From Microbulbifer taiwanensis (GTDB lineage: Bacteria; Pseudomonadota; Gammaproteobacteria; Pseudomonadales; Cellvibrionaceae): DNA of 64,000 nucleotides. Location of the stretch: contig NZ_JACZFR010000021.1 in assembly GCF_014904815.1 (NCBI RefSeq), forward strand, positions 1-64,000. The letters are read 5' to 3'. This document shows positions 1 to 64,000 of the stretch, piece after piece. The stretch's first letter is position 1; every line of letters starts with the position of its first letter. A model generated the notes under the pieces. That model was not told where the DNA came from. It was given only the letters and a program-made list of their open reading frames with translations, and searched no databases. Position numbers and translations under genes: made by a program.

Positions 1-60
1 CCCCCCGTCCGCGCCCCCCCCCCCCGGGACCCCAAACCCCCGCCCCCCCCGCGCCCTCCT
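1..60. other. C-rich low-complexity contig start
   Basis: The first ~60 bases are long runs of C broken by a few G, A and T, ending in a short T-rich run, unlike anything else in the window. No gene can be read in it. It is most likely low-quality sequence at a contig end rather than real genomic DNA. Confidence 0.6.
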
Positions 61-138
61 TTTTTATTTTCAGCGGCTGTACTTGGCCGGCACAAGCTTC
101 TCTTACCACTATCTCCCATGAATCGACGCCTGTTCTGC

Positions 139-963
139 TCAGCCGACAAGCAGCCCCGCATTCAGCCAGATAAAGCGCAATCCAATCACACACAGCAGTC
201 CGGCAAAGCAGTTCTTAAGTAATTGCGGCGACAGCCGGTGAGCCAGGTTGGCACCGAAACGGGCGAAGGGGGTACTGGCCAATACTATGCCGGCAAACGC
301 CGGCCAGTAGATATAGCCGCTGCTCCAGGCCGGCAGCTGCTCATCATTCCAGCCCTGCACCGCAAAGCTGATGGCGCCGGCTATAGCAATGGGCAGGCCG
401 CAGGCGGCGGAGGTGGCCACGGCGCGCTGCATCTGCACTCTGCAGTGGGACAGGAAGGGTACCGTCAGGGAGCCACCGCCGATGCCGAAAATCGCCGAGG
501 CCCAGCCGATTACCCCGCCCACAACCGCCAGCAGCGGTGCAACCGGCAGTTTCTCACCGTTTTGCGGCAATTCTGCGTGGCGCCGTCCGGCCAGCCACAT
601 CCTACTGGCGATCACCATGGCGAAGACGCCGATCAGCAGCTGCAGCCAGGCCCCCGGCAGTAAGTGGGCGGTCACACCACCGAGCCAGGAACCCAGCAAT
701 ATACCGGGCGTCATCGACAGGAAAATGGGCCAACCCACCGCGCCCTTCAAATGGTGGGTGCGGATAGAGCTGATCGAGGTGATGACGATGGTGGCGAGCG
801 ATGTGGCCACAGCCATATGGGTGAGTATTTCGGGGGCGATGCCGAGGGCGGTAAAGACCAGCACCAGCGCCGGTACTATGATCAGTCCTCCACCGACGCC
901 GAAAAGCCCTGCAATGGTGCCGGCGGCGGCGCCGACCAGCAGGTAGATTAGTAGAGTTTCCAA
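139..963 (-). CDS. TauE/SafE family membrane permease
   Basis: A 274-residue, very hydrophobic protein with about eight membrane segments arranged as two similar halves. Each half carries a glycine-rich repeat: FGVGGGLIIVPAL near residue 21 and FGIGGGSLTVPFL near residue 160. This duplicated signature defines the TauE/SafE (DUF81) family of inner-membrane permeases, several of which export sulfite or organosulfonates. The substrate cannot be told from sequence. Length is typical. The gene stands alone, with a palindromic repeat element upstream and the low-complexity sequence end downstream. Confidence 0.88.
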   Translation of the reverse strand: METLLIYLLVGAAAGTIAGLFGVGGGLIIVPALVLVFTALGIAPEILTHMAVATSLATIVITSISSIRTHHLKGAVGWPIFLSMTPGILLGSWLGGVTAHLLPGAWLQLLIGVFAMVIASRMWLAGRRHAELPQNGEKLPVAPLLAVVGGVIGWASAIFGIGGGSLTVPFLSHCRVQMQRAVATSAACGLPIAIAGAISFAVQGWNDEQLPAWSSGYIYWPAFAGIVLASTPFARFGANLAHRLSPQLLKNCFAGLLCVIGLRFIWLNAGLLVG

Positions 964-1029
964 TTTTCTCGCCCCCCAAAATCCATTTCTACCTGTAGAT
1001 ACTCTGTTTCAATTCAAACATTCATTGGC

Positions 1030-1176
1030 TCGTCATACCGGCGCAGGCCGGTATCGAGTTCCGGGGGGCGCCTGGATTAGGTGGCGCTCCTGCGCCACGC
1101 CCTTCGGGCCATTCGCTTCGCGAATGCTCGCTACGGCATCCGTGCATTCGCAGTCCGGCCTGCGCCGGAATGACGA
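1030..1176. repeat. Palindromic repeat, family A copy 1 (long form)
   Basis: Two inverted arms, TCGTCATACCGGCGCAGG at the left and its near-complement ending GCGCCGGAATGACGA at the right, each itself palindromic, enclose ~100 bp with further small hairpins. The same arms occur at 6803-6872 and 12069-12137 with a shorter centre. Outside one arm the bases GAGCCAAT are conserved in all three copies. A 67-codon minus-strand reading frame over it is an artefact of the repeat. Confidence 0.8.
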
Positions 1177-1252
1177 GAAAGCTGTTATTGTTCTGTAGGA
1201 CCTTCCAGCCTTTCCAGGTGTTCACGGCGCCTTCGGCCCCTACGGTCAGACA

Positions 1253-2026
1253 TCAGTCGCGCTTGTCGATATCCAGCCAGTCAAAGCCCTGCTGCTGGCA
1301 GGCAAAGATACAGTTGGCGACCTTGTCGGCCGCATCGGCCAGGGCCGCGCGCGCCAGTTCGACGCTATTGTTCTTCTCACTGATATGGGCGACCACCAGA
1401 TGCTGCAACTGGTCGCAGCCGACCCGCTGCAGGAATCCCGCTGCCTGTTGGTTGCTCAGGTGGCCGTAGGCACCGCCGACCCGACGTTTCAGCGACGGTG
1501 GATAGGGTCCCTGGGCCAGCATCTGCGGGTCGTGGTTGGCTTCCAGTACCAGGGCATCGCAGTCGCCGAAATGAGCCTCGACGTGGGGGGTTACGGTCCC
1601 CAGATCGGTAAGCAGGCCGAGACTGCCGCCGCGGTTGCGGAAGACAAACTGGGCCGCCTCGCGGGCATCGTGGGGCACGGCCACCGGGGTGACCTGGATA
1701 TCCGCCACCGCAAACGGCTGGTGGCCCTCGATCAGGTGTAGCCGGGGCAGTTTGCCGATATCCCGCGCGCGCAGGGTACCCGGCGTCAGGTAGACGGGCA
1801 GTTTGTACTTGCGCGCCAGCGGCGCCACACCGGACAGGTGGTCGCTGTGTTCGTGGGTCACCAGAATCGCGGACAGGTCGGAGGGAGAAACGCCGAGCCG
1901 CGCCATGCGCCGCTCGGTTTCCTTGATGGTAAAGCCGCAGTCCACCAGCAGGCAGTGGTCGCCGCTGGCGACCAGGGTGCCATTGCCCTTGCTGCCGCTT
2001 CCCAGGGAAGCGAACCTGAGCGCCAT
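1253..2026 (-). CDS. MBL-fold metallo-hydrolase, YycJ/VicX-like
   Basis: A 257-residue metallo-beta-lactamase fold protein. It begins with the typical LGSGSKGN strand/loop, and the zinc-binding motif THEHSDH lies near residue 57-63. Later metal ligands are likely in VPHDA and in LEANHDP. This pattern matches the YycJ/VicX-like subgroup of MBL hydrolases, several of which act on nucleic acids; the substrate here is unknown. It lies 14 bases downstream of bamC on the same strand, so it is probably co-transcribed with dapA and bamC. Confidence 0.88.
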   Translation of the reverse strand: MALRFASLGSGSKGNGTLVASGDHCLLVDCGFTIKETERRMARLGVSPSDLSAILVTHEHSDHLSGVAPLARKYKLPVYLTPGTLRARDIGKLPRLHLIEGHQPFAVADIQVTPVAVPHDAREAAQFVFRNRGGSLGLLTDLGTVTPHVEAHFGDCDALVLEANHDPQMLAQGPYPPSLKRRVGGAYGHLSNQQAAGFLQRVGCDQLQHLVVAHISEKNNSVELARAALADAADKVANCIFACQQQGFDWLDIDKRD

Positions 2027-2040
2027 CTAAAGCGGCGCCA

Positions 2041-3234
2041 TTAAATCAGGTTCTGGCGAATCGCCTGCAGAAGCTGCGAGGCCTTGGCGCGAGACAGGGG
2101 CTGGCCGCGGGTATTGCGTACGCGCACCTCTATCTGGTCGTTGGCCCCGCGCAGCATCACCAGGTAGCCCGGGTACTCTTTATGGGTAGATGGGGTAGCC
2201 GGCGCGCCGCCGAGCCCCTGGATGTTGGCAAAGAGTGCCGGTTCGGCATCGCTGCTCAGGTCGATATTGGCCAGCACCTGCTGCAGGGTCACCCCCTCCG
2301 CAGCCTTGGCCAGCTCATCCTCGCCCTTGCCGCCCCAGGAGAACCAGCCGCCCTCCTCTTCGTCATCGGCGAGTTCGCGGTCCTCGTCATAGGTTACGTA
2401 GAAGAGGCCGATATCGGCATCCTCCTGGTGCAGGCGATAGGCGCCGACATTGAGCGCATGGGCCACGGTGGCCCAGGCGCGATCCATGGTCAGTCCCATG
2501 GAGATATAGGGTTCGCGCCCGGCCGGTTCCTGCAGCTGCACCTTGACCGAAGTGCCGCCGATGGCCTGGGCGACCAGGGAGGCGGCGGCACCGGTGGACT
2601 CGGCGGCCAGTGCCGAGGACATCTCGTCGATCATCCAGCCTTCGCGCTCGGGGTTACTGGACTGCTGCGGCCAGTTGACACTGCCCCCCACCGGGGCCTC
2701 CGCCGGTACTGACAGATGGCGCACATGCACCTCGGTGGTGTCCGGCTGGACCCCGGCCTCCACCTGCAGGCGATACTTGTCCTTGGTGCCCGGGCTGTTG
2801 TCGAACTTGAGCCAGGTGGTTTCCATGATGCCGGCGCTGGCATCGGACATCTCCAGGCGCATGCCGGAGGTACGCAGGAAATAGTGCAGCTGCGGCCAAA
2901 CCTCGGCCGGCGGCTGGCTGACCAGGACCCAGCGGCGGTTGCCCAGCTTCTGGATCTTCACCCGGTCCAGGCCGACGTTGACCGACAGCGCCTGCGGGCG
3001 CGGCACTTCAAATTCTTCCTGGGTCAATTCGTTGCTGGCGATCTGCGGAATCTCGTACAGCTCTTCCTGGTGCTTGGCGGTCACGCCGGAGGGCAACTGC
3101 AGGGGCGGCAGGGTGTCCGCGCGCTGGTAGTCGTCGCTGCGATCGCGGAAATAGCCGTTGTCGCCGAAAATACCGCAGCCGGCCAGCGCGATACTGGCGA
3201 TACAAAGTGCGGCTCCAGCAGTCAATTTTGTCAT
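2041..3234 (-). CDS. bamC: Outer membrane protein assembly factor BamC
   Basis: A 397-residue lipoprotein with signal peptide and lipobox LAGC (lipidated Cys20). BamC (NlpB) is an accessory lipoprotein of the BAM complex that inserts beta-barrel proteins into the outer membrane. The N-terminal part holds the unstructured segment that contacts BamD in the family, followed by two helix-grip domains; the second ends in LSRAKASQLLQAIRQNLI. An acidic linker (ELADDEEEGG) separates them. Its position immediately downstream of dapA is the conserved gammaproteobacterial arrangement and strongly supports the call. Confidence 0.93.
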   Translation of the reverse strand: MTKLTAGAALCIASIALAGCGIFGDNGYFRDRSDDYQRADTLPPLQLPSGVTAKHQEELYEIPQIASNELTQEEFEVPRPQALSVNVGLDRVKIQKLGNRRWVLVSQPPAEVWPQLHYFLRTSGMRLEMSDASAGIMETTWLKFDNSPGTKDKYRLQVEAGVQPDTTEVHVRHLSVPAEAPVGGSVNWPQQSSNPEREGWMIDEMSSALAAESTGAAASLVAQAIGGTSVKVQLQEPAGREPYISMGLTMDRAWATVAHALNVGAYRLHQEDADIGLFYVTYDEDRELADDEEEGGWFSWGGKGEDELAKAAEGVTLQQVLANIDLSSDAEPALFANIQGLGGAPATPSTHKEYPGYLVMLRGANDQIEVRVRNTRGQPLSRAKASQLLQAIRQNLI

Positions 3235-3267
3235 TATATCTATCCTGGTTAATTCTCTGGTCGCGGG

Positions 3268-4143
3268 TCAGAGCACGCCCGCACTGCGCAGTGCTTCGCG
3301 CACAGTGGCGTGGTGCTCAGCGGAGAGACTGGTGAGCGGCAGGCGGATACCGCCGTCGATACGCCCCATTTCCCGCAGTGCCCATTTCACCGGTATCGGG
3401 TTGGACTCCACAAACAGCACTTTGTGCAATATCCGGATACGCTGATCTATGGCCCGCGCCGTCTCGGCGTCGCCACCGATGGCCGCTTCGCACATCTGTG
3501 CCACTGCCGCCGGCGCCACATTGGCGGTCACGCTGATATTGCCGTGGCCGCCCATCAGCATCAAATCCATCGCGGTGGCATCGTCGCCGGAGTAGACCGC
3601 AAACTCTTTCGGTAGCGTGTCCAGCAGTACACGGGCGCGTTCCAGGTCTCCGGTGGCCTCTTTGAGGCCGACGATATTGCCGATCGCGGCCAGGCGCTGC
3701 ACCGTTTCCGGCAGCATGTCCACGGCGGTGCGGCCCGGTACATTGTAGAGAATCTGCGGTATGGCCACGGCCTTGGCGATGGTCCTGTAGTGCTGGAACA
3801 GCCCCTCCTGGGTGGGTTTGTTGTAGTAGGGAGTGACCAGCAGGCAGGCGTCGGCGCCGCATTTGGCCGCCGTCTCGGTAAGCTCTATGGCTTCGGTAGT
3901 GGAGTTGGCGCCGGTGCCGGCGATCACCGGAATGCGCCCGGCCACCTGATCCACCACGCGACGGATCACTTCCAGGTGCTCGTTGACGTCCAGGGTGGCG
4001 GATTCACCGGTGGTACCCACGGCGACCAGGGCGCGGGTGCCCTGCTCTATATGCCACTCCACCAGGTTGTGCAGGCTGTCCCAGTCCAGGCTGCCGTCTG
4101 CATACATTGGGGTAGCCAACGCCACCATACTGCCGGTAAACAT
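3268..4143 (-). CDS. dapA: 4-hydroxy-tetrahydrodipicolinate synthase
   Basis: A 291-residue class I aldolase that condenses pyruvate with aspartate semialdehyde, the first committed step to lysine and diaminopimelate. All family residues are visible: T44 and T45 in GTTGES, Y133 in LYNVPGRT, the Schiff-base lysine K161 in GLKEATGD, and R138 in GRT for substrate binding. Length equals the usual ~292. It starts at a clear ATG with an AGGAGT Shine-Dalgarno sequence just upstream and is followed by bamC after 33 bases. Confidence 0.97.
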
Positions 4144-4220
4144 CCTAACTCCTTATTCTCGCACCGCGCCAAAATGAGACGGCTATGTTACTGAGGGCGC
4201 CCACTCTATGCCAGCGGCGA

Positions 4221-5186
4221 TTACTTCGCCGCCCTTCTGCGCTTCTTTTTCTTCTTGCGCACACCTTCATAGATATTGGACGCGCCCTCGGGCCGGGTCT
4301 TGAAGCGGCGGTGCACCCACATGTACTGGGCCGGGTTCTCGCGCATGCGCGCCTCGACAAACTGATTGACCAGTATCGCGTCCCGCAGTTCGTCGCCGGA
4401 TGGAATTTCCTCGATCGGCGGGTAGACTTTGACCCGGTAACCGGAGTCATCCTCGAGACGCGTGACAATATAGGGAACCACCTGGGCGCGTCCCACACGG
4501 GCAAAACGCGAGGTGCCGGTCACCGTCGCCGCTGGCTGGCCGAACAGGGGCGCAAAGACGCCCTGCTTGATACCGTAGTCCTGGTCCGGCGCATACCAGA
4601 CGGCGCGACCATTCTTGAGTGCGCGCAGCATGCCGCGCACGTCCTTGCGCTGGAAAACCTCCGAGTCCTCACCGTGGCGCTCGCGGCCCTTGCGCTGCAT
4701 ATAGTCGTAGACAGGGTTCTTGTGCGGCCGGTACATGCCATCCACCTTGTGGCTCATGGCCATGAAGGCGGCACCGATTTCAAGGGTGGTGAAGTGCATC
4801 GCCATCATGACAACGCCCTGGCCGCGGGACTGGGGTTCCTGCAGGTGTTCCAGTCCGTCGATGGTAAAGCGCTTGCGCAGCCATGTGGAGGAGCGGAACC
4901 AGGCCATGCCGGTCTCCATCAGCGCTATGCCGTTGGAATCGAAATTGCGTCGCAGCAGCTCGGCGCGCTCGGCGTCGACCATGTCCGGGAAGCAGAGTGC
5001 CAGGTTGCGCTCGGCGATGGTGCGGCGGCTCGGCGCCAGACGCAGCATCAGCCGGCCAAACAGACGCCCCAGTGCCAGCTGCCAGCGGTAGGGCAGCTGG
5101 GCCACGAGAAACCATAGGGCGAACAGCAGCCAGGTCGGCCAGTAGCGCGGGTGCAGCAGTGCCGCGCGGAATCGGGGTTTTTCCAT
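4221..5186 (-). CDS. LpxL/HtrB-type lysophospholipid acyltransferase
   Basis: A 321-residue inner-membrane protein of the late acyltransferase family (LpxL/LpxM/LpxP), which adds secondary acyl chains to Kdo2-lipid IVA during lipid A synthesis. A membrane segment (WPTWLLFALWFLVAQLPY) near the N-terminus precedes the catalytic HX4E motif, HFTTLE. MYRPHKNPVYD and the YAPDQDYG segment also match the family. The C-terminus is a very basic tail of lysines and arginines. Which acyl position and chain length it uses cannot be told. It lies 77 bases upstream of dapA on the same strand. Confidence 0.9.
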   Translation of the reverse strand: MEKPRFRAALLHPRYWPTWLLFALWFLVAQLPYRWQLALGRLFGRLMLRLAPSRRTIAERNLALCFPDMVDAERAELLRRNFDSNGIALMETGMAWFRSSTWLRKRFTIDGLEHLQEPQSRGQGVVMMAMHFTTLEIGAAFMAMSHKVDGMYRPHKNPVYDYMQRKGRERHGEDSEVFQRKDVRGMLRALKNGRAVWYAPDQDYGIKQGVFAPLFGQPAATVTGTSRFARVGRAQVVPYIVTRLEDDSGYRVKVYPPIEEIPSGDELRDAILVNQFVEARMRENPAQYMWVHRRFKTRPEGASNIYEGVRKKKKKRRRAAK

Positions 5187-5266
5187 CGGACTTTATTTTT
5201 GGGAAGGGTAATTTGCCGCTTTGGCGGTCGAAAGCGGCGCATTATATAGCGGGTGGTGGTTAGGGG

Positions 5267-5346
5267 GTAGGATGGGCAAAGCGAAGCGTGCCCATCAGCG
5301 CCGCATAAGATGGGTGCATCGCTGCGCTCCATTGCCCATCCTGCGA
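5267..5346. repeat. Palindromic repeat, family B copy 1
   Basis: An ~80-bp imperfect inverted repeat starting GTAGGATGGGCAAAGCG and ending in TTGCCCATCCTGC, with internal GTGCCCATC / GATGGGTGC arms. A second, longer copy is at 16197-16319. It fills most of the gap between the acyltransferase start and the DUF2789 gene. Confidence 0.75.
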
Positions 5347-5354
5347 AAGCCAGG

Positions 5355-5588
5355 TCAGTGGCGTAACAGCGTATCCAGCTCGTCGACAGCCTCGCACCAG
5401 TCGGAGTCGTCCTGTATCGCCTCCTTCAGGAACCTGCGCTGGCCATCGGACCAGAAGGGGGCCTCAGACAGCTGCTCCTGGCCGCTCAGGTGGTGGCGAT
5501 CGAGAAAGGCCTCTATGGCCGCGTCCTCGGAATCGAGCCCCAGCTGGGCGAAGAGGTCGTTGAGAGAGTGAAAACCGGTGATTTCCAT
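5355..5588 (-). CDS. DUF2789 family small protein
   Basis: A 77-residue acidic, soluble protein. It begins MEITGFHSLNDLFAQLGL and contains LSEAPFWSDGQRRFLKEAI, the conserved core of the DUF2789 family found in many marine and pseudomonad gammaproteobacteria. No signal peptide or membrane segment is present. The family has no established function. It is monocistronic and lies against a palindromic repeat. Confidence 0.82.
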   Translation of the reverse strand: MEITGFHSLNDLFAQLGLDSEDAAIEAFLDRHHLSGQEQLSEAPFWSDGQRRFLKEAIQDDSDWCEAVDELDTLLRH

Positions 5589-5659
5589 GGTGTTCCCCGC
5601 GAAAGTACTTACCCGACTTAACAGTATAGTTAGCCCCCGCTCGGCGGCCCAATCGCCGC

Positions 5660-6703
5660 TCAGGGAGCGGGATTGGGGTTCAGAGCGTGGACCGACTCGA
5701 TCGCGGCCAGCTGATCGTCGTCGAGCCTTATCCCGGCGCTGGCGATATTGCTCTTGAGTTGCGCCATGGTGGTCGCGCCGACAATATTTGACGTCACGAA
5801 TGGCTGCCGGTTGACGAAGGCCAGCGCCATCTGCGCCGGATCCAGGCCGAACTGCCGCGCCAGTGCCACATAGGCTTCAGTGGCCTGCACCGCGCGCTCG
5901 CCGGTGTAGCGCTGGAAACGCTCGTACAGAGTCAGGCGCGCGCCTTCGGGTTTCTTGCCGCCCAGGTATTTGCCGGACAGGACCCCGAAACCCAGCGGCG
6001 AATAGGCCAGCAGGCCGCATTGCTCGCGGATCGCCATCTCCGCACAACCCACCTCGAAAGTGCGGTTCAGCAGGCTGTAGGGATTCTGGATAGAGGCGAT
6101 GCGGGGCTTGTTGCCGTGCGCGGCCAGACGCAGGTAGCGGTGCATGCCCCAGGGCGTCTCGTTGGAGAGACCGATATGGCGCACCTTGCCGGCCGCGACC
6201 AGTTCCGCCAGCGCGTCCAGGGTCTCGGCGATGGCGATGCCGTCGTCGTTGCCGTGCTCATAGCCGAGGCGCCCGAAGAAGTTGGCCTGGCGCTCGGGCC
6301 AGTGCAGCTGGTATAGGTCGATATAGTCGGTGCGCAGGCGCCGCAGGGAGTCATCGCAGGCCTGCCGGATCTGTTCGCGGGAGAGGCGCGGGCCGCCGCG
6401 GATGTGGGCCACACCGGAGTTGGCGTCGCCGCGCCCGGTGACCTTGGTGGCCAGCACAATCCTGTCGCGGTTTCCCCGCGCCGCCTGCCAGTTGCCGATG
6501 TACTCCTCGGTGCGCCCCTGGGTCCCGGGGCGCGGCGGCACCGGGTACATCTCGGCGCAGTCGATAAAGTTCACCCCCTGGTCCAGGGCATAGTCCAGCT
6601 GCTCGAAGGCTTCGGCTTCGGTGTTCTGCTCGCCGTAGGTCATGGTGCCCAGGCAGATGAGGCTGACGTTCAGATCGGTTTTGCCCAGCTGGCGGTATTC
6701 CAT
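5660..6703 (-). CDS. NADP(H)-dependent aldo/keto reductase, Tas-like
   Basis: A 347-residue TIM-barrel oxidoreductase of the aldo/keto reductase superfamily. It opens with MEYRQLGKTDLNVS, typical of the Tas/YghZ branch. Catalytic residues are visible: Asp and Tyr in FIDCAEMYPVP, the lysine in VLATKVTG and the histidine in YQLHWPER. The cofactor-binding C-terminal segment reads NIVGATTMAQLKSNI. An ATG seven codons further upstream is in frame, but the chosen start has a good AGGAGT ribosome binding site 7 bases away. Physiological substrate unknown; Tas-like enzymes reduce small carbonyl compounds. Confidence 0.92.
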   Translation of the reverse strand: MEYRQLGKTDLNVSLICLGTMTYGEQNTEAEAFEQLDYALDQGVNFIDCAEMYPVPPRPGTQGRTEEYIGNWQAARGNRDRIVLATKVTGRGDANSGVAHIRGGPRLSREQIRQACDDSLRRLRTDYIDLYQLHWPERQANFFGRLGYEHGNDDGIAIAETLDALAELVAAGKVRHIGLSNETPWGMHRYLRLAAHGNKPRIASIQNPYSLLNRTFEVGCAEMAIREQCGLLAYSPLGFGVLSGKYLGGKKPEGARLTLYERFQRYTGERAVQATEAYVALARQFGLDPAQMALAFVNRQPFVTSNIVGATTMAQLKSNIASAGIRLDDDQLAAIESVHALNPNPAP

Positions 6704-6757
6704 GGAGAGACTCCTGCAGATCAAAGGGGTTGATTATGCAGGCTCGGGGAGAGGAGT

Positions 6758-6794
6758 TGTAGGAGCGGCGGGGCGACGCCCCACCGCTCCTACA
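6758..6794. repeat. Short palindromic repeat, family D copy 1
   Basis: A 37-bp near-perfect hairpin of the form TGTAGGAGCGG ... CCGCTCCTACA with a GC-rich loop. Related CCGCTCCTACAG ends occur at 37509-37586 and inside 57011-57176. It lies directly beside a family A repeat, upstream of the aldo/keto reductase gene. Confidence 0.7.
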
Positions 6795-6802
6795 GCGTAC
6801 TA

Positions 6803-6872
6803 TCGTCATTCCGGCGCAGGCCGGAATCTAGATGCTACTAATTCTGGATACCGGCCTGCGCCGGTATGACGA
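6803..6872. repeat. Palindromic repeat, family A copy 2
   Basis: A ~70-bp element with inverted arms TCGTCATTCCGGCGCAGG and CCTGCGCCGGTATGACGA around a short AT-rich centre, followed by GAGCCAAT as in the other two copies. It lies just downstream of fabV, where it could act as a transcript 3' end hairpin. Confidence 0.8.
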
Positions 6873-6920
6873 GCCAATTAGTAATTGATACGGAACAGTT
6901 TATCTACAGGTGATAAGGGA

Positions 6921-8099
6921 TTATTTGAAATCCGCCTCCACCATCGGGCTGGTATCGGCCTCGTAATCGACACCCTCGACCCCGAATCCAAACAGCTTCA
7001 GGAAGTCCTCCTGGTAGCCCTTGTAGTCGGTCAGCTGGAACAGGTTTTCCTCGGTCACCTCCGGCCACAGCTTCTCGATCTTGGCCTGGGTCTCCGGGCG
7101 CAGTTCCCTGTCATCCATGCGGAAACGGTTGGTGTCGTCCAGGCGCGGGGCGTCGGTGTAGAGGCCCTCGGTGTAGAGGCGGTACAGCTGCTCGATACAG
7201 CCCTCGTGGGTGCCCTCTTCCTTCATCACCTTGTAGACGAGGGAAATATACAGCGGCATCACCGGAATCGCCGAGCTGGACTGGGTCACCAGCGCCTTCA
7301 GCACGGCCACATTGGCATCGGCCTTGCCGCTGTCGGTGATGGCCTTGGCGGCGCGGTCAAGATCCTCCTTGGCCTTGCCGATGGTGGCGTGGCCATAGAT
7401 GGGCCAGGTGAGCTTTTCACCGATATAGGTGTAGGCGACTGTCTTGCAGTCATCTGCCAGCACACCGGCCTCGCCCAGGGCGTCCAGCCACAGCTCCCAG
7501 TCCTCGCCGCCCATGACTTTTACCGTCGCGGCGATCTCTTCCTCATTGGCCGGCTCGACGGAGATGTCGGAGATTTCCAGCTTGTCGGTGTTCAGGTTTT
7601 TGGCGGTGTAGGACTTGCCGATCGGCTTCAGCACGGAGCTGTACAGCTCGCCGGTTTTCGGATCGGTGCGGCGCGGTGAGGCCAGGCTGTAGATCACCAG
7701 GTCCACCTTGCCCATGTCCGCCTTGATCATGTCGATGGCCTTGGCCTTGATCTCATCGGAGAAGGCATCGCCGTTGATGCTCTTGGCGTAGAGGCCGGCC
7801 TTGTGTGCCTCTTCCTCGAAAGCCGCCGAGTTGTAGTAGCCGGCCGAGGCGGTGCGCTTTTCTGTCGGCGGCTTCTCGAAGAAGACACCCAGGGTCTTGG
7901 CGCCGCAGCCGAAGGCGGCGGTGATGCGCGAGGCCAGGCCGTAGCCGGTGGAGGCGCCCACCACCAGCACATTCTTGGGGCCATCCTCGACGGCCGGCTG
8001 GGATTGGATGTATTCGATCTGCTCGCGCACATTGGCGGCACAGCCCTGCGGGTGGGCGTTGGTACAGATAAAACCGCGTACTTTCGGCTGGATAATCAT
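6921..8099 (-). CDS. fabV: Enoyl-ACP / trans-2-enoyl-CoA reductase FabV
   Basis: A 392-residue NADH-dependent reductase that completes the last step of each fatty acid elongation cycle. It belongs to the FabV/TER family, in which members are often insensitive to triclosan. It starts [17 protein letters not shown]. The Rossmann NADH motif [11 protein letters not shown] lies near residue 49, and the catalytic pair appears as the Y-X8-K motif spaced in [20 protein letters not shown]. Full family length (~400). It appears monocistronic, with a repeat element at its 3' side. Confidence 0.95.
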
Positions 8100-8451
8100 G
8101 CCTTTCAGTTCCCCCTTTGGTTTGGGAATCGTGGTTGTTCAGTCACGTCATTGGTGCCGCATTCTAATGGCAGATGGGGCCGAGTCCCATAGCGACCATC
8201 ACAAGCTGGCCGCTTTGTTGTCCAGAATATCCATGCTCGCGGCCAGATTAGCAACATTCGCCCCATCGGGGAGCCGCGGCAGCCTCTATCGCCTTATCGC
8301 GATGCACTTTCCACACCAGTTGGCACAGTTTTCCCGAAGTTAGACACACTTCATGTAACGTCGCCTTGGCACGCTGTATGCACTTCTTATTTCGGAACCG
8401 CCAGGAAAGGCGGTAATTTCCAGCAAAAAAATCAACATCGCGAGGTTCCCA
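8100..8451. other. Gene-free gap between divergent fabV and thioesterase
   Basis: About 350 bp between divergently transcribed genes, so it must hold the promoters of both. The only readable signal is a sigma-54-like element at 8367-8382 on the plus strand. Short frames across it show no family likeness. Confidence 0.6.
8367..8382 (+). promoter_or_regulatory. Candidate sigma-54 (-24/-12) promoter
   Basis: TGGCACGCTGTATGCA fits the sigma-54 consensus TGGCACG-N4-TTGCA with correct GG-to-GC spacing and one mismatch in the -12 block. It would start transcription about 60 bases before the thioesterase ATG. No enhancer repeat is obvious upstream, so it is a weaker candidate than the one at 14771. 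Confidence 0.4.
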
Positions 8452-8880
8452 ATGAAATACTACTCACGTCACTTCGTTAAACCCGGCGATCTCAATCCGG
8501 CACAACGGCTGTTCGGTGGCCAGCTGCTGGCGTGGATAGACGAGGAGGCAGCCATCTTCGCCGGCTGCCAGATGGGCACCCCCATGGTGGTGACCAAGCT
8601 GATGTCAGAGATAGACTTCGTCAGCTCAGCCTTCTGTGGCGACGTGGTGGAATTCGGCTTCGAGGTGGTGGACATTGGCCACAGCTCCCTGACGGTACAC
8701 TGCGAGGTGCGTAACAAGCAGACACGGGAGCTGATCATCCAGGTGGAGCGCATAGTGTTCGTGGCCCTGGATGCGGAGGGCAAGCCGACGCCACACAAGA
8801 AGGCGGGTATGTCGCTGGAGGAGGCACGACTGGCAGCGGAGCAGGAGCGGGAGCTGCAGGATCAGCGGCTAGCCGGCTAG
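8452..8880 (+). CDS. Hotdog-fold acyl-CoA thioesterase, YciA-like
   Basis: A 142-residue single hotdog-domain protein that would hydrolyse acyl-CoA to free acid and CoA. The core RLFGGQLLAWIDEEAAIFA contains the conserved asparagine/glutamate-like active-site helix region of the family, and IDFVSSAFCGDVVEFGFEV forms the central sheet. It resembles YciA/BACH-type enzymes. The C-terminus is charged and coil-like. It is alone on this strand, preceded by a possible sigma-54 promoter and followed by a hairpin shared with the convergent Lrp-type gene. Confidence 0.88.
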   Translation: MKYYSRHFVKPGDLNPAQRLFGGQLLAWIDEEAAIFAGCQMGTPMVVTKLMSEIDFVSSAFCGDVVEFGFEVVDIGHSSLTVHCEVRNKQTRELIIQVERIVFVALDAEGKPTPHKKAGMSLEEARLAAEQERELQDQRLAG

Positions 8881-8898
8881 CCGGCTAGCGCGAATGGT

Positions 8899-8923
8899 CC
8901 CCCCTCCCTTTGGGGAGAGGGGG
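8899..8923. terminator. Hairpin between convergent genes
   Basis: A C-run / G-run inverted repeat around a TTT loop lies in the 47-bp gap between two convergent genes. It would form a stable hairpin on either strand but lacks a clear T-tract, so termination is inferred from position. Confidence 0.4.
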
Positions 8924-8927
8924 AGCA

Positions 8928-9398
8928 TCAGACATATTTCAGCGGCAGCCGCGTGGTCTGCTTCATCGTCTCCATTACAAAACTGGAACTCACATCGAAC
9001 AGGTCCGCCTTGATCAGCTCCTTGTATAATCGGTCGTAGCCCGGCATGTCCGTCACCACCGCCTTGACCAGGTAATCCAGATCACCGCTCATGCGGTGCA
9101 CTTCCAGAATCTCCGCGACTCCCTGCACCACCCGGCTGAACTGCGCCGCCCACTGGTCGTTGTGCTGGTTGGTGCGAATCGCAATATAGACAGTCAGCGG
9201 CAGGTTGACCCTGTCCTGGTTCAGCAGCGTGACCCGCTCGCGGATCACTCCTTCGTCCTCCAGCTTGTGGATGCGCCGCCAGCAGGCGGACTTGGAGATA
9301 CCCACCCGCTCGGCGATGTCGCCGACAGACAGGGTCGCGTCCCGCTGCAGCAGATCCAGTATCTGCCGGTCCTGATTGCTCAGCTTCTGTTCCGCCAC
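8928..9398 (-). CDS. Lrp/AsnC family transcriptional regulator
   Basis: A 156-residue regulator with an N-terminal winged helix-turn-helix (DRQILDLLQRDATLSVGDIAERVGISKSACWRRI is the type of this family) and a C-terminal RAM ligand-binding domain that includes MSGDLDYLVKAVV. The chosen start is a GTG preceded by GGGGAGAGG; the longer ATG frame adds 16 residues with no family likeness, and 156 is the normal family length. It is divergent from the PLP enzyme gene, and such Lrp-type regulators usually control the neighbouring amino-acid gene, so it may respond to that enzyme's substrate. Confidence 0.92.
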   Translation of the reverse strand: MAEQKLSNQDRQILDLLQRDATLSVGDIAERVGISKSACWRRIHKLEDEGVIRERVTLLNQDRVNLPLTVYIAIRTNQHNDQWAAQFSRVVQGVAEILEVHRMSGDLDYLVKAVVTDMPGYDRLYKELIKADLFDVSSSFVMETMKQTTRLPLKYV

Positions 9399-9467
9399 AC
9401 CTCTCCCCTCAAAATCGTTCCTATAATTGATACAGCACCGGTTCAATGTCTCAGCATTCTATAGCAT

Positions 9468-9525
9468 GTGAAACGAAACACCGGAAATAACGCCAAATAC
9501 GAGCCAAGTGGAGACATTGTTTCAC
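9468..9525. promoter_or_regulatory. Possible operator between Lrp-type regulator and PLP gene
   Basis: Inverted heptamers GTGAAAC (9468-9474) and GTTTCAC (9519-9525), 44 bp apart, lie in the shared promoter region of the divergent pair. Two half-sites about four to five helical turns apart would suit an oligomeric Lrp-type regulator. This is only a pattern. Confidence 0.3.
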
Positions 9526-9573
9526 CCTCCCTACCCTATAGTTCGCAACCCTGATGAACTGGGGAAGTAGAGC

Positions 9574-11259
9574 ATGAGCGCACTGATAAGAAGCATCCGC
9601 GAGTCCGTGATCGGCGATATGCAGCCGATCGATACCCCCTTCGGCCGCAAACCGCTGGTCTACGCGGATTACACCGCCTCCGGGCGCGCACTGGGCTTTA
9701 TCGAGGACATCATCCGCGAGCGGGTACTGCCCTACTACGCCAACACGCATACAGAGACCTCTTACACCGGTGCCCAGACCACGGCACTGCGCGAGGAGGC
9801 CCGCAATGAGGTTCGCCGCGCACTCAACGCCGGCCCGGAAGACAGGGTGATCTTCTGCGGCTCCGGCGCCACCGCTGCCGTGCACAAGCTGATCGATATC
9901 CTCAACCTGCGCCTGCCCGCGGACCTGAACCAGCGCTACCGGCTGCTGGAGAGAATTCCGCCCCAGGAGCGGCCGGTGGTCTTTATCGGTCCCTACGAGC
10001 ACCACTCCAACGAGCTGCCCTGGCGGGAGAGTATCGCCGAGCTGGTTTCCATTCCCCTCGATGCGGACGGCGGGCTGGACCTGCAGGCTCTGGAAGCCCG
10101 CCTGCGCGACTATGCAGAGCGGCCGCTGAAGATCGGCAGCTTCTCGGCCGCCTCCAATGTCACCGGCATCAAGACCGATGTCGATGCAGTGGCGCGGCTG
10201 CTGCATCGCCACGGCGCCCTCTCCTTCTGGGACTATGCCGCGGCGGCGCCCTATGTGGGCATCGATATGAACGGCGCGCAATCCACCGACGGCGACAGCA
10301 GCAAGGACGCGGTGTTTATCTCGCCGCACAAGTTTGTCGGCGGCCCGGGCACACCCGGCCTTCTCGTGGTGAAGCAGAAACTGCTCAACAACTCGGTACC
10401 GGCGGTACCCGGCGGCGGCACCGTGCTCTATGTAACGCCGGAGGATCACCGCTACCTGGGCGACGCCGAGCGCAGTGAAGAGGGCGGCACGCCGGCGATC
10501 GTCGAATCGATCCGCGCCGGGCTGGTATTCAGGCTGCAGCATCAGGTGGGCACCGACGAGATTGAAAAGCGCGAGGCGGATTTTGTGCGCCGCGCTATCG
10601 CCCGCTGGTCCGAGTGCGAGAATATCGAGATACTGGGTAATCCCAATGCCCCGCGCCTGTCCATCACCTCACTGCGCATCAAATGGCGCGGCGAGGACCT
10701 GCACTACGGCTTCGTGGTGGCGCTGCTGAACGACCTCTTCGGTATCCAGGCCCGCGGCGGCTGCTCCTGTGCCGGCCCCTACGGCCACAGCCTGCTGGGC
10801 ATGGATATGGAATACAGCAGGGCGCTGGAGGCGCAGCTGCTGGAAGGCCACATGGTATTGCGACCCGGCTGGGTGCGGTTGAATTTCAATTACTTTATCG
10901 ACGAGGACACCTTCGAGTACCTGGTGCGCGCGGTGGAGCTGGTGGCGGAACACGGCTGGAGGCTGCTGCCCTACTATCACTTTGACCGGGATCACGGGGT
11001 CTGGCGTTTCCAGGATATCAGGACCGCACCCGCGGTCAGCTTTGCCGGTCTGGACTTCAATCAGCCCAACATCGCGTGCGAAGGTGACCAGCATGCACCG
11101 GGTCAATTTTCCCTGCGCGAACAACTGGCGCTGGCGGAGCGGGAGCTGTGTCGCGAACGACTCGACGCTATCCGCTACAGCCTGGAACTGCCGGCGGAAG
11201 CGGAGCAGCTGCGCTGGTTTGTCGCCCCGCAGGAAATCTCACAGATGTGGGACCATTAA
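9574..11259 (+). CDS. Aminotransferase class V-fold PLP-dependent enzyme
   Basis: A 561-residue fold-type I PLP enzyme of the cysteine desulfurase/selenocysteine lyase-like class V group. The N-terminus has YADYTASGRAL, the phosphate-binding region is FCGSGATAAVHKL, and the Schiff-base lysine is K253 in ISPHKFVGGPGTPG. A GGCSCAGPYG loop supplies cysteines where desulfurases carry their active cysteine. It is ~150 residues longer than IscS/SufS, with an extra C-terminal region after residue ~450. The exact reaction is unknown; the divergent Lrp-type gene suggests amino-acid metabolism. Its stop overlaps the convergent hydroxylase gene by four bases. Confidence 0.85.
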   Translation: MSALIRSIRESVIGDMQPIDTPFGRKPLVYADYTASGRALGFIEDIIRERVLPYYANTHTETSYTGAQTTALREEARNEVRRALNAGPEDRVIFCGSGATAAVHKLIDILNLRLPADLNQRYRLLERIPPQERPVVFIGPYEHHSNELPWRESIAELVSIPLDADGGLDLQALEARLRDYAERPLKIGSFSAASNVTGIKTDVDAVARLLHRHGALSFWDYAAAAPYVGIDMNGAQSTDGDSSKDAVFISPHKFVGGPGTPGLLVVKQKLLNNSVPAVPGGGTVLYVTPEDHRYLGDAERSEEGGTPAIVESIRAGLVFRLQHQVGTDEIEKREADFVRRAIARWSECENIEILGNPNAPRLSITSLRIKWRGEDLHYGFVVALLNDLFGIQARGGCSCAGPYGHSLLGMDMEYSRALEAQLLEGHMVLRPGWVRLNFNYFIDEDTFEYLVRAVELVAEHGWRLLPYYHFDRDHGVWRFQDIRTAPAVSFAGLDFNQPNIACEGDQHAPGQFSLREQLALAERELCRERLDAIRYSLELPAEAEQLRWFVAPQEISQMWDH

Positions 11260-11945
11260 CAGGCCCGCACTGACTCGGTATTCCTATCCGTTCGGTACAG
11301 GGTGCCGAACAGCCAGTCCCCGATCGGGTAGGTAATATTGAAGTTGTAACACTGCATCAGGCGCGGATCGTGGTGCCGGGTGTGCAGCCGGCGCAGCGTC
11401 GCCATGCCCGGCAGCCTGCCCACCCAGGAATCCTTGTCCATATGGTAGCCAAAGTGCAGCAGCTCGTAATTCAGGAAATAGCCGAACACCGTGGCCGCGT
11501 ATAGCCAGGCCACATTGGCGCCGAGCAGCCAGTACACCAGCAGTGCCGACGGCACCACGGTAAGCAACAGGAAAAATACCACCAGTACCGGCGGGAAGAG
11601 CACCGCGTGAAAATCGCGGCTGTCGCCATAGGCCATGACGTCGTGGCGAAAGAAGCGGTGGTGGCGCAGCGTGTGGCGCTGGTAGACACCCCCGAGCCAT
11701 TTGCGCCTGTTGTGCATGGGGCCCCGGTGTCCCCAGTACTCCATCAGGTTCGTATAGACAAAGGCGAGCGGCACCGTCAGCCACTGGTACCAGGTAGGTT
11801 CTTTCAGTTGCAGCAGGCTGTAGGCGATCACCGCGAGACTGGCGCTGACGGTAAAGGCCAGGTGCAGCCAGCCGTTGTAGTGGCGACCGATAAAATCGGC
11901 CCTGTAGCTCTGGCGGTATTCTTGCAGTTTTTTATTATTTTTCAT
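11256..11945 (-). CDS. Sterol desaturase/fatty acid hydroxylase family membrane protein
   Basis: A 229-residue integral membrane protein with the histidine clusters of the di-iron fatty acid hydroxylase superfamily: HRGPMHNRR, RHTLRHHRFFRH, and LHFGYHMDKD followed by LHTRHHD. About four membrane segments separate them. Such enzymes hydroxylate or desaturate lipids, carotenoids or sterols using oxygen; the substrate here is unknown. It runs convergent to, and overlaps by four bases with, the PLP enzyme gene. Confidence 0.87.
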   Translation of the reverse strand: MKNNKKLQEYRQSYRADFIGRHYNGWLHLAFTVSASLAVIAYSLLQLKEPTWYQWLTVPLAFVYTNLMEYWGHRGPMHNRRKWLGGVYQRHTLRHHRFFRHDVMAYGDSRDFHAVLFPPVLVVFFLLLTVVPSALLVYWLLGANVAWLYAATVFGYFLNYELLHFGYHMDKDSWVGRLPGMATLRRLHTRHHDPRLMQCYNFNITYPIGDWLFGTLYRTDRNTESVRAC

Positions 11946-12021
11946 CGCTCACTCTCGCGGTGATCAATGCAATTTATAGGTGTGCCCCATGGCCGCTCTT
12001 ACAGAATTATTTCAGCTGCCA

Positions 12022-12054
12022 GTAGCCCGGATGGAGCGCCGTAATCCGGGCTAC
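12022..12054. repeat. Short palindrome, family E
   Basis: A 33-bp hairpin GTAGCCCGGAT ... ATCCGGGCTAC around a short GC-rich centre. This is a widespread type of intergenic palindrome in gammaproteobacteria. It lies directly beside a family A repeat. Confidence 0.7.
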
Positions 12055-12068
12055 ACGCTAATATTCAT

Positions 12069-12137
12069 TCGTCATTCCGGCGCAGGCCGGAACCCAGGTG
12101 CCACAGAACTGGATACCGGCCTGCGCCGGTATGACGA
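12069..12137. repeat. Palindromic repeat, family A copy 3
   Basis: A ~69-bp element with the arms TCGTCATTCCGGCGCAGG and CTGCGCCGGTATGACGA, again followed by GAGCCAAT. It sits 11 bp from the stop codon of the universal stress protein gene. Confidence 0.8.
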
Positions 12138-12148
12138 GCCAATAAATG

Positions 12149-13096
12149 TTATCTCAGCAACAGCAGCGGCTGTTGTGTACTCAGCAACATCTTGGCAGTG
12201 ATACTGCCCATCAGCAGGTCGCGCAGGCGGTTGTGGCTGAAGGCCCCCATCACCGTCAGGTCGATATCGTGCTGCGCCTGGTAGGCGGTCAGCGCCTCCA
12301 CGGTTCTTCCCTCCAGGCGGTTGGCGGTTACCGCCAGGCCGGCTTCATCCAGCACGGCGCTGGCTTCGGCCAGTAAACCCTCGGCGGTGTCGGCCGACCC
12401 CACATATACCAGGTGACAGGAGAGTTCCCGGAACAGCGGGCTCCCGGCCACCAGTGCCAGCGCCTTGCGCGCGGCGTCGCTGCCGTCGTAGGCGAGCATG
12501 ATCCTGCGCGGTGGCTGGAACTCCCGATTGACCACCAGGATCGGCTTGTGCAGCGAGCGCACCACAGTTTCCAGGTGGGTGCCCAGGCCCTGCTCAGAAC
12601 CGCCGTGCTCCTCGCCGCGAATACCGAGCACCAGCACGCGAATGCTGTCTTCCAGCTCGATCAGGGATTCGCTCAGGCTGTCATGGCGCTGGCAGGTGAT
12701 CACCTGCTGCACGCCCGCCTGCTCGGCGCGCTCGCGCGCCGCCTGCAGCATCAACTTGCCCTGCTGTACCATCAGGCGCGAGCGCTGCTGTTCCAGCGCG
12801 GTCAGTTCTTCCAACAGCTCTTCCTGGCTGCCCAGGCCGATACTGCCGGTCAGATCCGCCACCGCCGGTACATTGCCGCGCTCTATATTGTGCAGCAGCT
12901 TCAGCGGCGCGCCGGTATTGACCGCAATCCAGGCGGCGTAGTCGCACACGGCGCTGGTAAAGTGCGAGCCGTCGATACAGGACAGCACCGTCGCCGCATG
13001 ATCGCGGTTGCCCTCCTGCCCAGGGCCTTGACCGTTCCGCTCAGGGCTGTGGCCGTTGACTTCCTTATTGTTATTGTCATTCTGTTTGACGGTCAT
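12149..13096 (-). CDS. Universal stress protein, tandem UspA domains
   Basis: A 315-residue cytoplasmic protein with two UspA domains. The first begins ATVLSCIDGSHFTSAVCDYA near residue 35; the second begins RIMLAYDGSDAARKAL near residue 197 and ends in VMGAFSHNRLRDLLMGSITAKML, the typical nucleotide-binding tail. The first ~30 residues are polar and probably disordered. Its ATG overlaps the stop codon of the upstream SulP gene, indicating translational coupling, so the two are expected to act together, as is common for SulP transporters and Usp proteins. Confidence 0.92.
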   Translation of the reverse strand: MTVKQNDNNNKEVNGHSPERNGQGPGQEGNRDHAATVLSCIDGSHFTSAVCDYAAWIAVNTGAPLKLLHNIERGNVPAVADLTGSIGLGSQEELLEELTALEQQRSRLMVQQGKLMLQAARERAEQAGVQQVITCQRHDSLSESLIELEDSIRVLVLGIRGEEHGGSEQGLGTHLETVVRSLHKPILVVNREFQPPRRIMLAYDGSDAARKALALVAGSPLFRELSCHLVYVGSADTAEGLLAEASAVLDEAGLAVTANRLEGRTVEALTAYQAQHDIDLTVMGAFSHNRLRDLLMGSITAKMLLSTQQPLLLLR

Positions 13097-14589
13097 CAGT
13101 GTCCTCCCAGGACCCTCTCGATTTCTTCTGGCTTGTCGTGCACGCCGAAGCGGTCGACGATGGTTTCACTGGCCTCGTTCAATCCGACCAGCTCCACCTG
13201 CGCGCCCTCGCGGCGGAATTTCACTACCGACTTGTCCAGGGCGTAGACCGCGGAGATATCCCAGAAGTGGGCGCGACTGAGGTCTATCACCACCTTGTCG
13301 ACCACTTCCTTGAAATCAAACGCGTCGACAAACTTGTCGGCCGAGTTGAAGAATACCTGCCCCGCCACCCTATAGGTGCGGCAGCTCTCGGCCTCGTCCA
13401 GCTCGCTTTCCACATACATAAAGTGGCTGACCTTATTGGCAAAGAATAGCGAAGCCAGCAGCACACCGACAAATACACCATAAGCCAGGTTGTGCGTCCA
13501 CACTACCACAATCACCGTGGCCAGCATCACCAGGTTGGTGGACAACGGATGGCGCTTCAGGTTGCGGATGGAATCCCAGTTGAAGGTACCGATGGACACC
13601 ATGATCATCACCGCCACCAGCGCGGCCATCGGGATTACCGCCACCCAGTCGCTGAGGAAGACCACCAAGGTCAGCAGGCCAACACCGGCCACCAGGGTGG
13701 ACAGGCGGCCGCGGCCACCGGATTTCACATTGATTACCGACTGGCCGATCATCGCGCAGCCGGCCATGCCCCCCATCATGCCGGTAGCGACATTGGCGAT
13801 GCCCTGCCCCTTGCACTCGCGGTTCTTGTCGCTCGGCGTGTCTGTCAGGTCGTCGACAATGGTGGCCGTCATCAGGGACTCCAGCAGGCCCACCACCGCC
13901 AGGCCGGCGGAGTAGGGGAAGATGATCTGCAGTGTCTCGAAATTCAGCGGTACATCCGGCCACAGGAACACCGGCAGTGTGTCCGGCAGATCCCCCATAT
14001 CGCCGACGGTGCGGATATCCATACCGAGCGTCATCGCCACCGCCGTCAGCAGCAGGATACACACCAGCGGCGACGGCACCGTCTTGCCGATCACCGGGAT
14101 ATGCGGGAAGAGGTAGATGATGGCGAGGCCGGCCGCAGTCATCGCGTACACCTGCCAGCCGCCGCCGACCAGTTCCGGCATCTGCGCCAGGAAAATAAGA
14201 ATCGCCAGCGCATTCACAAAGCCGGTCACCACCGCCCGCGAAACGAAACTCATCAGGCTGCCCAATTTAAGGTAACCCGCCACTATCTGCAGTACCCCGG
14301 TCAGCAGCGTCGCCGCCAGCAGGTACTGCAGCCCGTGCTCCTTCACCAGGGTCACCATCAGCAGCGCCATGGCACCGGTGGCCGCGGAGATCATACCCGG
14401 GCGGCCGCCCACAAAAGCGATCACCACCGCGATACAGAAAGACGCGTAGAGGCCGACCCGCGGATCCACGCCGGCGATGATGGAAAAGGCGATGGCCTCA
14501 GGAATGAGCGCCAGGGCTACTACCAGGCCCGCCAGCACGTCGCGACGGATATTGCCGAACCAGTCGGCCTTGGTTGAAGAGAGCAACAT
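13096..14589 (-). CDS. SulP family inorganic anion transporter with STAS domain
   Basis: A ~497-residue secondary transporter. Ten or more membrane segments start with [35 protein letters not shown], and a cytoplasmic STAS domain ([21 protein letters not shown]) occupies the last ~100 residues. SulP proteins carry sulfate, bicarbonate or other anions; the ion cannot be told here. An in-frame ATG 16 codons upstream exists, but the chosen start matches family N-termini; no strong ribosome binding site favours either. Coupled to the downstream universal stress gene. Confidence 0.9.
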
Positions 14590-14647
14590 AGGAAACAGAA
14601 TCGGAATTGATCGAAAAAAGGGCGCGCACTCTACCACAAACAGGCCC

Positions 14648-14698
14648 GGGTGTCCGGCGCCTGCCGGGGCGGACAGCGGACACTCAGGGCGGACACCC
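14648..14698. promoter_or_regulatory. Inverted-repeat cluster, likely sigma-54 enhancer (UAS)
   Basis: GGGTGTCCG (14648-14656) is matched by its exact inverse CGGACACCC (14690-14698), and two more CGGACA half-sites lie between them at 14670 and 14677. The cluster is 75-120 bases upstream of the -24/-12 promoter, where NtrC-family activators bind. The NtrC-type regulator encoded at 22973-24328 is the natural candidate, by inference. Confidence 0.6.
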
Positions 14699-14770
14699 GG
14701 TTGTTCAAACGCCGCTATCGATCAGTGAATTTTCCCTTAATTTTCAACAAGTTATGAACAAATAAAAAAC

Positions 14771-14786
14771 TGGCACGGCCCTTGCT
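14771..14786 (+). promoter_or_regulatory. Sigma-54 (-24/-12) promoter of the export operon
   Basis: TGGCACGGCCCTTGCT is a full match to the sigma-54 consensus TGGCACG-N4-TTGC. Transcription should start near 14796, about 107 bases before the chosen adaptor ATG. Together with the inverted-repeat cluster upstream it indicates activation by an NtrC-family regulator. Confidence 0.85.
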
Positions 14787-14902
14787 CTAATGTCTTCAGA
14801 GCCGGGGCTGAAACCCCCTGCATCCAGATCCGACCTCCGGCGCGTCACATGCCCTATAAGCGCAGCGCCGGTATAAAAACACCGAGAAACGGAAAGCCAC
14901 GA

Positions 14903-16183
14903 ATGATCAGAGATACCTCCGCGCAGGACATACAAATCGCCGCCGCGCCGCTGTGGAAGAACCCCAGGTTACTGAAAACCGCCAGTGCCGCCGCCCTCTC
15001 CCTGGCCTTCCTCTCCTGGGGCATCAGCGCCTGGCATTCCACCGGCTCCGTCGACAGCACCCTGTCCCTGTCCCGCATCAATATCGCCCAGGTGGAGCGC
15101 GGCGACCTGGTGCGCGACCTGGTAGTCCAGGGCAAAGTGGTAGCCGCCAACAGCCCCACCCTGTATAGCCCGGCCCAGGGTATCGTCAAGTTTGCCGTCA
15201 AGGCTGGCGACACGGTCGAACAGGGCCAACTGCTGGCGGAAGTGGACAGCCCGGAACTCTCCAACCAACTGGCCCAGGAAGAGGCCCTGCTCAACAAGCT
15301 GTCGGTGGAGCTGCAGCGCCAGAAAATCCAGGCCAAGCGCCAACAGCTGGAAAACCAGCAGAAGGCCGACCTGGCCAGGGTCAGCCTTACCGCCGCCCAG
15401 CGCGAACAGAAACGCGCGGAAATCTCCATGCAGAAGCAGATCATCTCCCAGCTGGATTTCGAGAAAACCGGCGACGATCTGGCGCGCGCGCAGCTGGAGT
15501 ACGAACAGGCAGTGCAGAACGCCGAGCTGGAAAAGGAATCCCTCGCCTTCGAGACCCAGACCCTGGAGTTGCAGGTCTCCCAGCAACAGCTGCAGGTACA
15601 GGAGCTGGAACGCCGCGTGCGCGACCTGAGAATCCTGTCCCCGGTCGGCGGCACCATCGGCAGCCTCGCCGTGGCCCAGCGCAGTGCCGTGGCCGCCAAT
15701 GCGCCGCTGATCACCGTGGTGGACCTGACCAGCTTCGAACTGGAGGCCGCAGTGCCGGAAAACTACGCCGACGACCTGGGCCTGGCCATGGCAGTGGAAA
15801 TCAACCTCGGAGGCCGAAGACTGCCCGGCGAGATCACCGCCATCTCCCCGGAAGTGATCGACAACCAGGTAGTGGCCCGCGTGCGCTTCACCGATGGCCA
15901 ACCGCAGAACCTGCGCCAGAACCTGCGACTGACCGCGCGCATACTGCTGGAAAACCGCGAAGACGTGATGCTGGTCAAACGCGGGGCTTTCCTCGACCAG
16001 AGCGGTGGCCGTTACGCTTTCCGCCTCAACGGAGAACAGCAGGCGGAGCGGGTGTCGATCCAGATTGGCGCCCTGGGCCTGAAGCAGGTGGAGATAGTCT
16101 CCGGCCTCAATGTCGGCGACCAGATTATCGTCTCTTCCGCCGAGGAGCTGGAAAACGCGCAGCTGGTTGCGCTGAAAGAGTGA
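14903..16183 (+). CDS. HlyD/MacA-type periplasmic adaptor of ABC exporter
   Basis: A ~426-residue membrane fusion protein. A single N-terminal membrane anchor (TASAAALSLAFLSWGISAW) is followed by a lipoyl-like half (VVAANSPTLYSPAQGIVKFAVKAGD), a long glutamine/glutamate-rich coiled coil (about residues 125-250), and the returning lipoyl and beta-barrel domains. It would link the inner-membrane ABC permeases to an outer-membrane channel, or present substrate to them. An ATG 18 codons upstream is in frame but lacks a ribosome binding site. First gene behind the sigma-54 promoter. Confidence 0.88.
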   Translation: MIRDTSAQDIQIAAAPLWKNPRLLKTASAAALSLAFLSWGISAWHSTGSVDSTLSLSRINIAQVERGDLVRDLVVQGKVVAANSPTLYSPAQGIVKFAVKAGDTVEQGQLLAEVDSPELSNQLAQEEALLNKLSVELQRQKIQAKRQQLENQQKADLARVSLTAAQREQKRAEISMQKQIISQLDFEKTGDDLARAQLEYEQAVQNAELEKESLAFETQTLELQVSQQQLQVQELERRVRDLRILSPVGGTIGSLAVAQRSAVAANAPLITVVDLTSFELEAAVPENYADDLGLAMAVEINLGGRRLPGEITAISPEVIDNQVVARVRFTDGQPQNLRQNLRLTARILLENREDVMLVKRGAFLDQSGGRYAFRLNGEQQAERVSIQIGALGLKQVEIVSGLNVGDQIIVSSAEELENAQLVALKE

Positions 16184-16196
16184 ACTGAACAGAACC

Positions 16197-16319
16197 GTAG
16201 GATGGGCAAAGCGCAGACAGAAAACTGCTCCATGCGTTTTCTGCATCCCCGCCATCCATGGCGGGCTCGTGCCCATCAACCGAATGCCGATGGGCACGCT
16301 GCGCTTTGCCCATCCTACA
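16197..16319. repeat. Palindromic repeat, family B copy 2, inside the export operon
   Basis: A 123-bp inverted repeat that starts GTAGGATGGGCAAAGCG and ends CGCTTTGCCCATCCTAC, with internal hairpins GGGCACG/CGTGCCC-type. It sits between adaptor and ATPase genes, where a stable RNA hairpin could stabilise the upstream mRNA or lower expression of the downstream genes. Confidence 0.8.
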
Positions 16320-16355
16320 AGAACGAAAAACAAATTCTAGGAAAGGAAATTCACC

Positions 16356-17057
16356 ATGCTGAAAATGCACAATGTCCGTAAAAGCTACCGCACCGACACC
16401 ATCGAAACCCACGCCCTGCGCGATTTCAGCCTGGAAGTGAACGAGGGGGAATTTGTCTCGGTGACCGGCCCCAGTGGTTCCGGCAAGACCACTTTCCTCA
16501 ATATCGCCGGCCTGCTGGAAACACCCACCGGCGGCCAGTACCTGCTCGACGGCCAGGATGTCAGCGACCTGAACGACCGCGACCGCTCGCGTCTGCGCAA
16601 TGAAAAGATCGGCTTTATCTTCCAGGGCTTCAACCTGATCCCGGACCTGGACCTGTTTGACAATATCGACGTGCCCCTGCGCTACCGCGGCTTCAATGCC
16701 AAGGAGCGCAAAAAGCGTATCGAAAAAGTACTGGAGCAGGTCGGACTGTCCGCACGCGCCAGGCATTTGCCGGCTCAGCTGTCCGGTGGCCAGCAGCAGC
16801 GCGTCGCCATCGCCCGCGCCCTGGCCGGCGAACCGCGCTTCCTGCTCGCGGACGAACCCACCGGTAACCTGGACTCCCTGATGGCGCGCCAGGTAATGGA
16901 ACTGCTGGAATTTATCAACGAGTGGGGCACCACCATCGTCATGGTCACCCACGACCCGGACCTGGCCCGCCGCGCGCACCGCAATATCCAGATCGTCGAC
17001 GGCCAGGTAGCCGATCTGCGCCTCCAGTCCGCACTCGGTGAAGCAGTGACTGCATAA
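16356..17057 (+). CDS. ABC exporter ATP-binding protein, MacB/LolD type
   Basis: A 233-residue ATPase with all motifs intact: Walker A GPSGSGKTT near residue 41, Q-loop in GFIFQGFNLIPDL, signature LSGGQQQRVAIARAL, Walker B FLLADEPTGNLDS, and the H-loop in MVTHDPDL. These put it in the MacB/LolD/FtsE subfamily, which powers mechanotransmission-type exporters with four-helix permeases. A strong ribosome binding site (AGGAAAGGAA) precedes the ATG. It is the only ATPase in the operon and must serve all four permeases, unless another is recruited from elsewhere. Confidence 0.96.
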   Translation: MLKMHNVRKSYRTDTIETHALRDFSLEVNEGEFVSVTGPSGSGKTTFLNIAGLLETPTGGQYLLDGQDVSDLNDRDRSRLRNEKIGFIFQGFNLIPDLDLFDNIDVPLRYRGFNAKERKKRIEKVLEQVGLSARARHLPAQLSGGQQQRVAIARALAGEPRFLLADEPTGNLDSLMARQVMELLEFINEWGTTIVMVTHDPDLARRAHRNIQIVDGQVADLRLQSALGEAVTA

Positions 17058-17068
17058 GGAGAAAGGTC

Positions 17069-18397
17069 ATGCTCGGATACTATATTTCCCTGGCACTGCG
17101 CAGCCTGCGCAGGACGCCGGTCCTGAGCGCACTGATGGTCGCGGCCATCGCCGTCGGCGTGGGCGCCGCCATGACCACGCTGACCCTCAACTACATGATG
17201 TCGCGCAACGCGCTGGAACATAAAGACGATGTGCTCTACGCGCTGCAGCTGGACAACTGGGATCCTCACGAAGCCGACGACAATCCCAGCGCAATGCCCT
17301 GGCAGGTCACCTACAAGGATGCGATCAGCCTGCTGCGTTCGGATATCCCGACCCACCAGGTGGCCATGCACCGCTGGGGAGGCCCCATCAGCCTGGATCC
17401 GTCCCAGAACTCCGGGGGGGAAATGCGTCCCTTTACCGCCGAAGCCCGGGTCACCAGCCGCGATTTCTTCGCCCTGTTCGATATACCCTTCCTCTACGGT
17501 GGCAGCTGGCAGGGCGACGCGGACACCAGCCCGGTGCAGCAGATAGTCCTGTCCGAATCCACCAATAACAAGCTGTTCAACGGCGAGAACAGCGTCGGCC
17601 GCACGGTCAATTTCAGCGGCACCCCCTTCACCGTTGTGGGCGTGATCGAACACTGGCAGCCCAGCCCCAAGGTCCACGACCTGAACAACGGCAGCTTCAA
17701 TAAATCCGCGGAAATCTTCTTGCCCTTCGGTCTGCACCGCAGCTTCGAGATATACCCCTGGGGCAATACCAACGGCTGGAAACCGGAGGACATAAACAGC
17801 TACGAGGACCAGCTCGGCAGTGAATATGTATGGATCCAGTACTGGGTACAACTGGATAGCGATGAACAGCGAGAGCGCTACCGGGAGTACCTGACCGGCT
17901 TTATCCGCGAGCAAAAGGCCCAGGGCCGCTTTCCGCGCCCACTCAAGTTCGGCCTCAGCAAGCCCTCGGAGTGGCTGCAGCTGAACGAGGTCGTGGACGG
18001 TGACGATCGCATGCTCAACTGGTTATCCCTGGCCTTCCTGCTGGTGTGCCTGGTCAATGCAGTAGCGCTGTTGCTGGCGAAGTTCCTGCGCAAGGCGGCG
18101 GAGGCCGGCGTGCGCCGCGCACTGGGCGCCAGCCGCAAGGCGGTATTCAGCCAGCACCTGGTGGAGAGCGGCTGTATCGGTCTCGCCGGCGGACTAATCG
18201 GCATTCTGCTGACCCTGGCCGGCCTGGCACTGGTTCGCCAATTGCAGATGGGCTATCTGGACACCGTGGCCTCCATGGATTGGCTGATGATGCTGTCCGC
18301 TATCGGACTGGCAATCCTGTCCAGCCTGCTCGCCGGCCTCTACCCGGCCTGGCGTATCAGCCGCACCAATCCGTCCATCTACCTGAAAACCCAATAA
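17069..18397 (+). CDS. MacB/FtsX-type ABC permease, pair 1 first subunit
   Basis: A 442-residue permease. The N-terminal membrane helix (TPVLSALMVAAIAVGVGAAMTTLTL) is followed by a ~250-residue periplasmic MacB-type core domain, then three membrane helices forming the FtsX domain with the EAGVRRALGASRKAVFSQHL loop that contacts the ATPase. It ends SIYLKTQ. It is strikingly similar along its whole length to the permease at 19720-21045, with motifs such as LLRSD, QVAMHRWG and VTSRDFFALFD / VTTRDFFALFD shared, so the two are recent paralogues. Confidence 0.92.
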   Translation: MLGYYISLALRSLRRTPVLSALMVAAIAVGVGAAMTTLTLNYMMSRNALEHKDDVLYALQLDNWDPHEADDNPSAMPWQVTYKDAISLLRSDIPTHQVAMHRWGGPISLDPSQNSGGEMRPFTAEARVTSRDFFALFDIPFLYGGSWQGDADTSPVQQIVLSESTNNKLFNGENSVGRTVNFSGTPFTVVGVIEHWQPSPKVHDLNNGSFNKSAEIFLPFGLHRSFEIYPWGNTNGWKPEDINSYEDQLGSEYVWIQYWVQLDSDEQRERYREYLTGFIREQKAQGRFPRPLKFGLSKPSEWLQLNEVVDGDDRMLNWLSLAFLLVCLVNAVALLLAKFLRKAAEAGVRRALGASRKAVFSQHLVESGCIGLAGGLIGILLTLAGLALVRQLQMGYLDTVASMDWLMMLSAIGLAILSSLLAGLYPAWRISRTNPSIYLKTQ

Positions 18398-18423
18398 GGC
18401 CCGCAAGGAAAGGAGAAAGTGCC

Positions 18424-19629
18424 ATGCTGGAACTGAGACCCATTCTATCGGCGCTCTGGCGCCACAAAATCTCCGCGCTGCTGATCGCCGTACAGCTGGG
18501 CCTGACCCTGGCCATCGTCGGCAACGCCACAGTGGTCATTCAGGAGCGTATCGAGAGAATCGCCCGACCGACCGGTGTCGCGGTAACCGATATCGTTACC
18601 GCCCAATTCATGCCCATTGCCAAGAACTACGACAGGCTGGAGGCCTTCCGCCTGGATCTGGATATGATCCGCCAGCTGCCCGGCGTCGCCGCCGCCACCG
18701 TAAGCCGCGCACCGCTCACCGGCGGCGGTTCCGGGACCGGCCTCTACACCGCACCCAACCAGGAGATAGGTGCTACCGGTGGCGCCCAATTCTGGGGGGA
18801 CGAACACCTTATCGATGCTTTGGGCATGAAACTGGTGGCCGGCCGCGCCTTTACCCCAAACGACATCACGGAAGCCAGCTTCAGTAGCGGCTGGCGTCCG
18901 AATATGGCGATTGTCACGCAGCAACTGGCCGACAAACTTTTCGCCAACGGCGAGGCCCTGGGTCAATCCATTTATTTCAGTGGAGAAGACAATCCCATTG
19001 AGATTGTCGGCATCGTGGAACGCAACCTGGGTCCCTGGCCCAATTCACATAACGCCGGCAGCACAGTGTTTTTCCCTGCGGTCATGGACACCCAGTGGTT
19101 TGACTATGTGGTGCGCGCCGAGCCGGGTCAGCGGGAGGCGGTCGCCAAACTGCTGGAGGAGAAGCTGGCCGAACGCGATCCCCAGCGGGTAGTTGCCGTC
19201 AACCTTCTCGAAGACAAGCTGGATCGTTACTACGCCGGCGACAATACCATGATCCAGGTGCTGAGCGGCGTGGTCAGCATGCTGACCTTTATCGTAGCCC
19301 TCGGCATCGTCGGCCTCACCGTCTTCTGGATCACCCAACGGCAGAAACAGATAGGTGTGCGCCGCGCCCTGGGTGCAAGCCGCAGCGCCATCAGCCGCTA
19401 CTTCCTGCTGGAAAACCTGATGATCGCCACAACCGGCATAGTGCTCGGCACGGCCGCGGCGCAGATATTCAATCGTTTTCTCGCCAGTGAGTTCGAGCAG
19501 CCAGCCCTGCCGCTGTCCACAACGGCCATCTGCGCCCTGATCCTGTTTGGTATCAGCCTGGCCGCAGCACTGGTCCCGGCCCTGCGCGCCGCCAATATCT
19601 CGCCGGCGATGGCGACACGAAGTGTGTAG
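18424..19629 (+). CDS. MacB/FtsX-type ABC permease, pair 1 second subunit
   Basis: A 401-residue permease with the same four-helix plus periplasmic-domain plan. The start MLELRPILSALWRHK is fixed by a strong GGAAAGGAG ribosome binding site 9-15 bases upstream; the frame is open much further upstream, but that part overlaps the previous gene out of phase. The FtsX loop reads IGVRRALGASRSAISRYFLLEN, and the C-terminus is SPAMATRSV. It shares start and end signatures with the permease at 21056. It probably forms a heterodimer with the preceding subunit. Confidence 0.92.
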   Translation: MLELRPILSALWRHKISALLIAVQLGLTLAIVGNATVVIQERIERIARPTGVAVTDIVTAQFMPIAKNYDRLEAFRLDLDMIRQLPGVAAATVSRAPLTGGGSGTGLYTAPNQEIGATGGAQFWGDEHLIDALGMKLVAGRAFTPNDITEASFSSGWRPNMAIVTQQLADKLFANGEALGQSIYFSGEDNPIEIVGIVERNLGPWPNSHNAGSTVFFPAVMDTQWFDYVVRAEPGQREAVAKLLEEKLAERDPQRVVAVNLLEDKLDRYYAGDNTMIQVLSGVVSMLTFIVALGIVGLTVFWITQRQKQIGVRRALGASRSAISRYFLLENLMIATTGIVLGTAAAQIFNRFLASEFEQPALPLSTTAICALILFGISLAAALVPALRAANISPAMATRSV

Positions 19630-19719
19630 CTGCTGTTTCCGATTGCCCCGGCAGGAAATATGTCCGGGGTAACTTTCGCTGCACCGGCGCCCGAAAGGAA
19701 CATAAGAGAGAATAAAACA

Positions 19720-21045
19720 ATGATCGGCTATTACTTTTCCCTGGCAATGCGCAGCCTGCGCGGCACGCCGATTCTGAGCGCGCTGATGGTGGCCGCCATC
19801 GCGGTCGGTGTCGGCGCATCGATGACCGTCTTGACCCTGAACTATATGATGTCCCAGAACGCGCTATCCCATAAAGACGAAGTGCTTTTCGCGGTGCAGC
19901 TGGACAGCTGGGACCCGAATGCCTCCTACCGCGGTGACAGCAACCTTACCCGTATGCCCTGGGAACTGACTTATCGGGACGCCCAGGCGCTGCTGCGCTC
20001 GGATACTCCCAGCCGCCAAGTGGCCATGCACCGCTGGGGCGCCACAGTGACCGTCGACGACTCGGAAATGCGTCCATTCATCGGCCAGACCCGGGTCACC
20101 ACCCGAGACTTCTTTGCGCTGTTTGATGTGGACTTCCTCCACGGCGGGACCTGGGAGAAAAATGCCGACAGCAATCCGGCTCAGCAGGTGGTGATTACCC
20201 GGAAAACCAACGAAAAGCTCTTTGGTGGCGAGAACAGCGTCGGCGAGACGATCAATATGGACGGCCACCCCTTCACGGTGATCGGCGTGATCGAGAACTG
20301 GAACCCGGTGCCCAAGGTGCACGACCTGAACAACGGTGCCTTCGATGATTCGGAAGCTTTCTACATTCCTTTCGGTCTGCACCGCAAACTGGAAATCTTT
20401 AGCTGGGGCAACACCAATAGCTGGAAACACGAGGAAGACCTGGAGGGTTTCGAGGGCTTCCTGCAGAGCGAGTCCGTCTGGATACAATACTGGGTGGAAC
20501 TGCACACCGATGAGCAGAAACAGCGTTTTGAGAATTTCCTGACCAGCTATATCCAGGAACAGAAGGCCCAGGGGCGCTTCGAGCGCCCGCTCAAGTTCGG
20601 CCTCACTCAGCCCTCGGAATGGCTGGTGGTCAATGAAGTACTGCGGGACGACAACCGCGTACTCGGCTGGCTGTCACTGGCGTTCCTGTTGGTCTGCGTC
20701 GTCAATGCGGTCGCACTCCTGCTGGCCAAATTCCTACGCAAGGCACCCGAGGCAGGTGTGCGCCGCGCCCTGGGTGCGAGCCGCAATGCGATATTTACCC
20801 AGCACCTGATCGAGAGTGTCTGTATCGGCATTCTCGGTGGCCTGATGGGCATACTGCTCAGCATGTTCGGCCTCAGCGCAGTGAAAAGTCTCGCCATGGG
20901 CTTTGCCGATCGTATCGCCCAGATGGACTGGCTGATGATGTTATCGGCGGTGGGCCTGGCCGTTGTCGCCAGTCTGTTGGCAGGCCTCTACCCGGCCTGG
21001 CGAATCAGCCGCACCAGCCCGTCCATCTACCTGAAAACCCAGTGA
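19720..21045 (+). CDS. MacB/FtsX-type ABC permease, pair 2 first subunit
   Basis: A 441-residue paralogue of the permease at 17069-18397. It has the same opening (MIGYYFSLAMRSLRGTPILS), the same periplasmic motifs and the same SIYLKTQ end, with differences concentrated in the periplasmic domain, for example around residues 70-80 and 110-125. The chosen ATG agrees with its paralogue; an upstream in-frame ATG would add 20 residues. A 90-bp gap separates it from pair 1 and shows no clear promoter, so it is probably in the same transcript. Confidence 0.92.
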   Translation: MIGYYFSLAMRSLRGTPILSALMVAAIAVGVGASMTVLTLNYMMSQNALSHKDEVLFAVQLDSWDPNASYRGDSNLTRMPWELTYRDAQALLRSDTPSRQVAMHRWGATVTVDDSEMRPFIGQTRVTTRDFFALFDVDFLHGGTWEKNADSNPAQQVVITRKTNEKLFGGENSVGETINMDGHPFTVIGVIENWNPVPKVHDLNNGAFDDSEAFYIPFGLHRKLEIFSWGNTNSWKHEEDLEGFEGFLQSESVWIQYWVELHTDEQKQRFENFLTSYIQEQKAQGRFERPLKFGLTQPSEWLVVNEVLRDDNRVLGWLSLAFLLVCVVNAVALLLAKFLRKAPEAGVRRALGASRNAIFTQHLIESVCIGILGGLMGILLSMFGLSAVKSLAMGFADRIAQMDWLMMLSAVGLAVVASLLAGLYPAWRISRTSPSIYLKTQ

Positions 21046-21055
21046 GGACAGCGCC

Positions 21056-22261
21056 ATGCTAGAACTCAGACCAATTCTTTCGGCGCTCTGGCGCAACAAA
21101 ATTGCGGCGCTGCTGATCGCAGTGCAGCTGGCCCTGACCCTGGCCATCGTCGGTAATTCGAGCATTATTGTGGGCGACCGACTGGATAAAATCGCACGCC
21201 CCACCGGCATTGCGGTCGAGGACATTATTGCCGTCACCTACTACCCAGCCGAAGCGGGCACCGACATAGTTTCCATGGCCCGCGCCGACCTGGACATGCT
21301 GCGGGCCATGCCCGGCGTTATCGACGCGGTCCACTCGAACCATATCCCACTGTCCGGTTCCGGCTCCGCCAGTGATTTCTATCGCGAACCCAACCAGCAG
21401 ATCGACGACGAGGTCGCCAACGTCTATCACACAGGCCCGGAATTTCTGCAGACCCTGGGGCTGAAACTGGTAGAAGGCAGGAACTTTACGCCTGCCGATA
21501 TGGAGACCTGGAATCCGAACGACCGTTACCACCCCAAAGTCACTATAGTCACCAAACAGTTTGCCGACATCATGTTCCCGGAGGGCAATGCGCTGGGTAA
21601 GTTCATCTATGGCGGCGGTGACAATCCGATTGAAATCATCGGCATCGTCGAGCGGCACCTGGGCGCCTGGACAAGCTGGGCAAAGGCGGGCAGTGTGGCC
21701 TTCTACCCCTCTTTTCCCAAATTTACTTTCGGTCGTTACCTGATCCGCACCGAGCCGGGTAAGCGGGATCAGGTATTCAAGGCGATTGAGGAAAGGCTGG
21801 CACAGCTGGAACCCAACCGGGTCATCGACATGCAGACGCTGTCCGAGCGCCTGAACAAGAGCTACGCGCGTGAAAACCTGATGGTCAAGGTGCTGTCAGC
21901 AGTTATCGGTATGCTCACCTTTATCATTGCGCTGGGCATCGTCGGCCTGACCTTCTTCTGGATCAACCAGCGTCGCAAGCAGATAGGCGTGCGCCGCGCC
22001 CTGGGTGCCACCCGCACCAATATCAGCCGCTACTTCCTGGTGGAGAACTGCCTGATCGCCGGTTCGGGTATCGCCATCGGCATGGCCGCCGCACAGATCG
22101 GCAACCACTTTATGGTAGCCAACTACTCCCAGCCGGCGCTGCCATTGTCCGTAATGCTGGTCTGTGCGCTGATGCTGCTCTGCGTCAGTCTGGTGGCGGC
22201 ACTGGTGCCGGCGCTGCGTGCGGCAAATATCTCGCCGGCCACAGCCACCCGCAGCGTATAA
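21056..22261 (+). CDS. MacB/FtsX-type ABC permease, pair 2 second subunit
   Basis: A 401-residue paralogue of the permease at 18424-19629, with the same opening MLELRPILSALWR and FtsX loop IGVRRALGATRTNISRYFLVEN, ending SPATATRSV. Its periplasmic domain differs more from its partner than the membrane parts do, which would fit altered substrate contact with a shared ATPase interface. It follows pair 2 first subunit by 10 bases. Confidence 0.92.
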   Translation: MLELRPILSALWRNKIAALLIAVQLALTLAIVGNSSIIVGDRLDKIARPTGIAVEDIIAVTYYPAEAGTDIVSMARADLDMLRAMPGVIDAVHSNHIPLSGSGSASDFYREPNQQIDDEVANVYHTGPEFLQTLGLKLVEGRNFTPADMETWNPNDRYHPKVTIVTKQFADIMFPEGNALGKFIYGGGDNPIEIIGIVERHLGAWTSWAKAGSVAFYPSFPKFTFGRYLIRTEPGKRDQVFKAIEERLAQLEPNRVIDMQTLSERLNKSYARENLMVKVLSAVIGMLTFIIALGIVGLTFFWINQRRKQIGVRRALGATRTNISRYFLVENCLIAGSGIAIGMAAAQIGNHFMVANYSQPALPLSVMLVCALMLLCVSLVAALVPALRAANISPATATRSV

Positions 22262-22327
22262 ACGGTACAGAAGGCGGCGGGAAACGGAGGGGAACTGCCC
22301 CCTCCGCGACAACAATAGGAAGCAAGC

Positions 22328-22852
22328 ATGCGCAAATTGATTACAGCCCTGCTCCTGACGGGCACATCCCTCGCCAATTTTCCGGCCACTGCGGAGGAGC
22401 ATCCCGTAGTATCCGGCCCTCCGACATCCGCGCAACTCGTAGCGGAAATAACTGATGCAGACCGGAAATTGTTTGACGCCGTGTTCAATAATTGCGACCT
22501 GGAGGCATCTCAGGGTCTGGTGACAGACGATTTCGAGTTCTACCACGACAAGTGGGGCAAGAACGCGGATTCCGGTGCGGAGTTCCTGAGTTCGGTCGCC
22601 GACATGTGCAAAGGCCGGCAGAATGGCAGGAACGTCAAGGCCAGGAGGAAACTGGTGGCGGGCAGCGTTGAAATCTATCCACTCAAAAACTTCGGAGCCA
22701 TACAGATAGGCATCCACAAATTTTACGGACTTCCGCAAGGGAAGGAGCCGGTGCTGCGGGAGAGCGGCCGCTTCACCCATGTCTGGCAAAAAGTCGACGG
22801 CCAGTGGAAACTCGCCCGCGTGTTGAGTTACGACCACAAGCCCGCCGATTAA
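22328..22852 (+). CDS. Secreted NTF2-like (DUF4440-type) protein
   Basis: A 174-residue protein with a signal peptide (LITALLLTGTSLANFPATAEE) and a small alpha+beta domain of the NTF2-like/DUF4440 type. That domain has the helix LFDAVFNNCDLEASQGLVTDDFEFYHDKWG, a central GRFTHVWQKVDGQWKLARVLSYDHK strand pair, and a short cysteine-containing loop. Such domains often bind small hydrophobic molecules. Its place between exporter permeases and the regulatory pair suggests a periplasmic role linked to the exporter, but no specific function can be assigned. Confidence 0.75.
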   Translation: MRKLITALLLTGTSLANFPATAEEHPVVSGPPTSAQLVAEITDADRKLFDAVFNNCDLEASQGLVTDDFEFYHDKWGKNADSGAEFLSSVADMCKGRQNGRNVKARRKLVAGSVEIYPLKNFGAIQIGIHKFYGLPQGKEPVLRESGRFTHVWQKVDGQWKLARVLSYDHKPAD

Positions 22853-22857
22853 GATCC

Positions 22858-22890
22858 GGCCAGCCCGACACTTTTGCTGTCGGTCTGGCC
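22858..22890. terminator. Strong hairpin after the NTF2-like gene
   Basis: Arms GGCCAGCCCGACA and TGTCGGTCTGGCC pair almost perfectly around a 7-base loop, six bases after the NTF2-like stop codon. No T-run follows, so it may act as a partial terminator or mRNA-stabilising end that separates exporter genes from the regulator genes. Confidence 0.6.
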
Positions 22891-22972
22891 ACTGCGTATT
22901 CTGCTTACCCGCCCTGTTTCTCCCCCTTTTATCGTTGCATAATACTTTGCAAATAATTCACGCGGTACGGTT

Positions 22973-24328
22973 ATGGACAAGGTACTGATTATCGACGACA
23001 ACCCGGGCATCATCTCCGCCCTGGAGTTGCTGTTGTCCCTTCATCGGATTGAAACTGTCAGCGCAGTCACCCCACCCGCGGGCCTGCAGCTGCTGCGAGA
23101 ACACCCCGATATCAGCCTGGTCATCCAGGATATGAACTTCACCGCGGATACCACCTCCGGCGAGGAGGGGCGCGAGCTCTTTTTTGCCATCCGTGAGATA
23201 AGCCCGGACCTGCCGGTGATACTGCTCACCGCCTGGACCCAGCTGGAGATGGCGGTGGAACTGGTCAAGGCCGGCGCCGCCGACTATCTCGGCAAACCCT
23301 GGGACGACAACAAGCTGATTTCCACCGTCAAGAACCTGCTGGAGCTGAGCGAACTGCAGGAACAGCAGCGCAAGTCCCAGCAGCAGGCGCTGCTGGCGCG
23401 CCAGCAGCTGCGCCAGAATTTCGACCTGCAGAATATTGTCTACCGCAGCGATGCCATGCAGAAACTGCTGGAGATGGCCACCCAGGTAGCAAGGTCCGAC
23501 GTTCCGGTGCTGATCACCGGCCCCAACGGCGCCGGCAAGGAGAAAATCGCCGACATAGTCCAGGCCAACTCGCAGCTCAAAGACGGCCCCTATATCAAGG
23601 TCAACGTCGGCGCCCTGCCGGAAGATTTGATGGAGGCGGAGCTCTTCGGCGCCGAGCCGGGCGCCTATACCGGCGCAGGCCCACGAGCGCGCCATGGGCG
23701 CTTCGAGGCCGCAGACGGCGGCACACTGTTTCTCGATGAGATAGGCGAACTGTCCGCCAGCGGCCAGGTAAAACTGCTGCGGGTACTGCAGACGGGGGAG
23801 TTCCAGCGCCTCGGCAGTAGCCAGACACGCAAGGTCAGGGTGCGCGTGATCAGCGCCACCAATAGCGACCTGCCCCGGCAGATCGCCGAGGGCAACTTTC
23901 GCCAGGACCTTTTTTATCGACTGAATGTGATCGAGCTGAAACTGCCACCGCTCGCCGACAGGTCGGAAGACATATTGCCGCTGGCCAGAAACTTTCTCGA
24001 CAACGGTATTGGCGAAAGCAAGCAGCTGGCACCCCAGGCACAGTCGGCGTTGATGCGCTATCGCTGGCCGGGCAATGTGCGCGAATTACAGAACACCATG
24101 CAGCGGGCATCCGTATTGAGCCAGTCGCAGACCATCGAAGAAGAGACCCTGGCGCTGCCGGCCCAGCAGGCCACTGACAGGGTCGAGGTGAATTTCGAGC
24201 CGAGCCGTGAACTGCTGGAGCAGACACTGGCCGGCTGCAATGGTGTTATCACCCAGGCCGCACGCGAACTGGGCATGAGCAGGCAGGCTCTCTATCGCCG
24301 CCTGGATAAATACGGCATTCCCTACTGA
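22973..24328 (+). CDS. Sigma-54-dependent response regulator, NtrC family
   Basis: A 451-residue activator with three domains. The receiver (1-125) has acidic pocket D8/D9 and phosphoacceptor D53 in VIQDMNF. The AAA+ domain (~155-380) has Walker A GPNGAGKE, the sigma-54-contact loop as GAYTGA, and Walker B GGTLFLDEIGEL. The C-terminal Fis-type helix-turn-helix reads AARELGMSRQALYRRLDKYG. The phenylalanine-to-tyrosine form of the GAFTGA loop is known to be functional in the family. It is expected to activate the -24/-12 promoter at 14771. Its stop codon overlaps the kinase start by one base. Confidence 0.95.
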   Translation: MDKVLIIDDNPGIISALELLLSLHRIETVSAVTPPAGLQLLREHPDISLVIQDMNFTADTTSGEEGRELFFAIREISPDLPVILLTAWTQLEMAVELVKAGAADYLGKPWDDNKLISTVKNLLELSELQEQQRKSQQQALLARQQLRQNFDLQNIVYRSDAMQKLLEMATQVARSDVPVLITGPNGAGKEKIADIVQANSQLKDGPYIKVNVGALPEDLMEAELFGAEPGAYTGAGPRARHGRFEAADGGTLFLDEIGELSASGQVKLLRVLQTGEFQRLGSSQTRKVRVRVISATNSDLPRQIAEGNFRQDLFYRLNVIELKLPPLADRSEDILPLARNFLDNGIGESKQLAPQAQSALMRYRWPGNVRELQNTMQRASVLSQSQTIEEETLALPAQQATDRVEVNFEPSRELLEQTLAGCNGVITQAARELGMSRQALYRRLDKYGIPY

Positions 24329-25638
24329 TGTTTAAGCAGTTCTCCATTGAAGGCCGTATCGCCGCCATATCGCTGCTGGCGGTCATTGTCGGCGTAAGCA
24401 TTCCCGTAATCCTGCTGCGCTTCGATATCGACACTCACCTCGCCTGGAGCGGCGGCCTGCTGTTGGCGATGCCTACTGTCCTGCTTCTGTTGCGCCTCGT
24501 TACGGGACCGCTGAACCACACGCTGACCGCACTGGAAAGCGGGCTATTGAACTTTCGCGACGGCGACTTCTCAATTTCCCTGGCGACTAAACGTAGCGAC
24601 CAGCTGGGTCAGCTGACCCAGCTCTACAACGAAGTCGGCGAGATACTGCGCCGCGAGCGCGCGCATATCTACCAGCGCGAACTGTTGTTGGACACGGTGA
24701 TCCAGAGTTCTCCCCAATCGCTCCTGCTGGTGGACCAAGGTGATCACATCATCTACGCCAACAGCAGCTCGCGGCACCTGCTGAACAATGGAAAACCGAT
24801 CCAGGGCCTGACACTGGAGCGATTGCTGCCCAGTTGCCCACAGGAGCTTGCAGAAGCGATCGAAAAAGGTGAAGACGGGCTGTTCAGTTACAGCGATGGC
24901 GACAACCCCCAGACGCTGCATATCGGCAACAGCACCTTTGTGCTGAATGCGCAGAGGCATCGCCTGATTGTTATCCGCGAGATGACCCGCGAGCTGACCC
25001 GCGCCGAAGTCCAGGTATGGAAAAAAGTCATTCGCCTGATCAGCCACGAGCTGAATAACTCACTGGCCCCGATATCCTCGATGGCCCACAGCGGCAAAAT
25101 GTTGATCCAGCAGCCAGGCAAGGCTGAAGCGCTGGAGAAAGTATTCGATATCATCGCCGAACGCTGCCAGCACCTGACGGAATTTACCCAGGGTTATGCG
25201 CGCTTCGCCAAGTTGCCGGCACCCAGTTGCGAGACGGTGCAGTGGCAACAGCTGATCGATCGCCTGGCACCGCTACACCAGTTCACCCTGAGGGGAGAAC
25301 TGCCCAGCCGCCCCGGTCATTTTGATCCGGTACAGGTTGAGCAGGCACTACTCAACCTGTTCAAGAACGCCGCCGAGGCCGGCAGCGATGCCGAGCACAC
25401 GGAACTGCGAATCAGCGCCGACGCCCGCGGACAGGAGCTGATGGTGCGCGACCGCGGCTGTGGCATGAGCGAAAAAGTACTGCAGCAGGCACTGCTGCCC
25501 TTCTATTCCACCAAGCCGCAGGGCGTCGGCCTCGGCCTGGCCCTGTGTCGGGAAATCGTCGACGCCCACGGCGGTCATATACAGCTGCACAATCGTCCCG
25601 GCGGTGGCTTGCAGATCAGCCTGTGGCTGCCATGGTAA
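24328..25638 (+). CDS. Sensor histidine kinase, NtrB-like, partner of the sigma-54 regulator
   Basis: A 436-residue membrane kinase. Two adjacent membrane helices lie at residues ~10-60 with almost no periplasmic loop. They are followed by a HAMP-like linker, a PAS-like domain (~115-215), the phosphoacceptor H240 in LISHELNNSLAPISS, and an ATPase domain with N-box LFKNAAEAG, G1 box DRGCGMS and G2 box GVGLGLALCREIV. The missing periplasmic domain suggests it senses within the membrane or through the exporter. Start overlaps the regulator stop (TGATG), so the two are translationally coupled. Confidence 0.94.
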   Translation: MFKQFSIEGRIAAISLLAVIVGVSIPVILLRFDIDTHLAWSGGLLLAMPTVLLLLRLVTGPLNHTLTALESGLLNFRDGDFSISLATKRSDQLGQLTQLYNEVGEILRRERAHIYQRELLLDTVIQSSPQSLLLVDQGDHIIYANSSSRHLLNNGKPIQGLTLERLLPSCPQELAEAIEKGEDGLFSYSDGDNPQTLHIGNSTFVLNAQRHRLIVIREMTRELTRAEVQVWKKVIRLISHELNNSLAPISSMAHSGKMLIQQPGKAEALEKVFDIIAERCQHLTEFTQGYARFAKLPAPSCETVQWQQLIDRLAPLHQFTLRGELPSRPGHFDPVQVEQALLNLFKNAAEAGSDAEHTELRISADARGQELMVRDRGCGMSEKVLQQALLPFYSTKPQGVGLGLALCREIVDAHGGHIQLHNRPGGGLQISLWLPW

Positions 25639-25897
25639 AAAATAATCGAATAGATTGACCGCCAATTCGCCACCCAGCTAGGATAACCAGCAACCCGGCA
25701 AACTTTTCCCGAAAGAAACCTCACATTTTGGCGCTCATTTCATTGCGCCTTTTTGATCTTCAATCGTTGTATTTCTTAGCAGCTGACGAAAGTGCAGCTG
25801 CAGCGGGCCAGGGACGGCACACGGCGATTCACAGGAATATCCGCTTATCTTTCCCCCTGCCCGACCTCCCACCAATACATCTAAAAAAGAGGGATAT

Positions 25898-28207
25898 ATG
25901 TTGAAACCCCACCAGCTAATATCAGCCGGAGCCCTGGTACTCGGCCTGGCAGCCGCCAGCGCCCAAGCCGCACCACAACAAGGCGGCGCCCCCCTGGACC
26001 TGGCAATTGCCAACGAAAACAAACTGATGGAAATGCTGAAGCGCTCCGGGCGTATCGGCGAGAATGCGACTTTTACCGAGGCGGAACAGGTATTGCGCGG
26101 CTACCTCAAGGAGCGCGCCGCCCAGGGCAGGATCCAGGCCCAGACCATGTCCGATGAAACCGTGCAGATGATGGCGCGGGCCCGCGGCGGGAAAAGCCTG
26201 CAGTCACTGAAAAACGGCAAGGGCAACAAACTCGGCCAGGCGAAGAAAAATCGCCCCGCCCCCCTGCAACCGGAATCCTACGACGGAGAAGTGCGGACCG
26301 CCCGCGTACTCGCCATCCTGATGGAATTCCCGGACTTCCCACACAACAATATCGAGCCCGGCGAAACCGATATGTACTACGAGGATTACGCTGCGCAGCA
26401 CTATGCTGACCTGCTGTTTTCCGACAGTGGTTTCAGCGGCCCGGCTGGTGAAAATCTGCTGTCGATGCAGCAGTACTACTGGCAGCAATCCGGCAACAGC
26501 TACTCAGTAGAGGGCACCGTGGCCGGGTGGTATATGGCGAGCCGACCGGCAGCCTACTATGGCAACAACGTCGACGGCGATGCCCGCGCACTGGTGCGCG
26601 AGGCTCTGATCGCGGCAGCGGCAGATCCCGAAGTGGAACTGTCGGATTTCGATATCGAGGACCGCTACGACCTGGATGCGGATGGCAATTATTGGGAAGC
26701 CGATGGTCTGGTAGACCATGTAATGATTTTCCATTCCTCAGTTGGTGAGGAAGCTGGCGGCGGCCAGCTGGGCGAGGATGCTATCTGGGCGCACCGCTGG
26801 AACCTCGGCAACCCCTTCCCGATTGCCGGCACCAGCGCCGAGGTGGATTACTGGGGTGGCGCCATGGCGGCCTTCGACTACACAGTCCAGCCGGCCGACG
26901 CGGCCGCAGGTGTGGTCAGCCACGAATACGGTCATGACCTGGGCCTGCCGGACGAATACGACACTCAATATACCGGCCGCGGCGAGCCGGTTTCAGCCTG
27001 GTCGGTGATGTCCAACGGCAGCTGGGCCGGTGTCATCCCCGGCTCCGAGCCCACCGGCTTTTCCGCCTGGTCCAAGGAATTCCTGCAGCACAACCACGGC
27101 GGCAACTGGCTGCACGGCACCACCATAGCGCTGGAGGATATTCCGGCCGGGGGCCTGGAAGCCTTGCTGGACGAGGCCGTGCACAAGGGTGTGAACAACG
27201 ATGCGCTGCGCATCGACCTACCGAAAAAGAAAGAAATCGTCACGGTTCCGGCCAGCGGCGAGTACACCTATTTCAGTGGCAAGGGCAACGGGCTGCTCAA
27301 TTACATGCAGGTGCCTGTGGACCTGAGCTCCGCAAGCAGCGCCAGCCTCTCTTTCAAGGCCTGGTACGATATCGAACAGGACTGGGACTACGCATTCGTT
27401 GCCGTATCCGACGGAAGCGAGACCATCGTCATTCCCGGCAATATCACCACCGATACCAGCCCCCACGGCCAGAATCCGGGCCACGGTATCACCGGCGCTT
27501 CCGGTGGCTGGGTGGACGCGCAGTTCGATCTGAGCGCCTACGCCGGACAGCAAATCTACCTGGTGTTCTACTACTCGACCGACGCCGCCGAGTCCAACCC
27601 GGGCTTCTACGCCGACGATATTCTCGTCACTGTCGACGGCGCCACGGCTCTGGCAGACGATGCAGAGACGGATGGTACTTTCAACCTGGCAGGTTTCACC
27701 CGCAACCCGGGTTACAACCTGCACGATCATTACTACCTGCTCGAGTGGCGCACACACCGCGGTGTGGATCGGGGCCTGGCCCATGTAAATGTGGCCGGTG
27801 AAATGCTGCCGTTCAATGAGGGCCTGGTAGTCTGGTATGCGGACACTATGTACGACAACAACTGGGTCGGTATACACCCGGGTGACGGCTTTATCGGCGT
27901 AGTGGATGCGGACCAGCATACCAATATCTGGAACGACCACTCGGTAGCTTCTACCCGCTATCAGGTGCACGACGCCGCCTTCAGTATCGACAAGTCGGAC
28001 AAGGTGACCCTGGACCTGCTCGACAACTACGATCTGCTGCTGCGCGACAACTTCACCAAGCGCAACCCGGTCTTCGACGACAGTAGCGATTTCAGCAACG
28101 CAGCCATTCCCGATGCTGGCCGCGCAATCACGCCCTACGGCCTGAAGGTTCGCGTGGTATCGCAGAGCGGCGACAAGTCAGTCGGCAAGGTACTGCTGTT
28201 CCGTTAA
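25898..28207 (+). CDS. Immune inhibitor A-type M6 metalloprotease, secreted
   Basis: A 769-residue secreted zinc protease. It has a signal peptide (GALVLGLAAASAQA), a propeptide to about residue 120, and an M6 catalytic domain with zinc ligands H342 and H346 in HEYGHDLGLPDEYD. It then has a beta-rich region (YFSGKGNGLLNYMQVPVDLSS onward) of the immune inhibitor A type. Such enzymes degrade extracellular proteins; in insect and fish pathogens they cut host defence peptides, in marine bacteria they likely serve nutrition. No C-terminal GlyGly-CTERM sorting signal is present. Monocistronic, preceded by a 259-bp gap. Confidence 0.93.
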   Translation: MLKPHQLISAGALVLGLAAASAQAAPQQGGAPLDLAIANENKLMEMLKRSGRIGENATFTEAEQVLRGYLKERAAQGRIQAQTMSDETVQMMARARGGKSLQSLKNGKGNKLGQAKKNRPAPLQPESYDGEVRTARVLAILMEFPDFPHNNIEPGETDMYYEDYAAQHYADLLFSDSGFSGPAGENLLSMQQYYWQQSGNSYSVEGTVAGWYMASRPAAYYGNNVDGDARALVREALIAAAADPEVELSDFDIEDRYDLDADGNYWEADGLVDHVMIFHSSVGEEAGGGQLGEDAIWAHRWNLGNPFPIAGTSAEVDYWGGAMAAFDYTVQPADAAAGVVSHEYGHDLGLPDEYDTQYTGRGEPVSAWSVMSNGSWAGVIPGSEPTGFSAWSKEFLQHNHGGNWLHGTTIALEDIPAGGLEALLDEAVHKGVNNDALRIDLPKKKEIVTVPASGEYTYFSGKGNGLLNYMQVPVDLSSASSASLSFKAWYDIEQDWDYAFVAVSDGSETIVIPGNITTDTSPHGQNPGHGITGASGGWVDAQFDLSAYAGQQIYLVFYYSTDAAESNPGFYADDILVTVDGATALADDAETDGTFNLAGFTRNPGYNLHDHYYLLEWRTHRGVDRGLAHVNVAGEMLPFNEGLVVWYADTMYDNNWVGIHPGDGFIGVVDADQHTNIWNDHSVASTRYQVHDAAFSIDKSDKVTLDLLDNYDLLLRDNFTKRNPVFDDSSDFSNAAIPDAGRAITPYGLKVRVVSQSGDKSVGKVLLFR

Positions 28208-28223
28208 TTTTTTCCTTCGAGAG

Positions 28224-28246
28224 GGGCGGCGTACAAGGCGCCGCCC
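28224..28246. terminator. Hairpin downstream of the M6 protease gene
   Basis: Perfect 8-bp arms GGGCGGCG and CGCCGCCC with a 7-base loop, 16 bases after the stop codon. No T-tract follows, so termination is likely but not certain. Confidence 0.5.
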
Positions 28247-28379
28247 ACCTCAGGAACAAAAATACTATCCATTCTCAATTTCAACTCTAACCGCACATTA
28301 ATTTCCGCAACTGCAAAATTGCGCGACCGGACTAATCTGAAAACAGATACACAGCCCCCTTTCCGGTGAGGTAATCGAT

Positions 28380-28652
28380 ATGAGTAAACGGGATCAGGAA
28401 ATTACGCGGCGGGAATTTCTCAAGTTATCCAGCTGCTCGCTGGCACTGCTGCCGGTAGCGCTGATCGCAACGGATCGCAGCGTCGCCCAGACCAAGGCGA
28501 AAAAAGAGGCGGTGCAATATCAGGATACGCCCAAGAACGGGCAGAAGTGCGTCGACTGTGTGCTCTTCGAACCACCCGAGGGCTGCAAGGTCGTCGAGGG
28601 CAAGATCAGTCCAGAGGGCTGGTGCAGCCTGTTTGCGCCCAAACCCTCTTAA
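28380..28652 (+). CDS. High-potential iron-sulfur protein (HiPIP), Tat-exported
   Basis: A 90-residue precursor of a small periplasmic electron carrier holding one [4Fe-4S] cluster. A twin-arginine signal (TRREFLK, residues 9-15) precedes a hydrophobic segment. The four cluster cysteines are C57, C60, C69 and C82 in the family spacing C-x2-C-x8-C-x12-C, the last in EGWC. Mature size ~50 residues is at the small end of the family. Likely donates electrons to a periplasmic or membrane partner; none is encoded next to it. Confidence 0.88.
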   Translation: MSKRDQEITRREFLKLSSCSLALLPVALIATDRSVAQTKAKKEAVQYQDTPKNGQKCVDCVLFEPPEGCKVVEGKISPEGWCSLFAPKPS

Positions 28653-28665
28653 ACAACCACTTGCG

Positions 28666-29628
28666 TCAGGCCGGCACCCGCTGCTCACCGCGCAACTTGT
28701 TGACATCCGCCCGCGGCGGTGCTCCGAACATGCGGCTGTACTCACGACTGAAGTGGGACGGGCTCTCGTAACCCACGCGGTAACTGGCGGAAGCCGCTTC
28801 CAGCCCCTCGGACAGCATCAACCGGCGCGCCTCGTGCAGGCGCAGTTTCTTCTGGAACTGCAGCGGCGACATGCGTGTGACCTGTTTGAAGCTGTGGTAC
28901 AGGGACGACTCGCTCATATTCGCCTGGTCCGCCAGGTCGCTGACTCGCAGCGGCTCCGAGAAGCGGTCCTTGAGCACCGCAATGACCCGCGAGATACGGT
29001 TGGCCTGGCTGTCGACGACCGCAAATTTGCGCATGCGCGCGCCCATCTCTCCCATCAGCGCGCGATAGATAATTTCCCGACGCGCCAGGGGTGCCAGTAT
29101 CGGCGCGTCGGCCGGGGTGTCCAGCAGGCCCACCAGGCGGCTCACAGCCTCCAACATCCCCTTGTTCATCTGCGCTACACAGAGTCCACAGCTGATTTCC
29201 GGGCAGTCGAATTCCGCCTGCATTTCCGGTGCCTTGTCTCCCAGCTCGATCACCAGGTCGGTTACTTCCTGCGGGTCGATGATCAGCCTGACGGCCAGGA
29301 AGGGATGCTCGGGCGATGCTTCCTTCACCTCTCCCAGCACCGGTAAGTGCACCGACGATGCCAGGTAACTCAGCGGGCCGTATGAAATCTCCTTGTCGCC
29401 GAGTTGCAGTGTCTTGCTGCCCTGTACGATAAATCCGAGGGATGGCTCGTACACCGAGGAGACGCAACTGGTCGCCTCATCGGAGCGGATCAAGCCGACC
29501 CCCTCCAGGGCGGATTCCTGTAGGCCCTGCTCCGGTGCCCAGCGCATAATATTGCGCGCCAGCTTTCCGCGGGTCGTTTCCAGGTCCCGTGCAGCGGCGA
29601 TAGTTTGCGTTTGCTTCACCGACATCAT
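28666..29628 (-). CDS. AraC family transcriptional regulator (AraC_N type)
   Basis: A 320-residue regulator with an N-terminal cupin-like AraC_N domain (PSLGFIVQGSKTLQLGDKEISYGPLSYL is typical). Two helix-turn-helix motifs lie at the C-terminus: SEPLRVSDLADQANMSESSLYHSFK, then LMLSEGLEAASASYRVGYESPSHFSREYSRMFG. It is divergent from the RND pump operon, and near-identical 25-bp sites lie close to both promoters, so it probably controls the pump and itself. The ligand is unknown. Confidence 0.9.
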   Translation of the reverse strand: MMSVKQTQTIAAARDLETTRGKLARNIMRWAPEQGLQESALEGVGLIRSDEATSCVSSVYEPSLGFIVQGSKTLQLGDKEISYGPLSYLASSVHLPVLGEVKEASPEHPFLAVRLIIDPQEVTDLVIELGDKAPEMQAEFDCPEISCGLCVAQMNKGMLEAVSRLVGLLDTPADAPILAPLARREIIYRALMGEMGARMRKFAVVDSQANRISRVIAVLKDRFSEPLRVSDLADQANMSESSLYHSFKQVTRMSPLQFQKKLRLHEARRLMLSEGLEAASASYRVGYESPSHFSREYSRMFGAPPRADVNKLRGEQRVPA

Positions 29629-29718
29629 TTACCCCTCCCAGTCCGGGTACGCCGGACAGATTCAAGCAAGTCGGCTCACAGTATACGGAGTTTTAGGCAA
29701 GCCCCTTAGACTTTTGCA

Positions 29719-29743
29719 GAATTAGGCAATCACCCTGCAGTAA
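29719..29743 (+). promoter_or_regulatory. Candidate AraC-type operator O1 (regulator side)
   Basis: A 25-bp sequence GAAT-T-AGGCAATCA-N4-GCAGTAA that recurs at 29882 in the same orientation with five differences, four of them in the N4 block. The two-box layout (AGGCAATCA plus GCAGTAA) suits the two helix-turn-helix motifs of an AraC-family protein. It lies ~90 bp upstream of the regulator start. Confidence 0.55.
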
Positions 29744-29881
29744 TATGCAATTTAACCCCCTCGCGGCAGGCCTCACTATATCTGGGCTTCCAGTAAATAC
29801 ACTGCTGAAACCCTAATGTAATTTATTCGAAATTTTCTGCATCGATAAAAGTGACCAGTTGGTTTCATCGAAACCGAAACA

Positions 29882-29906
29882 GAATCAGGCAATCAATACG
29901 CAGTAA
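29882..29906 (+). promoter_or_regulatory. Candidate AraC-type operator O2 (pump side)
   Basis: Second copy of the 25-bp repeat, GAAT-C-AGGCAATCA-N4-GCAGTAA, about 105 bp upstream of the pump adaptor start. Same orientation as the copy at 29719, 163 bp away. Confidence 0.55.
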
Positions 29907-30009
29907 CCGGATATCGCCTGCAAGCTTGCCACCGCTATTGTTCGCTGCCATTGGGAGAGATGTTCCTGAGCGCAAGCCACTCTTCCGTAACTGAAGGAGT
30001 AAGCATGTT

Positions 30010-31152
30010 ATGGCAAGAAATCTGAAATTCACCCTGATCGGTTTGACGGCGCTGGTGCTGGCGGGATGCAACACCGGTGAACCCAACGGACAACAGCCTC
30101 AGCCGGCGGCCGTGGAAGTCGCTGAAGTGGTGGCCGAGCCGGCCACCCTGTGGAGCGGCTTTACCGGTCGCGTGGCCGCGCCGGAAACCGTGGAGTTGCG
30201 TCCCCGCGTCAGCGGCTATATCGATGAGGTCTCCTTTACCGAGGGCGAATTGGTGCAGCGCGGCGACGTGCTGTTTACGATTGATCAGCGTCCTTACCGT
30301 GCCCGCGAGCGCGCAGCTGAAGCGGAACTGGCTCGTGCGCGCAGCCAGCTGACCCTCAGTGAGGGCCGGGCGGAGCGCGCGCGTCAACTGCTGGGCAGCC
30401 GCGCCATTTCCCGTGAGGAGCACGACCAGCGCGTGGCCGCGCAGGATTCCGACCGCGCGGCGGTGAACGCTGCCGGGGCCGCACTGGAAAACGCGCGCCT
30501 GGATCTGCAGTACACGGTGGTCAAAGCGCCGATCAGCGGCCGCGTCAGCCGCGCCTTCGTCACCCGTGGCAACCTCGCCAATGCCGACCAGACGCTGCTG
30601 ACGACCCTGGTCTCTGTAAACCCGATGTATGTCTATTTCGAAAGTGACCAGCAGACCTTTGTCGGCAGCCGCACTTTCTTTACCCCCGACCAGCGCCCGC
30701 AGGTGCGTATCGGGCTCGCGGGCGAAGAGGGCTACCCGCACCGTGGCGAGCTGGATTTTATCGACAATCAGTTGAACAGCCACACCGGCACCATCCAGTT
30801 CCGCGCGGTGATTCCCAATCCCGACGGCACTTTCAAGCCGGGACAGTTCGCGCGCGTGGAAATGCCGACAGAACAGCTGAGTGACGCGCTGCTGGTCAAC
30901 AGCAAAGCGGTGCTGACCGACCAGGATCGCCGCTATGTCTATGTGGTCAACGACAAGAATGTCACCGAGCGCCGCGAAGTGGTTACCGGACCGCAGCAGG
31001 ACGATCTGGTGGTGATTCGCAGCGGCCTGCAGCCCGGCGAACGGGTGGTGGTCAACGGCCTGCAGAAAATATTCTTCCCCGGCATGCCGGTAGCGCCGGA
31101 GCTGGTGCAGATGCGCGAGCCGGATCCCGAGCGGCAGCTTGCCAGCCGTTAA
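30010..31152 (+). CDS. RND efflux periplasmic adaptor lipoprotein (AcrA/MexA type)
   Basis: A 380-residue membrane fusion lipoprotein with lipobox LAGC (Cys20). Lipoyl halves (RPRVSGYIDEVSFTEGELVQRGDVLFTID and VVKAPISGRVSRAFVTRGNL) flank an alpha-helical hairpin rich in Ala/Arg/Glu (residues ~95-150). The beta-barrel and membrane-proximal domains end in VVNGLQKIFFPGMPV, a family hallmark. It would couple the RND pump at 31271 to an outer-membrane TolC-like channel. Substrates unknown, probably lipophilic drugs or metabolites. Confidence 0.93.
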   Translation: MARNLKFTLIGLTALVLAGCNTGEPNGQQPQPAAVEVAEVVAEPATLWSGFTGRVAAPETVELRPRVSGYIDEVSFTEGELVQRGDVLFTIDQRPYRARERAAEAELARARSQLTLSEGRAERARQLLGSRAISREEHDQRVAAQDSDRAAVNAAGAALENARLDLQYTVVKAPISGRVSRAFVTRGNLANADQTLLTTLVSVNPMYVYFESDQQTFVGSRTFFTPDQRPQVRIGLAGEEGYPHRGELDFIDNQLNSHTGTIQFRAVIPNPDGTFKPGQFARVEMPTEQLSDALLVNSKAVLTDQDRRYVYVVNDKNVTERREVVTGPQQDDLVVIRSGLQPGERVVVNGLQKIFFPGMPVAPELVQMREPDPERQLASR

Positions 31153-31270
31153 GCATCAAACAATATCCCTGCGGGAGTGGCGGGACGGCCACCCGCCTCG
31201 CCACTTCTGCAAAAAAATCTGATTCCGAAATTTGGTGTGGTTTCCGAAACCGCACACGGGGTAACTTTGT

Positions 31271-34200
31271 ATGAACTTTTCCCGATTTTTCGTCGACAGG
31301 CCCATTTTCGCCTCGGTGCTGTCGATCATCATCTTCGTCGTCGGTCTGATCAGTATCCCGGTACTGCCAGTGAGCGAATACCCGGAAGTGGTGCCGCCCA
31401 GCGTCGCGGTCACTGCACGCTACCCGGGCGCCAACCCCAAGACCATTTCCGAAACCGTCGCCACGCCGCTGGAGGAAGCCATCAACGGCGTGGAGAACAT
31501 GATCTACATGAAGTCTGTTGCCGGCAGTGACGGCACCCTGTCTTTGACGGTGACCTTCGAGCTGGGCACAGACCCGGACCAGGCCCAGGTACAGGTACAG
31601 AACCGCGTATCCCAGGCGCTGCCGCGCCTGCCGGAAGATGTGCGCCGCCAGGGTGTGACCACGCAGAAGCAGTCCCCCAACCTGATGATGGCGGTGCACC
31701 TGACGTCCCCGGACGATCGCTTCGATGCCACCTATATCCGCAATTACGCGGTGCTGCATATCCGCGATGAACTGGCACGCATTCCCGGCGTTGGCCAGGC
31801 CGGCCTGTTTGGCGCCGGCGATTACGCCATGCGCCTGTGGGTGGACCCGCAGCGGGCCGCCGCTCTCGGCGTCACCGCGTCCGATATCGTCGGTGCAGTG
31901 CGCGAGCAGAATGTGCAGGTGTCCGCCGGCCAGATAGGCGCCCAGCCGATGCCGGGCGAAAACGACTTCCTGATATCCATCAATGCCAAGGGCCGCCTGG
32001 CCAGCGTCGAGGAGTTCGGCGATGTGGTACTGAAAACCGGCGCCGACGGCGAGATCACCCGCCTCAGCGATGTCGCGCGTATTGAACTGGCCGCGTCCGA
32101 GGATACGCTGCGCGCTCTACTAAACGGGCGCCAGGCGGTGGCCCTGCCGATTTTCCAGGCTCCGGGTTCCAACTCGCTGGAGGTCTCGCAGGCGGTGCGC
32201 GAAAAAATGGACGAGCTGGACGATCGGTTCCCGGAAGGCCTGGCGTGGGAGATCGCTTACGACCCGACGGTTTTTGTCAGCACTTCCATCAAGGCGGTGA
32301 TCAAAACCCTGCTGGAAGCGGTGCTGCTGGTGGTGCTGGTGGTGATCCTGTTCCTGCAGACCTGGCGCGCGTCGCTGATTCCGCTGCTGGCGGTGCCGGT
32401 TTCCATTATCGGTACCTTCGCGGTGCTGCAGCTACTGGGCTTCTCGATCAACACCCTGACCCTGTTCGGCATGGTGCTGGCGATCGGTATCGTCGTGGAC
32501 GATGCGATCGTGGTGGTGGAGAACGTCGAGCGCAATATTGAGGAGGGCCTGACCCCGCTGGCCGCCGCGCACCAGGCGATGCGCGAAGTGAGCGGGCCAA
32601 TCGTCGCCATCAGCCTGGTGCTCTGCGCGGTATTTGTGCCCATGGCATTCCTGGACGGCATTACCGGCCAGTTCTACCGCCAGTTCGCGATGACCATTGC
32701 CATCGCTACGGTGATCTCCGCGGTCAACTCGCTGACATTGTCGCCGGCGCTGTCCGCGACACTGCTGAAGCCCCACGGCGCGGCACCGGATATGCCGGCG
32801 CGGATTATCGATCGCCTGTTCGGATGGATATTCCGCCCGTTCAACCGTTTCTTCAACAAGAGTGCAGAGGGCTACCAGGGCCTGGTGGGCCGCAGCCTGA
32901 AGCGCCGCGGCCTGGTGTTCGCCGTCTACGCACTGCTGCTGGCCGGCACGGTATTTATGTTCAACCAGGTACCGGGCGGATTTATTCCGACCCAGGACAA
33001 GACCTACCTGGTGGGTAGTATCCGCCTGCCGGAGGGCGCTTCCCTGGATAGAACCGAAGCCGTCGCGCGCCGCGTAAGTGAACTGGCCATGGAGACAGAG
33101 GGCGTATCCCACGCGGCCGCTTTTGTCGGCTTCAACGCGCTGCAGGCCACCAATACGCCGAACGTGGGCACAGTGTTCGTGCTCTTCGACGACTTCAGCG
33201 AGCGCGATCGCGGCGCCGAGGAAATCGCCGCGGAACTGAACGGCAAACTGGCGCAGATCAAGGAGGGTTTTGCGGTCAGCTTTATGCCACCGCCGATCTT
33301 CGGCCTCGGTGCCGGATCCGGCTATTCCCTCTATATCCAGGACCGCAGCGGCGCAGGCTATGGCGAGCTGCAGACGGCCACCAACCAGTTGGCCGGCGCA
33401 CTGAGCCAGACGGCGGGACTCAGCTATCCCTTCAGCTCCTACCAGGCCAATGTGCCGCAGCTGGACGCGGAGGTTGACCGGCTGCAGGCCAAGGCGCAGG
33501 GCGTGCGCCTGGACGAGCTGTTCGGCACACTGCAGCTGTATTTCGGCTCGCTGTATATCAATGACTTCAACCTGTTCGGCCGCACCTACCGGGTCATGGC
33601 CCAGGCAGATGCGCCCTTCCGCGACGAGATAGCGGATATCGACCACCTCTACACTCGCAATAACCGCGGCGAGATGGTGCCGATCAATACCATGGTGCAG
33701 CTGAAGCAGAGCTACGGACCCGACCCGGTGATCCGCTACAACGGCTACCCGGCCGCGGACCTGCTGGGCCAGTCCAACCCGGCCATGCTGTCGTCCAGTG
33801 AGACGCTGGCGACGGTGGAGCGGGTGGCGCAGCAGACGCTGCCCGCCGGTATGAATATCGAGTGGACGGATCTCAGCTTTGAGCAGGTCAATCGCAGCAA
33901 CGCCTCCATGCTGGTATTCCCGCTGGCGCTGCTGCTGGTGTTCCTGGTGCTGGCCGCCCTCTACGAGAGCTGGGTGATGCCGCTGGCGGTGATACTGATT
34001 GTACCCATGTGTCTGCTGGCCGCACTCTTCGGTGTCTGGCTGACCGGCGGCGACAATAATGTGTTCGTGCAGGTGGGCCTGGTGGTACTGATGGGACTGG
34101 CTTGTAAGAACGCCATCCTGATCGTGGAATTCGCCCGCGAGCTGGAAATTGAAAAGGGTATGGACCCGGTGCGCGCCGCGCTGGAGGCCTGCCGCCTGCG

Positions 34201-34441
34201 CCTGCGGCCGATCATCATGACTTCGGTGGCCTTTATCGCCGGCGTGGTGCCGCTGGTACTGGCCAGCGGCGCCGGTGCCGAGGTGCGCAACGCCATGGGC
34301 ATAACCGTGTTTACCGGTATGATCGGCGTAACCCTGTTCGGCCTGCTACTGACTCCGGTATTCTATGTAGCACTGCGCAAGCTGGCCGGACACCGTGAGC
34401 GAGCCGAGGCAGAAGTGCCACAGCTGAAACAGGCGGCGTAG
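31271..34441 (+). CDS. RND efflux inner-membrane pump, HAE1 family (AcrB/MexB type)
   Basis: A 1056-residue proton-driven multidrug efflux pump. It opens FSRFFVDRPIFASVLSII and has twelve membrane helices with two large periplasmic loops. Helix 4 carries the proton-relay aspartates (GIVVDDAIVVVENVERNI), and GFIPTQDKTYLVGSIRLPEGASLDRTE opens the second porter half. The lysine of the relay lies in VLMGLACKNAILIVEFA. Full length, intact. It follows the adaptor by 118 bp. No outer-membrane factor gene follows, so the complex must borrow one from elsewhere in the genome. Confidence 0.96.
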   Translation: MNFSRFFVDRPIFASVLSIIIFVVGLISIPVLPVSEYPEVVPPSVAVTARYPGANPKTISETVATPLEEAINGVENMIYMKSVAGSDGTLSLTVTFELGTDPDQAQVQVQNRVSQALPRLPEDVRRQGVTTQKQSPNLMMAVHLTSPDDRFDATYIRNYAVLHIRDELARIPGVGQAGLFGAGDYAMRLWVDPQRAAALGVTASDIVGAVREQNVQVSAGQIGAQPMPGENDFLISINAKGRLASVEEFGDVVLKTGADGEITRLSDVARIELAASEDTLRALLNGRQAVALPIFQAPGSNSLEVSQAVREKMDELDDRFPEGLAWEIAYDPTVFVSTSIKAVIKTLLEAVLLVVLVVILFLQTWRASLIPLLAVPVSIIGTFAVLQLLGFSINTLTLFGMVLAIGIVVDDAIVVVENVERNIEEGLTPLAAAHQAMREVSGPIVAISLVLCAVFVPMAFLDGITGQFYRQFAMTIAIATVISAVNSLTLSPALSATLLKPHGAAPDMPARIIDRLFGWIFRPFNRFFNKSAEGYQGLVGRSLKRRGLVFAVYALLLAGTVFMFNQVPGGFIPTQDKTYLVGSIRLPEGASLDRTEAVARRVSELAMETEGVSHAAAFVGFNALQATNTPNVGTVFVLFDDFSERDRGAEEIAAELNGKLAQIKEGFAVSFMPPPIFGLGAGSGYSLYIQDRSGAGYGELQTATNQLAGALSQTAGLSYPFSSYQANVPQLDAEVDRLQAKAQGVRLDELFGTLQLYFGSLYINDFNLFGRTYRVMAQADAPFRDEIADIDHLYTRNNRGEMVPINTMVQLKQSYGPDPVIRYNGYPAADLLGQSNPAMLSSSETLATVERVAQQTLPAGMNIEWTDLSFEQVNRSNASMLVFPLALLLVFLVLAALYESWVMPLAVILIVPMCLLAALFGVWLTGGDNNVFVQVGLVVLMGLACKNAILIVEFARELEIEKGMDPVRAALEACRLRLRPIIMTSVAFIAGVVPLVLASGAGAEVRNAMGITVFTGMIGVTLFGLLLTPVFYVALRKLAGHRERAEAEVPQLKQAA

Positions 34442-34472
34442 GCCACTAAGATCGGACTGAATCTCAAAACCG

Positions 34473-34493
34473 GGCGGCACTTCACGTGCCGCC
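34473..34493. terminator. Hairpin after the RND pump gene
   Basis: Perfect 8-bp arms GGCGGCAC and GTGCCGCC with a 5-base loop, 32 bases after the pump stop codon and 22 bases before the methyltransferase start. No T-tract, so read-through into the methyltransferase is possible. Confidence 0.5.
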
Positions 34494-34514
34494 AATCAAT
34501 GGAGAGGAGCCAAT

Positions 34515-35153
34515 ATGGACGCGAGCTTCTGGCATCAAAAGTGGCAGAACAATGAAATCGCCTTCCACGAGGGAAGGGCCAATACACACCTGGTCAATTG
34601 TTTCGCGGACCTCTCACTACCGAAAGGCGGCCGTGTATTCGTCCCCCTGTGCGGAAAGACCCTGGATATCGCCTGGCTGCTTTCCGGGGGATACCGGGTT
34701 GCCGGCGCCGAATTGAGTGAAGTCGCGGTGCGGCAACTCTTTACCGATCTCGGGGTGACACCGGAAATATCGGCCGCGGGCGATTTGACCCTGTTCAGCG
34801 CAGAAGCTATCGACATCTTCGTCGGCGACATCTTCGACCTGTCCGGGGAGTTGCTCGGTCCCGTCGATGCAATCTATGATCGCGCCGCCCTGGTAGCCCT
34901 GCCAACAGAAATGCGCAGCCGCTATACAAAACACCTGATGGAGATTACGGCAGGGGCACCGCAGCTGCTGATCACCTTTGAATACGACCAAACGCAGATG
35001 GACGGCCCGCCCTTCTCCATCGGTAACGATGAGGTGAATCGTCACTATAGCGGCAACTACGACCTCGCTCTCGCCGGCAGCAGCGATGTGCCCGGTGGAT
35101 TGAAAGGGAAGTGCGCAGCAACGGAAAAAGTCTGGCTGCTGAGGAAGGATTGA
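34515..35153 (+). CDS. tpm: Thiopurine S-methyltransferase family protein
   Basis: A 212-residue SAM-dependent methyltransferase. It starts MDASFWHQKWQNNEIAFHEG, the TPMT hallmark. The SAM pocket includes VFVPLCGKTLDIAWLL and GAELSEVAV, followed by IYDRAALVALP. Bacterial TPMT proteins methylate thiopurines and also selenium or tellurium compounds, giving resistance to them. The ribosome binding site GGAGAGGAG is strong. It follows the RND pump and could share its transcript, though a hairpin intervenes. Confidence 0.93.
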   Translation: MDASFWHQKWQNNEIAFHEGRANTHLVNCFADLSLPKGGRVFVPLCGKTLDIAWLLSGGYRVAGAELSEVAVRQLFTDLGVTPEISAAGDLTLFSAEAIDIFVGDIFDLSGELLGPVDAIYDRAALVALPTEMRSRYTKHLMEITAGAPQLLITFEYDQTQMDGPPFSIGNDEVNRHYSGNYDLALAGSSDVPGGLKGKCAATEKVWLLRKD

Positions 35154-35165
35154 AGGCTTTGCAGG

Positions 35166-35232
35166 GTGTGTCGTGCGCACCATAACCGCCGGAATCCGCA
35201 CCCATCATGGATGGTGCGCACGGCGCACCCTA
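35166..35232. repeat. Palindromic repeat, family C copy 1
   Basis: An inverted repeat GTGTGTCGTGCGCACCAT ... ATGGTGCGCACGGCGCACC around ~30 bp, between two convergent genes. Related GTAGG(G/A)TGCGC elements lie at 37044-37083 and 59577-59630. It probably forms the 3' hairpin for both neighbours. Confidence 0.7.
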
Positions 35233-35260
35233 CGCCGGAAAGGGATTTCCCAATCTTCGA

Positions 35261-35629
35261 CTAGCGGGGAAACACCAGCGCATACAAACGGGTGATGACG
35301 GACAGGGGAATACAGGTACTGATAACGATGATGCCCAGCAGACCGCGCATCAGATCACTACCCTCTTCGTTCTTCTCATCCCTGTCAGCCAGGTAGGCCT
35401 CGTAACAGTGGTCCGAGCCATCGATGGGCCTGAAGGTAAAATTGATGACCTTTTCCATCAGCTTCCAGTAGGGCCGGAAAGGCGTTTCAACCACCCGGGC
35501 GAAATAGCCGGTGCGTGCCGATATGGTCGCATCCGGGTTGCCGCCGGCGATGGCGTTGCCCAGCTGGTCAATTGCGATCAAGACGCCATAGATCCAACTC
35601 GTTTTCCCGCCCTTATCCTGCACTTCCAT
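35261..35629 (-). CDS. Small conserved-looking protein of unknown function
   Basis: A 122-residue protein, start chosen at MEVQDKGGKTSWIYGVLIAIDQLGNAIAGGNPDATISARTG; the frame is open further upstream, but that part lies inside the carbonic anhydrase gene. The central HCYEAYL and the C-terminal hydrophobic stretch (LMRGLLGIIVISTCIPLSVITRLYALV) suggest a membrane-anchored protein. The ALxGGxPxxTISARxG-like segment resembles small phage-associated or cryptic proteins known to me only by pattern. It overlaps the 3' end of the carbonic anhydrase gene by 17 bases, so it is likely co-translated. Confidence 0.6.
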   Translation of the reverse strand: MEVQDKGGKTSWIYGVLIAIDQLGNAIAGGNPDATISARTGYFARVVETPFRPYWKLMEKVINFTFRPIDGSDHCYEAYLADRDEKNEEGSDLMRGLLGIIVISTCIPLSVITRLYALVFPR

Positions 35630-36254
35630 CCGGCATACCTTCGAAGAAATCCACCTTGCCGCTTTCCAGCGAGTACTCGGCGCCGACAATCAGCAGCTCG
35701 CCCTTGCCCACCAGCTGCTCCAGAATCTGAGAGCCGTGCCGCAGTTGGTTCGCGGATGCGCGGATATTGGCGCGTCCGGCCCGCGCTGCCAATGTCTTTG
35801 CATCTTCTTCTGAGACAGATTCCAGCAGTGGCTCCACCGATGGCCGAATGCGGTCGACGATCGAACGCAGGTTCGGCGAACGGTTTTCCTGGGGCCGCTC
35901 CAGCTCTGACAGGGTCGCCTGTATGGCACCGCAGTTGGAGTGACCCAGTACCACGACCAGCGGCGTACCGAAGCACTCGGCGGCAAACTCGATGCTGCCG
36001 ATCTGCGACGGCGCCACCACATTGCCGGCCACGCGAATTACGAATAGATCCCCCAGACCCTGGTCGAAAACCAGTTCCGCCGGCACCCGCGAATCGGAGC
36101 AGCCGAGAATAATCGCAAAGGGCGCCTGGCCTTCCACCAGCTCCCGGCGTTTACTTTCATCCACGCCGGTGCTCAACTCCTGTTGACCCGCCACAAACCG
36201 GCGATTGCCCTCTTGCAGACGACGCAGTGCTTCTGCCGCAGATATCATTTCCAC
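35613..36254 (-). CDS. Beta-class carbonic anhydrase
   Basis: A 213-residue zinc enzyme interconverting CO2 and bicarbonate. The ligands and catalytic dyad are complete: C52, D54 and R56 in CSDSR, and H105 and C108 in HSNCG. No signal peptide, so cytoplasmic. The C-terminal part (QILEQLVGKGELLIVGAEYSLESGKVDFFEG) is standard. A second ATG lies at codon 3. It overlaps the small unknown gene downstream. Confidence 0.94.
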   Translation of the reverse strand: MEMISAAEALRRLQEGNRRFVAGQQELSTGVDESKRRELVEGQAPFAIILGCSDSRVPAELVFDQGLGDLFVIRVAGNVVAPSQIGSIEFAAECFGTPLVVVLGHSNCGAIQATLSELERPQENRSPNLRSIVDRIRPSVEPLLESVSEEDAKTLAARAGRANIRASANQLRHGSQILEQLVGKGELLIVGAEYSLESGKVDFFEGMPDGSAG

Positions 36255-36417
36255 ACCCCCATAGATGGTCGATAGGTAAATGAGGGCAAGGATAACGGAT
36301 TTCCGCGCTGGATCGAAGGCAGTGCCGGCAGGGCACTGCGATAGCAGAAATGATGCGGGAAGGATGCGCTGGGCCGAAAAGCGGGTGTCCGGCAGGCAGG
36401 GCCCGCCGGTAGAATCC

Positions 36418-36448
36418 CGGGCTGGTCGAGCTTACTTCGACCAGCCCG
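36418..36448. terminator. Perfect hairpin overlapping a stop codon
   Basis: Arms CGGGCTGGTCGA (36418-36429) and its exact inverse (36437-36448) with a 7-base loop. On the minus strand the hairpin includes the last codons and stop codon of the small lipoprotein gene at 36432. Likely the 3' end of that transcript; no long T-tract follows. Confidence 0.55.
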
Positions 36449-36743
36449 TTGCGTGCATACCGTAAGTGGGTTCCAGTGCAAAGGGCGAGTAGGGCCCTGC
36501 GCACCAGTCGCCGGTATCCAGCTGGTAGCAGTGAACTCCCCGCTCGATACACTGCCCCAGGCCGGCCATGGGCATATCTTCCGCGAGGCAATGGCGCGGA
36601 AACGCCGGCATTTCCGCTATCGATACCGCACGGTGGGTGTAGACCTGGGGCGTACCGCGCAGGTCATCCCAGAAGCCGTCGAAACCGGCACAACCACTGA
36701 GCAGCACCGCCACCGCGAGCGCGGGGAGATGATTATTTTTCAT
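36432..36743 (-). CDS. Small cysteine-containing lipoprotein, unknown function (1 of 3)
   Basis: A 103-residue lipoprotein with lipobox LSGC (Cys18). The mature part has four cysteines spread through RHCLAED, GQCIER, HCYQLD and WCAGPYS, suggesting two disulfides in the periplasm. An open frame extends further upstream but belongs to the overlapping neighbour. Its start lies 11 bases inside the upstream lipoprotein gene, indicating coupled translation. No recognised domain. Confidence 0.7.
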   Translation of the reverse strand: MKNNHLPALAVAVLLSGCAGFDGFWDDLRGTPQVYTHRAVSIAEMPAFPRHCLAEDMPMAGLGQCIERGVHCYQLDTGDWCAGPYSPFALEPTYGMHATGWSK

Positions 36744-37029
36744 AGACGATACACCGACGACCACCGGAAATTTCGAAACACTGGGCTGAGGCTGGGCAGA
36801 TGGAACCCTCTGCCAGCTCTTCGGCATCGCCGGGACAACCGGAGTAGTTTGTCTTCTGGGCAGCCGGCTGCGCGGGTGCACGGTGCTCCGCCGGGGCCCG
36901 GTATTCGGCCGCCCGCGGTACCGGAGGGCTGTAGGGGTAGACCACGTTGTCACGGGTATCGGCGACGCCACAGCCGGCCAGAAGCAACAGTGTGAGAATC
37001 GAGGAAAGAAGTATCGCTCGTGTTGGCAT
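36733..37029 (-). CDS. Small proline-rich cysteine-containing lipoprotein (2 of 3)
   Basis: A 98-residue lipoprotein, signal peptide ending LLAGC (Cys20). The mature protein has a Pro/Ala/Arg/Glu-rich linker (APAEHRAPAQPAAQ) followed by a compact part with four cysteines (SGCPGD, SICPAS, QCFEI, RRCIVY), probably a tiny disulfide-bonded domain held away from the membrane. Overlaps the downstream lipoprotein gene by 11 bases. Function unknown. Confidence 0.7.
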   Translation of the reverse strand: MPTRAILLSSILTLLLLAGCGVADTRDNVVYPYSPPVPRAAEYRAPAEHRAPAQPAAQKTNYSGCPGDAEELAEGSICPASAQCFEISGGRRCIVYEK

Positions 37030-37043
37030 AGGGATATTCCTCC

Positions 37044-37083
37044 GTAGGGTGCGCCACGCGCACCAAACAGTCTCTCGGTGCGC
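37044..37083. repeat. Palindromic repeat, family C copy 2
   Basis: A short imperfect palindrome GTAGGGTGCGCCACGCGCACC ending GGTGCGCC, in the gap between two lipoprotein genes. Confidence 0.55.
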
Positions 37084-37104
37084 CAGTGGTCCAAGCGGAG
37101 CCTG

Positions 37105-37374
37105 CTAGTAAACCCGCATCACCGGGAAGAACCAGCAGGCGGAACCCACCTTGCCCATTTCCGCATCCACCGAGCAGTGCCGACTGGCAGAGGGCGGCAA
37201 TTGTGAATTGGGCTGGTAATTACCGACTTCGACAAAGTCGGCCCTTCGGCTGGAGTCGTCGAGATTGAAAAAGAAGGGGTCATCCCTGTCGTTTTCCTCG
37301 ATCGGGAGAAAAATGCAACCTTGCATTGCCAGTGCCGCCGCCACTGGTAGAGCGAATATCCCTATGCGCTTCAT
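37105..37374 (-). CDS. Small lipoprotein, unknown function (3 of 3)
   Basis: An 89-residue lipoprotein with signal peptide and lipobox AMQGC (Cys20). The mature part is acidic (PIEENDRDDPFFFNLDD) and has two further cysteines (SRHCSVDAE and SACWFFP) that could form one disulfide. No recognised domain. It lies upstream of two other small lipoprotein genes on the same strand, separated by a 75-bp gap holding a repeat. Confidence 0.65.
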   Translation of the reverse strand: MKRIGIFALPVAAALAMQGCIFLPIEENDRDDPFFFNLDDSSRRADFVEVGNYQPNSQLPPSASRHCSVDAEMGKVGSACWFFPVMRVY

Positions 37375-37508
37375 TTCCGAATACCTCTCGCTTTCAGAGT
37401 CGCGCCTGTACGTTATACATTTTGAGTTTAGCTGGCGGGGGATTCGGCTTGGGCGCAGGCGGGGAAATATGCGCGGAATTCGACGAGTGGTCGGTAGCGG
37501 TCCGGCCC

Positions 37509-37586
37509 ATGGCCGCGATCAATGGTGGAAGCAATTCCGAACATCGATCGCGGCCATCGGCGGATGGCCGCCCCACCGCTCCTACA
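37509..37586. repeat. Palindromic repeat, family D copy 2
   Basis: Perfect 12-bp arms ATGGCCGCGATC (37509-37520) and GATCGCGGCCAT (37546-37557), then GATGGCCGCCCCACCGCTCC and TACAG. It lies immediately downstream of aceF, where it may form the transcript end. Confidence 0.7.
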
Positions 37587-37605
37587 GAGACGTGTCTGGC
37601 GCCTG

Positions 37606-39231
37606 TTACAGCAGCAGTCGGCGCACGTCGCCGAGAACATTGACCAGGTAGGTCATAAAGCGTCCGGCGTCGCCGCCGTTGACCGCGCGGTGGTCGTAGG
37701 ACAGCGCCAGGGGCAACATCTGCCGCGGCACGAACTCCTTACCATTCCACACCGGCTGTACCGACAGTTTGGATACGCCGAGGATACCCACTTCCGGCGC
37801 ATTGACGATCGGCGTAAAGCCGGTGCCGCCGATGGCGCCGAGGCTGGAAATGGTGAAGCAGGCGCCCTGCATATCCCTGGGCTTCAGCTTGCCATCGCGG
37901 GCAGCGAGGGCCATTTCAGTGGCTTCTTCCGCCAACTCGTAGAGGCCCTTTTTGTCCACGTCGCGAATCACCGGCACCATCAGGCCCTTGGGTGTGTCCA
38001 CCGCCATGCCGATATGCACATAGTCCTTGCGCACTATCTGCTCACCGTCATTGTGCAGTGACACATTGAAGCTGGGCTCGGCGCGCAGGGCCGCGGCGGC
38101 GGCCTTGAGCAGGAAGGGCACCGGCGTGAGTCTCACACCACGCTTTTCCGCCTCCGCCTTCATGGACTTGCGGAAATCCTCCAGTTCGGTGATGTCCGCA
38201 TCGTCAAACTGGGTCACGTGGGGCACATTGAGCCAGTTGCGGGACATATTGGCCGCAGTGATCTTGTGGATCTTGCTCATCGGCTCCACGTTGACCGGGC
38301 CGAACTGGCTGAAATCGATCTCCGGCATCGGCGGCAGGCCGGCACCGACACCCACCGCGCCGCTCTCGGCCTTCTGCACCTGCTCCTTGATATAGGCGTG
38401 CAGGTCGTCCTTGGTGACGCGGTTGCGCGGGCCTGTGGCCTTGACCTTGTTCAGGGTTACGCCCAGTTCGCGCGCCAACTTGCGCACCGCGGGGCCGGCG
38501 TAGACTTCCGCGGAGACGGTCAGGTCGCGCTCCAGCTGATGGTCCCGTTTCGGGGCCGCCGATGGCGCCTGCGCTGCTGGTGCCGGAGCTGGCGCAGGAG
38601 CAGGTGCAGCAGGTTCCGGCGCCGCAGCGCCGCCCTCGGCCTGGGCCTTGATCACGCCGATCACGTCGCCGGTGGAGACCTTGTCGCCCTCTTTTACAGA
38701 GATGGACACTATGGTGCCCGCCGCCGGAGAGGGGACATCCATGGAGGCCTTGTCGCCCTCCACGACGATCAGGGAGTCGCCCTCCCCCACTTCGTCGCCG
38801 GCGGCTACGGTGATCTCGATCACGTCCACCGCATCGGCGCCGCCGAGATCGGGCACCTTGATTTCCTGCTCCACCGCTTCGCCTGCCGGCGCGGGCGCCG
38901 GTGCGGCCTCTTCCGCAACGGGGGCGGCTTCCGCAGCTGGCTCCTGCTTCGACTCTTCAGCGGCCTCTTCCGCGCTGTCAGCGGCGGCTTCACCCACCAC
39001 CTCAATTTCGCCGATCACATCGCCTTCGGAGACCTTGTCCCCCTCCTTGACCGAGAGACTCAGGATCTTGCCGGCCATCGGCGCCGGCACATCCATGGAG
39101 GCCTTGTCGCCCTCCACCACAATCAGCGCATCCTCTTCCGCCACCGTGTCGCCCACGGCAACTGCAATTTCAATGACATCTACCTGATCGGCGCCGCCGA
39201 GATCAGGCACTTTAATGACTTGTTTTGCCAT
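37606..39231 (-). CDS. aceF: Pyruvate dehydrogenase E2, dihydrolipoyl acetyltransferase
   Basis: A 541-residue E2 core of the pyruvate dehydrogenase complex, transferring acetyl groups from lipoamide to CoA. Two lipoyl domains carry lipoylated lysines K43 and K161, each in GDKASMD, separated by Ala/Pro/Glu-rich linkers. A peripheral subunit-binding domain follows (YAGPAVRKLARELGVTLNKV), then the catalytic domain with the DHRAVNGGDAG active-site motif. E. coli has three lipoyl domains; two is normal in many relatives. It follows aceE after 28 bases. No E3 (lpd) gene follows. Confidence 0.97.
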   Translation of the reverse strand: MAKQVIKVPDLGGADQVDVIEIAVAVGDTVAEEDALIVVEGDKASMDVPAPMAGKILSLSVKEGDKVSEGDVIGEIEVVGEAAADSAEEAAEESKQEPAAEAAPVAEEAAPAPAPAGEAVEQEIKVPDLGGADAVDVIEITVAAGDEVGEGDSLIVVEGDKASMDVPSPAAGTIVSISVKEGDKVSTGDVIGVIKAQAEGGAAAPEPAAPAPAPAPAPAAQAPSAAPKRDHQLERDLTVSAEVYAGPAVRKLARELGVTLNKVKATGPRNRVTKDDLHAYIKEQVQKAESGAVGVGAGLPPMPEIDFSQFGPVNVEPMSKIHKITAANMSRNWLNVPHVTQFDDADITELEDFRKSMKAEAEKRGVRLTPVPFLLKAAAAALRAEPSFNVSLHNDGEQIVRKDYVHIGMAVDTPKGLMVPVIRDVDKKGLYELAEEATEMALAARDGKLKPRDMQGACFTISSLGAIGGTGFTPIVNAPEVGILGVSKLSVQPVWNGKEFVPRQMLPLALSYDHRAVNGGDAGRFMTYLVNVLGDVRRLLL

Positions 39232-39259
39232 GTTGTTTGCCTTCTTTTTTCAGCGAGCC

Positions 39260-41932
39260 TTAAACCAGGCGCGGATTGACTTTTTCCGGATCAATATTCA
39301 GCTTCTTGATGGCTTCCGCCACCTCACTGAACTCGATCACGCCCTGCTTCGCCAGGCCGGTCAGGGCCGCGATGGTCACGTAGTTGCGGTTCACCTCGAA
39401 GAAACGACGCAGCTGCTCGCGGCTGTCGGAGCGGCCGAAGCCGTCGGTGCCGAGCGCAATCAGGTCACCGTCGATAAACTCGCGCAGGGGTTCGACGTAG
39501 GCACGGATATAGTCGGTGGAGATGACCACCGGCGTCTCGTTGCCCTCGAACTGCTCGCTGATCCAGGATTTGCGCGCATCCTCGGTGGGGTGCAGCATAT
39601 TCCAGCGCGCCACGTCCTGGCCTTCGCGGGCCGCTTCGGTCGCGGAGGTCAGGTTCCACACGTCGGAGGTCACACCGAACTGGTCGGCGAGAATGTCCGC
39701 GGCGGCCAGCACTTCGCGCAGGATGGAACCGGCGCCCACCAGTTGTACATGCTTCTTGGCCGCCTTGCCCTTGCCTTTCTTGCGGGAGTTGCCATCCAGC
39801 TTGTAGATACCGCGGATGATGCCTTCCTCGACACCCTGTGGCATTTCCGGCTGCAGGTAGTTTTCGTTCTCGATGGTGACGTAGTAAAAGAGATTCTGCT
39901 GCTCTTCGTACATCTCCTTCAGGCCGTGGCGCATGATTACCGCCAGGTCATAGCCGTAGGCCGGGTCGTAGCTCTTGCAGTTGGGGATGGTGGCGGACAG
40001 CACGTGGCTGTGGCCGTCCTGGTGCTGCAGGCCCTCGCCGTTCAGCGTGGTGCGGCCGGCGGTGGCGCCCACCAGGAAGCCGCGCGCCTGCATGTCGCCC
40101 GCGGCCCAGGCCAGGTCGCCGATGCGCTGGAAGCCGAACATCGAGTAATAGATATAGAAAGGCACCATCGGCACGCCGTGGTTGCTGTAGGCAGTGGCCA
40201 GGGCCATCCATGCGGACATGGCGCCGGCCTCGTTGATGCCCTCTTCCAGCACCTGACCCTTCTTGTCTTCCTTGTAATACATGATCTGGCCGTGATCGAC
40301 CGGGGTGTATTTCTGCCCCTGGGAGGAGTAGATACCCAACTGGCGGAACAGGCCTTCCATACCGAAGGTACGGGCTTCGTCCGGCACTATCGGCGCGACG
40401 TTCTTGCCCATCTTCTTGTCTTTCACCAGCACGGACAGTGCGCGCACGAAGGCCATGGTGGTGGAGATTTCGCGGTCGCCGGAGCCCTTGGTCAGGGCGC
40501 TGAAGGCGTCCAGCTCCGGGATTTCCAGCTTGGCCACTTCGGTACTGCGGGATGGTACCGGGCCACCCAGGGCCTTGCGGCGCTCGGCCATGTATTTCAT
40601 TTCCGGGCTATCCGGCGCCGGGCGGTAATAGGGGATCTCCTCGATTTCCTTGTCGGTAATCGGGATGGCGAAGCGGTCGCGGAAGCGCTTCAGCGCTTCG
40701 ACGTCCATCTTCTTGACGTTGTGGGTGTCCATGGCCGCTTCACCGGCGGCACCCAGGCCGTAACCTTTAACGGTCTGCGCCAGTATCACGGTGGGCTTGC
40801 CCTTGCTCGCCATGGCTTCGGCGTAGGCCGCATAGACCTTGTAGGGGTCGTGGCCGCCGCGGTTCAGCTTCATGATCTCATCGTCGGAGAGGTCCTTGAC
40901 CATCTCCAGCAGCTCCGGGTACTTGCCGAAGAAGTGCTCGCGGGTATAGGCGCCGCCGTTGGCCTTGAAGTTCTGCATCTCGCCATCGACCACTTCGTCC
41001 ATGACTTTCTGCAGCAGGCCCTTGTCGTCCTTCTCCAGCAGCGGGTCCCACAGGCGGCCCCACAGGACCTTGACCACATTCCAGCCGGCACCGCGGAAGA
41101 CACCTTCCAGCTCCTGAACGATTTTACCGTTGCCGCGCACCGGGCCATCCAGGCGCTGCAGGTTACAGTTGACCACGAACACCAGGTTTTCCAGGTTCTC
41201 GCGACCCGCCATGGAGATGGCGCCCAGGGTTTCCGGCTCGTCACACTCGCCGTCGCCGAGGAAGGCCCACACCTTGCGATCGCCGCGCGGAGACAGGCCG
41301 CGGGCGGACAGGTAGCGCATGATGTGCGCCTGGTAGATGGCCTGGATCGGGCCCAGGCCCATGGATACGGTGGGGAACTGCCAGTAGTCCGGCATCAGCC
41401 AGGGGTGCGGATAGGAGGACAGGCCCTTGCCGTTCACTTCGCGGCGGAAGTTGTCCAACTGGTCCTCGTCGAAACGGCCCTCCAGGTAGGAGCGGGCGTA
41501 GATGCCCGGCGCACTGTGGCCCTGGAAGAAGATCAGGTCACCGCGCTCTTCCCCCTCGTTGCCGCGGAAGAAATAGTTGAAGCCCACATCGTACAGGGTC
41601 GCCGCGGAGGAGAAGCTGGCGATATGGCCGCCGAGGCTGTCGCTGTTGGAATTGGCGCGAACCACCATGGCCAGCGCATTCCAGCGGATCAGGGAGCGGA
41701 TACGGCGCTCCATAAACAGGTCCCCGGGCATACGCTTTTCCGCCTCAGGCGGAATGGTGTTGCGGTAGGGGGTGGTGATGGCCGCGGGCAGCTGCACGCC
41801 AATGTTGGTGGCGCGGTCGGACAGCTGCTTCAGCAGGAAGGCAGCGCGCTCTTTGCCGCTGTAGCGGATCACCGCCTGCAGCGCGTCCAGCCACTCCTGC
41901 GTTTCCTGGATATCGGTTTCGTCTTGCATCAA
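39260..41932 (-). CDS. aceE: Pyruvate dehydrogenase E1 component, homodimeric
   Basis: An 890-residue thiamine diphosphate enzyme that decarboxylates pyruvate and acetylates the lipoyl groups of AceF. The ThDP/Mg motif is present as GDGECDEPE through NCNLQRLDG. The active-site histidine regions lie in GHIASF and GGHDPYKV, and the family C-terminus DSREQLRRFFEVNRNYVTIAAL is intact. Full family length. Transcription probably starts ~330 bases upstream, at a region with a GntR-type palindrome, although no pdhR gene is nearby. Confidence 0.97.
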   Translation of the reverse strand: MMQDETDIQETQEWLDALQAVIRYSGKERAAFLLKQLSDRATNIGVQLPAAITTPYRNTIPPEAEKRMPGDLFMERRIRSLIRWNALAMVVRANSNSDSLGGHIASFSSAATLYDVGFNYFFRGNEGEERGDLIFFQGHSAPGIYARSYLEGRFDEDQLDNFRREVNGKGLSSYPHPWLMPDYWQFPTVSMGLGPIQAIYQAHIMRYLSARGLSPRGDRKVWAFLGDGECDEPETLGAISMAGRENLENLVFVVNCNLQRLDGPVRGNGKIVQELEGVFRGAGWNVVKVLWGRLWDPLLEKDDKGLLQKVMDEVVDGEMQNFKANGGAYTREHFFGKYPELLEMVKDLSDDEIMKLNRGGHDPYKVYAAYAEAMASKGKPTVILAQTVKGYGLGAAGEAAMDTHNVKKMDVEALKRFRDRFAIPITDKEIEEIPYYRPAPDSPEMKYMAERRKALGGPVPSRSTEVAKLEIPELDAFSALTKGSGDREISTTMAFVRALSVLVKDKKMGKNVAPIVPDEARTFGMEGLFRQLGIYSSQGQKYTPVDHGQIMYYKEDKKGQVLEEGINEAGAMSAWMALATAYSNHGVPMVPFYIYYSMFGFQRIGDLAWAAGDMQARGFLVGATAGRTTLNGEGLQHQDGHSHVLSATIPNCKSYDPAYGYDLAVIMRHGLKEMYEEQQNLFYYVTIENENYLQPEMPQGVEEGIIRGIYKLDGNSRKKGKGKAAKKHVQLVGAGSILREVLAAADILADQFGVTSDVWNLTSATEAAREGQDVARWNMLHPTEDARKSWISEQFEGNETPVVISTDYIRAYVEPLREFIDGDLIALGTDGFGRSDSREQLRRFFEVNRNYVTIAALTGLAKQGVIEFSEVAEAIKKLNIDPEKVNPRLV

Positions 41933-42971
41933 TTAATGCTCCTCGGCGAATTATGCGACGTCGAGTCGGTAGCGTCTTTAAGATTATTGACGGCTCGAAA
42001 GAGACTCCTTCCCCTTCGCCGTATCTAGTAATTTTTGCAATCGGGCAAAGTACAGCGCAGGCAGAAAATTGCTTCCTTTTTTCAGCAAAACCGCCAATTC
42101 ACCACCATCGCTGGCGGAAATGCAAAGTTTGCGATTGCTCACTTCTGCGTGACGGAGAGGGGACCCGGCGCCTGGCTGCTGCCGTGTTTCAGTCATTTTG
42201 GCTGTGAATCTGCCCGGGGCGACCCGACCCTGTGTCGACGGTCATTTGGCCATCCCGAGCTTTTAAGCGGAGCGATTGTAGTATTACTACAAAACTTTTT
42301 CCAGATAGGATGATTAGTAACAATTAAAACCAATCTGCAAAACAATTATTTGCCAATACGCAATATAAACGGAAGATATTGCGGAGTATCGCGAAAATTG
42401 AATTACAAAATCGAGTCCAGAATTGGCACTTTGGTCACAAACATATCCACTCGGGCCAGTCACCGATATCCAGCGCACTGGGGCAGGAGGGCGAGCTTCG
42501 CTGGCGACAGTGTGACTCCCGTAACCGCTACCTGCACCATCCCTCCGCTATATCCCCAAGCATGGGAGTCGGATCTGGCGACGAATCTTTAGGGGCTGCA
42601 CAGACCCCTCCAGGCTCTGGGAAGCTGGCCGCAAGGAGGCTCAGCCCAGACCGCACCGGCCGGCCAGATTTTCCGCTTCGCTTGGACGCATCCACCTCCT
42701 CAGGCTTTAGCTATCTTCAAACTGTTGTGCGCCAGGTCCCGCGACTACACCGAAGAATCGCTGCTAGATGGCGCCGGCGGCCCATTCCCCGCTTTTCCTA
42801 CACACTATGGAACAAACAGCAGCTTGACTGCCGGAAGGCTCTGCTCTGTCGGGCCCCGCAAGCAGCGGAGGGGAACCAATTCCAACAGAGGACAAAATTC
42901 TTGTTAAATCTGCTCCGTTTTTTCTGCCTCGCTGTGGCAGGTGCCTTGCTGGCCGCCATCGCCCGGCCTGA
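41933..42971. other. Long gene-poor region upstream of aceE
   Basis: About 1 kb with no convincing gene. The part to ~42310 is AT-rich and holds the likely aceE promoter/operator (42275-42303). Beyond that, two overlapping plus-strand frames (about 42379-43050 and 42725-42907) show no family likeness, have poor codon structure and no ribosome binding site, so they were not called. Composition suggests decayed DNA. Confidence 0.55.
42275..42303 (-). promoter_or_regulatory. Candidate aceEF promoter with GntR/PdhR-type palindrome
   Basis: A perfect 17-bp palindrome TTGTAGTATTACTACAA (42276-42292) contains TAGTATTACTA, matching the TNGTNNNACNA pattern of FadR-subfamily GntR regulators such as PdhR. 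On the minus strand it overlaps a -10-like TACAAT with TGGAAA 17 bases upstream. A bound repressor would block this promoter. It predicts a 5' leader of ~330 bases before aceE. Confidence 0.45.
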
Positions 42972-43214
42972 TGGGGCCGACGATTGGCCAGTGTCGACGA
43001 AACCACGAAGATCGCCGAAGCGGGCAATATCTACAGTAGGCCCACCCTAGGGCCCTTCAACTAAATCAAGAACGAGCACAAAGCCTTCACTTCAAAGGAC
43101 ACGGTCATCGTCACCCCCAACAGTGACATACCCAACTCCTTCGCCAAGCTCAACCTTTACGCCGAACCCATCGTTCTAACCGCACTCAGGATGGAAATGG
43201 GCCGCTATAACTAG
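42972..43214 (+). pseudogene. Remnant of a DUF1254-type gene
   Basis: In one frame the DNA reads GNIYSRPTLGPFN-stop-IKNEHKAFTSKDTVIVTPNS, then DIPNSFAKLNLYAEPIVLTA and ALRMEMGRYN before another stop. The segment TPNSDxPxSxAxLxLxAEPIVLT is the conserved core of DUF1254 domains. The first stop (43062-43064) is one base away from a glutamine codon. Both ends of the gene are missing. It lies 190 bp upstream of an intact gene of the same DUF1254/DUF1214 class, so it may be a decayed duplicate or neighbour. Confidence 0.6.
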
Positions 43215-43404
43215 GTACGGCATATGAACCGATCCAAGACCGAAACGCCTGCACTCCTCCCTGTCGGCAAAGGCATCTGGGAGCTGCCGGAGATCAAGTT
43301 AGCCGATTCGGGAAGAGACAAATGTCCGCCTTAATCAGTATTTGTCCCGAGAGCAACGGGTCGGCGTTCATCGACACCACCGCCATACTTTCTAGGAAAC
43401 ATTC

Positions 43405-44916
43405 ATGAAATCAATAGCACCCTGCACAGTCGCCCTTGCGGTTCTCTTCACGGCCACAACTGCTTCGGCCAATTCCCCCAAATACAAGATGATCACGGAG
43501 ACTCCGGCGTCGATCATGACGCCAGACAAGGTGGTGACCAACATCGGCACCCTTCAGTTCTTCGACGGCGTTCCCAACCAGCAGACAGTGCAAATCCTGT
43601 ACGACAACCTGGACCGCATGCACGGCGTTGAAGCCTTTCTCGCCGGCCTGCCGGCCGCTTCCGCATACGCCCTTTACGAGGGACCGAAAACCATCGGTGC
43701 CGACAGCGCCAACAAAATCCAGATTTGGAAGCAGCTGATGGATTCCACCACCTTGGCGCTAACCGGCAATACATCGACCCTCTATGCGATCACTACACTG
43801 GACCTGAAGACTGACGGCCCCACCGTGATCGAACTGCCGTCGGGCATGCTCGGTGCACTAGATAGCGCTTGGTTCAAGTTCGTCGGCAACTTCGGTCCGG
43901 CCGGCCAGGACAAGGGCAAAGGCGGCAAATACCTGATACTGCCGCCCGGGTACACAGGCAAGGTGCCGGAAGGCCATTTCGTACTGAAATCCCCCACTTA
44001 CCGCAACTGGGTACTGCTGCGCAGCTCTATCGCAAAAGGCCTGGAGCCCGCGGTGGCGAATATCGAGAAGAACCTGAAGATCTACCCGCTGGCAAAAGCC
44101 GGAAATCCAGCCGTTACCGAATTCATCAACGCCTCCGGCAAGTGGGCCAATTCCATCCCAGCCAATGATTTCAATTTTTTCGAGCTGTTGAACGCCGTGG
44201 TCCAGTACGAGCCCATCGACTCCTTGGACCCGATGACCCGCGGTCTCTATGCCTCCATCGGCATAATCAAGGACAAGCCATTCAAGCCGGACGAGCGCAT
44301 GAAAAAGCTGCTGACCGAAGCCATCGCTATCGGCAACGCCACCGCCCGCGCGAATACCTTCTACCCGCGCAACGAAGGCAATTATATCTATGGGAAGGAC
44401 AGTGGATGGCTGATGGGCTACGCGGATAAAAACACCACCTTTACCTACAACGGCGCCTACAACGTTCTGGCCGCAGCCTTCTTCCACTATAACGCTATCG
44501 GCGTCACCCCGGCGATGGCGGTCACCCGCGCAGGCGCCGGATCGGACTATGGCATCATTGGCACTGATTCCAGAAAGCGCGCACTGGATGGCTCAAAGAC
44601 GTATCGCCTGAACCTGCCACCCAACGTGCCGGTTAAGGACTTCTGGGCTGTGACCCTCTACGACACCCAGACCCGCTCCCAGCTGCAGACCGATCAGCAG
44701 TTCCCCACCGTTGGCAGCCAGACAAAGGGTATGCATATAAATGCCGACGGTTCCTACGATATCTATTTCGCGCCCAATCCACCTCAAGGCAAGAAGGGCA
44801 ACTGGCTGCAGACGATACCCGGCAAAAGCTGGTTCGCGATACTGCGCATGTACGGCCCGGAAGAGGCGTGGATCGACAAGACCTGGCGACCGGGAGAAAT
44901 TGAGCCGCTAGAGTGA
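43405..44916 (+). CDS. DUF1254/DUF1214 domain secreted protein
   Basis: A 503-residue protein with signal peptide (ending TTASA). The N-terminal DUF1254 region includes VTNIGTLQFFDGVPNQQTVQILYDNLDRM and FGPAGQDKGKGGKYLILPPGYTG. The C-terminal DUF1214 region includes YRLNLPPNVPVKDFWAVTLYD and ends WFAILRMYGPEEAWIDKTWRPGEIEPL. Both domains occur together in a large bacterial family of unknown biochemical role, usually periplasmic. The upstream 190 bp hold a remnant of a related gene. Confidence 0.9.
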   Translation: MKSIAPCTVALAVLFTATTASANSPKYKMITETPASIMTPDKVVTNIGTLQFFDGVPNQQTVQILYDNLDRMHGVEAFLAGLPAASAYALYEGPKTIGADSANKIQIWKQLMDSTTLALTGNTSTLYAITTLDLKTDGPTVIELPSGMLGALDSAWFKFVGNFGPAGQDKGKGGKYLILPPGYTGKVPEGHFVLKSPTYRNWVLLRSSIAKGLEPAVANIEKNLKIYPLAKAGNPAVTEFINASGKWANSIPANDFNFFELLNAVVQYEPIDSLDPMTRGLYASIGIIKDKPFKPDERMKKLLTEAIAIGNATARANTFYPRNEGNYIYGKDSGWLMGYADKNTTFTYNGAYNVLAAAFFHYNAIGVTPAMAVTRAGAGSDYGIIGTDSRKRALDGSKTYRLNLPPNVPVKDFWAVTLYDTQTRSQLQTDQQFPTVGSQTKGMHINADGSYDIYFAPNPPQGKKGNWLQTIPGKSWFAILRMYGPEEAWIDKTWRPGEIEPLE

Positions 44917-45057
44917 TGCACCCCGGAACACCGCTTAGGGAACAAGTGGGCTGACTGTGCCGTCCCATCAATAGCAGTCCGTCCAACAATAGGAAGCTCG
45001 CAAGGGTCTACCTGACATACTGGTAGCGGCGAAATACAAGACGATGGATGACGGCGG

Positions 45058-45096
45058 CCGTACAAGTAAACCGAATTTTTCGGTTTACTTGTACGG
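45058..45096. repeat. Perfect 18-bp inverted repeat with 3-base loop
   Basis: CCGTACAAGTAAACCGAA (45058-45075), loop TTT, then its exact complement (45079-45096). The arms are perfect over 18 bp, much longer than operators or most terminators. An A-run follows on the plus strand, so on the minus strand a T-run precedes rather than follows the hairpin, arguing against a simple intrinsic terminator in either direction. Confidence 0.85.
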
Positions 45097-45180
45097 GTGG
45101 AACAGAACAAAAAAAACCGCAGCTTTCGACGCGACAATTAAGAAGAGGCCCTGGAGCCAGCCCTGTGGAAGGGAAATTGG

Positions 45181-45447
45181 TTAGAAGTTGTAGTTGACGC
45201 CGGGATAGAAGTTTCCGAACCAAGGTTCGCATATACCAAGACCTTCGCTAATACCGATCAGGTAGACAAGCGGCGCCTTATCTTCGGCATCGTTCATGCC
45301 CCCGAAAACTTCCAGAGAGTCTTGAGACAAATAGCTAGAGCCCGGCCAAAAGATCGGGACTTTTTCCTTTGACTCCGAATGAAGTTCGTCTTCTGCCAGG
45401 TAATTGCCAGATACACGCCCTCGGTAGTTTTCCCGCCAAATTCGGGT
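45181..45447 (-). pseudogene. C-terminal remnant of an outer-membrane-type protein gene
   Basis: An 88-codon open segment without a start codon. It runs from a stop at 45448-45450 to a stop at 45181-45183 and encodes RIWRENYRGRVSGNYLAEDE, then KVPIFWPGSSYLSQDSLEVF, and ends PWFGNFYPGVNYNF. Alternating residues and a terminal phenylalanine are typical of the last strands of a beta-barrel. The 5' part of the gene is gone or frameshifted. The family is not recognised. Confidence 0.4.
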
Positions 45448-45652
45448 TTATGGAAGCTGGGTAGCACCGACTTCCAGGTGATGTAATACCAGTGCGCTAA
45501 AATCGCGGCTCTACCTCGCCGAAACGACGGCAACAAGTCGCGGCAGCCGCCAATTGTGCGGTGTCTGTCGAAAGACGCACTTACACTGGAGACTGTGCCC
45601 GCCAATACACGACCCGATTCAGGCTCGGCGAATTACCAGCGAGGTAAATCGA

Positions 45653-46441
45653 ATGTACTTCTGGCTTCTTGGACTCCTGCTGATGGTGCCGGTGCTGGCC
45701 ACTGCTCAGAGCGGCGAGGATCTCGCAAAGAAACTCGCCAATCCCATTGCCAGCCTGATCAGCGTGCCCTTCCAGGGCAACTGGGACTATGATGTAGGGC
45801 CGGTAGAAGGCGGCGAGCGCTTCACACTGAATATCCAACCGGTCATTCCCATTTCGATCAACGACAACTGGAACCTGATCAGCCGCACCATACTGCCGGT
45901 GATCAACCAGCGCAGTATCTTCCCGGGCAGCGGCACCCAGACTGGCCTCGGCGCCACCACCCAGAGTCTATTCTTCTCGCCGAAGGAACCCACCGCGAAC
46001 GGTATTACCTGGGGTGCCGGGCCGGTGTTCCTGCTGCCGACCACCACCGACGATCTGCTCGGCACGGAAAAGTGGGGGGCGGGGCCCACCGCTGTGGCGC
46101 TCAAGCAGCAGGGTCACTGGACCTATGGCGCCCTGGTCAACCAGATATGGTCCTTCGCCGGGCCCGACAGCGATCCGGACGTCAACCAGGCGTTCATACA
46201 ACCCTTCTTCTCCTACACCACGCCGACGGCCTGGACCTTTACCTTCACTTCCGAGTCCACCTATGACTGGGATGCAGAACAGTGGACGGTGCCACTGGAC
46301 TTCCTCGTCGCCAAGGTTTTCAAGATCGGCCAACAGCACGCCCAGCTGCAACTGGGCCCGCGCTACTTTGCCGACAGCCCGCCCCTGGGACCGCACAAAT
46401 GGGGATTCCGCATCAATTTTGTATTGATGTATCCCAAGTAA
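45653..46441 (+). CDS. Secreted transporter-like outer membrane protein, unknown
   Basis: A 262-residue protein with signal peptide (LLGLLLMVPVLATAQS). It continues with EDLAKKLANPIASLISVPFQGNWD and a long beta-rich region (ITWGAGPVFLLPTTTDDLLG, YGALVNQIWSFAG) ending GPHKWGFRINFVLMYPK. Proteins of this type are often labelled transporter or neuromedin U in databases, without experimental function. An upstream in-frame ATG would add 33 non-signal residues; the chosen start has the ribosome binding site GCGAGGTAA. Confidence 0.78.
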   Translation: MYFWLLGLLLMVPVLATAQSGEDLAKKLANPIASLISVPFQGNWDYDVGPVEGGERFTLNIQPVIPISINDNWNLISRTILPVINQRSIFPGSGTQTGLGATTQSLFFSPKEPTANGITWGAGPVFLLPTTTDDLLGTEKWGAGPTAVALKQQGHWTYGALVNQIWSFAGPDSDPDVNQAFIQPFFSYTTPTAWTFTFTSESTYDWDAEQWTVPLDFLVAKVFKIGQQHAQLQLGPRYFADSPPLGPHKWGFRINFVLMYPK

Positions 46442-46541
46442 AAAAACCTGACAAACAGATACTGTCAATATTCTGCGATGGCGCCCCCTGTTTCGACATC
46501 ATACTCTTCCGCAACACTGACCAGATTCTCCATAGTAGCCA

Positions 46542-46766
46542 ATGAAATTGGCAGCCTTCGACCAGTTGCATGCTTTTAATCCCGACGGCGTACAAGAAGG
46601 ACTGGGGCAACTGGCCTCTGTCGCCGCGGTGCTTACCGCCACAGCACTGGCGCGACACATCAAGTTGCTGGCGCCTATCAATCGCTATGCACTAACCTCC
46701 AGCGCCTACGGCATCGGATGCCTCGCCGCTTTCTGGTTTTGCGAGCGAATAGTGCAGATACTTTGA
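46542..46766 (+). CDS. Short membrane protein, perhaps a HupE/UreJ-like C-terminal fragment
   Basis: A 74-residue frame with two hydrophobic stretches. Its end (RYALTSSAYGIGCLAAFWFCERI) resembles the last helix of HupE/UreJ-type metal transporters, which end in a similar aromatic-x-x-E-R motif. If so it is a truncated copy; otherwise it is a short orphan. There is no strong ribosome binding site. It precedes the Tsx-like gene by 32 bp. Confidence 0.35.
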   Translation: MKLAAFDQLHAFNPDGVQEGLGQLASVAAVLTATALARHIKLLAPINRYALTSSAYGIGCLAAFWFCERIVQIL

Positions 46767-46798
46767 ATTACAGTTCGCGAAACGGACACGGATGTCCC

Positions 46799-47581
46799 AT
46801 GAACAATTCCCGCCGCTTGTTCGGCATCTCTACTATCGTCCTGGCGGCGACCAGTGCTGCGCCATCCCTGGCGGCCGAGTGGTCCGCCACCGAGGCGCAG
46901 CTGCAGTACGGCCGACTGGACAATCCCTTTAGCGGCACCTCTACTGACACCACCATTCTCACCCTGCAGCACGCCAGCGGCTGGAAATACGGCGACAATT
47001 TTTTCTTTGTCGACTTCATCAATGATGGTGAGCGCGACGGCTTTAACGATACCGACGTCTACGCTGAGTGGTATCCGAGTTTCAGCCTGGGGAAAATTAC
47101 CGGCTGCGACTTGAGCTTCGGCCCCGTAGAGGACCTGGGGCTGGTGGCCGGCTTCAACTACTCCGCCGACGCCAATGTGGAGAAGTTTCTGCCCGGCCTC
47201 CACGTCGTCTGGGCCATTCCCGGAGACGCCTTCCTGAACACCGAAATCACCGGCTACCAGGATATCGGCCATGGCGACGGCGCGCCGAAAGAAGGCGATA
47301 GCTATATGATCGATTTCAACGGCGCCTTCCCCTTCAGCATCGGCGAGCAGGATTTCAGCATCGAGGGTCACATTGAATATATCCACAACCGCACCAGCGA
47401 GTTCGGCAATGTGAAGAACTGGGTATTCGCCCAGCCCCAGTTCCGCTGGGATATGGGCAAGACGCTGTTCAAGAGTCCCAAGCAGTTGTTTATCGGTATC
47501 GAGTACCAATACTGGCGCAACAAGCTGGGCACGGATGTCGACGAAAGTGCCGTGCAGGCTCTAGTGGTCTGGCGCTTCTAG
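46799..47581 (+). CDS. Outer membrane beta-barrel, Tsx-like/DUF5020-like
   Basis: A 260-residue protein with signal peptide (ISTIVLAATSAAPSLAAEW). Alternating beta-strands begin LQHASGWKYGDNFFFVDFIN and include DTDVYAEWYPSFSLGK and FIGIEYQYWRNKLGT, and it ends in VVWRF with the terminal phenylalanine used for outer-membrane insertion. The FFFVDFxND pattern is seen in nucleoside-channel (Tsx) and related families. An upstream ATG adds 27 residues that do not extend the signal peptide sensibly, so the internal start was chosen. Confidence 0.78.
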   Translation: MNNSRRLFGISTIVLAATSAAPSLAAEWSATEAQLQYGRLDNPFSGTSTDTTILTLQHASGWKYGDNFFFVDFINDGERDGFNDTDVYAEWYPSFSLGKITGCDLSFGPVEDLGLVAGFNYSADANVEKFLPGLHVVWAIPGDAFLNTEITGYQDIGHGDGAPKEGDSYMIDFNGAFPFSIGEQDFSIEGHIEYIHNRTSEFGNVKNWVFAQPQFRWDMGKTLFKSPKQLFIGIEYQYWRNKLGTDVDESAVQALVVWRF

Positions 47582-47806
47582 GAAAACCCGAACTATCATC
47601 CGGCGGTCGCCGCAGCGATTCAAAAATTCACAGACGCAGCTGGCTGCCCACCGCTTGGTATCGTCCCAGGAAACTCAGCTTGCCTTAAGTGGGCTTTGGC
47701 CGATCCAACGAACACGTAGAATTGCACTGAAATTTCCTTGTTGGGGCAACCTTTCACCAACAAGACCAGAGGGACTGGTCACGTTTGTGGAAAGGACCAG
47801 AAATTC

Positions 47807-48427
47807 TCAGGGAGAAATGGCTCTACGCCTACCTCCCAGCTCCAGTTGAGCAACCCAACTCATCAGTCCAATAGCACTGCCGGCCAGGGCGCCCAGCAGA
47901 TGACTGGACACGGCCACTTCCGCCTCGATCAGCTCGGCGGTCGCGGCGCTGGGACCGGCAAACAACTCCCAGGCCACTTTGCCCCAGCAACCCGCCAGCA
48001 GCAGCGCCCCCGAAAGGCGGCGCTGGGCCATATCGCGACAGGCGCCCCAGCAGAAGAGCCCGTGCAGAACGCCCGAAAGCCCCCCGTAAAGCGCCACATC
48101 CGGAAACCAGGCCCACAGTCCCAGGCTGATGACCAGGGACAGCAGCGCGACCAGCCCGAGATAGACGGGCACCCGGTAGAACTGGCCGTGCAGCAGCCAG
48201 AGTGCCGCCACGGCACCGCCGTTCAGCAACAGGTGCATAGCGTTAGTATGCACCAGGTGGCCGCTCAGCAGCCGCCACCACTGGCCTTCGCCCAGGGCAG
48301 CGCGATCGAAGAAAACCCAGTCCTGGGACCCGGTGTAGAACAACTGCAACAGCGCACTGGCAATCAGCAGTAACAGTGGACCCCGGATACCGCACAGGAA
48401 GGTTATTTCTTTCCGGATTTCCACCAT
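47807..48427 (-). CDS. Rhombosortase-type rhomboid protease
   Basis: A 206-residue polytopic membrane serine protease. LLSGHLVHTNAMHLLLNGGAV is the conserved rhomboid helix 2 region, the nucleophile is the serine in YGGLSGVLHGLF, and the base is the histidine in SSHLLGALAGSAIG. The compact six-helix form and the YGGLSGVLHG motif fit the rhombosortase branch, which trims GlyGly-CTERM proteins for secretion in marine and Vibrio-like bacteria. No GlyGly-CTERM protein is seen in this window, so substrates must lie elsewhere. Confidence 0.83.
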   Translation of the reverse strand: MVEIRKEITFLCGIRGPLLLLIASALLQLFYTGSQDWVFFDRAALGEGQWWRLLSGHLVHTNAMHLLLNGGAVAALWLLHGQFYRVPVYLGLVALLSLVISLGLWAWFPDVALYGGLSGVLHGLFCWGACRDMAQRRLSGALLLAGCWGKVAWELFAGPSAATAELIEAEVAVSSHLLGALAGSAIGLMSWVAQLELGGRRRAISP

Positions 48428-48512
48428 CTTACTGATTACAGCTGTTCGGGCTTTTGCAGAAATGAGGGAGAACTATCAGTGAAAACAGCGCAGCTGGCAA
48501 CCGCTGCCGCAC

Positions 48513-49511
48513 TCAAAAAGAGGTCGTCAGACCGACACCGGAGAAAGTGGCATTCTCGTATTGGCCGGCAAATTCCCGCGAGCGCCGCGCGTGGTAGAGG
48601 GTCCAGCGGTAACGGCCGGTGGCGAAGGCGGCACCGAAGCGCCACTCCGTCACCCGGGGCTCCTTTTCCACACTGTGGCTTTCCTTGAGGCTGTTGCCAT
48701 CCAGGAAAATATCCCGGCGCACAAAGCGCAGCTGCCAGTCCGCAAACAGGAACCAGCCGGCATCGCCCGACCGCACACTGTATTCCGGTGCCAGCGTCGC
48801 GGGTTGCATGGCACCGACTCCAAAACTGGAATACAGATCGCCCCCCAGGCGCAGGCCGAGACCGGAAACCAGCTGGGTGTTCACATTGCCCAGGCTGCCA
48901 CCCAGGGTGGTGGACATTTCCCAGTCGAGCCCCGAACTGCCCAGGGGGCGGATATGCGCCCACTTGCGGGCATAACTCACCAGCAGCGCAGGCTCGTCAC
49001 GCAACTGGTTGTGCCAGCCATTGACGTCATAGGTGTCGAACAGCCGGTGTGTCCAGCGCTGCGCCTCTTCCGCCGCCGACGAGGGGCCGACGACACCGGC
49101 GCTCACTTCCAGGCGCTCGGCAATTTGCACGCGGCTTTCCGGCACCAGGTGCTCCGACAGCAGCGCCGCGCCCAGGTAGAGCCAGCCGGCGTAGGGGCGG
49201 TCTTCTTCCAACAGCTCCGTTCTGCCGATTTCGTAGGGCGTGAATATGGCCTGGCCGAGAAAGTAGCGCGGCCGGATTTCCCGCGGCTGGTATTGAGAAG
49301 GCAATAATTTTTTCGGCCACGACACCGCCGTGCCCGGTGCGTAAGTCAGCCGCAGACCCTGGGTGTAGTAGGCATCGCTGGCACCATCGAAGGAGTCGTT
49401 TTCCAGGTTCACGGCGAGGGAGCCCGCGCAGGCCGGCAGAAGACAGCCACCGGTCCAGAAAAGCAGGCCAGCGAGCAGTCGCGAAATTCCATTTCGTACT
49501 TTCAGTTTCAC
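48513..49511 (-). CDS. LpxR-like lipid A deacylase, outer membrane
   Basis: A 332-residue predicted outer-membrane barrel with signal peptide ending ACAG. The LpxR (DUF2219) signature is visible: LAVNLENDSFDGASDAYYTQG at the N-terminus, DRPYAGWLYLGAAL in the middle, and NGWHNQLRDEP with the histidine/glutamate of the active site. It ends in GVGLTTSF. LpxR enzymes remove the 3'-acyloxyacyl group from lipid A in a calcium-dependent way. It lies between the rhomboid-type protease and sortase genes. Confidence 0.87.
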   Translation of the reverse strand: MKLKVRNGISRLLAGLLFWTGGCLLPACAGSLAVNLENDSFDGASDAYYTQGLRLTYAPGTAVSWPKKLLPSQYQPREIRPRYFLGQAIFTPYEIGRTELLEEDRPYAGWLYLGAALLSEHLVPESRVQIAERLEVSAGVVGPSSAAEEAQRWTHRLFDTYDVNGWHNQLRDEPALLVSYARKWAHIRPLGSSGLDWEMSTTLGGSLGNVNTQLVSGLGLRLGGDLYSSFGVGAMQPATLAPEYSVRSGDAGWFLFADWQLRFVRRDIFLDGNSLKESHSVEKEPRVTEWRFGAAFATGRYRWTLYHARRSREFAGQYENATFSGVGLTTSF

Positions 49512-49588
49512 CCAGCGAGCTTAGCCAAACGGTACGATGGTGCCGCAAAATTGCGTGAACAGCTGCGCCATTTCAACCGCAACCGAGG

Positions 49589-50167
49589 CTACAACTGCAC
49601 CGTTTCACTGACACCGAGATATTCGGCATAGACCAGGTAACGCAGCGGGCCACCGGCATCTATCGCGTCGAAGGGGTAACAGGTCACCAGCAGCAAACCG
49701 GGCACGGCAAAGATCGGCAGCTGTTCGCGTCCGCTGTCCACCACGCGCGTTTCGCTGACCCTGTAACTGTGCCAGCGGCCGCGGCTGTCCTGCAGCTGTA
49801 TCGGTGCACCGGGTTCGAGTTCTCCCAGGTCGCCGAAATGGGTATCGCGATGGGCCGCGATCACCGTGGTGCGCGGCTGGCCCGGCGCCCCGGAAGTCTC
49901 GAGCAGACCCGGTCCGAAAGCCAGCGCCTGGCCGCTGCCGCCGGCCAGGACTATCAGCGGCTCCTGCCGATACAGCTGCAGCTTGGCGACGGGCCAGGTA
50001 TCCGCCCAGGGCCAGGGTTTCACTTCGCTGCCACTCTGCAACTGCTCCGCCCAGGCGTCGCTGATCAACACCTGGGCCAGCTCCGCCTTGGCCAACAGCC
50101 AGGCGGCGCCGCCCAGCTGCCAGAGGCCGGCCGACAGGCAGGCGGCGAAGAGCAGGGTGCGCCACAT
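49589..50167 (-). CDS. Class GN sortase
   Basis: A 192-residue transpeptidase anchored by an N-terminal helix. The catalytic histidine lies in VIAAHRDTHFGDLGEL, the cysteine in LLVTCYPFDAI, and the arginine in GGPLRYLVYAEY. This is the sortase class found with a single dedicated substrate in marine proteobacteria. Its ATG overlaps the substrate gene's stop (TGATG), so the pair is translationally coupled. Confidence 0.94.
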   Translation of the reverse strand: MWRTLLFAACLSAGLWQLGGAAWLLAKAELAQVLISDAWAEQLQSGSEVKPWPWADTWPVAKLQLYRQEPLIVLAGGSGQALAFGPGLLETSGAPGQPRTTVIAAHRDTHFGDLGELEPGAPIQLQDSRGRWHSYRVSETRVVDSGREQLPIFAVPGLLLVTCYPFDAIDAGGPLRYLVYAEYLGVSETVQL

Positions 50168-52494
50168 CAGCGAGTCCTCACTGGGCTAGCGACCAGGCCG
50201 CGCTCGACGGCTCCGCGCGCGCAACGCCCCGTCGTTGTGGGCCGGGGCAGCATTTTTCTCAACAGATCGCGCAGGTGCCGCAGCATTTTCCCCCTTGCCA
50301 GGCGGCCGCGGCGCAGCAGCCCGGCCAGGCTGAGCAGACCCGCGGCGGTCAGCAACTGGGTGTAGAGACCGGCCGCGGTACGGGGGTAGGTCTGGCGCTG
50401 CAGTACCTGGCCGCGGGCCACCGCGTTGGGAACGGGGCTTTTGGAAAGCCTTTCCCCCTCGGGGCGCACCACTTTTTCCTCCACAGCGACAAAACTGGTG
50501 TAAGGGCTCGCCAACTGGTGATCCAGCGCCAGCTGCAGTATCTGCCCGCGCAGCGTTTTGCCGGCGTCACTCTGCTCGCCGGACTGCAACTGCTGGTCGC
50601 GCAGCGCCTCAATCTTGGCGCGCGCCCAGAGGCTGCCGATACCGGCGCCTTGATCGGCGTCGCTCTCTTTCAGCGCCAGCTTGTGCACAAACTGCTGTCC
50701 CGCCAGGCGCCCGCGCAGCTGCACTTCGCCGGCGAGCACACCGCCCTGGATTTTCGCCACCAGCTGCAGCGGTTCGCCGCGATAGAGATCGGGGACTCTT
50801 TTCGGGTAGGCGTCGACCAGCAGCTCCTGTGGCCACTGCAATTGGAGGTCTGTCGCCAGTGGGTTTTCCAGCTTGGTAAATAATGTCTGCATGCGCTCCT
50901 GCACCTCGCCCAGGTCGCCAATGGTGACAGTGGAGCCGCGACCGAATTGCGCCGCCTTGCGCATAAAGTGATTGTTCGGCGCCGAGCCGATACCGACGGT
51001 AAACAGGCGCGCGTCGCGCAGCGACTGTTGGATCAGTTCGAAGAGCGCACGCTCGTTGCCCACTGCGCCGTCGGTGATAAACACCACCTGGTGCACCAGG
51101 GCATCGGAACCGGGCATCTGCTGGCTCAGCGCCAGGCGCAGCGCCGGTGCCATTTCGGTGCCGCCAGTCGCCTGCAGCCCCTCCACCCGGCTGCGGGCCT
51201 GCTGGATATTGGCGCTATTCGCCGCAACCGGGCGCGGGAAAAAGGCGCGGGTGTCACTGTTGAATTCGATTACGTTAAAGCGGTCATTGGGTTGCAGGCG
51301 CGACAATGCCAGCTGCAGGCTCTCCTTGGCCTGGCGAATGGAATTGCCGCTCATGGAACCGGAAGTGTCGATCACGTAGACCACTTCCCGCGGCAGGCGC
51401 CGCACAATGTCCCCTGCGTCGGGCGGCAGCAGTAACAGCTGCAGATAGGTGCCTTCGCGCCCACCCCCTTCTGCGGTAATTTTTCTGCTCTCGGTAAACA
51501 GCGCCGCGCGTGGCATCGACGAGGAACGCGGGCGCCAGTGCAGGGCGAAGTCCCTGTCCATTACCGCTTCGCCGTCGCGCAGCCTGATCGAGTAGCGACC
51601 ATCCGCCCGCTTCGCAATATCGATATCGTGATAGGGACTGGTGATATCCGCCAGCGGCAGCCCGCCATCGAGCTCCACCTCGATGGAAATTTTGTGGCTG
51701 CCGATTGCGGTCAGCTCGGCGGCTGGTTGCATGGTGGGTGCGATATTGTGCGCGTCCGGCACCTGGTCGGTGGGCAGCGCCCAGCCGCTGCTGTCGGTAA
51801 CCAGCTCTGTATCTGCAAGCACCTCACCGGGAATATAGCGCGGCGTCAGTGTCGTCGGCAGGCGCAGGCTGAAGGTACCGGTATCATAGTGCACCGGCTG
51901 CAGGTAGCGGATCTGTACATGGACGGTTTCGCCGGGGGCTATATTTGCCACCTTGTTGGTAAACAGGTTGGGACGCTGCTGCTCCAGCAGCGCTGCTCTT
52001 TTGCCTGCGGCACGGGCGGCCCTGTATATTTTTGCCGCCTCCTCGCGCTCGCGCACTTTGCCGACGATACGGCGCTCGCCAACCTGGATTTCCAGTCCAT
52101 TGACGGCGGCGTCTTCCGGCAGGGGCAGCACATACACCGCCTCCTGCCAGTCGCCGCTGCGGTTGGCAAACTCCTGCTGCAACAGCACCTCCGCCACCAG
52201 GCCGCGCACCGATATGCGCGCACGGCTGGCCAGATGCACGGCCGGAACATAACCGCCCTGCTGCGCGCCACTAAACAGCAGGTCGCCACTTTCTATTTCA
52301 TTCAGGGTTACGCCCTGCCCTGCGCGCGCCGCCCCTGCCCCCAGGGCGGCAACGAATACCGCTACTGCGGTGACGATAAACAGCAGCCAGCGACCGCGCC
52401 GGCTGCCGCGATAGCGACGGCGGTAGTATTCCTCGGTCGGCAGTACCACGAGTTCGCGCGGAATGCGCTGGCCGGAAAAAATTGCCCTGTGCAC
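50167..52494 (-). CDS. Marine proteobacterial sortase target protein, VIT/VWA domains
   Basis: A 775-residue surface or periplasmic protein. After a cytoplasmic N-terminus and membrane segment (WLLFIVTAVAVFVAALGAG) comes a VIT domain (~55-190), then a von Willebrand A domain (~365-540) with MIDAS motif DTSGSMSGNS. The sorting signal near residue 695 is YPRTAAG followed by a hydrophobic helix and RRGRLARGK. Unusually, about 40 more basic residues (RHLRDLLRKMLPRPTTTGR and on) follow before the stop. It is the expected substrate of the coupled sortase. Confidence 0.92.
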   Translation of the reverse strand: MHRAIFSGQRIPRELVVLPTEEYYRRRYRGSRRGRWLLFIVTAVAVFVAALGAGAARAGQGVTLNEIESGDLLFSGAQQGGYVPAVHLASRARISVRGLVAEVLLQQEFANRSGDWQEAVYVLPLPEDAAVNGLEIQVGERRIVGKVREREEAAKIYRAARAAGKRAALLEQQRPNLFTNKVANIAPGETVHVQIRYLQPVHYDTGTFSLRLPTTLTPRYIPGEVLADTELVTDSSGWALPTDQVPDAHNIAPTMQPAAELTAIGSHKISIEVELDGGLPLADITSPYHDIDIAKRADGRYSIRLRDGEAVMDRDFALHWRPRSSSMPRAALFTESRKITAEGGGREGTYLQLLLLPPDAGDIVRRLPREVVYVIDTSGSMSGNSIRQAKESLQLALSRLQPNDRFNVIEFNSDTRAFFPRPVAANSANIQQARSRVEGLQATGGTEMAPALRLALSQQMPGSDALVHQVVFITDGAVGNERALFELIQQSLRDARLFTVGIGSAPNNHFMRKAAQFGRGSTVTIGDLGEVQERMQTLFTKLENPLATDLQLQWPQELLVDAYPKRVPDLYRGEPLQLVAKIQGGVLAGEVQLRGRLAGQQFVHKLALKESDADQGAGIGSLWARAKIEALRDQQLQSGEQSDAGKTLRGQILQLALDHQLASPYTSFVAVEEKVVRPEGERLSKSPVPNAVARGQVLQRQTYPRTAAGLYTQLLTAAGLLSLAGLLRRGRLARGKMLRHLRDLLRKMLPRPTTTGRCARGAVERGLVASPVRTR

Positions 52495-52621
52495 CTGTAT
52501 CCCTCCATTTCTGTTTCTTTCTGCAGGGAATTAAAAAGGGGCAATTCGGCGAAAGAGGGATTGGAATCAGGCAAAAATGAGGGGGAATTGTGGCGAATCC
52601 TGGCGGCGGCCGCAGAAACAG

Positions 52622-52647
52622 AAAAACCGGCACTTGCGCCGGTTTTT
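52622..52647. terminator. Bidirectional intrinsic terminator downstream of purC
   Basis: AAAAACCGGC, loop ACTTGC, GCCGGTTTTT: a symmetrical hairpin flanked by A and T runs, so it can terminate on either strand. On the minus strand it lies 26 bases after the purC stop. Confidence 0.85.
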
Positions 52648-52672
52648 ATGAAAGCATCGAGCGATCAAACCA

Positions 52673-53776
52673 TTAGTCGATCAAACCATAACCCTTGCGC
52701 AACACATCGATCAGCTCCGCCTTGGGGTTGTCGGAGATCTCCAGCTTCCTGCCGGTGATCTTCTCGGCAATACCGACATAGGTGGCGGAAATATCCATCA
52801 ACATCGATTCCGGCAACTCATTGTCGCGGGCCAGGGCCTGGCGCTCTTCCATACGGTCCTTGTTCAGCAGGATATCCGGGTCCGGGAAATACTGCAGCAA
52901 CGCCTGGCGGAATCCCTCTTTGGAGTTTTCCACCACCCTGCCGGCGCGGTACTGCTCGCCGTCCCAGATGCGGGAGGAGTCAGGTGTACCCACCTCGTCC
53001 ATATAGATCAGCTTCTCCTCGCCATCGACGCCGGTGACATAGCCGAACTCGAACTTGGTGTCGACGAAGATCTGGTCGAGTTTTTCCAGCGCCGCGGAGA
53101 TCACATCGAAACCCTCCTTGAGCAGCTGCTCATACCGGTCGATATCCCCCTCGGAGCGGAAGTTGAAGGCCTCGAAGTTGTCTTTGATATTTTTGCGGGT
53201 GATGTTTACATCGTCCGCTTCCGGCACACCCGGAACCCCCTTGAGGATACCCTTGGTGGATGGGGTGATCAGCAGTTCCGGCAGTTTCTGGTCCTTGTGC
53301 AGGCCATCGGTCATCTCGATGCCGCAGAAGTCGCGCTCGCCCTTTTGGTAGGAGCGCCACATGGAGCCGGTGATGTACTGCCGGGCGATGGCCTCGATCA
53401 TTACCGGGCGTGCCTTCTGCACTATCCACACCAGCGGGTGCGGAATGTCGAGGATATGGCTGTCCGCCAGGCCCTTGTCCTTGAACAACTGGAACCAGTG
53501 GTTGGAGATGGCATTCAGCGCCGCGCCCTTGCCGGGCACCCCGCGCATGCCGCCCTCGCCTTTCCAGATGCAGTCGAAGGCGGAGATGCGGTCGGAGATG
53601 ACCATGACTGCCAGGGGCGTGCCCGGTGCCACCGGGTAGCCCTTCTCCTCGATCAGGCGGCGACTGTCGGCCTCCGTCAGCCAGTAGACGGAGCGGACCT
53701 TGCCGCTGTGGATGGGCTTGTCGGTACGGATCGGCAAGTCGTCGTTGACCGCCAGTACTTTGTCGGCGAGGCTCAT
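52673..53776 (-). CDS. purC: Phosphoribosylaminoimidazole-succinocarboxamide synthase
   Basis: A 367-residue SAICAR synthase, joining aspartate to CAIR in purine synthesis. Visible landmarks are the N-terminal KVRSVYWL strand, [12 protein letters not shown], and the C-terminal [31 protein letters not shown] with the aspartates of the nucleotide site. It is the longer form (~365) seen in some proteobacteria rather than the ~240-residue form. The start MSLADKV was chosen over an upstream ATG that adds 29 residues with no family likeness. Confidence 0.95.
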
Positions 53777-53868
53777 GGGATTTCCTATTGGTAAGTCACC
53801 GGGAAGAAGGCGCGGGATTTTAGCAAAAAAGCGCGGCGGCGCAGACAGGGGCCGCGCCGCCATGGCGC

Positions 53869-54966
53869 CTACTCAGAGGCATCCCCGAGCGCCTCGCGGG
53901 CCTGCCACTCCGCCTGGTGGTCGGCGGTGGGCCAGGCGTTCATGATCGCCTTCAACAGCGTCGCCAGCGGGATCGCAAAGAAGACACCCCAGAACCCCCA
54001 GATTCCGCCGAAGAAGAGCACCGCCAGGATAATGGCCACCGGGTGCAGGTTGACCGCCTCGGAAAACAGCAGCGGAACCAGCACATTGCCGTCCAGCAAC
54101 TGGATGATGCCGTAGGCCAATATCAAGTATAAAAACTCGCTGCTCCAGCCCCACTGGAACAGGCCTATGGCGGCCACCGGGATGGTCACCACCGCGGCGC
54201 CGATATAGGGAATCAGCACGCTGAGGCCCACCGCCACCGCCAGCAGCAGCGCGTAGTTGACCCCCAGGAGCAGGAAGGCGGCGTAGCTGACTGCCGCCAC
54301 TATAGCGATCTCGATCACCTTGCCGCGCACATAGTTGGCCACCTGGTCGTTCATCTCGTGCCAGATCTGCCGCAGCATGGGTCTCTGGTTCGGCAGGAAG
54401 GAGGCGCACCAGTTGATCAGCTTGTCGGAGTCCTTGAGGAAGAAGAACACCAGGATCGGCACCACCACCGCGTAGATCAGGATTCCGGCCAGGATCGGCA
54501 GGTTGGTCAGGGAGAAGGTCAGCAGTGTCTGGGTCACCGTGCCCAATTCGCTGCCGAGGGTATTGAAGATGTCATCTATCTGTTGCGCCGTGACGAGGCG
54601 CGGATAGCGCTCCGGCAACAGCAGCAGCAGGCCCTGCCCCTTGTCGATCATATTCGGCAGCTCGGCGAACAGGCGCACCAGCTGGCGCCAGATGATCGGC
54701 AGTATCACCAGGAACAATGCCACTATGGTGCCCACCAGTACCAGGCAGGCCAGGCTCACCGCCAGCCAGTGGGGCACCTTCCACGACTTGAGCCGCTGCA
54801 CCATGCCCTGCATCAGGAAGGCGATGATCAACGCTGCCACCACTGGCGCCAGCACCTGGCCCAGGGTGGCCAGCACCAGCAGTGCCGCCAGCAGCAGCAG
54901 TACCAGCAATACAACCTCTTCCTGGCTGAAATAGCGGTTCACCCACCCTTTGACGATCTCGAGCAT
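53869..54966 (-). CDS. AI-2E family transporter, PerM-like
   Basis: A 365-residue membrane protein of the AI-2E/PerM family with about eight helices. Typical features are [29 protein letters not shown] near the N-terminus, [21 protein letters not shown], and the C-terminal [33 protein letters not shown], the family signature. A frame upstream of MLEIVKGW adds 20 residues that overlap the TusA-like gene, so this start was preferred. Function is unproven for most members; some export autoinducer-2, others are antiporters. Adjacent to the TusA-like gene as in many relatives. Confidence 0.9.
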
Positions 54967-54983
54967 AGATTCCCTGTTCTCTC

Positions 54984-55259
54984 TCATTGGCCGGCGCGCA
55001 GCCAGTATTGGAAACAATCTCCGCACCGCTCGGCGCGCAACAGCGGATTGCCGCTCAGCTCGGCATAGCTGTGGAAATCGCGCCAGGAACCCGCATCTGT
55101 GGCCAGTACGCGCAGCAGGGTGCCGGCGGCATGCGCGCTGCGGGCGCGGCGCATGGCCAGCAGCGGCTGCGGGCAGGACAGACCGCGTGCGTCCACGGTC
55201 ACCGCCGCATCCCAGTCCGGGGCCCTATTCGAGTCGCTATCGGTGGCGGGTACTGTCAT
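54984..55259 (-). CDS. TusA-like sulfurtransferase
   Basis: A 91-residue protein with the TusA/SirA fold and motif LSCPQPLLAM, in which C29 would carry a persulfide. The N-terminus is extended by about 20 polar residues. It has two more cysteines near the end (RCGDCFQYWL), an unusual extra feature. It may act in sulfur transfer for thionucleoside or cofactor synthesis. Lies 17 bases upstream of the AI-2E gene on the same strand. Confidence 0.87.
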   Translation of the reverse strand: MTVPATDSDSNRAPDWDAAVTVDARGLSCPQPLLAMRRARSAHAAGTLLRVLATDAGSWRDFHSYAELSGNPLLRAERCGDCFQYWLRAGQ

Positions 55260-55493
55260 GGCTGCATCGGTCAGAAATTGCTGATTGCGGCGGATTATAG
55301 CGCGGATACTGCGCCAGAATCCGCGCCGTCACAATGGCCGCGACGCAGTCGCCCGATTTTTGGCGGAGGGGTCACAGTTCGCGAAAGCGAGAACCTTTCG
55401 CCCGCCGTCTGGTCAAATCCTCGACAGTCCGGCGGGGTTGCGTATAGAGTTGGACTAATGAGATTCCCGAGGCAGACCGAGCAGTAATCAACG

Positions 55494-57002
55494 ATGACCG
55501 ATCTCCACAACAACCAGCCCCGGCGATCTGCCCTTCGTTCCCTGCGAAAGCGCTTCAGCAGTGGCCTGGCGGCACTGGGTATGGGCCTGCTGATCGGGGG
55601 CGCCCCCATCGCCGCGGTAGCGGACGACGATCAGATACAGCTGCCCGAACTGGGCGACAGCAGCAGCGGCCTGGTATCCCGCGCGCGGGAGAAGGAGCTC
55701 GGCCAGATGTGGCTGCGCATGTTCCGCAGCCAGGTGCGTACCTCCAATGACGCTCTGCTGCAGCAGTATGTGGAAAACACGGTCAAGGGGCTGTCGGAAT
55801 TCAGCCCCCTGGAAGACAAGACTATCGATGTGGTAGTGGTCAAGAACGAGACCATGAACGCCTTTGCCGTCCCCGGCGGCATCATGGGTATTCACACGGG
55901 CCTGTTCCTGTTTGCGGAAAACGAAGACCAGTTCGCCTCGGTCATCGCCCACGAACTGGGCCACCTGAGCCAGCGCCACTACGCCCGCTCGCTGGAGGCC
56001 CAGCGCAACAACACCATCCCCACCCTGGCCGGTATGCTCGGCGCCCTGGTGCTGGCCGCCACCGCCGGTGGCGACGCCGGTATCGCCGCCATGACCGCCA
56101 CCCAGGCCGCGGCACTGGACAGCCAATTGCGCTTCAGCCGCAAGAACGAACAGGAGGCGGACAGGGTCGGTATCGAGACGCTGGCCAAATCCGGGCGGGA
56201 CCCGGAAGCCGCCGGCGAGATGTTCGAGCAGATGCTGAAAGCCACCCGCTACTACCGCCGCCCGCCGGAATTCCTGCTCACCCACCCGGTCACCGAGAAA
56301 CGTATCGCCGACGCCAAGCTGCGCGCCAGTCGCATGCCCGCGGTCAAACCGCACGACAGTCGCGACTACCACCTGATGCGCGCGCGTATCCGCGTCGCCG
56401 CAGAGCCGACTCCGCAGCAGGCGGTCAAGCGCTTCCGCGCAGAGCTGAATGGTATCAACGACAACGAGGATGCCGCGCGCTACGGCCTGGTGCTGGCGCA
56501 GACCGCGGCCGGCAAACCGGATTCGGCCCTGGAAACCCTGCAGCCACTGCTGGACCGGGAACCCAGCAAGGCCGCCTTCGTTCTGGCGCGCGCGGATATC
56601 GACCTGGTGCGACACGACTACACCACTGCCACCGAGCGACTGCAGAAGGCCCTGAATAAAAACCCCGGTGACCACGCCCTGACCATGGGCCTGGCCAACG
56701 CGCACTTCAAGGCGGGCAACTACCTGGCGGCGGAGCGTATCCTCGCCAGGCACAGCCGCCTGCGCAAGAAAGACCCGACGGTCTGGTATCTGCTGGCGGA
56801 GACCCACGGTCTCGCCGGCGACATTGTCGGCGTACACGAGGCCCGCGCCGAGTACTACATCTTGAACGGTGTCTTCGACAAAGCACTGCAGCACCTGCGC
56901 CACGGCGTGCGCCTGGCCAAGAACGATTACCAGACCCACGCGATCCTGGAACAGCGCATGAAAGATGTGATCAAGATGCAGGAGAAAGCGAAAGAGCTTT
57001 AG
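55494..57002 (+). CDS. BepA-like M48 metalloprotease with TPR domain
   Basis: A 502-residue periplasmic protease with signal peptide ending AAVAD. The M48 domain has zinc motif H153-E-L-G-H157 in IAHELGHLSQRHYAR and a third ligand in FSRKNEQEADRVG. The C-terminal half (~310-490) is a TPR solenoid. This matches BepA/YfgC, which degrades or assists misfolded outer-membrane proteins at the BAM complex. It stands alone on the plus strand and is followed by a nested repeat element. Confidence 0.94.
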   Translation: MTDLHNNQPRRSALRSLRKRFSSGLAALGMGLLIGGAPIAAVADDDQIQLPELGDSSSGLVSRAREKELGQMWLRMFRSQVRTSNDALLQQYVENTVKGLSEFSPLEDKTIDVVVVKNETMNAFAVPGGIMGIHTGLFLFAENEDQFASVIAHELGHLSQRHYARSLEAQRNNTIPTLAGMLGALVLAATAGGDAGIAAMTATQAAALDSQLRFSRKNEQEADRVGIETLAKSGRDPEAAGEMFEQMLKATRYYRRPPEFLLTHPVTEKRIADAKLRASRMPAVKPHDSRDYHLMRARIRVAAEPTPQQAVKRFRAELNGINDNEDAARYGLVLAQTAAGKPDSALETLQPLLDREPSKAAFVLARADIDLVRHDYTTATERLQKALNKNPGDHALTMGLANAHFKAGNYLAAERILARHSRLRKKDPTVWYLLAETHGLAGDIVGVHEARAEYYILNGVFDKALQHLRHGVRLAKNDYQTHAILEQRMKDVIKMQEKAKEL

Positions 57003-57010
57003 TGGTCAAT

Positions 57011-57176
57011 GCGGAATGATGAGTGCGGAATGCGGAATACGCGATCTGGCCCGCTGTCGTCAGGACGCCCCGTGGCCGCGTTCTCGCCTTTGTATTCACT
57101 GAAAGATTGATCGCGGCCATGGGCCGCTCCTACAGCGCACGGAATTTGCATTCCGCATTCATCATTCATCATTCCA
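57011..57176. repeat. Nested inverted repeat with family D core
   Basis: Left arm GGAATGATGAGTGCGGAATGC (57013-57033) is matched by the inverse of a right arm at about 57148-57175 that has a 7-base ATGATGA duplication. Between them lies a family D hairpin (GATCGCGGCCATGG ... GGCCGCTCCTACAGCG). It lies between convergent bepA-like and nadA genes. Confidence 0.6.
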
Positions 57177-57177
57177 A

Positions 57178-58236
57178 CTAGTCCAGGGGCTTGCGGAAAT
57201 CCAGCATGCGCTGCAGCGGCATCATGGCCCGCTTGCCGAGTTCTGAATCGACAAATATTTCATTGTCGCCGCGCTCCAGCACACCACACAGGTTCTCCAG
57301 CGAATTCATCGCCATCCAGGGGCAGTTGGCGCAGCTGCGGCAGGTGGCACCGGCGCCGGCGGTGGGGGCGACGATCAATTCCTTGTCCGGGCACTGCTGC
57401 TGCATCTTGTAGAAGATGCCCTGGTCGGTGGCGACGATAAAGCGCTTTTCCGGACGGGTCTTGGCCGCATTGATAATCTGTGAGGTGGAGCCAACCACGT
57501 CCGCCAGCTCGACCACCGCGGCCGGTGACTCCGGGTGCACCAGCACCGCTGCATCCGGGTACAGCGCCTTCAGGTCCAGCACGCCCTTGGCCTTGAACTC
57601 CTCGTGCACGATACAGGCGCCATTCCACAGCAGCACGTCCGCACCCGTCTCCCGCTGTACATAGCTGCCCAGGTGCTTGTCGGGTGCCCACAGGATCTTC
57701 TCGCCGTTGGCATCCAGGTAATCCACCACATCCAGCGCAATACTCGAGGTCACCACCCAGTCGGCGCGCGCCTTGACCGCAGCCGAAGTGTTCGCGTAGA
57801 CCACCACGGTGCGGTCCGGGTGCTGGTCACAGAAAGCGGCGAACTCCTCCGGCGGACAACCCAGGTCCAGGGAGCAGGTGGCTTCCAGGGTCGGCATCAA
57901 CACGCGCTTGTTCGGTGTCAGTATCTTGGCAGTCTCGCCCATGAATTTCACCCCGGCGACGATCAGGGTATCCGCCTGGTGCTCGGCGCCGAAGCGGGCC
58001 ATCTCCAGGGAATCGGATACACAGCCGCCGGTCTCCTCCGCCAGGGCCTGGATCAGCGGGTCGGTATAGTAGTGAGCCACCAGCACCGCGTTCTGCTCTT
58101 TCAGCAGCCGCTTGATACGCTCGCGCCACAATTCCAGCTCCTCTTCGCTGTACTGGTGCACGGCGGGCTCCGCCAGGTGCGCCTGCACCAGCGAACGGGA
58201 ATCAGGGGTCTCTGAGGCAACGGATTTCTGACTCAT
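57178..58236 (-). CDS. nadA: Quinolinate synthase A
   Basis: A 352-residue [4Fe-4S] enzyme that condenses iminoaspartate and dihydroxyacetone phosphate to quinolinate for NAD synthesis. Cluster cysteines are in CSLDLGCP and the C-terminal CRSCANCPW motif. Three similar subdomains carry [27 protein letters not shown] and [11 protein letters not shown]. Full length and intact. The two tRNA-Lys genes lie directly upstream on the same strand. Confidence 0.96.
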
Positions 58237-58364
58237 GACTTACTACCACTAGCGGAAAAGCGCGCATTATAGCCTATCGACCGCACTTCCATCGAAATGC
58301 CATTTCAATGTGGTCAGCTGTGCGGCTCTCACGGCGCCAACTGCCGATGCGCGGCAGATCGAAA

Positions 58365-58398
58365 ACAAAAAAGGGCCACCTGGCGGCAGCCCTTTTCG
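58365..58398 (-). terminator. Intrinsic terminator of tRNA-Lys copy 1
   Basis: On the minus strand AAGGGC and GCCCTT arms with a small inner stem, followed by a run of six T, directly after the tRNA 3' end. Confidence 0.8.
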
Positions 58399-58403
58399 GA
58401 AGA

Positions 58404-58479
58404 TGGTGGGTCGTGCTGGACTCGAACCAGCGACCAATTGGTTAAAAGCCAACTGCTCTACCAACTGAGCTAACGACCC
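58404..58479 (-). tRNA. tRNA-Lys (anticodon UUU), copy 1
   Basis: A 76-nucleotide tRNA including encoded CCA. Acceptor GGGTCGT pairs with ACGACCC; the D-arm is GCTCAGTTGGTAGAGC, the anticodon loop CTTTTAA gives UUU, and the T-arm is TGGTTCGAGTCCA. Nearly identical to the copy 193 bases upstream on the same strand. Confidence 0.97.
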
Positions 58480-58494
58480 GGTAGAGAGGCGCGC

Positions 58495-58522
58495 ATCATA
58501 CCGATCCGCGCTAAAAACGCAA
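58495..58522 (-). promoter_or_regulatory. Sigma-70 promoter of tRNA-Lys copy 1
   Basis: On the minus strand TTGCGT, 16 bases, TATGAT, with transcription expected about 10 bases before the tRNA start. It lies between the two tRNA genes, so copy 1 has its own promoter. Confidence 0.65.
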
Positions 58523-58638
58523 GTTGCATCACTTCCGCAAGGGAAGGCAACAACAAAACGGCGGGACTCCGTTTTGCACAGCCGAAGGCTTCCCGCAGGG
58601 TGAGCGGTTCGGCGTTCCGAGCCATGGACGGCCCGAAT

Positions 58639-58668
58639 GAAAAGGGCCGCCTGCCGGCAGCCCTTTGC
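58639..58668 (-). terminator. Intrinsic terminator of tRNA-Lys copy 2
   Basis: On the minus strand AAAGGGCTGCCGGC pairs with GCAGGCGGCCCTTTT, ending in a short T-run four bases after the tRNA. It is closely similar to the terminator after copy 1, so the tRNA and its terminator were duplicated together. Confidence 0.75.
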
Positions 58669-58672
58669 AATA

Positions 58673-58748
58673 TGGTGGGTCGTGCTGGATTCGAACCAGC
58701 GACCAATTGGTTAAAAGCCAACTGCTCTACCAACTGAGCTAACGACCC
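58673..58748 (-). tRNA. tRNA-Lys (anticodon UUU), copy 2
   Basis: A 76-nucleotide tRNA with encoded CCA. It has the same acceptor, D-arm and UUU anticodon loop as copy 1, with a single visible difference in the T-arm (GATTCGAACC against GACTCGAACC on the plus strand). It lies nearest to queC. Confidence 0.97.
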
Positions 58749-58776
58749 TTAGATGCCTCAACCTGAGGAGCTGCGT

Positions 58777-58804
58777 ATCTTACGGATCTATTTCAAAAAG
58801 ACAA
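58777..58804 (-). promoter_or_regulatory. Sigma-70 promoter of tRNA-Lys copy 2
   Basis: On the minus strand TTGTCT, 16 bases, TAAGAT, about 28 bases before the tRNA start. Lies in the gap between queC and the tRNA. Confidence 0.6.
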
Positions 58805-58877
58805 TACCCATCGGCAAAAATATCTAAAGAATTGAAGGAGTTAGCACCTGCTCCTGCAGCTGGCGACTTCAACTCCC

Positions 58878-59555
58878 TCAATCGGCATAGACCGTGGGGT
58901 CCGCCAGGCCCGCCTCGATAAATCCCGCGGCGCGCAGGCGACAGCTGTCACAGCGACCACAGGCGGCGCCACTCGGCTGCGCCTGGTAACAGGACACAGT
59001 TAAACTGTAGTCCACACCCAGTTCGGTACCGCGGCGCACTATGTCCGCCTTGCTCATATGCATCAGCGGTGTGCGGATACTGAGTTTGTGGCCCTCGACA
59101 CCGGCGCGGGTGGCGAGATTGGCCATCTTCTCGAAGGCCTCGATATATTCAGGGCGGCAGTCCGGGTAGCCCGAGTAGTCCACCGCATTGACACCGACGA
59201 AGATATCCCGGGCTCCGACCACTTCTGCCCAACCCAGGGCAATGGACAGGAAGACGGTGTTGCGCGCCGGCACATAGGTCACCGGTATGCCACCGGTATC
59301 CTCTTCCGGTACATCGATGCCGTCGTCAGTCAGGGCCGAGCCACCGATGGTGCGCAGGTCCAGCTTGACCGCCTTGTGTTCCCGCGCATCCAGGTCCGCC
59401 GCCACCCGCTGCGCGGCCATCAGCTCGGCGCTGCTGCGCTGGCCGTAGTCGAAACCCAGTGCGTAGCACTCGTAACCCTCGGCGCGGGCCATGGCCAGCA
59501 CCGTGGTGGAATCCAGGCCCCCGGATAGCAGGACTACCGCTTTCTTAGTGGTCAT
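58878..59555 (-). CDS. queC: 7-cyano-7-deazaguanine (preQ0) synthase
   Basis: A 225-residue ATP-dependent enzyme that converts 7-carboxy-7-deazaguanine to preQ0 in queuosine synthesis. The PP-loop SGGLDSTT lies at residues 11-18, and the zinc-binding cysteines are in [21 protein letters not shown]. The frame opens 15 codons earlier but that part derives from a repeat-containing spacer. It is directly downstream of queE, its pathway predecessor. Confidence 0.96.
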
Positions 59556-59576
59556 AACATACCTGTTCAGTACTTG

Positions 59577-59630
59577 CGTAGGATGCGCCGTGCGCACCAT
59601 TCAGCCCTTGGTGGTGCGCGCGGCGTGCGG
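59577..59630. repeat. Palindromic repeat, family C copy 3
   Basis: GTAGGATGCGCCGTGCGCACCA and GGTGGTGCGCGCGGCGTGC arms around a short centre, between queE and queC, so it lies inside a two-gene transcript. Confidence 0.65.
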
Positions 59631-59641
59631 TAAGGATGGGG

Positions 59642-60322
59642 TCAAACGCCGGGAATATCGCCCCACAGCAGCTTGTGCATCTGCATCTGCATGCGCACCG
59701 GCAGTCCGTCCGCCAGGATCCACTCCGCCAGCTGCCGCGGCTCCAGCTGCTCGTAGCTGGGGGAGAAGAGCACCTCCCCGACCCGCTCCGGCAGCCGGTA
59801 CTGGTCCAGGGTGAACCTGGCCCAGTCGTAGTCGGCTCTATCGCAGATAACGAACTTGATCTGGTCGCGCTGGTTCAGGGCCTGGATATTGTCCATGCGG
59901 TTGCGGTGCTGTTCGCCGGATGCCGGGGTTTTCAGATCCACTACCCGGGATACACGCTCATCCACCTGCTCCACCGCCATGGCGCCGCTGGTTTCCAGGG
60001 ACACCGAATAGCCGGCGTCGCACAGGGCCGCCAGCAGCGGCAGGCAGTTGGGCTGCGCCAGTGGCTCGCCGCCGCTCACACAGACATAGCGGGCGGGAAA
60101 GCCCTGCACCTTTTCCAGTATTTCAGCCAGCGTCATGCGCTCGCCGCCGTAGAAGGCGTACTCGGAGTCGCAGTAGGTACAGCGCAGAGGGCAACCGGTC
60201 AGGCGCACGAACACCGTCGGCAACCCGGACTCCCGCGCCTCACCCTGCAGGGAATAGAAGATCTCGCTGATACGCAGCGATTCTCCGTGAAAGCGCTGTG
60301 ACTCTGAATTCAAGTCGGTCAT
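59642..60322 (-). CDS. queE: 7-carboxy-7-deazaguanine synthase, radical SAM
   Basis: A 226-residue radical SAM enzyme of the queuosine pathway. The cluster motif C-x3-C-x2-C is in TGCPLRCTYCDSEYAF, and the SAM-binding VSGGEPLAQP follows. SLQGEARESGLPTVFVRL precedes the motif. The frame is open 15 codons upstream without family likeness. It follows the Tol-Pal operon after an intrinsic terminator and precedes queC. Confidence 0.95.
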   Translation of the reverse strand: MTDLNSESQRFHGESLRISEIFYSLQGEARESGLPTVFVRLTGCPLRCTYCDSEYAFYGGERMTLAEILEKVQGFPARYVCVSGGEPLAQPNCLPLLAALCDAGYSVSLETSGAMAVEQVDERVSRVVDLKTPASGEQHRNRMDNIQALNQRDQIKFVICDRADYDWARFTLDQYRLPERVGEVLFSPSYEQLEPRQLAEWILADGLPVRMQMQMHKLLWGDIPGV

Positions 60323-60333
60323 ATTCACCCGGC

Positions 60334-60373
60334 CAAAAAACACAAAAGCCCGGGCGGCAATTGCCACCCGGGC
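60334..60373 (-). terminator. Intrinsic terminator after cpoB
   Basis: On the minus strand GCCCGGGTGGCAATTGCCGCCCGGGC is a long GC-rich hairpin, followed by TTTTGTGTTTTTTGG. It ends the Tol-Pal transcript ~70 bases after cpoB. queE lies just beyond it and may rely on read-through or its own promoter. Confidence 0.9.
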
Positions 60374-60442
60374 GCGGGATCATAGAGCTTTTGTGTTCAA
60401 AAAACCAGCGGCCGGTCCTGTATCAGGAACAGGCTCGCGGCC

Positions 60443-61297
60443 TCAGAAGTTCTCGTCCAGGTACTTCTTCGCCAGACCCGAAGCGCGGGCGTCGCTGCCG
60501 GCCACCTGCTCGAGCAGATCGCGGGCTTTCTGCTGATCGCCCAGCTGGTGGTAGACGGTACCCAGCTTGTAGCGGCCGTCCCACACCTTGGTGGAGTTGG
60601 GGTAGCCGTCGAGCAGCGCCACAAACCACTGACGCGCATCCTCAAGATTGCCCTGTACCAGCGCTATCTCACCCAGCCAGTAGTTGGCATTGGGTGCGTA
60701 CTTGCCGTTGGGGTAGTCCTGTAGCAGGCGCTTGAACTCGGCACTGGCGCCGTCGTAGTCGCCGTTGCGGGCCAGGCCAAAACTGGCCTGGTAGCGGTCG
60801 CGCTCGTCCTCGCTGGCGGCGGGGGCGGGCTCACCGCCCTGGGCGGGTCGCGCTGCACCGGCGTCTTCGCCGCTGTCGGCACCGGCTGGCGGTTGTTGCG
60901 ACGGCTCAGTGCCGGCCAGGCGGGCGATGCGCCGGTCCAGGTCCATATAATCGTCGGTGCGCTGCTGCTTGAGGCGCTTGACCTCGTGGCGCAGCTCCTC
61001 CACCGCACCGCGCAGCTCCTGGACTTCCTGCTGCAGCACCTGCATCTGGTAGTAGGCCTCGGCCTGAGGATTGGCCTGGCGCGGGGCGGAAATCGGCGCG
61101 CGCGCTATCTGGGTTTCCCGGTACGCGGGTTCAGAGTAGGCGGGCTCGGAATAGGAGGCATCCGGATACGAAGGCGCCGATTGCTCCGAACTGTCATTGG
61201 ATAGGTCGACGATCGGCGCCTGGGAGAATACGGGCGATGCCGCAGCCATAAGGGCTGCGGCAATCGCGATCTTTCTAATCGTTAAAGCCATTGGCAT
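60443..61297 (-). CDS. cpoB: Cell division coordinator CpoB (YbgF)
   Basis: A 284-residue periplasmic protein. It has a signal peptide ending PVFSQA, a coiled-coil trimerisation segment (QMQVLQQEVQELRGAVEELRHEVKRLKQQ) and a Pro/Ala-rich linker. It ends in a TPR domain (residues ~165-280) with repeats such as FKRLLQDYPNGKYAPNANYWLGEI. CpoB links Tol-Pal action to peptidoglycan synthesis during constriction. A second ATG lies at codon 3. Last gene of the tol-pal cluster before its terminator. Confidence 0.94.
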   Translation of the reverse strand: MPMALTIRKIAIAAALMAAASPVFSQAPIVDLSNDSSEQSAPSYPDASYSEPAYSEPAYRETQIARAPISAPRQANPQAEAYYQMQVLQQEVQELRGAVEELRHEVKRLKQQRTDDYMDLDRRIARLAGTEPSQQPPAGADSGEDAGAARPAQGGEPAPAASEDERDRYQASFGLARNGDYDGASAEFKRLLQDYPNGKYAPNANYWLGEIALVQGNLEDARQWFVALLDGYPNSTKVWDGRYKLGTVYHQLGDQQKARDLLEQVAGSDARASGLAKKYLDENF

Positions 61298-61307
61298 CCA
61301 TTGACGA

Positions 61308-61781
61308 TTAGTTGATTACAACGCGACGGTTCATCTGGCGCGCGCTTTCGCTGGAGCCGTTCTGGGCCGGGCGCTCTTCACCGTAGCTGATCACTTCCAG
61401 AGTGGAGGCATCTACACCCTGCAGTACCAGGAAGTCACGCACGGCGTTGGCGCGGCGCTCACCCAGGGCCAGGTTGTACTCGCGGGTGCCCAGCTCGTCG
61501 GCATGGCCTTCCAGGCGCACGGTACCGGCGTTGCCACGCATGCGGTCGGCGTGCTGAATCAGCAGCTCGCGGGTGTCCGGCTTCAGCAGGGACTGGTCAA
61601 AGTCGAAGTAAACGACATTGTCCAGCGGCACTGCAGTTTCCTGAGCCGGGGTATCAATTACCGGTTCTTGAACCTGGGTCATCTGCTGCTGCGCGCTGTC
61701 GTCGGTGTCGGTGCTGGAACAGCCCGCCATTACCGCCATTACGCAGGCCAGGCCCAGGCCTGTTTTTACTGATTTCAACAT
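61308..61781 (-). CDS. pal: Peptidoglycan-associated lipoprotein Pal
   Basis: A 157-residue outer-membrane lipoprotein with lipobox VMAGC (Cys21). The OmpA-like C-terminal domain has VYFDFDQSLLKPDTRELL and EGHADELGTREYNLALGERRANAV, containing the diaminopimelate-binding aspartate and arginine. It anchors the outer membrane to peptidoglycan and interacts with TolB. It lies between tolB and cpoB. Confidence 0.97.
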   Translation of the reverse strand: MLKSVKTGLGLACVMAVMAGCSSTDTDDSAQQQMTQVQEPVIDTPAQETAVPLDNVVYFDFDQSLLKPDTRELLIQHADRMRGNAGTVRLEGHADELGTREYNLALGERRANAVRDFLVLQGVDASTLEVISYGEERPAQNGSSESARQMNRRVVIN

Positions 61782-61880
61782 AAGCTACTCCGCTTTTAGT
61801 GTTATCGAAAAATCCTGTAAGACTTTTATCTGGTCTAAATCAAAACCCGCTGCAAACAGATTGGCGGGCACCCCGTATAA

Positions 61881-63176
61881 TCAATCAAAGTAAGGCGACC
61901 ACGCCGGTTCGCGTACATCGCCCCGCTGGGACGGCAGGTTGTATTTCACCCCCGCATCCAGCGATACCGCCGCCAGAATACCCTTGCCCCCCCGCTTGGT
62001 AGCGTACATCAGCATAGCGCCATTGGGCGCGATACTGGGGGATTCGTCCAGGGTCGTCTCCGTGAGGACACGCATCCTGCCGGTATTGATATCCATCGTC
62101 GCAATCGTGAATACCCCCCTGCTGCGATGCACCACTACCAGCGTTTTCCCATCGGGTGACACACGCGGCCTTGCGTTGTAGTCGCCATCGAAGGTTAAGC
62201 GGTCTACTTGACCAGTGGCAAGAGTCAATTGGTAAATTTGTGGCTTACCTCCCCTATCGGAAGTGAAAACCAGCGATTTACCGTCCGGCATCCAGTTCGG
62301 CTCCGTATCAATGGAGAAGTGTCGGGTCATCCGGGTGAACTTCCGGGTGTTCAGGTCCAACACGTATATCTCCGGATTGCCGTCCTTGGAGAGCACCATT
62401 GCCAGTTTGGTTCCATCCGGCGACCAGGTGGGCGAGCTGTTGATCCCCTTGAAGTTGGTCAACTGCTGGCGCGCACCGGTGCGCAGATTCTCGCGGAAGA
62501 TCGCCGGACGCCCGGTCTCGAAGGACACATAGGCCACCTCCTGCCCGTTCGGCGACCACATGGGCGACATCACCGGGGCGCTGAAGCGGCGGATTTCCTT
62601 CGCCCGCGCACCGTCGATATCCGCCTGCATCAGCGCGTAGCTGGGCCGGCCGCCGCGCGTGTCCTCCTGCACATAGATCATCTGCGTGGAGAAGGCACCG
62701 CGAATGCCGGTGATCGCCTCGAAGATCTCGTCCGCCGCACGGTGGGCAACGTCCCGCAGCTGCTGGCTGCCGCCGCTGACCTGCTTGGTGAACATTTTCT
62801 GTCGCCCGAAGATATTCACCAGGTCAAAGGTCAGCAGGTAACCGGCCGCCTGGGGTTCTATACGACCCGTCACCACGTATTCAGTTCCCAGAATGCGCCA
62901 ATCCCTGAAAACCACTTCTTCCGGGTTCTTGGGGAAAGACAGCATGTCCTCCTTGGGCACCGGCGCAAACAGTCCGCTGCGGCGCAGGTCCGCGGAGATG
63001 ATGCCGGAGACATCCTCCGCCAGCACGCCACTGCCGGACCAGCTGAAGGGCGATACCGCTATGGGGGTCGGGTCGTCGATACCGCTGGTGATATCCACCA
63101 CCAGCTGGGCGCGGGCGCCCAGGCTGATCGATGCGACGGCGATGATGAAAGCTGTTTTCAGTAGGTTCTTTATCAT
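61881..63176 (-). CDS. tolB: Tol-Pal system protein TolB
   Basis: A 431-residue periplasmic protein: signal peptide ending SLGARA, an N-terminal alpha/beta domain, and a six-bladed beta-propeller with repeats such as [20 protein letters not shown] and [19 protein letters not shown]. It interacts with Pal, TolA and some outer-membrane proteins during envelope constriction. Its start overlaps the tolA stop by four bases. Confidence 0.97.
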
Positions 63177-63958
63177 TGGCGCAGATCTTCGACTCTAAAG
63201 TTCAACAGGGTTTTGCGCACTTCGCGCTCAAACAGGCTCGGCTCCTTGCGAGCCAACTCCGCCACCTCCGGGAATACCTCGACCCGACGGATGGCAGTCA
63301 ATACCGAGCGGTCCAGGGCGGCATTGCCACTGCCCTCGACAATATTGGCCGCCACTACGCGACCGGTAGGCACAAAGTTGATTTGTACCACGGTGAGCAT
63401 GCCGTTGCGCGCGCTGGGCGGGCGGCTCCACACGGATTCGATGCGCTGCTGTATCGCCTGCGCCACGGACATCACCGCCTGGGCGCCCTCGCGCGCATCC
63501 AGCAGTTCCTCCTCTTCCTCCAGAGCCTCATCGAAGGCGCTCTGGCGCTCGCGTTCCAGCTGCTCCTTACGCTCCTTCTCTTTGCGCTCCTTCTCGCGGC
63601 GAGACTTTTCCTCGGCCGCCTTTCTCTTGCGCTCCGCCTCAGCCTTGCGCTTCTTCTCGGCTTCCAGCTTCTTCTTGCGCTCGATGGCCGCGCGGCGTTT
63701 CTTCTCTGCCTCCGCCTTGCGCTGCTGCTCCAGCTCGCGCTGCTGGCGCTGCTGTATCTTGTCTACCTTGGGCGGCGCCGTTTTCTTCGGTGCCAGCGCG
63801 TCGGCGCTCACCAGCTTGGCCTGCACAAACTTCGGCATCGGTTTGCGCTCCGGCTGGCTGCTGGCCTCCCAACCGTAGGTGAGCACGGCGATCAGGGCCC
63901 CGTGAAACACGAGACTGATCACAACGGCCAGTGCGTAAGAGCCTCCAGTGTTTCTCAT
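63173..63958 (-). CDS. tolA: Tol-Pal system protein TolA
   Basis: A 261-residue protein spanning the periplasm: one N-terminal membrane helix ([22 protein letters not shown]) holding the SxxxH-type motif that contacts TolQ/R, and a long Lys/Arg/Glu/Ala helix (~60-150). A C-terminal TonB-like domain ([29 protein letters not shown] ... [16 protein letters not shown]) follows. Shorter than E. coli TolA (421 residues) mainly in the helix. Follows tolR by 15 bases. Confidence 0.95.
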
Positions 63959-63973
63959 ATCAGTACCGACACC

Positions 63974-64000
63974 CTACTCCTGCGGCGGTTCGGTCACCAG
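63974..64000 (-). CDS. tolR: TolR, C-terminal end only (cut by window edge)
   Basis: The last eight codons and stop on the minus strand read LVTEPPQE-stop. TolR proteins commonly end in a GLVTEPP-like sequence, and tolR normally precedes tolA, so position and residues agree. The rest lies outside the window. Confidence 0.65.
   Translation of the reverse strand: MVTEPPQE

Follow-up and report, generated by a model that had tools for sequence, protein, structure and literature searches.

A putative MacB-like efflux operon with two tandem permease pairs in Microbulbifer taiwanensis, and the probable exchange of such pairs on a fixed chassis

We describe a putative MacB-like (type VII ABC) efflux operon of Microbulbifer taiwanensis that probably combines a fixed chassis with exchangeable A-B permease heads, two of which stand in tandem in this genome. 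The chassis would comprise four genes with a common history, for the adaptor, the single ATPase, the sigma-54 regulator and the kinase, and the A-B head would have been replaced whole across Microbulbifer; we infer that this most likely happened by homologous recombination via the conserved flanking genes. The two-pair state would then be two cassettes stacked. That heads are traded in this way, swapped or stacked between species across a class of proteobacterial MacB-like operons, with up to six in Xanthomonas, is a wider proposition that we rate about evenly for and against.

In the window, the whole 64,000-nucleotide stretch that was analyzed, MacB/FtsX-type permease pairs are arranged A-B, A-B at positions 17069-22261, flanked by an adaptor and one ATPase on one side and by a sigma-54-type regulator and a kinase on the other. 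This agrees with the initial annotation, which had described tandem permease pairs beside one ATPase gene; the frames are present where it placed them, and the start positions of B1 and A2 are taken from it. The features are as follows.

14771..14786, plus strand: sigma-54-type (-24/-12) promoter-like site, TGGCACGGCCCTTGCT, about 60 bases 5' of the adaptor start
14849..16183, plus strand: periplasmic adaptor (membrane-fusion protein, MacA/HlyD type); Pfam HlyD_D23 and HlyD_3, NCBIfam RND_mfp at 115 bits (cut-off 95)
16356..17057, plus strand: ABC ATPase, the only one of the operon; Pfam ABC_tran at 119 bits
17069..18397, plus strand: permease A1, 442 aa, type-1 cassette; Pfam MacB_PCD and FtsX
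18424..19629, plus strand: permease B1, 401 aa, type-1 cassette; Pfam FtsX and MacB_PCD
19720..21045, plus strand: permease A2, 441 aa, type-2 cassette; Pfam MacB_PCD and FtsX
21056..22261, plus strand: permease B2, 401 aa, type-2 cassette; Pfam FtsX and MacB_PCD
22328..22852, plus strand: small DUF4440 protein; Pfam DUF4440
22973..24328, plus strand: NtrC-type sigma-54 response regulator; Pfam Response_reg, Sigma54_activat and HTH_8
24328..25638, plus strand: sensor histidine kinase; Pfam HATPase_c

The promoter-like site is one of three exact consensus matches within the window, and with one mismatch allowed there are 26 matches against 22.0 expected, no excess over chance. Of 47 loci, 17, including that of the window, have a related sigma-54-type pattern around the adaptor start, compared with 0.05% of base-shuffled stretches; under the pattern used, the other 30 of the 47 upstream stretches have no such site. 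At the Rfam gathering threshold the only matches were two tRNAs near 58.5 kb. The DUF4440 protein has a signal-like N terminus, judged by eye only, and its blastp relatives are found at the corresponding position in 11 of 34 type-2 loci versus none of 13 type-1 loci. The operon contains no outer-membrane gene; 17 OEP-family matches lie elsewhere in the genome.

Membership in the MacB-type (type VII) ABC exporters follows from the permeases and the adaptor. MacB_PCD and FtsX score above cut-off in all four permeases, the adaptor at 14849-16183 scores above the RND_mfp cut-off, and A1 and B1 have a MacB-like fold as modeled, with MacB (5gko) as the top Foldseek match of both. The A1 model (mean pLDDT 82.7), which shows four long helices of membrane length, came from an alignment with row L099 dropped; the B1 model has a mean pLDDT of 88.8. 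Narrower classes were rejected: MacB proper, as the ATPase is separate and PRK10535 scores the ATPase at 226 bits and the permeases at 25-52, against a cut-off of 966, and LolCDE, with lolCE at 22-26 bits against 362 and LolD at 223 against 308 (NCBIfam). The fused, duplicated permease ADOP (TIGR03434) was likewise rejected, as the window has two genes and two proteins, at 146-200 bits each against a cut-off of 622, and an adjoining ATPase and adaptor. The pair nevertheless reads as a split version of ADOP, with A matching profile positions 7-401 and B 412-801 of 803, and this match to first and second halves fits a 1:1 A-B unit.

Surveying pair number in related operons, as the initial annotation had suggested, we found a single pair in 47 of 49 genomes (13 type 1, 34 type 2) and two pairs in the remaining 2, the window's genome and the metagenome-assembled genome G097. 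The A type equals the B type in all 47 single-pair genomes. One genome, G100, carries a full-length type-1 B gene, of 402 aa, 5' of the adaptor alongside its type-2 pair. Beyond Microbulbifer, eight Xanthomonas-group loci have arrays in which a single ATPase gene is followed by between 1 and 6 A genes; L108 was excluded when counting named loci.

Several lines of evidence point to exchange of the pair as a unit. The species tree was built from rpoB and gyrB, genes that may recombine themselves, with the rpoB frame fixed by a conserved motif. Pair types are scattered across it, with a minimum of 8 changes when G000 and G097 are not counted. Forcing the type-1 species together cost 1691 log-likelihood units, with p-AU 0.003 and KH and SH 0, when these two genomes were removed, and the AU test with both double genomes kept gave p 0.08. 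Among 44 genomes (the double genomes were set aside, as were G007, G082 and G087, whose loci lack either the adaptor or the regulator/kinase), identities of adaptor, ATPase, regulator and kinase correlate among themselves at r 0.83-0.94, and those of A and B at 0.94, or 0.92 once the flank trend is removed. Correlation of A or B with the chassis genes is weak (0.37-0.48), and the history of the pair is thus only weakly coupled to that of the chassis.

Close relatives make the same point. In DNA, G088 matches its sister G091 at 96% in the adaptor, 95% in the kinase and 90% in the regulator but at only 68% in A and 61% in B, while it matches the more distant G073 at 93% in A and B and at 77-84% in the four chassis genes. 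The sister pair G088/G091 is a clean replacement of A-B alone. For G110 and G075, A and B are 91% identical in amino acids and the adaptor, regulator and kinase 74, 81 and 67%, with the ATPase at 91%. The close relatives G064 and G065/G066, all type 2, agree at 95% in the flanks but at 75% in A and 67% in B. Taken together, the scattered types, the concordance of A and B, the split correlations and the G088 replacement indicate that A-B acts as a cassette passed on horizontally. The variable tail of the ATPase showed no clear division by cassette type when inspected by eye. A scan of IMG/VR with the operon ATPase returned no relative; 1772 plasmid records had some match, but all fell short of 80% coverage of the operon stretch, and the 20 matches listed cover the ATPase part alone, so these scans found no mobile carrier.

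For the two pairs in the window, trees of A and B were made by a quick method with SH-aLRT only, with a long-branch warning among the outgroup rows and with L041 removed, as it is the contig of G097. In both trees a starred clade unites pair 1 with the 13 single-pair species and the first pair of G097, joined in the B tree by G100's orphan B. Pair 2 and G087 make up a starred clade of two rows among the type-2 rows. The fork of all type 2 has SH-aLRT of 91 and 94 (A and B trees) and is not starred. G087 is the nearest relative of A2 (about 85-86% identity) and of B2 (73%), with the chassis at 84-91%; pair 1 against G078 gives 83% for both A and B, with the chassis at 78-88%. The separate clades argue that the pairs are distinct lineages that either came together in tandem or were both kept so, and since their divergence from their relatives is comparable to that of the chassis, long retention explains this genome no less well than transfer does. 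For G097, a gain of pair 1 is no more than suggested by comparison with G081, at 82% identity in A and 70% in B, against 69% in the adaptor, 81% in the ATPase, 77% in the regulator and 60% in the kinase. Its second pair is a deep branch grouped with type 2 at SH-aLRT 92 and 94, and the B of that pair is marginally nearer B1 than B2 (53 versus 49%).

Retention raises the possibility of birth and death without transfer, in which the genus ancestor had both tandem pairs and nearly all lineages lost one. The type-1 pair coming first in both two-pair genomes, the whole type-1 B kept by G100 and the chassis-like divergence of the window pairs are all in keeping with this account. It is at odds with the G088/G073 and G110/G075 comparisons, where the heads agree far better than most of the chassis, with the differing heads of the type-2 relatives G064 and G065/G066, and with the two-pair state in only 2 of 49 genomes, and we consider it unlikely.

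Within the permeases, conservation differs by domain. The initial annotation held that the membrane and ATPase-contact parts are the most conserved and the periplasmic domains less so. This is only partly right. In A and B respectively, dN is lowest in the coupling (ATPase-contact) stretch, at 0.034 and 0.089, and far higher in the periplasmic domains, at 0.280 and 0.556, but membrane helix 3 has diverged strongly in B (0.342) and in A (0.372) exceeds the periplasmic domain. Substitution is not uniform, and the periplasm-versus-membrane pattern is ordinary for A and unusual for B only. The A1/A2 ratio of periplasmic to membrane dN is 2.01, against medians of 1.93 for pairs of the same type and 2.05 for different types, at the 56th percentile among 532 pairs of like membrane divergence. 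The B1/B2 ratio is 2.62, and its periplasmic dN lies at the 100th percentile (rounded) among 369 such pairs; the orphan B of G100 was left out of these statistics.

The high B1/B2 periplasmic divergence and the rarity of the two-pair state in Microbulbifer might suggest that one pair is redundant or being lost, with the tandem as a passing result of recombination. Against this, all four permeases are intact, with open frames, a conserved coupling stretch and dN/dS below about 0.45 in each domain compared, and we regard this explanation as decidedly doubtful.

If both heads are functional, they would share a motor. No close paralogue of the operon ATPase, of the kind that could be dedicated to pair 2, was found in the genome (115 contigs, 99.89% complete), the next best being 47% identical. 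An A-B pair would most likely form a heterodimer on an ATPase dimer and would expel substrates from the periplasm by way of the adaptor and a TolC-type duct, in efflux. With two divergent heads in tandem, either A1B1 or A2B2 pumps can probably be built in this cell around a common ATPase and adaptor, and alternative heterodimers of this sort, perhaps with different substrates, are the likeliest arrangement. Co-encoding of four permeases behind one ATPase could also be read as one larger complex, with A1, B1, A2 and B2 together on the ATPase. This seems very improbable: a single pair suffices in 47 of 49 genomes, the Xanthomonas-group arrays vary in their number of A genes, and, according to PMC5985334, the permease units of MacB act as a homodimer and those of LolCE as a heterodimer.

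The subunits at 17069 and 19720, and at 18424 and 21056, are paralogues with common ends, as had been noticed at the outset: A1 and A2 are 68% identical and have like termini, M(L/I)GYY...YLKTQ, and B1 and B2 are 55% identical, with MLELRPILSALWR...ATRSV. Eight direct DNA repeats of 110-300 nt each lie at spacings of 2632-2651 nt, and this constant spacing indicates that the entire A-B unit is repeated. Plain tandem duplication within this lineage followed by substrate divergence, the initial reading of these shared ends and repeats, is nonetheless contradicted by the trees, in which A1/A2 and B1/B2 fall in different clades and each pair is closer to single copies in other Microbulbifer species than to its neighbor, and is scarcely tenable.

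Exchangeable heads on a fixed chassis may be set beside known systems. In the operon ATPase, the Walker A, signature and Walker B motifs can be recognized by eye; its nearest solved chain is 5xu1_A. Its top NCBIfam profile is DarD of the darobactin exporter DarBCD (NF038007, NF038008, NF038010) at 271 bits, and DarC is the second-best profile of the adaptor at 78 bits, but both scores are below cut-off (375 and 450), and biosynthesis genes were not noticed among the reading frames of window 10-30 kb. The MsiK, MsmK and MceG importers have a fold other than that of the window permeases. In them one ATPase serves several permease sets, as is proposed for the window, but they are importers with an ATPase mostly encoded apart. 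MacAB-TolC shares the permease fold, the MacB_PCD and FtsX domains and an adaptor, but MacB is a single polypeptide with its own ATPase (PMC5985334), whereas the window has separate genes for an ATPase and two unlike permeases. VarDEF/VarABCDEF of Vibrio cholerae has a separate ATPase (VarF), MacB-like permeases lacking an ATPase domain within that cluster, an adaptor (VarA) encoded alongside and drug efflux dependent on an outer-membrane duct; unlike the window, it has one permease set, a LysR-type regulator and an outer-membrane gene (VarC) in the cluster, and the excerpted part of the source makes no mention of permease exchange (PMC5595328). A literature search over titles and abstract openings found no account of permease-pair exchange under a fixed ATPase.

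Comparisons of efflux pumps generally treat them as fixed systems; in this operon the substrate-facing half seems to travel between species as a unit, landing on a resident motor, adaptor and regulator. Natural matched sets such as G088/G091, with the chassis nearly the same and the head different, offer a means of finding what heads recognize. If this account is true, the ATPase sequence of a close relative would tell little about a pump's substrates, two or more heads in the same cell would be rivals for a single motor, and species could broaden their range by stacking heads. Substrate range would evolve as entire heads recombine, not by point mutation.

Two tandem pairs of MacB/FtsX-type permease genes, A1-B1 and A2-B2, lie at 17069-22261 in an operon with the following genes:

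14849-16183, + strand, periplasmic adaptor
16356-17057, + strand, ATPase
17069-18397, + strand, permease A1
18424-19629, + strand, permease B1
19720-21045, + strand, permease A2
21056-22261, + strand, permease B2
22328-22852, + strand, DUF4440 protein
22973-24328, + strand, NtrC-type regulator
24328-25638, + strand, kinase

The initial annotation held that the pair was repeated as a unit, and this is real, far beyond chance: A1 and A2 are 68% identical and B1 and B2 55% (A1 versus the B proteins, 23%), and both pairs are spanned by eight direct DNA repeats, each 110-300 nt long and set 2632-2651 nt apart. A sigma-54-type site lies ~60 bases 5' of the adaptor start, and 17 of 47 stretches spanning the adaptor start contain a related pattern, versus 0.05% of shuffles, consistent with control through the NtrC-type regulator. 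Between adaptor and ATPase is a perfect 20-nt inverted repeat, GTAGGATGGGCAAAGCGCAG (16197-16318, arms 82 nt apart), which looks like a dispersed intergenic repeat, similar pieces being readable in the post-B spacer of two fetched loci, L110 and L115.

All permease frames are open, and both pairs look functional from sequence. The further claim that membrane and ATPase-contact parts are most conserved, and periplasmic domains less so, stands only in part: dN between pairs is low in the ATPase-contact (coupling) stretch (A, 0.03; B, 0.09) and higher in the periplasmic domains (A, 0.28; B, 0.56), but membrane helix 3 has diverged (A, 0.37; B, 0.34). In each domain compared, dN/dS is below ~0.45, with high dS (0.5-1.6). 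At 2.01, the periplasm-to-membrane ratio of A1/A2 is typical of ordinary orthologues, whose medians are 1.93 for 639 same-type and 2.05 for 442 different-type pairs. For B the ratio is 2.62 (medians, 1.79 same-type and 1.89 different-type), and periplasmic dN falls at the 100th percentile (rounded) among 369 pairs with like membrane divergence. No close paralogue of the ATPase that might serve pair 2 was found in the genome; the next-best ATPase of the same kind is 47% identical, and the four next-best each lie within ~2 kb of their own MacB_PCD match (contigs C10, C46, C42, and C33), the match near the C42 ATPase scoring below the family cut-off.

To place these pairs, 144 family genomes were searched with an A1/A2 profile (E 1e-20), giving 87 with a match and 57 without. 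Operons were fetched for 47 same-genus matches and genome G007, with 12 other-genus loci as outgroups, and their genes were mapped alongside the window. The count of one- and two-pair operons proposed in the initial annotation came to 47 single and 2 double among 49 genomes, the doubles being the window's genome and G097 (metagenome-assembled, completeness 80%). Trees were built for A (79 rows) and B (80 rows), and each divides the pairs into two types. Type 1 comprises 13 single-pair genomes and the first pairs of the window and G097 (SH-aLRT, 100 for A and 99 for B); type 2 comprises 34 genomes and the second pairs (91 and 94). Window pair 2 clusters with G087 in a supported clade of both trees, and the second pair of G097 branches off deeply inside type 2. 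The closest named contigs are from Microbulbifer. By blastp, 11 of 34 type-2 loci have a relative of the DUF4440 protein behind the pair, against 0 of 13 type-1 loci; this protein is a possible cassette companion.

Pair types do not track species phylogeny. Type-1 species fall in both deep clades of an rpoB + gyrB tree of the 49 genomes, and three supported pairs of sister species carry unlike types (G088/G091, G089/G110, and G069/G095). The tree requires a minimum of 8 type changes (double genomes not counted), and constraining type-1 species to one group lowers the log-likelihood by 1691 units (p-AU, 0.003; KH and SH, 0; double genomes left out); a separate AU test with the double genomes in the tree gave a p of 0.08.

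The moving unit is the A-B pair. In pairwise comparisons across 44 genomes, the identities of the adaptor, ATPase, regulator, and kinase, here called the chassis, are intercorrelated at 0.83-0.94, those of A and B at 0.94 (0.92 after removal of the flank trend; permutation p, 0.0005), and those of A or B with the chassis genes at 0.37-0.48. In all 47 single-pair genomes, A and B are of the same type. Sisters G088 and G091 are 96% alike in adaptor, 90% in regulator, and 95% in kinase DNA, versus 68% for A and 61% for B, and in 50-base steps the drop starts in the last ATPase bases and ends near the regulator gene start. Their ATPase frame reaches only 83%, because the stop-to-stop frame takes in variable upstream spacer and divergent last bases; its inner steps are at 86-100%. 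G088 and G073 are 93% alike in A and B DNA and 77-84% in the four chassis genes, and G110 and G075 are 91% alike in A and B (adaptor 74, regulator 81, kinase 67, and ATPase 91% aa). Unlike A-B pairs among close relatives occur inside type 2 too (G064 versus G065/G066; G087 versus G099). In the B-regulator spacer of six loci (L111, L113, L128, L132, L136, and L154), long imperfect palindromes that resemble one another by eye sit at the cassette's right border in several species; they may mark hot spots of recombination or simply be common repeats.

As to the origin of the tandem state, comparison of the first pair of G097 with G081 (A 82, B 70; adaptor 69, ATPase 81, regulator 77, kinase 60) suggests a gain by G097. 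In the window, the similarity of each pair to its relatives is about that of the chassis, and the tandem there may therefore be old. In genome G100, a complete type-1 B gene of 402 aa (L169, 1124-2332) lies upstream of the adaptor, between it and a gene for a SulP-like transporter; no neighbouring A gene was seen, and the whole genome yielded a single A gene at E 1e-20. Both processes, exchange on the one hand and retention followed by loss on the other, may have played a part.

Multi-pair arrangements are rare in Microbulbifer and common in the Xanthomonas genomes searched. Seventy named loci were obtained through two peptide patterns, and close kin are over-represented among them because these patterns were the query. 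In 69 of these (L039-L107), 63 have one A gene, four have two, one has three, and one has four; in each of the six loci with more than one A gene, a single ATPase lies on the operon strand, and one of the two-gene loci, L041, is a contig of G097. L105, from Pseudoxanthomonas sp. NC8, has a partial A match, with B not found, and is possibly a broken operon. In Xanthomonas, the genus of L095, 19 of 20 genomes searched have a match and 18 have tandem A genes (at least two), mostly ~2.6 kb apart as tallied from coordinates. Eight loci hand-picked from these (L293-L300) hold 6, 5, 5, 5, 5, 1, 2, and 4 A genes, with one ATPase and one adaptor each. In L293, a Xanthomonas-group array, two consecutive B genes stand between two A genes (12364-14990), so A:B is not always 1:1.

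In the models of A1 and B1, a periplasmic domain resembling that of MacB is surrounded by four long, membrane-length helices, and MacB is the closest fold match. A and B each align to one half of the fused ADOP permease profile, a point in favour of a heterodimer, and the permease heads are probably heterodimeric. An A-B pump would probably follow the scheme of MacB and LolCDE (PMC5985334). An ATPase dimer would grip an A together with a B and power movements in the periplasm that force substrate out via the adaptor and a duct of the TolC type. As the operon has a single ATPase gene for its two pairs, the A1B1 and A2B2 pumps would draw on a common motor and adaptor. A working case in which the ATPase is a separate protein is VarDEF of V. 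cholerae (PMC5595328). By analogy with MacB and VarDEF, antimicrobial peptides or macrolides are guesses for the substrates. The system is best read as a MacB-like exporter with a fixed chassis, on which permease heads are swapped and stacked in the manner of cassettes.
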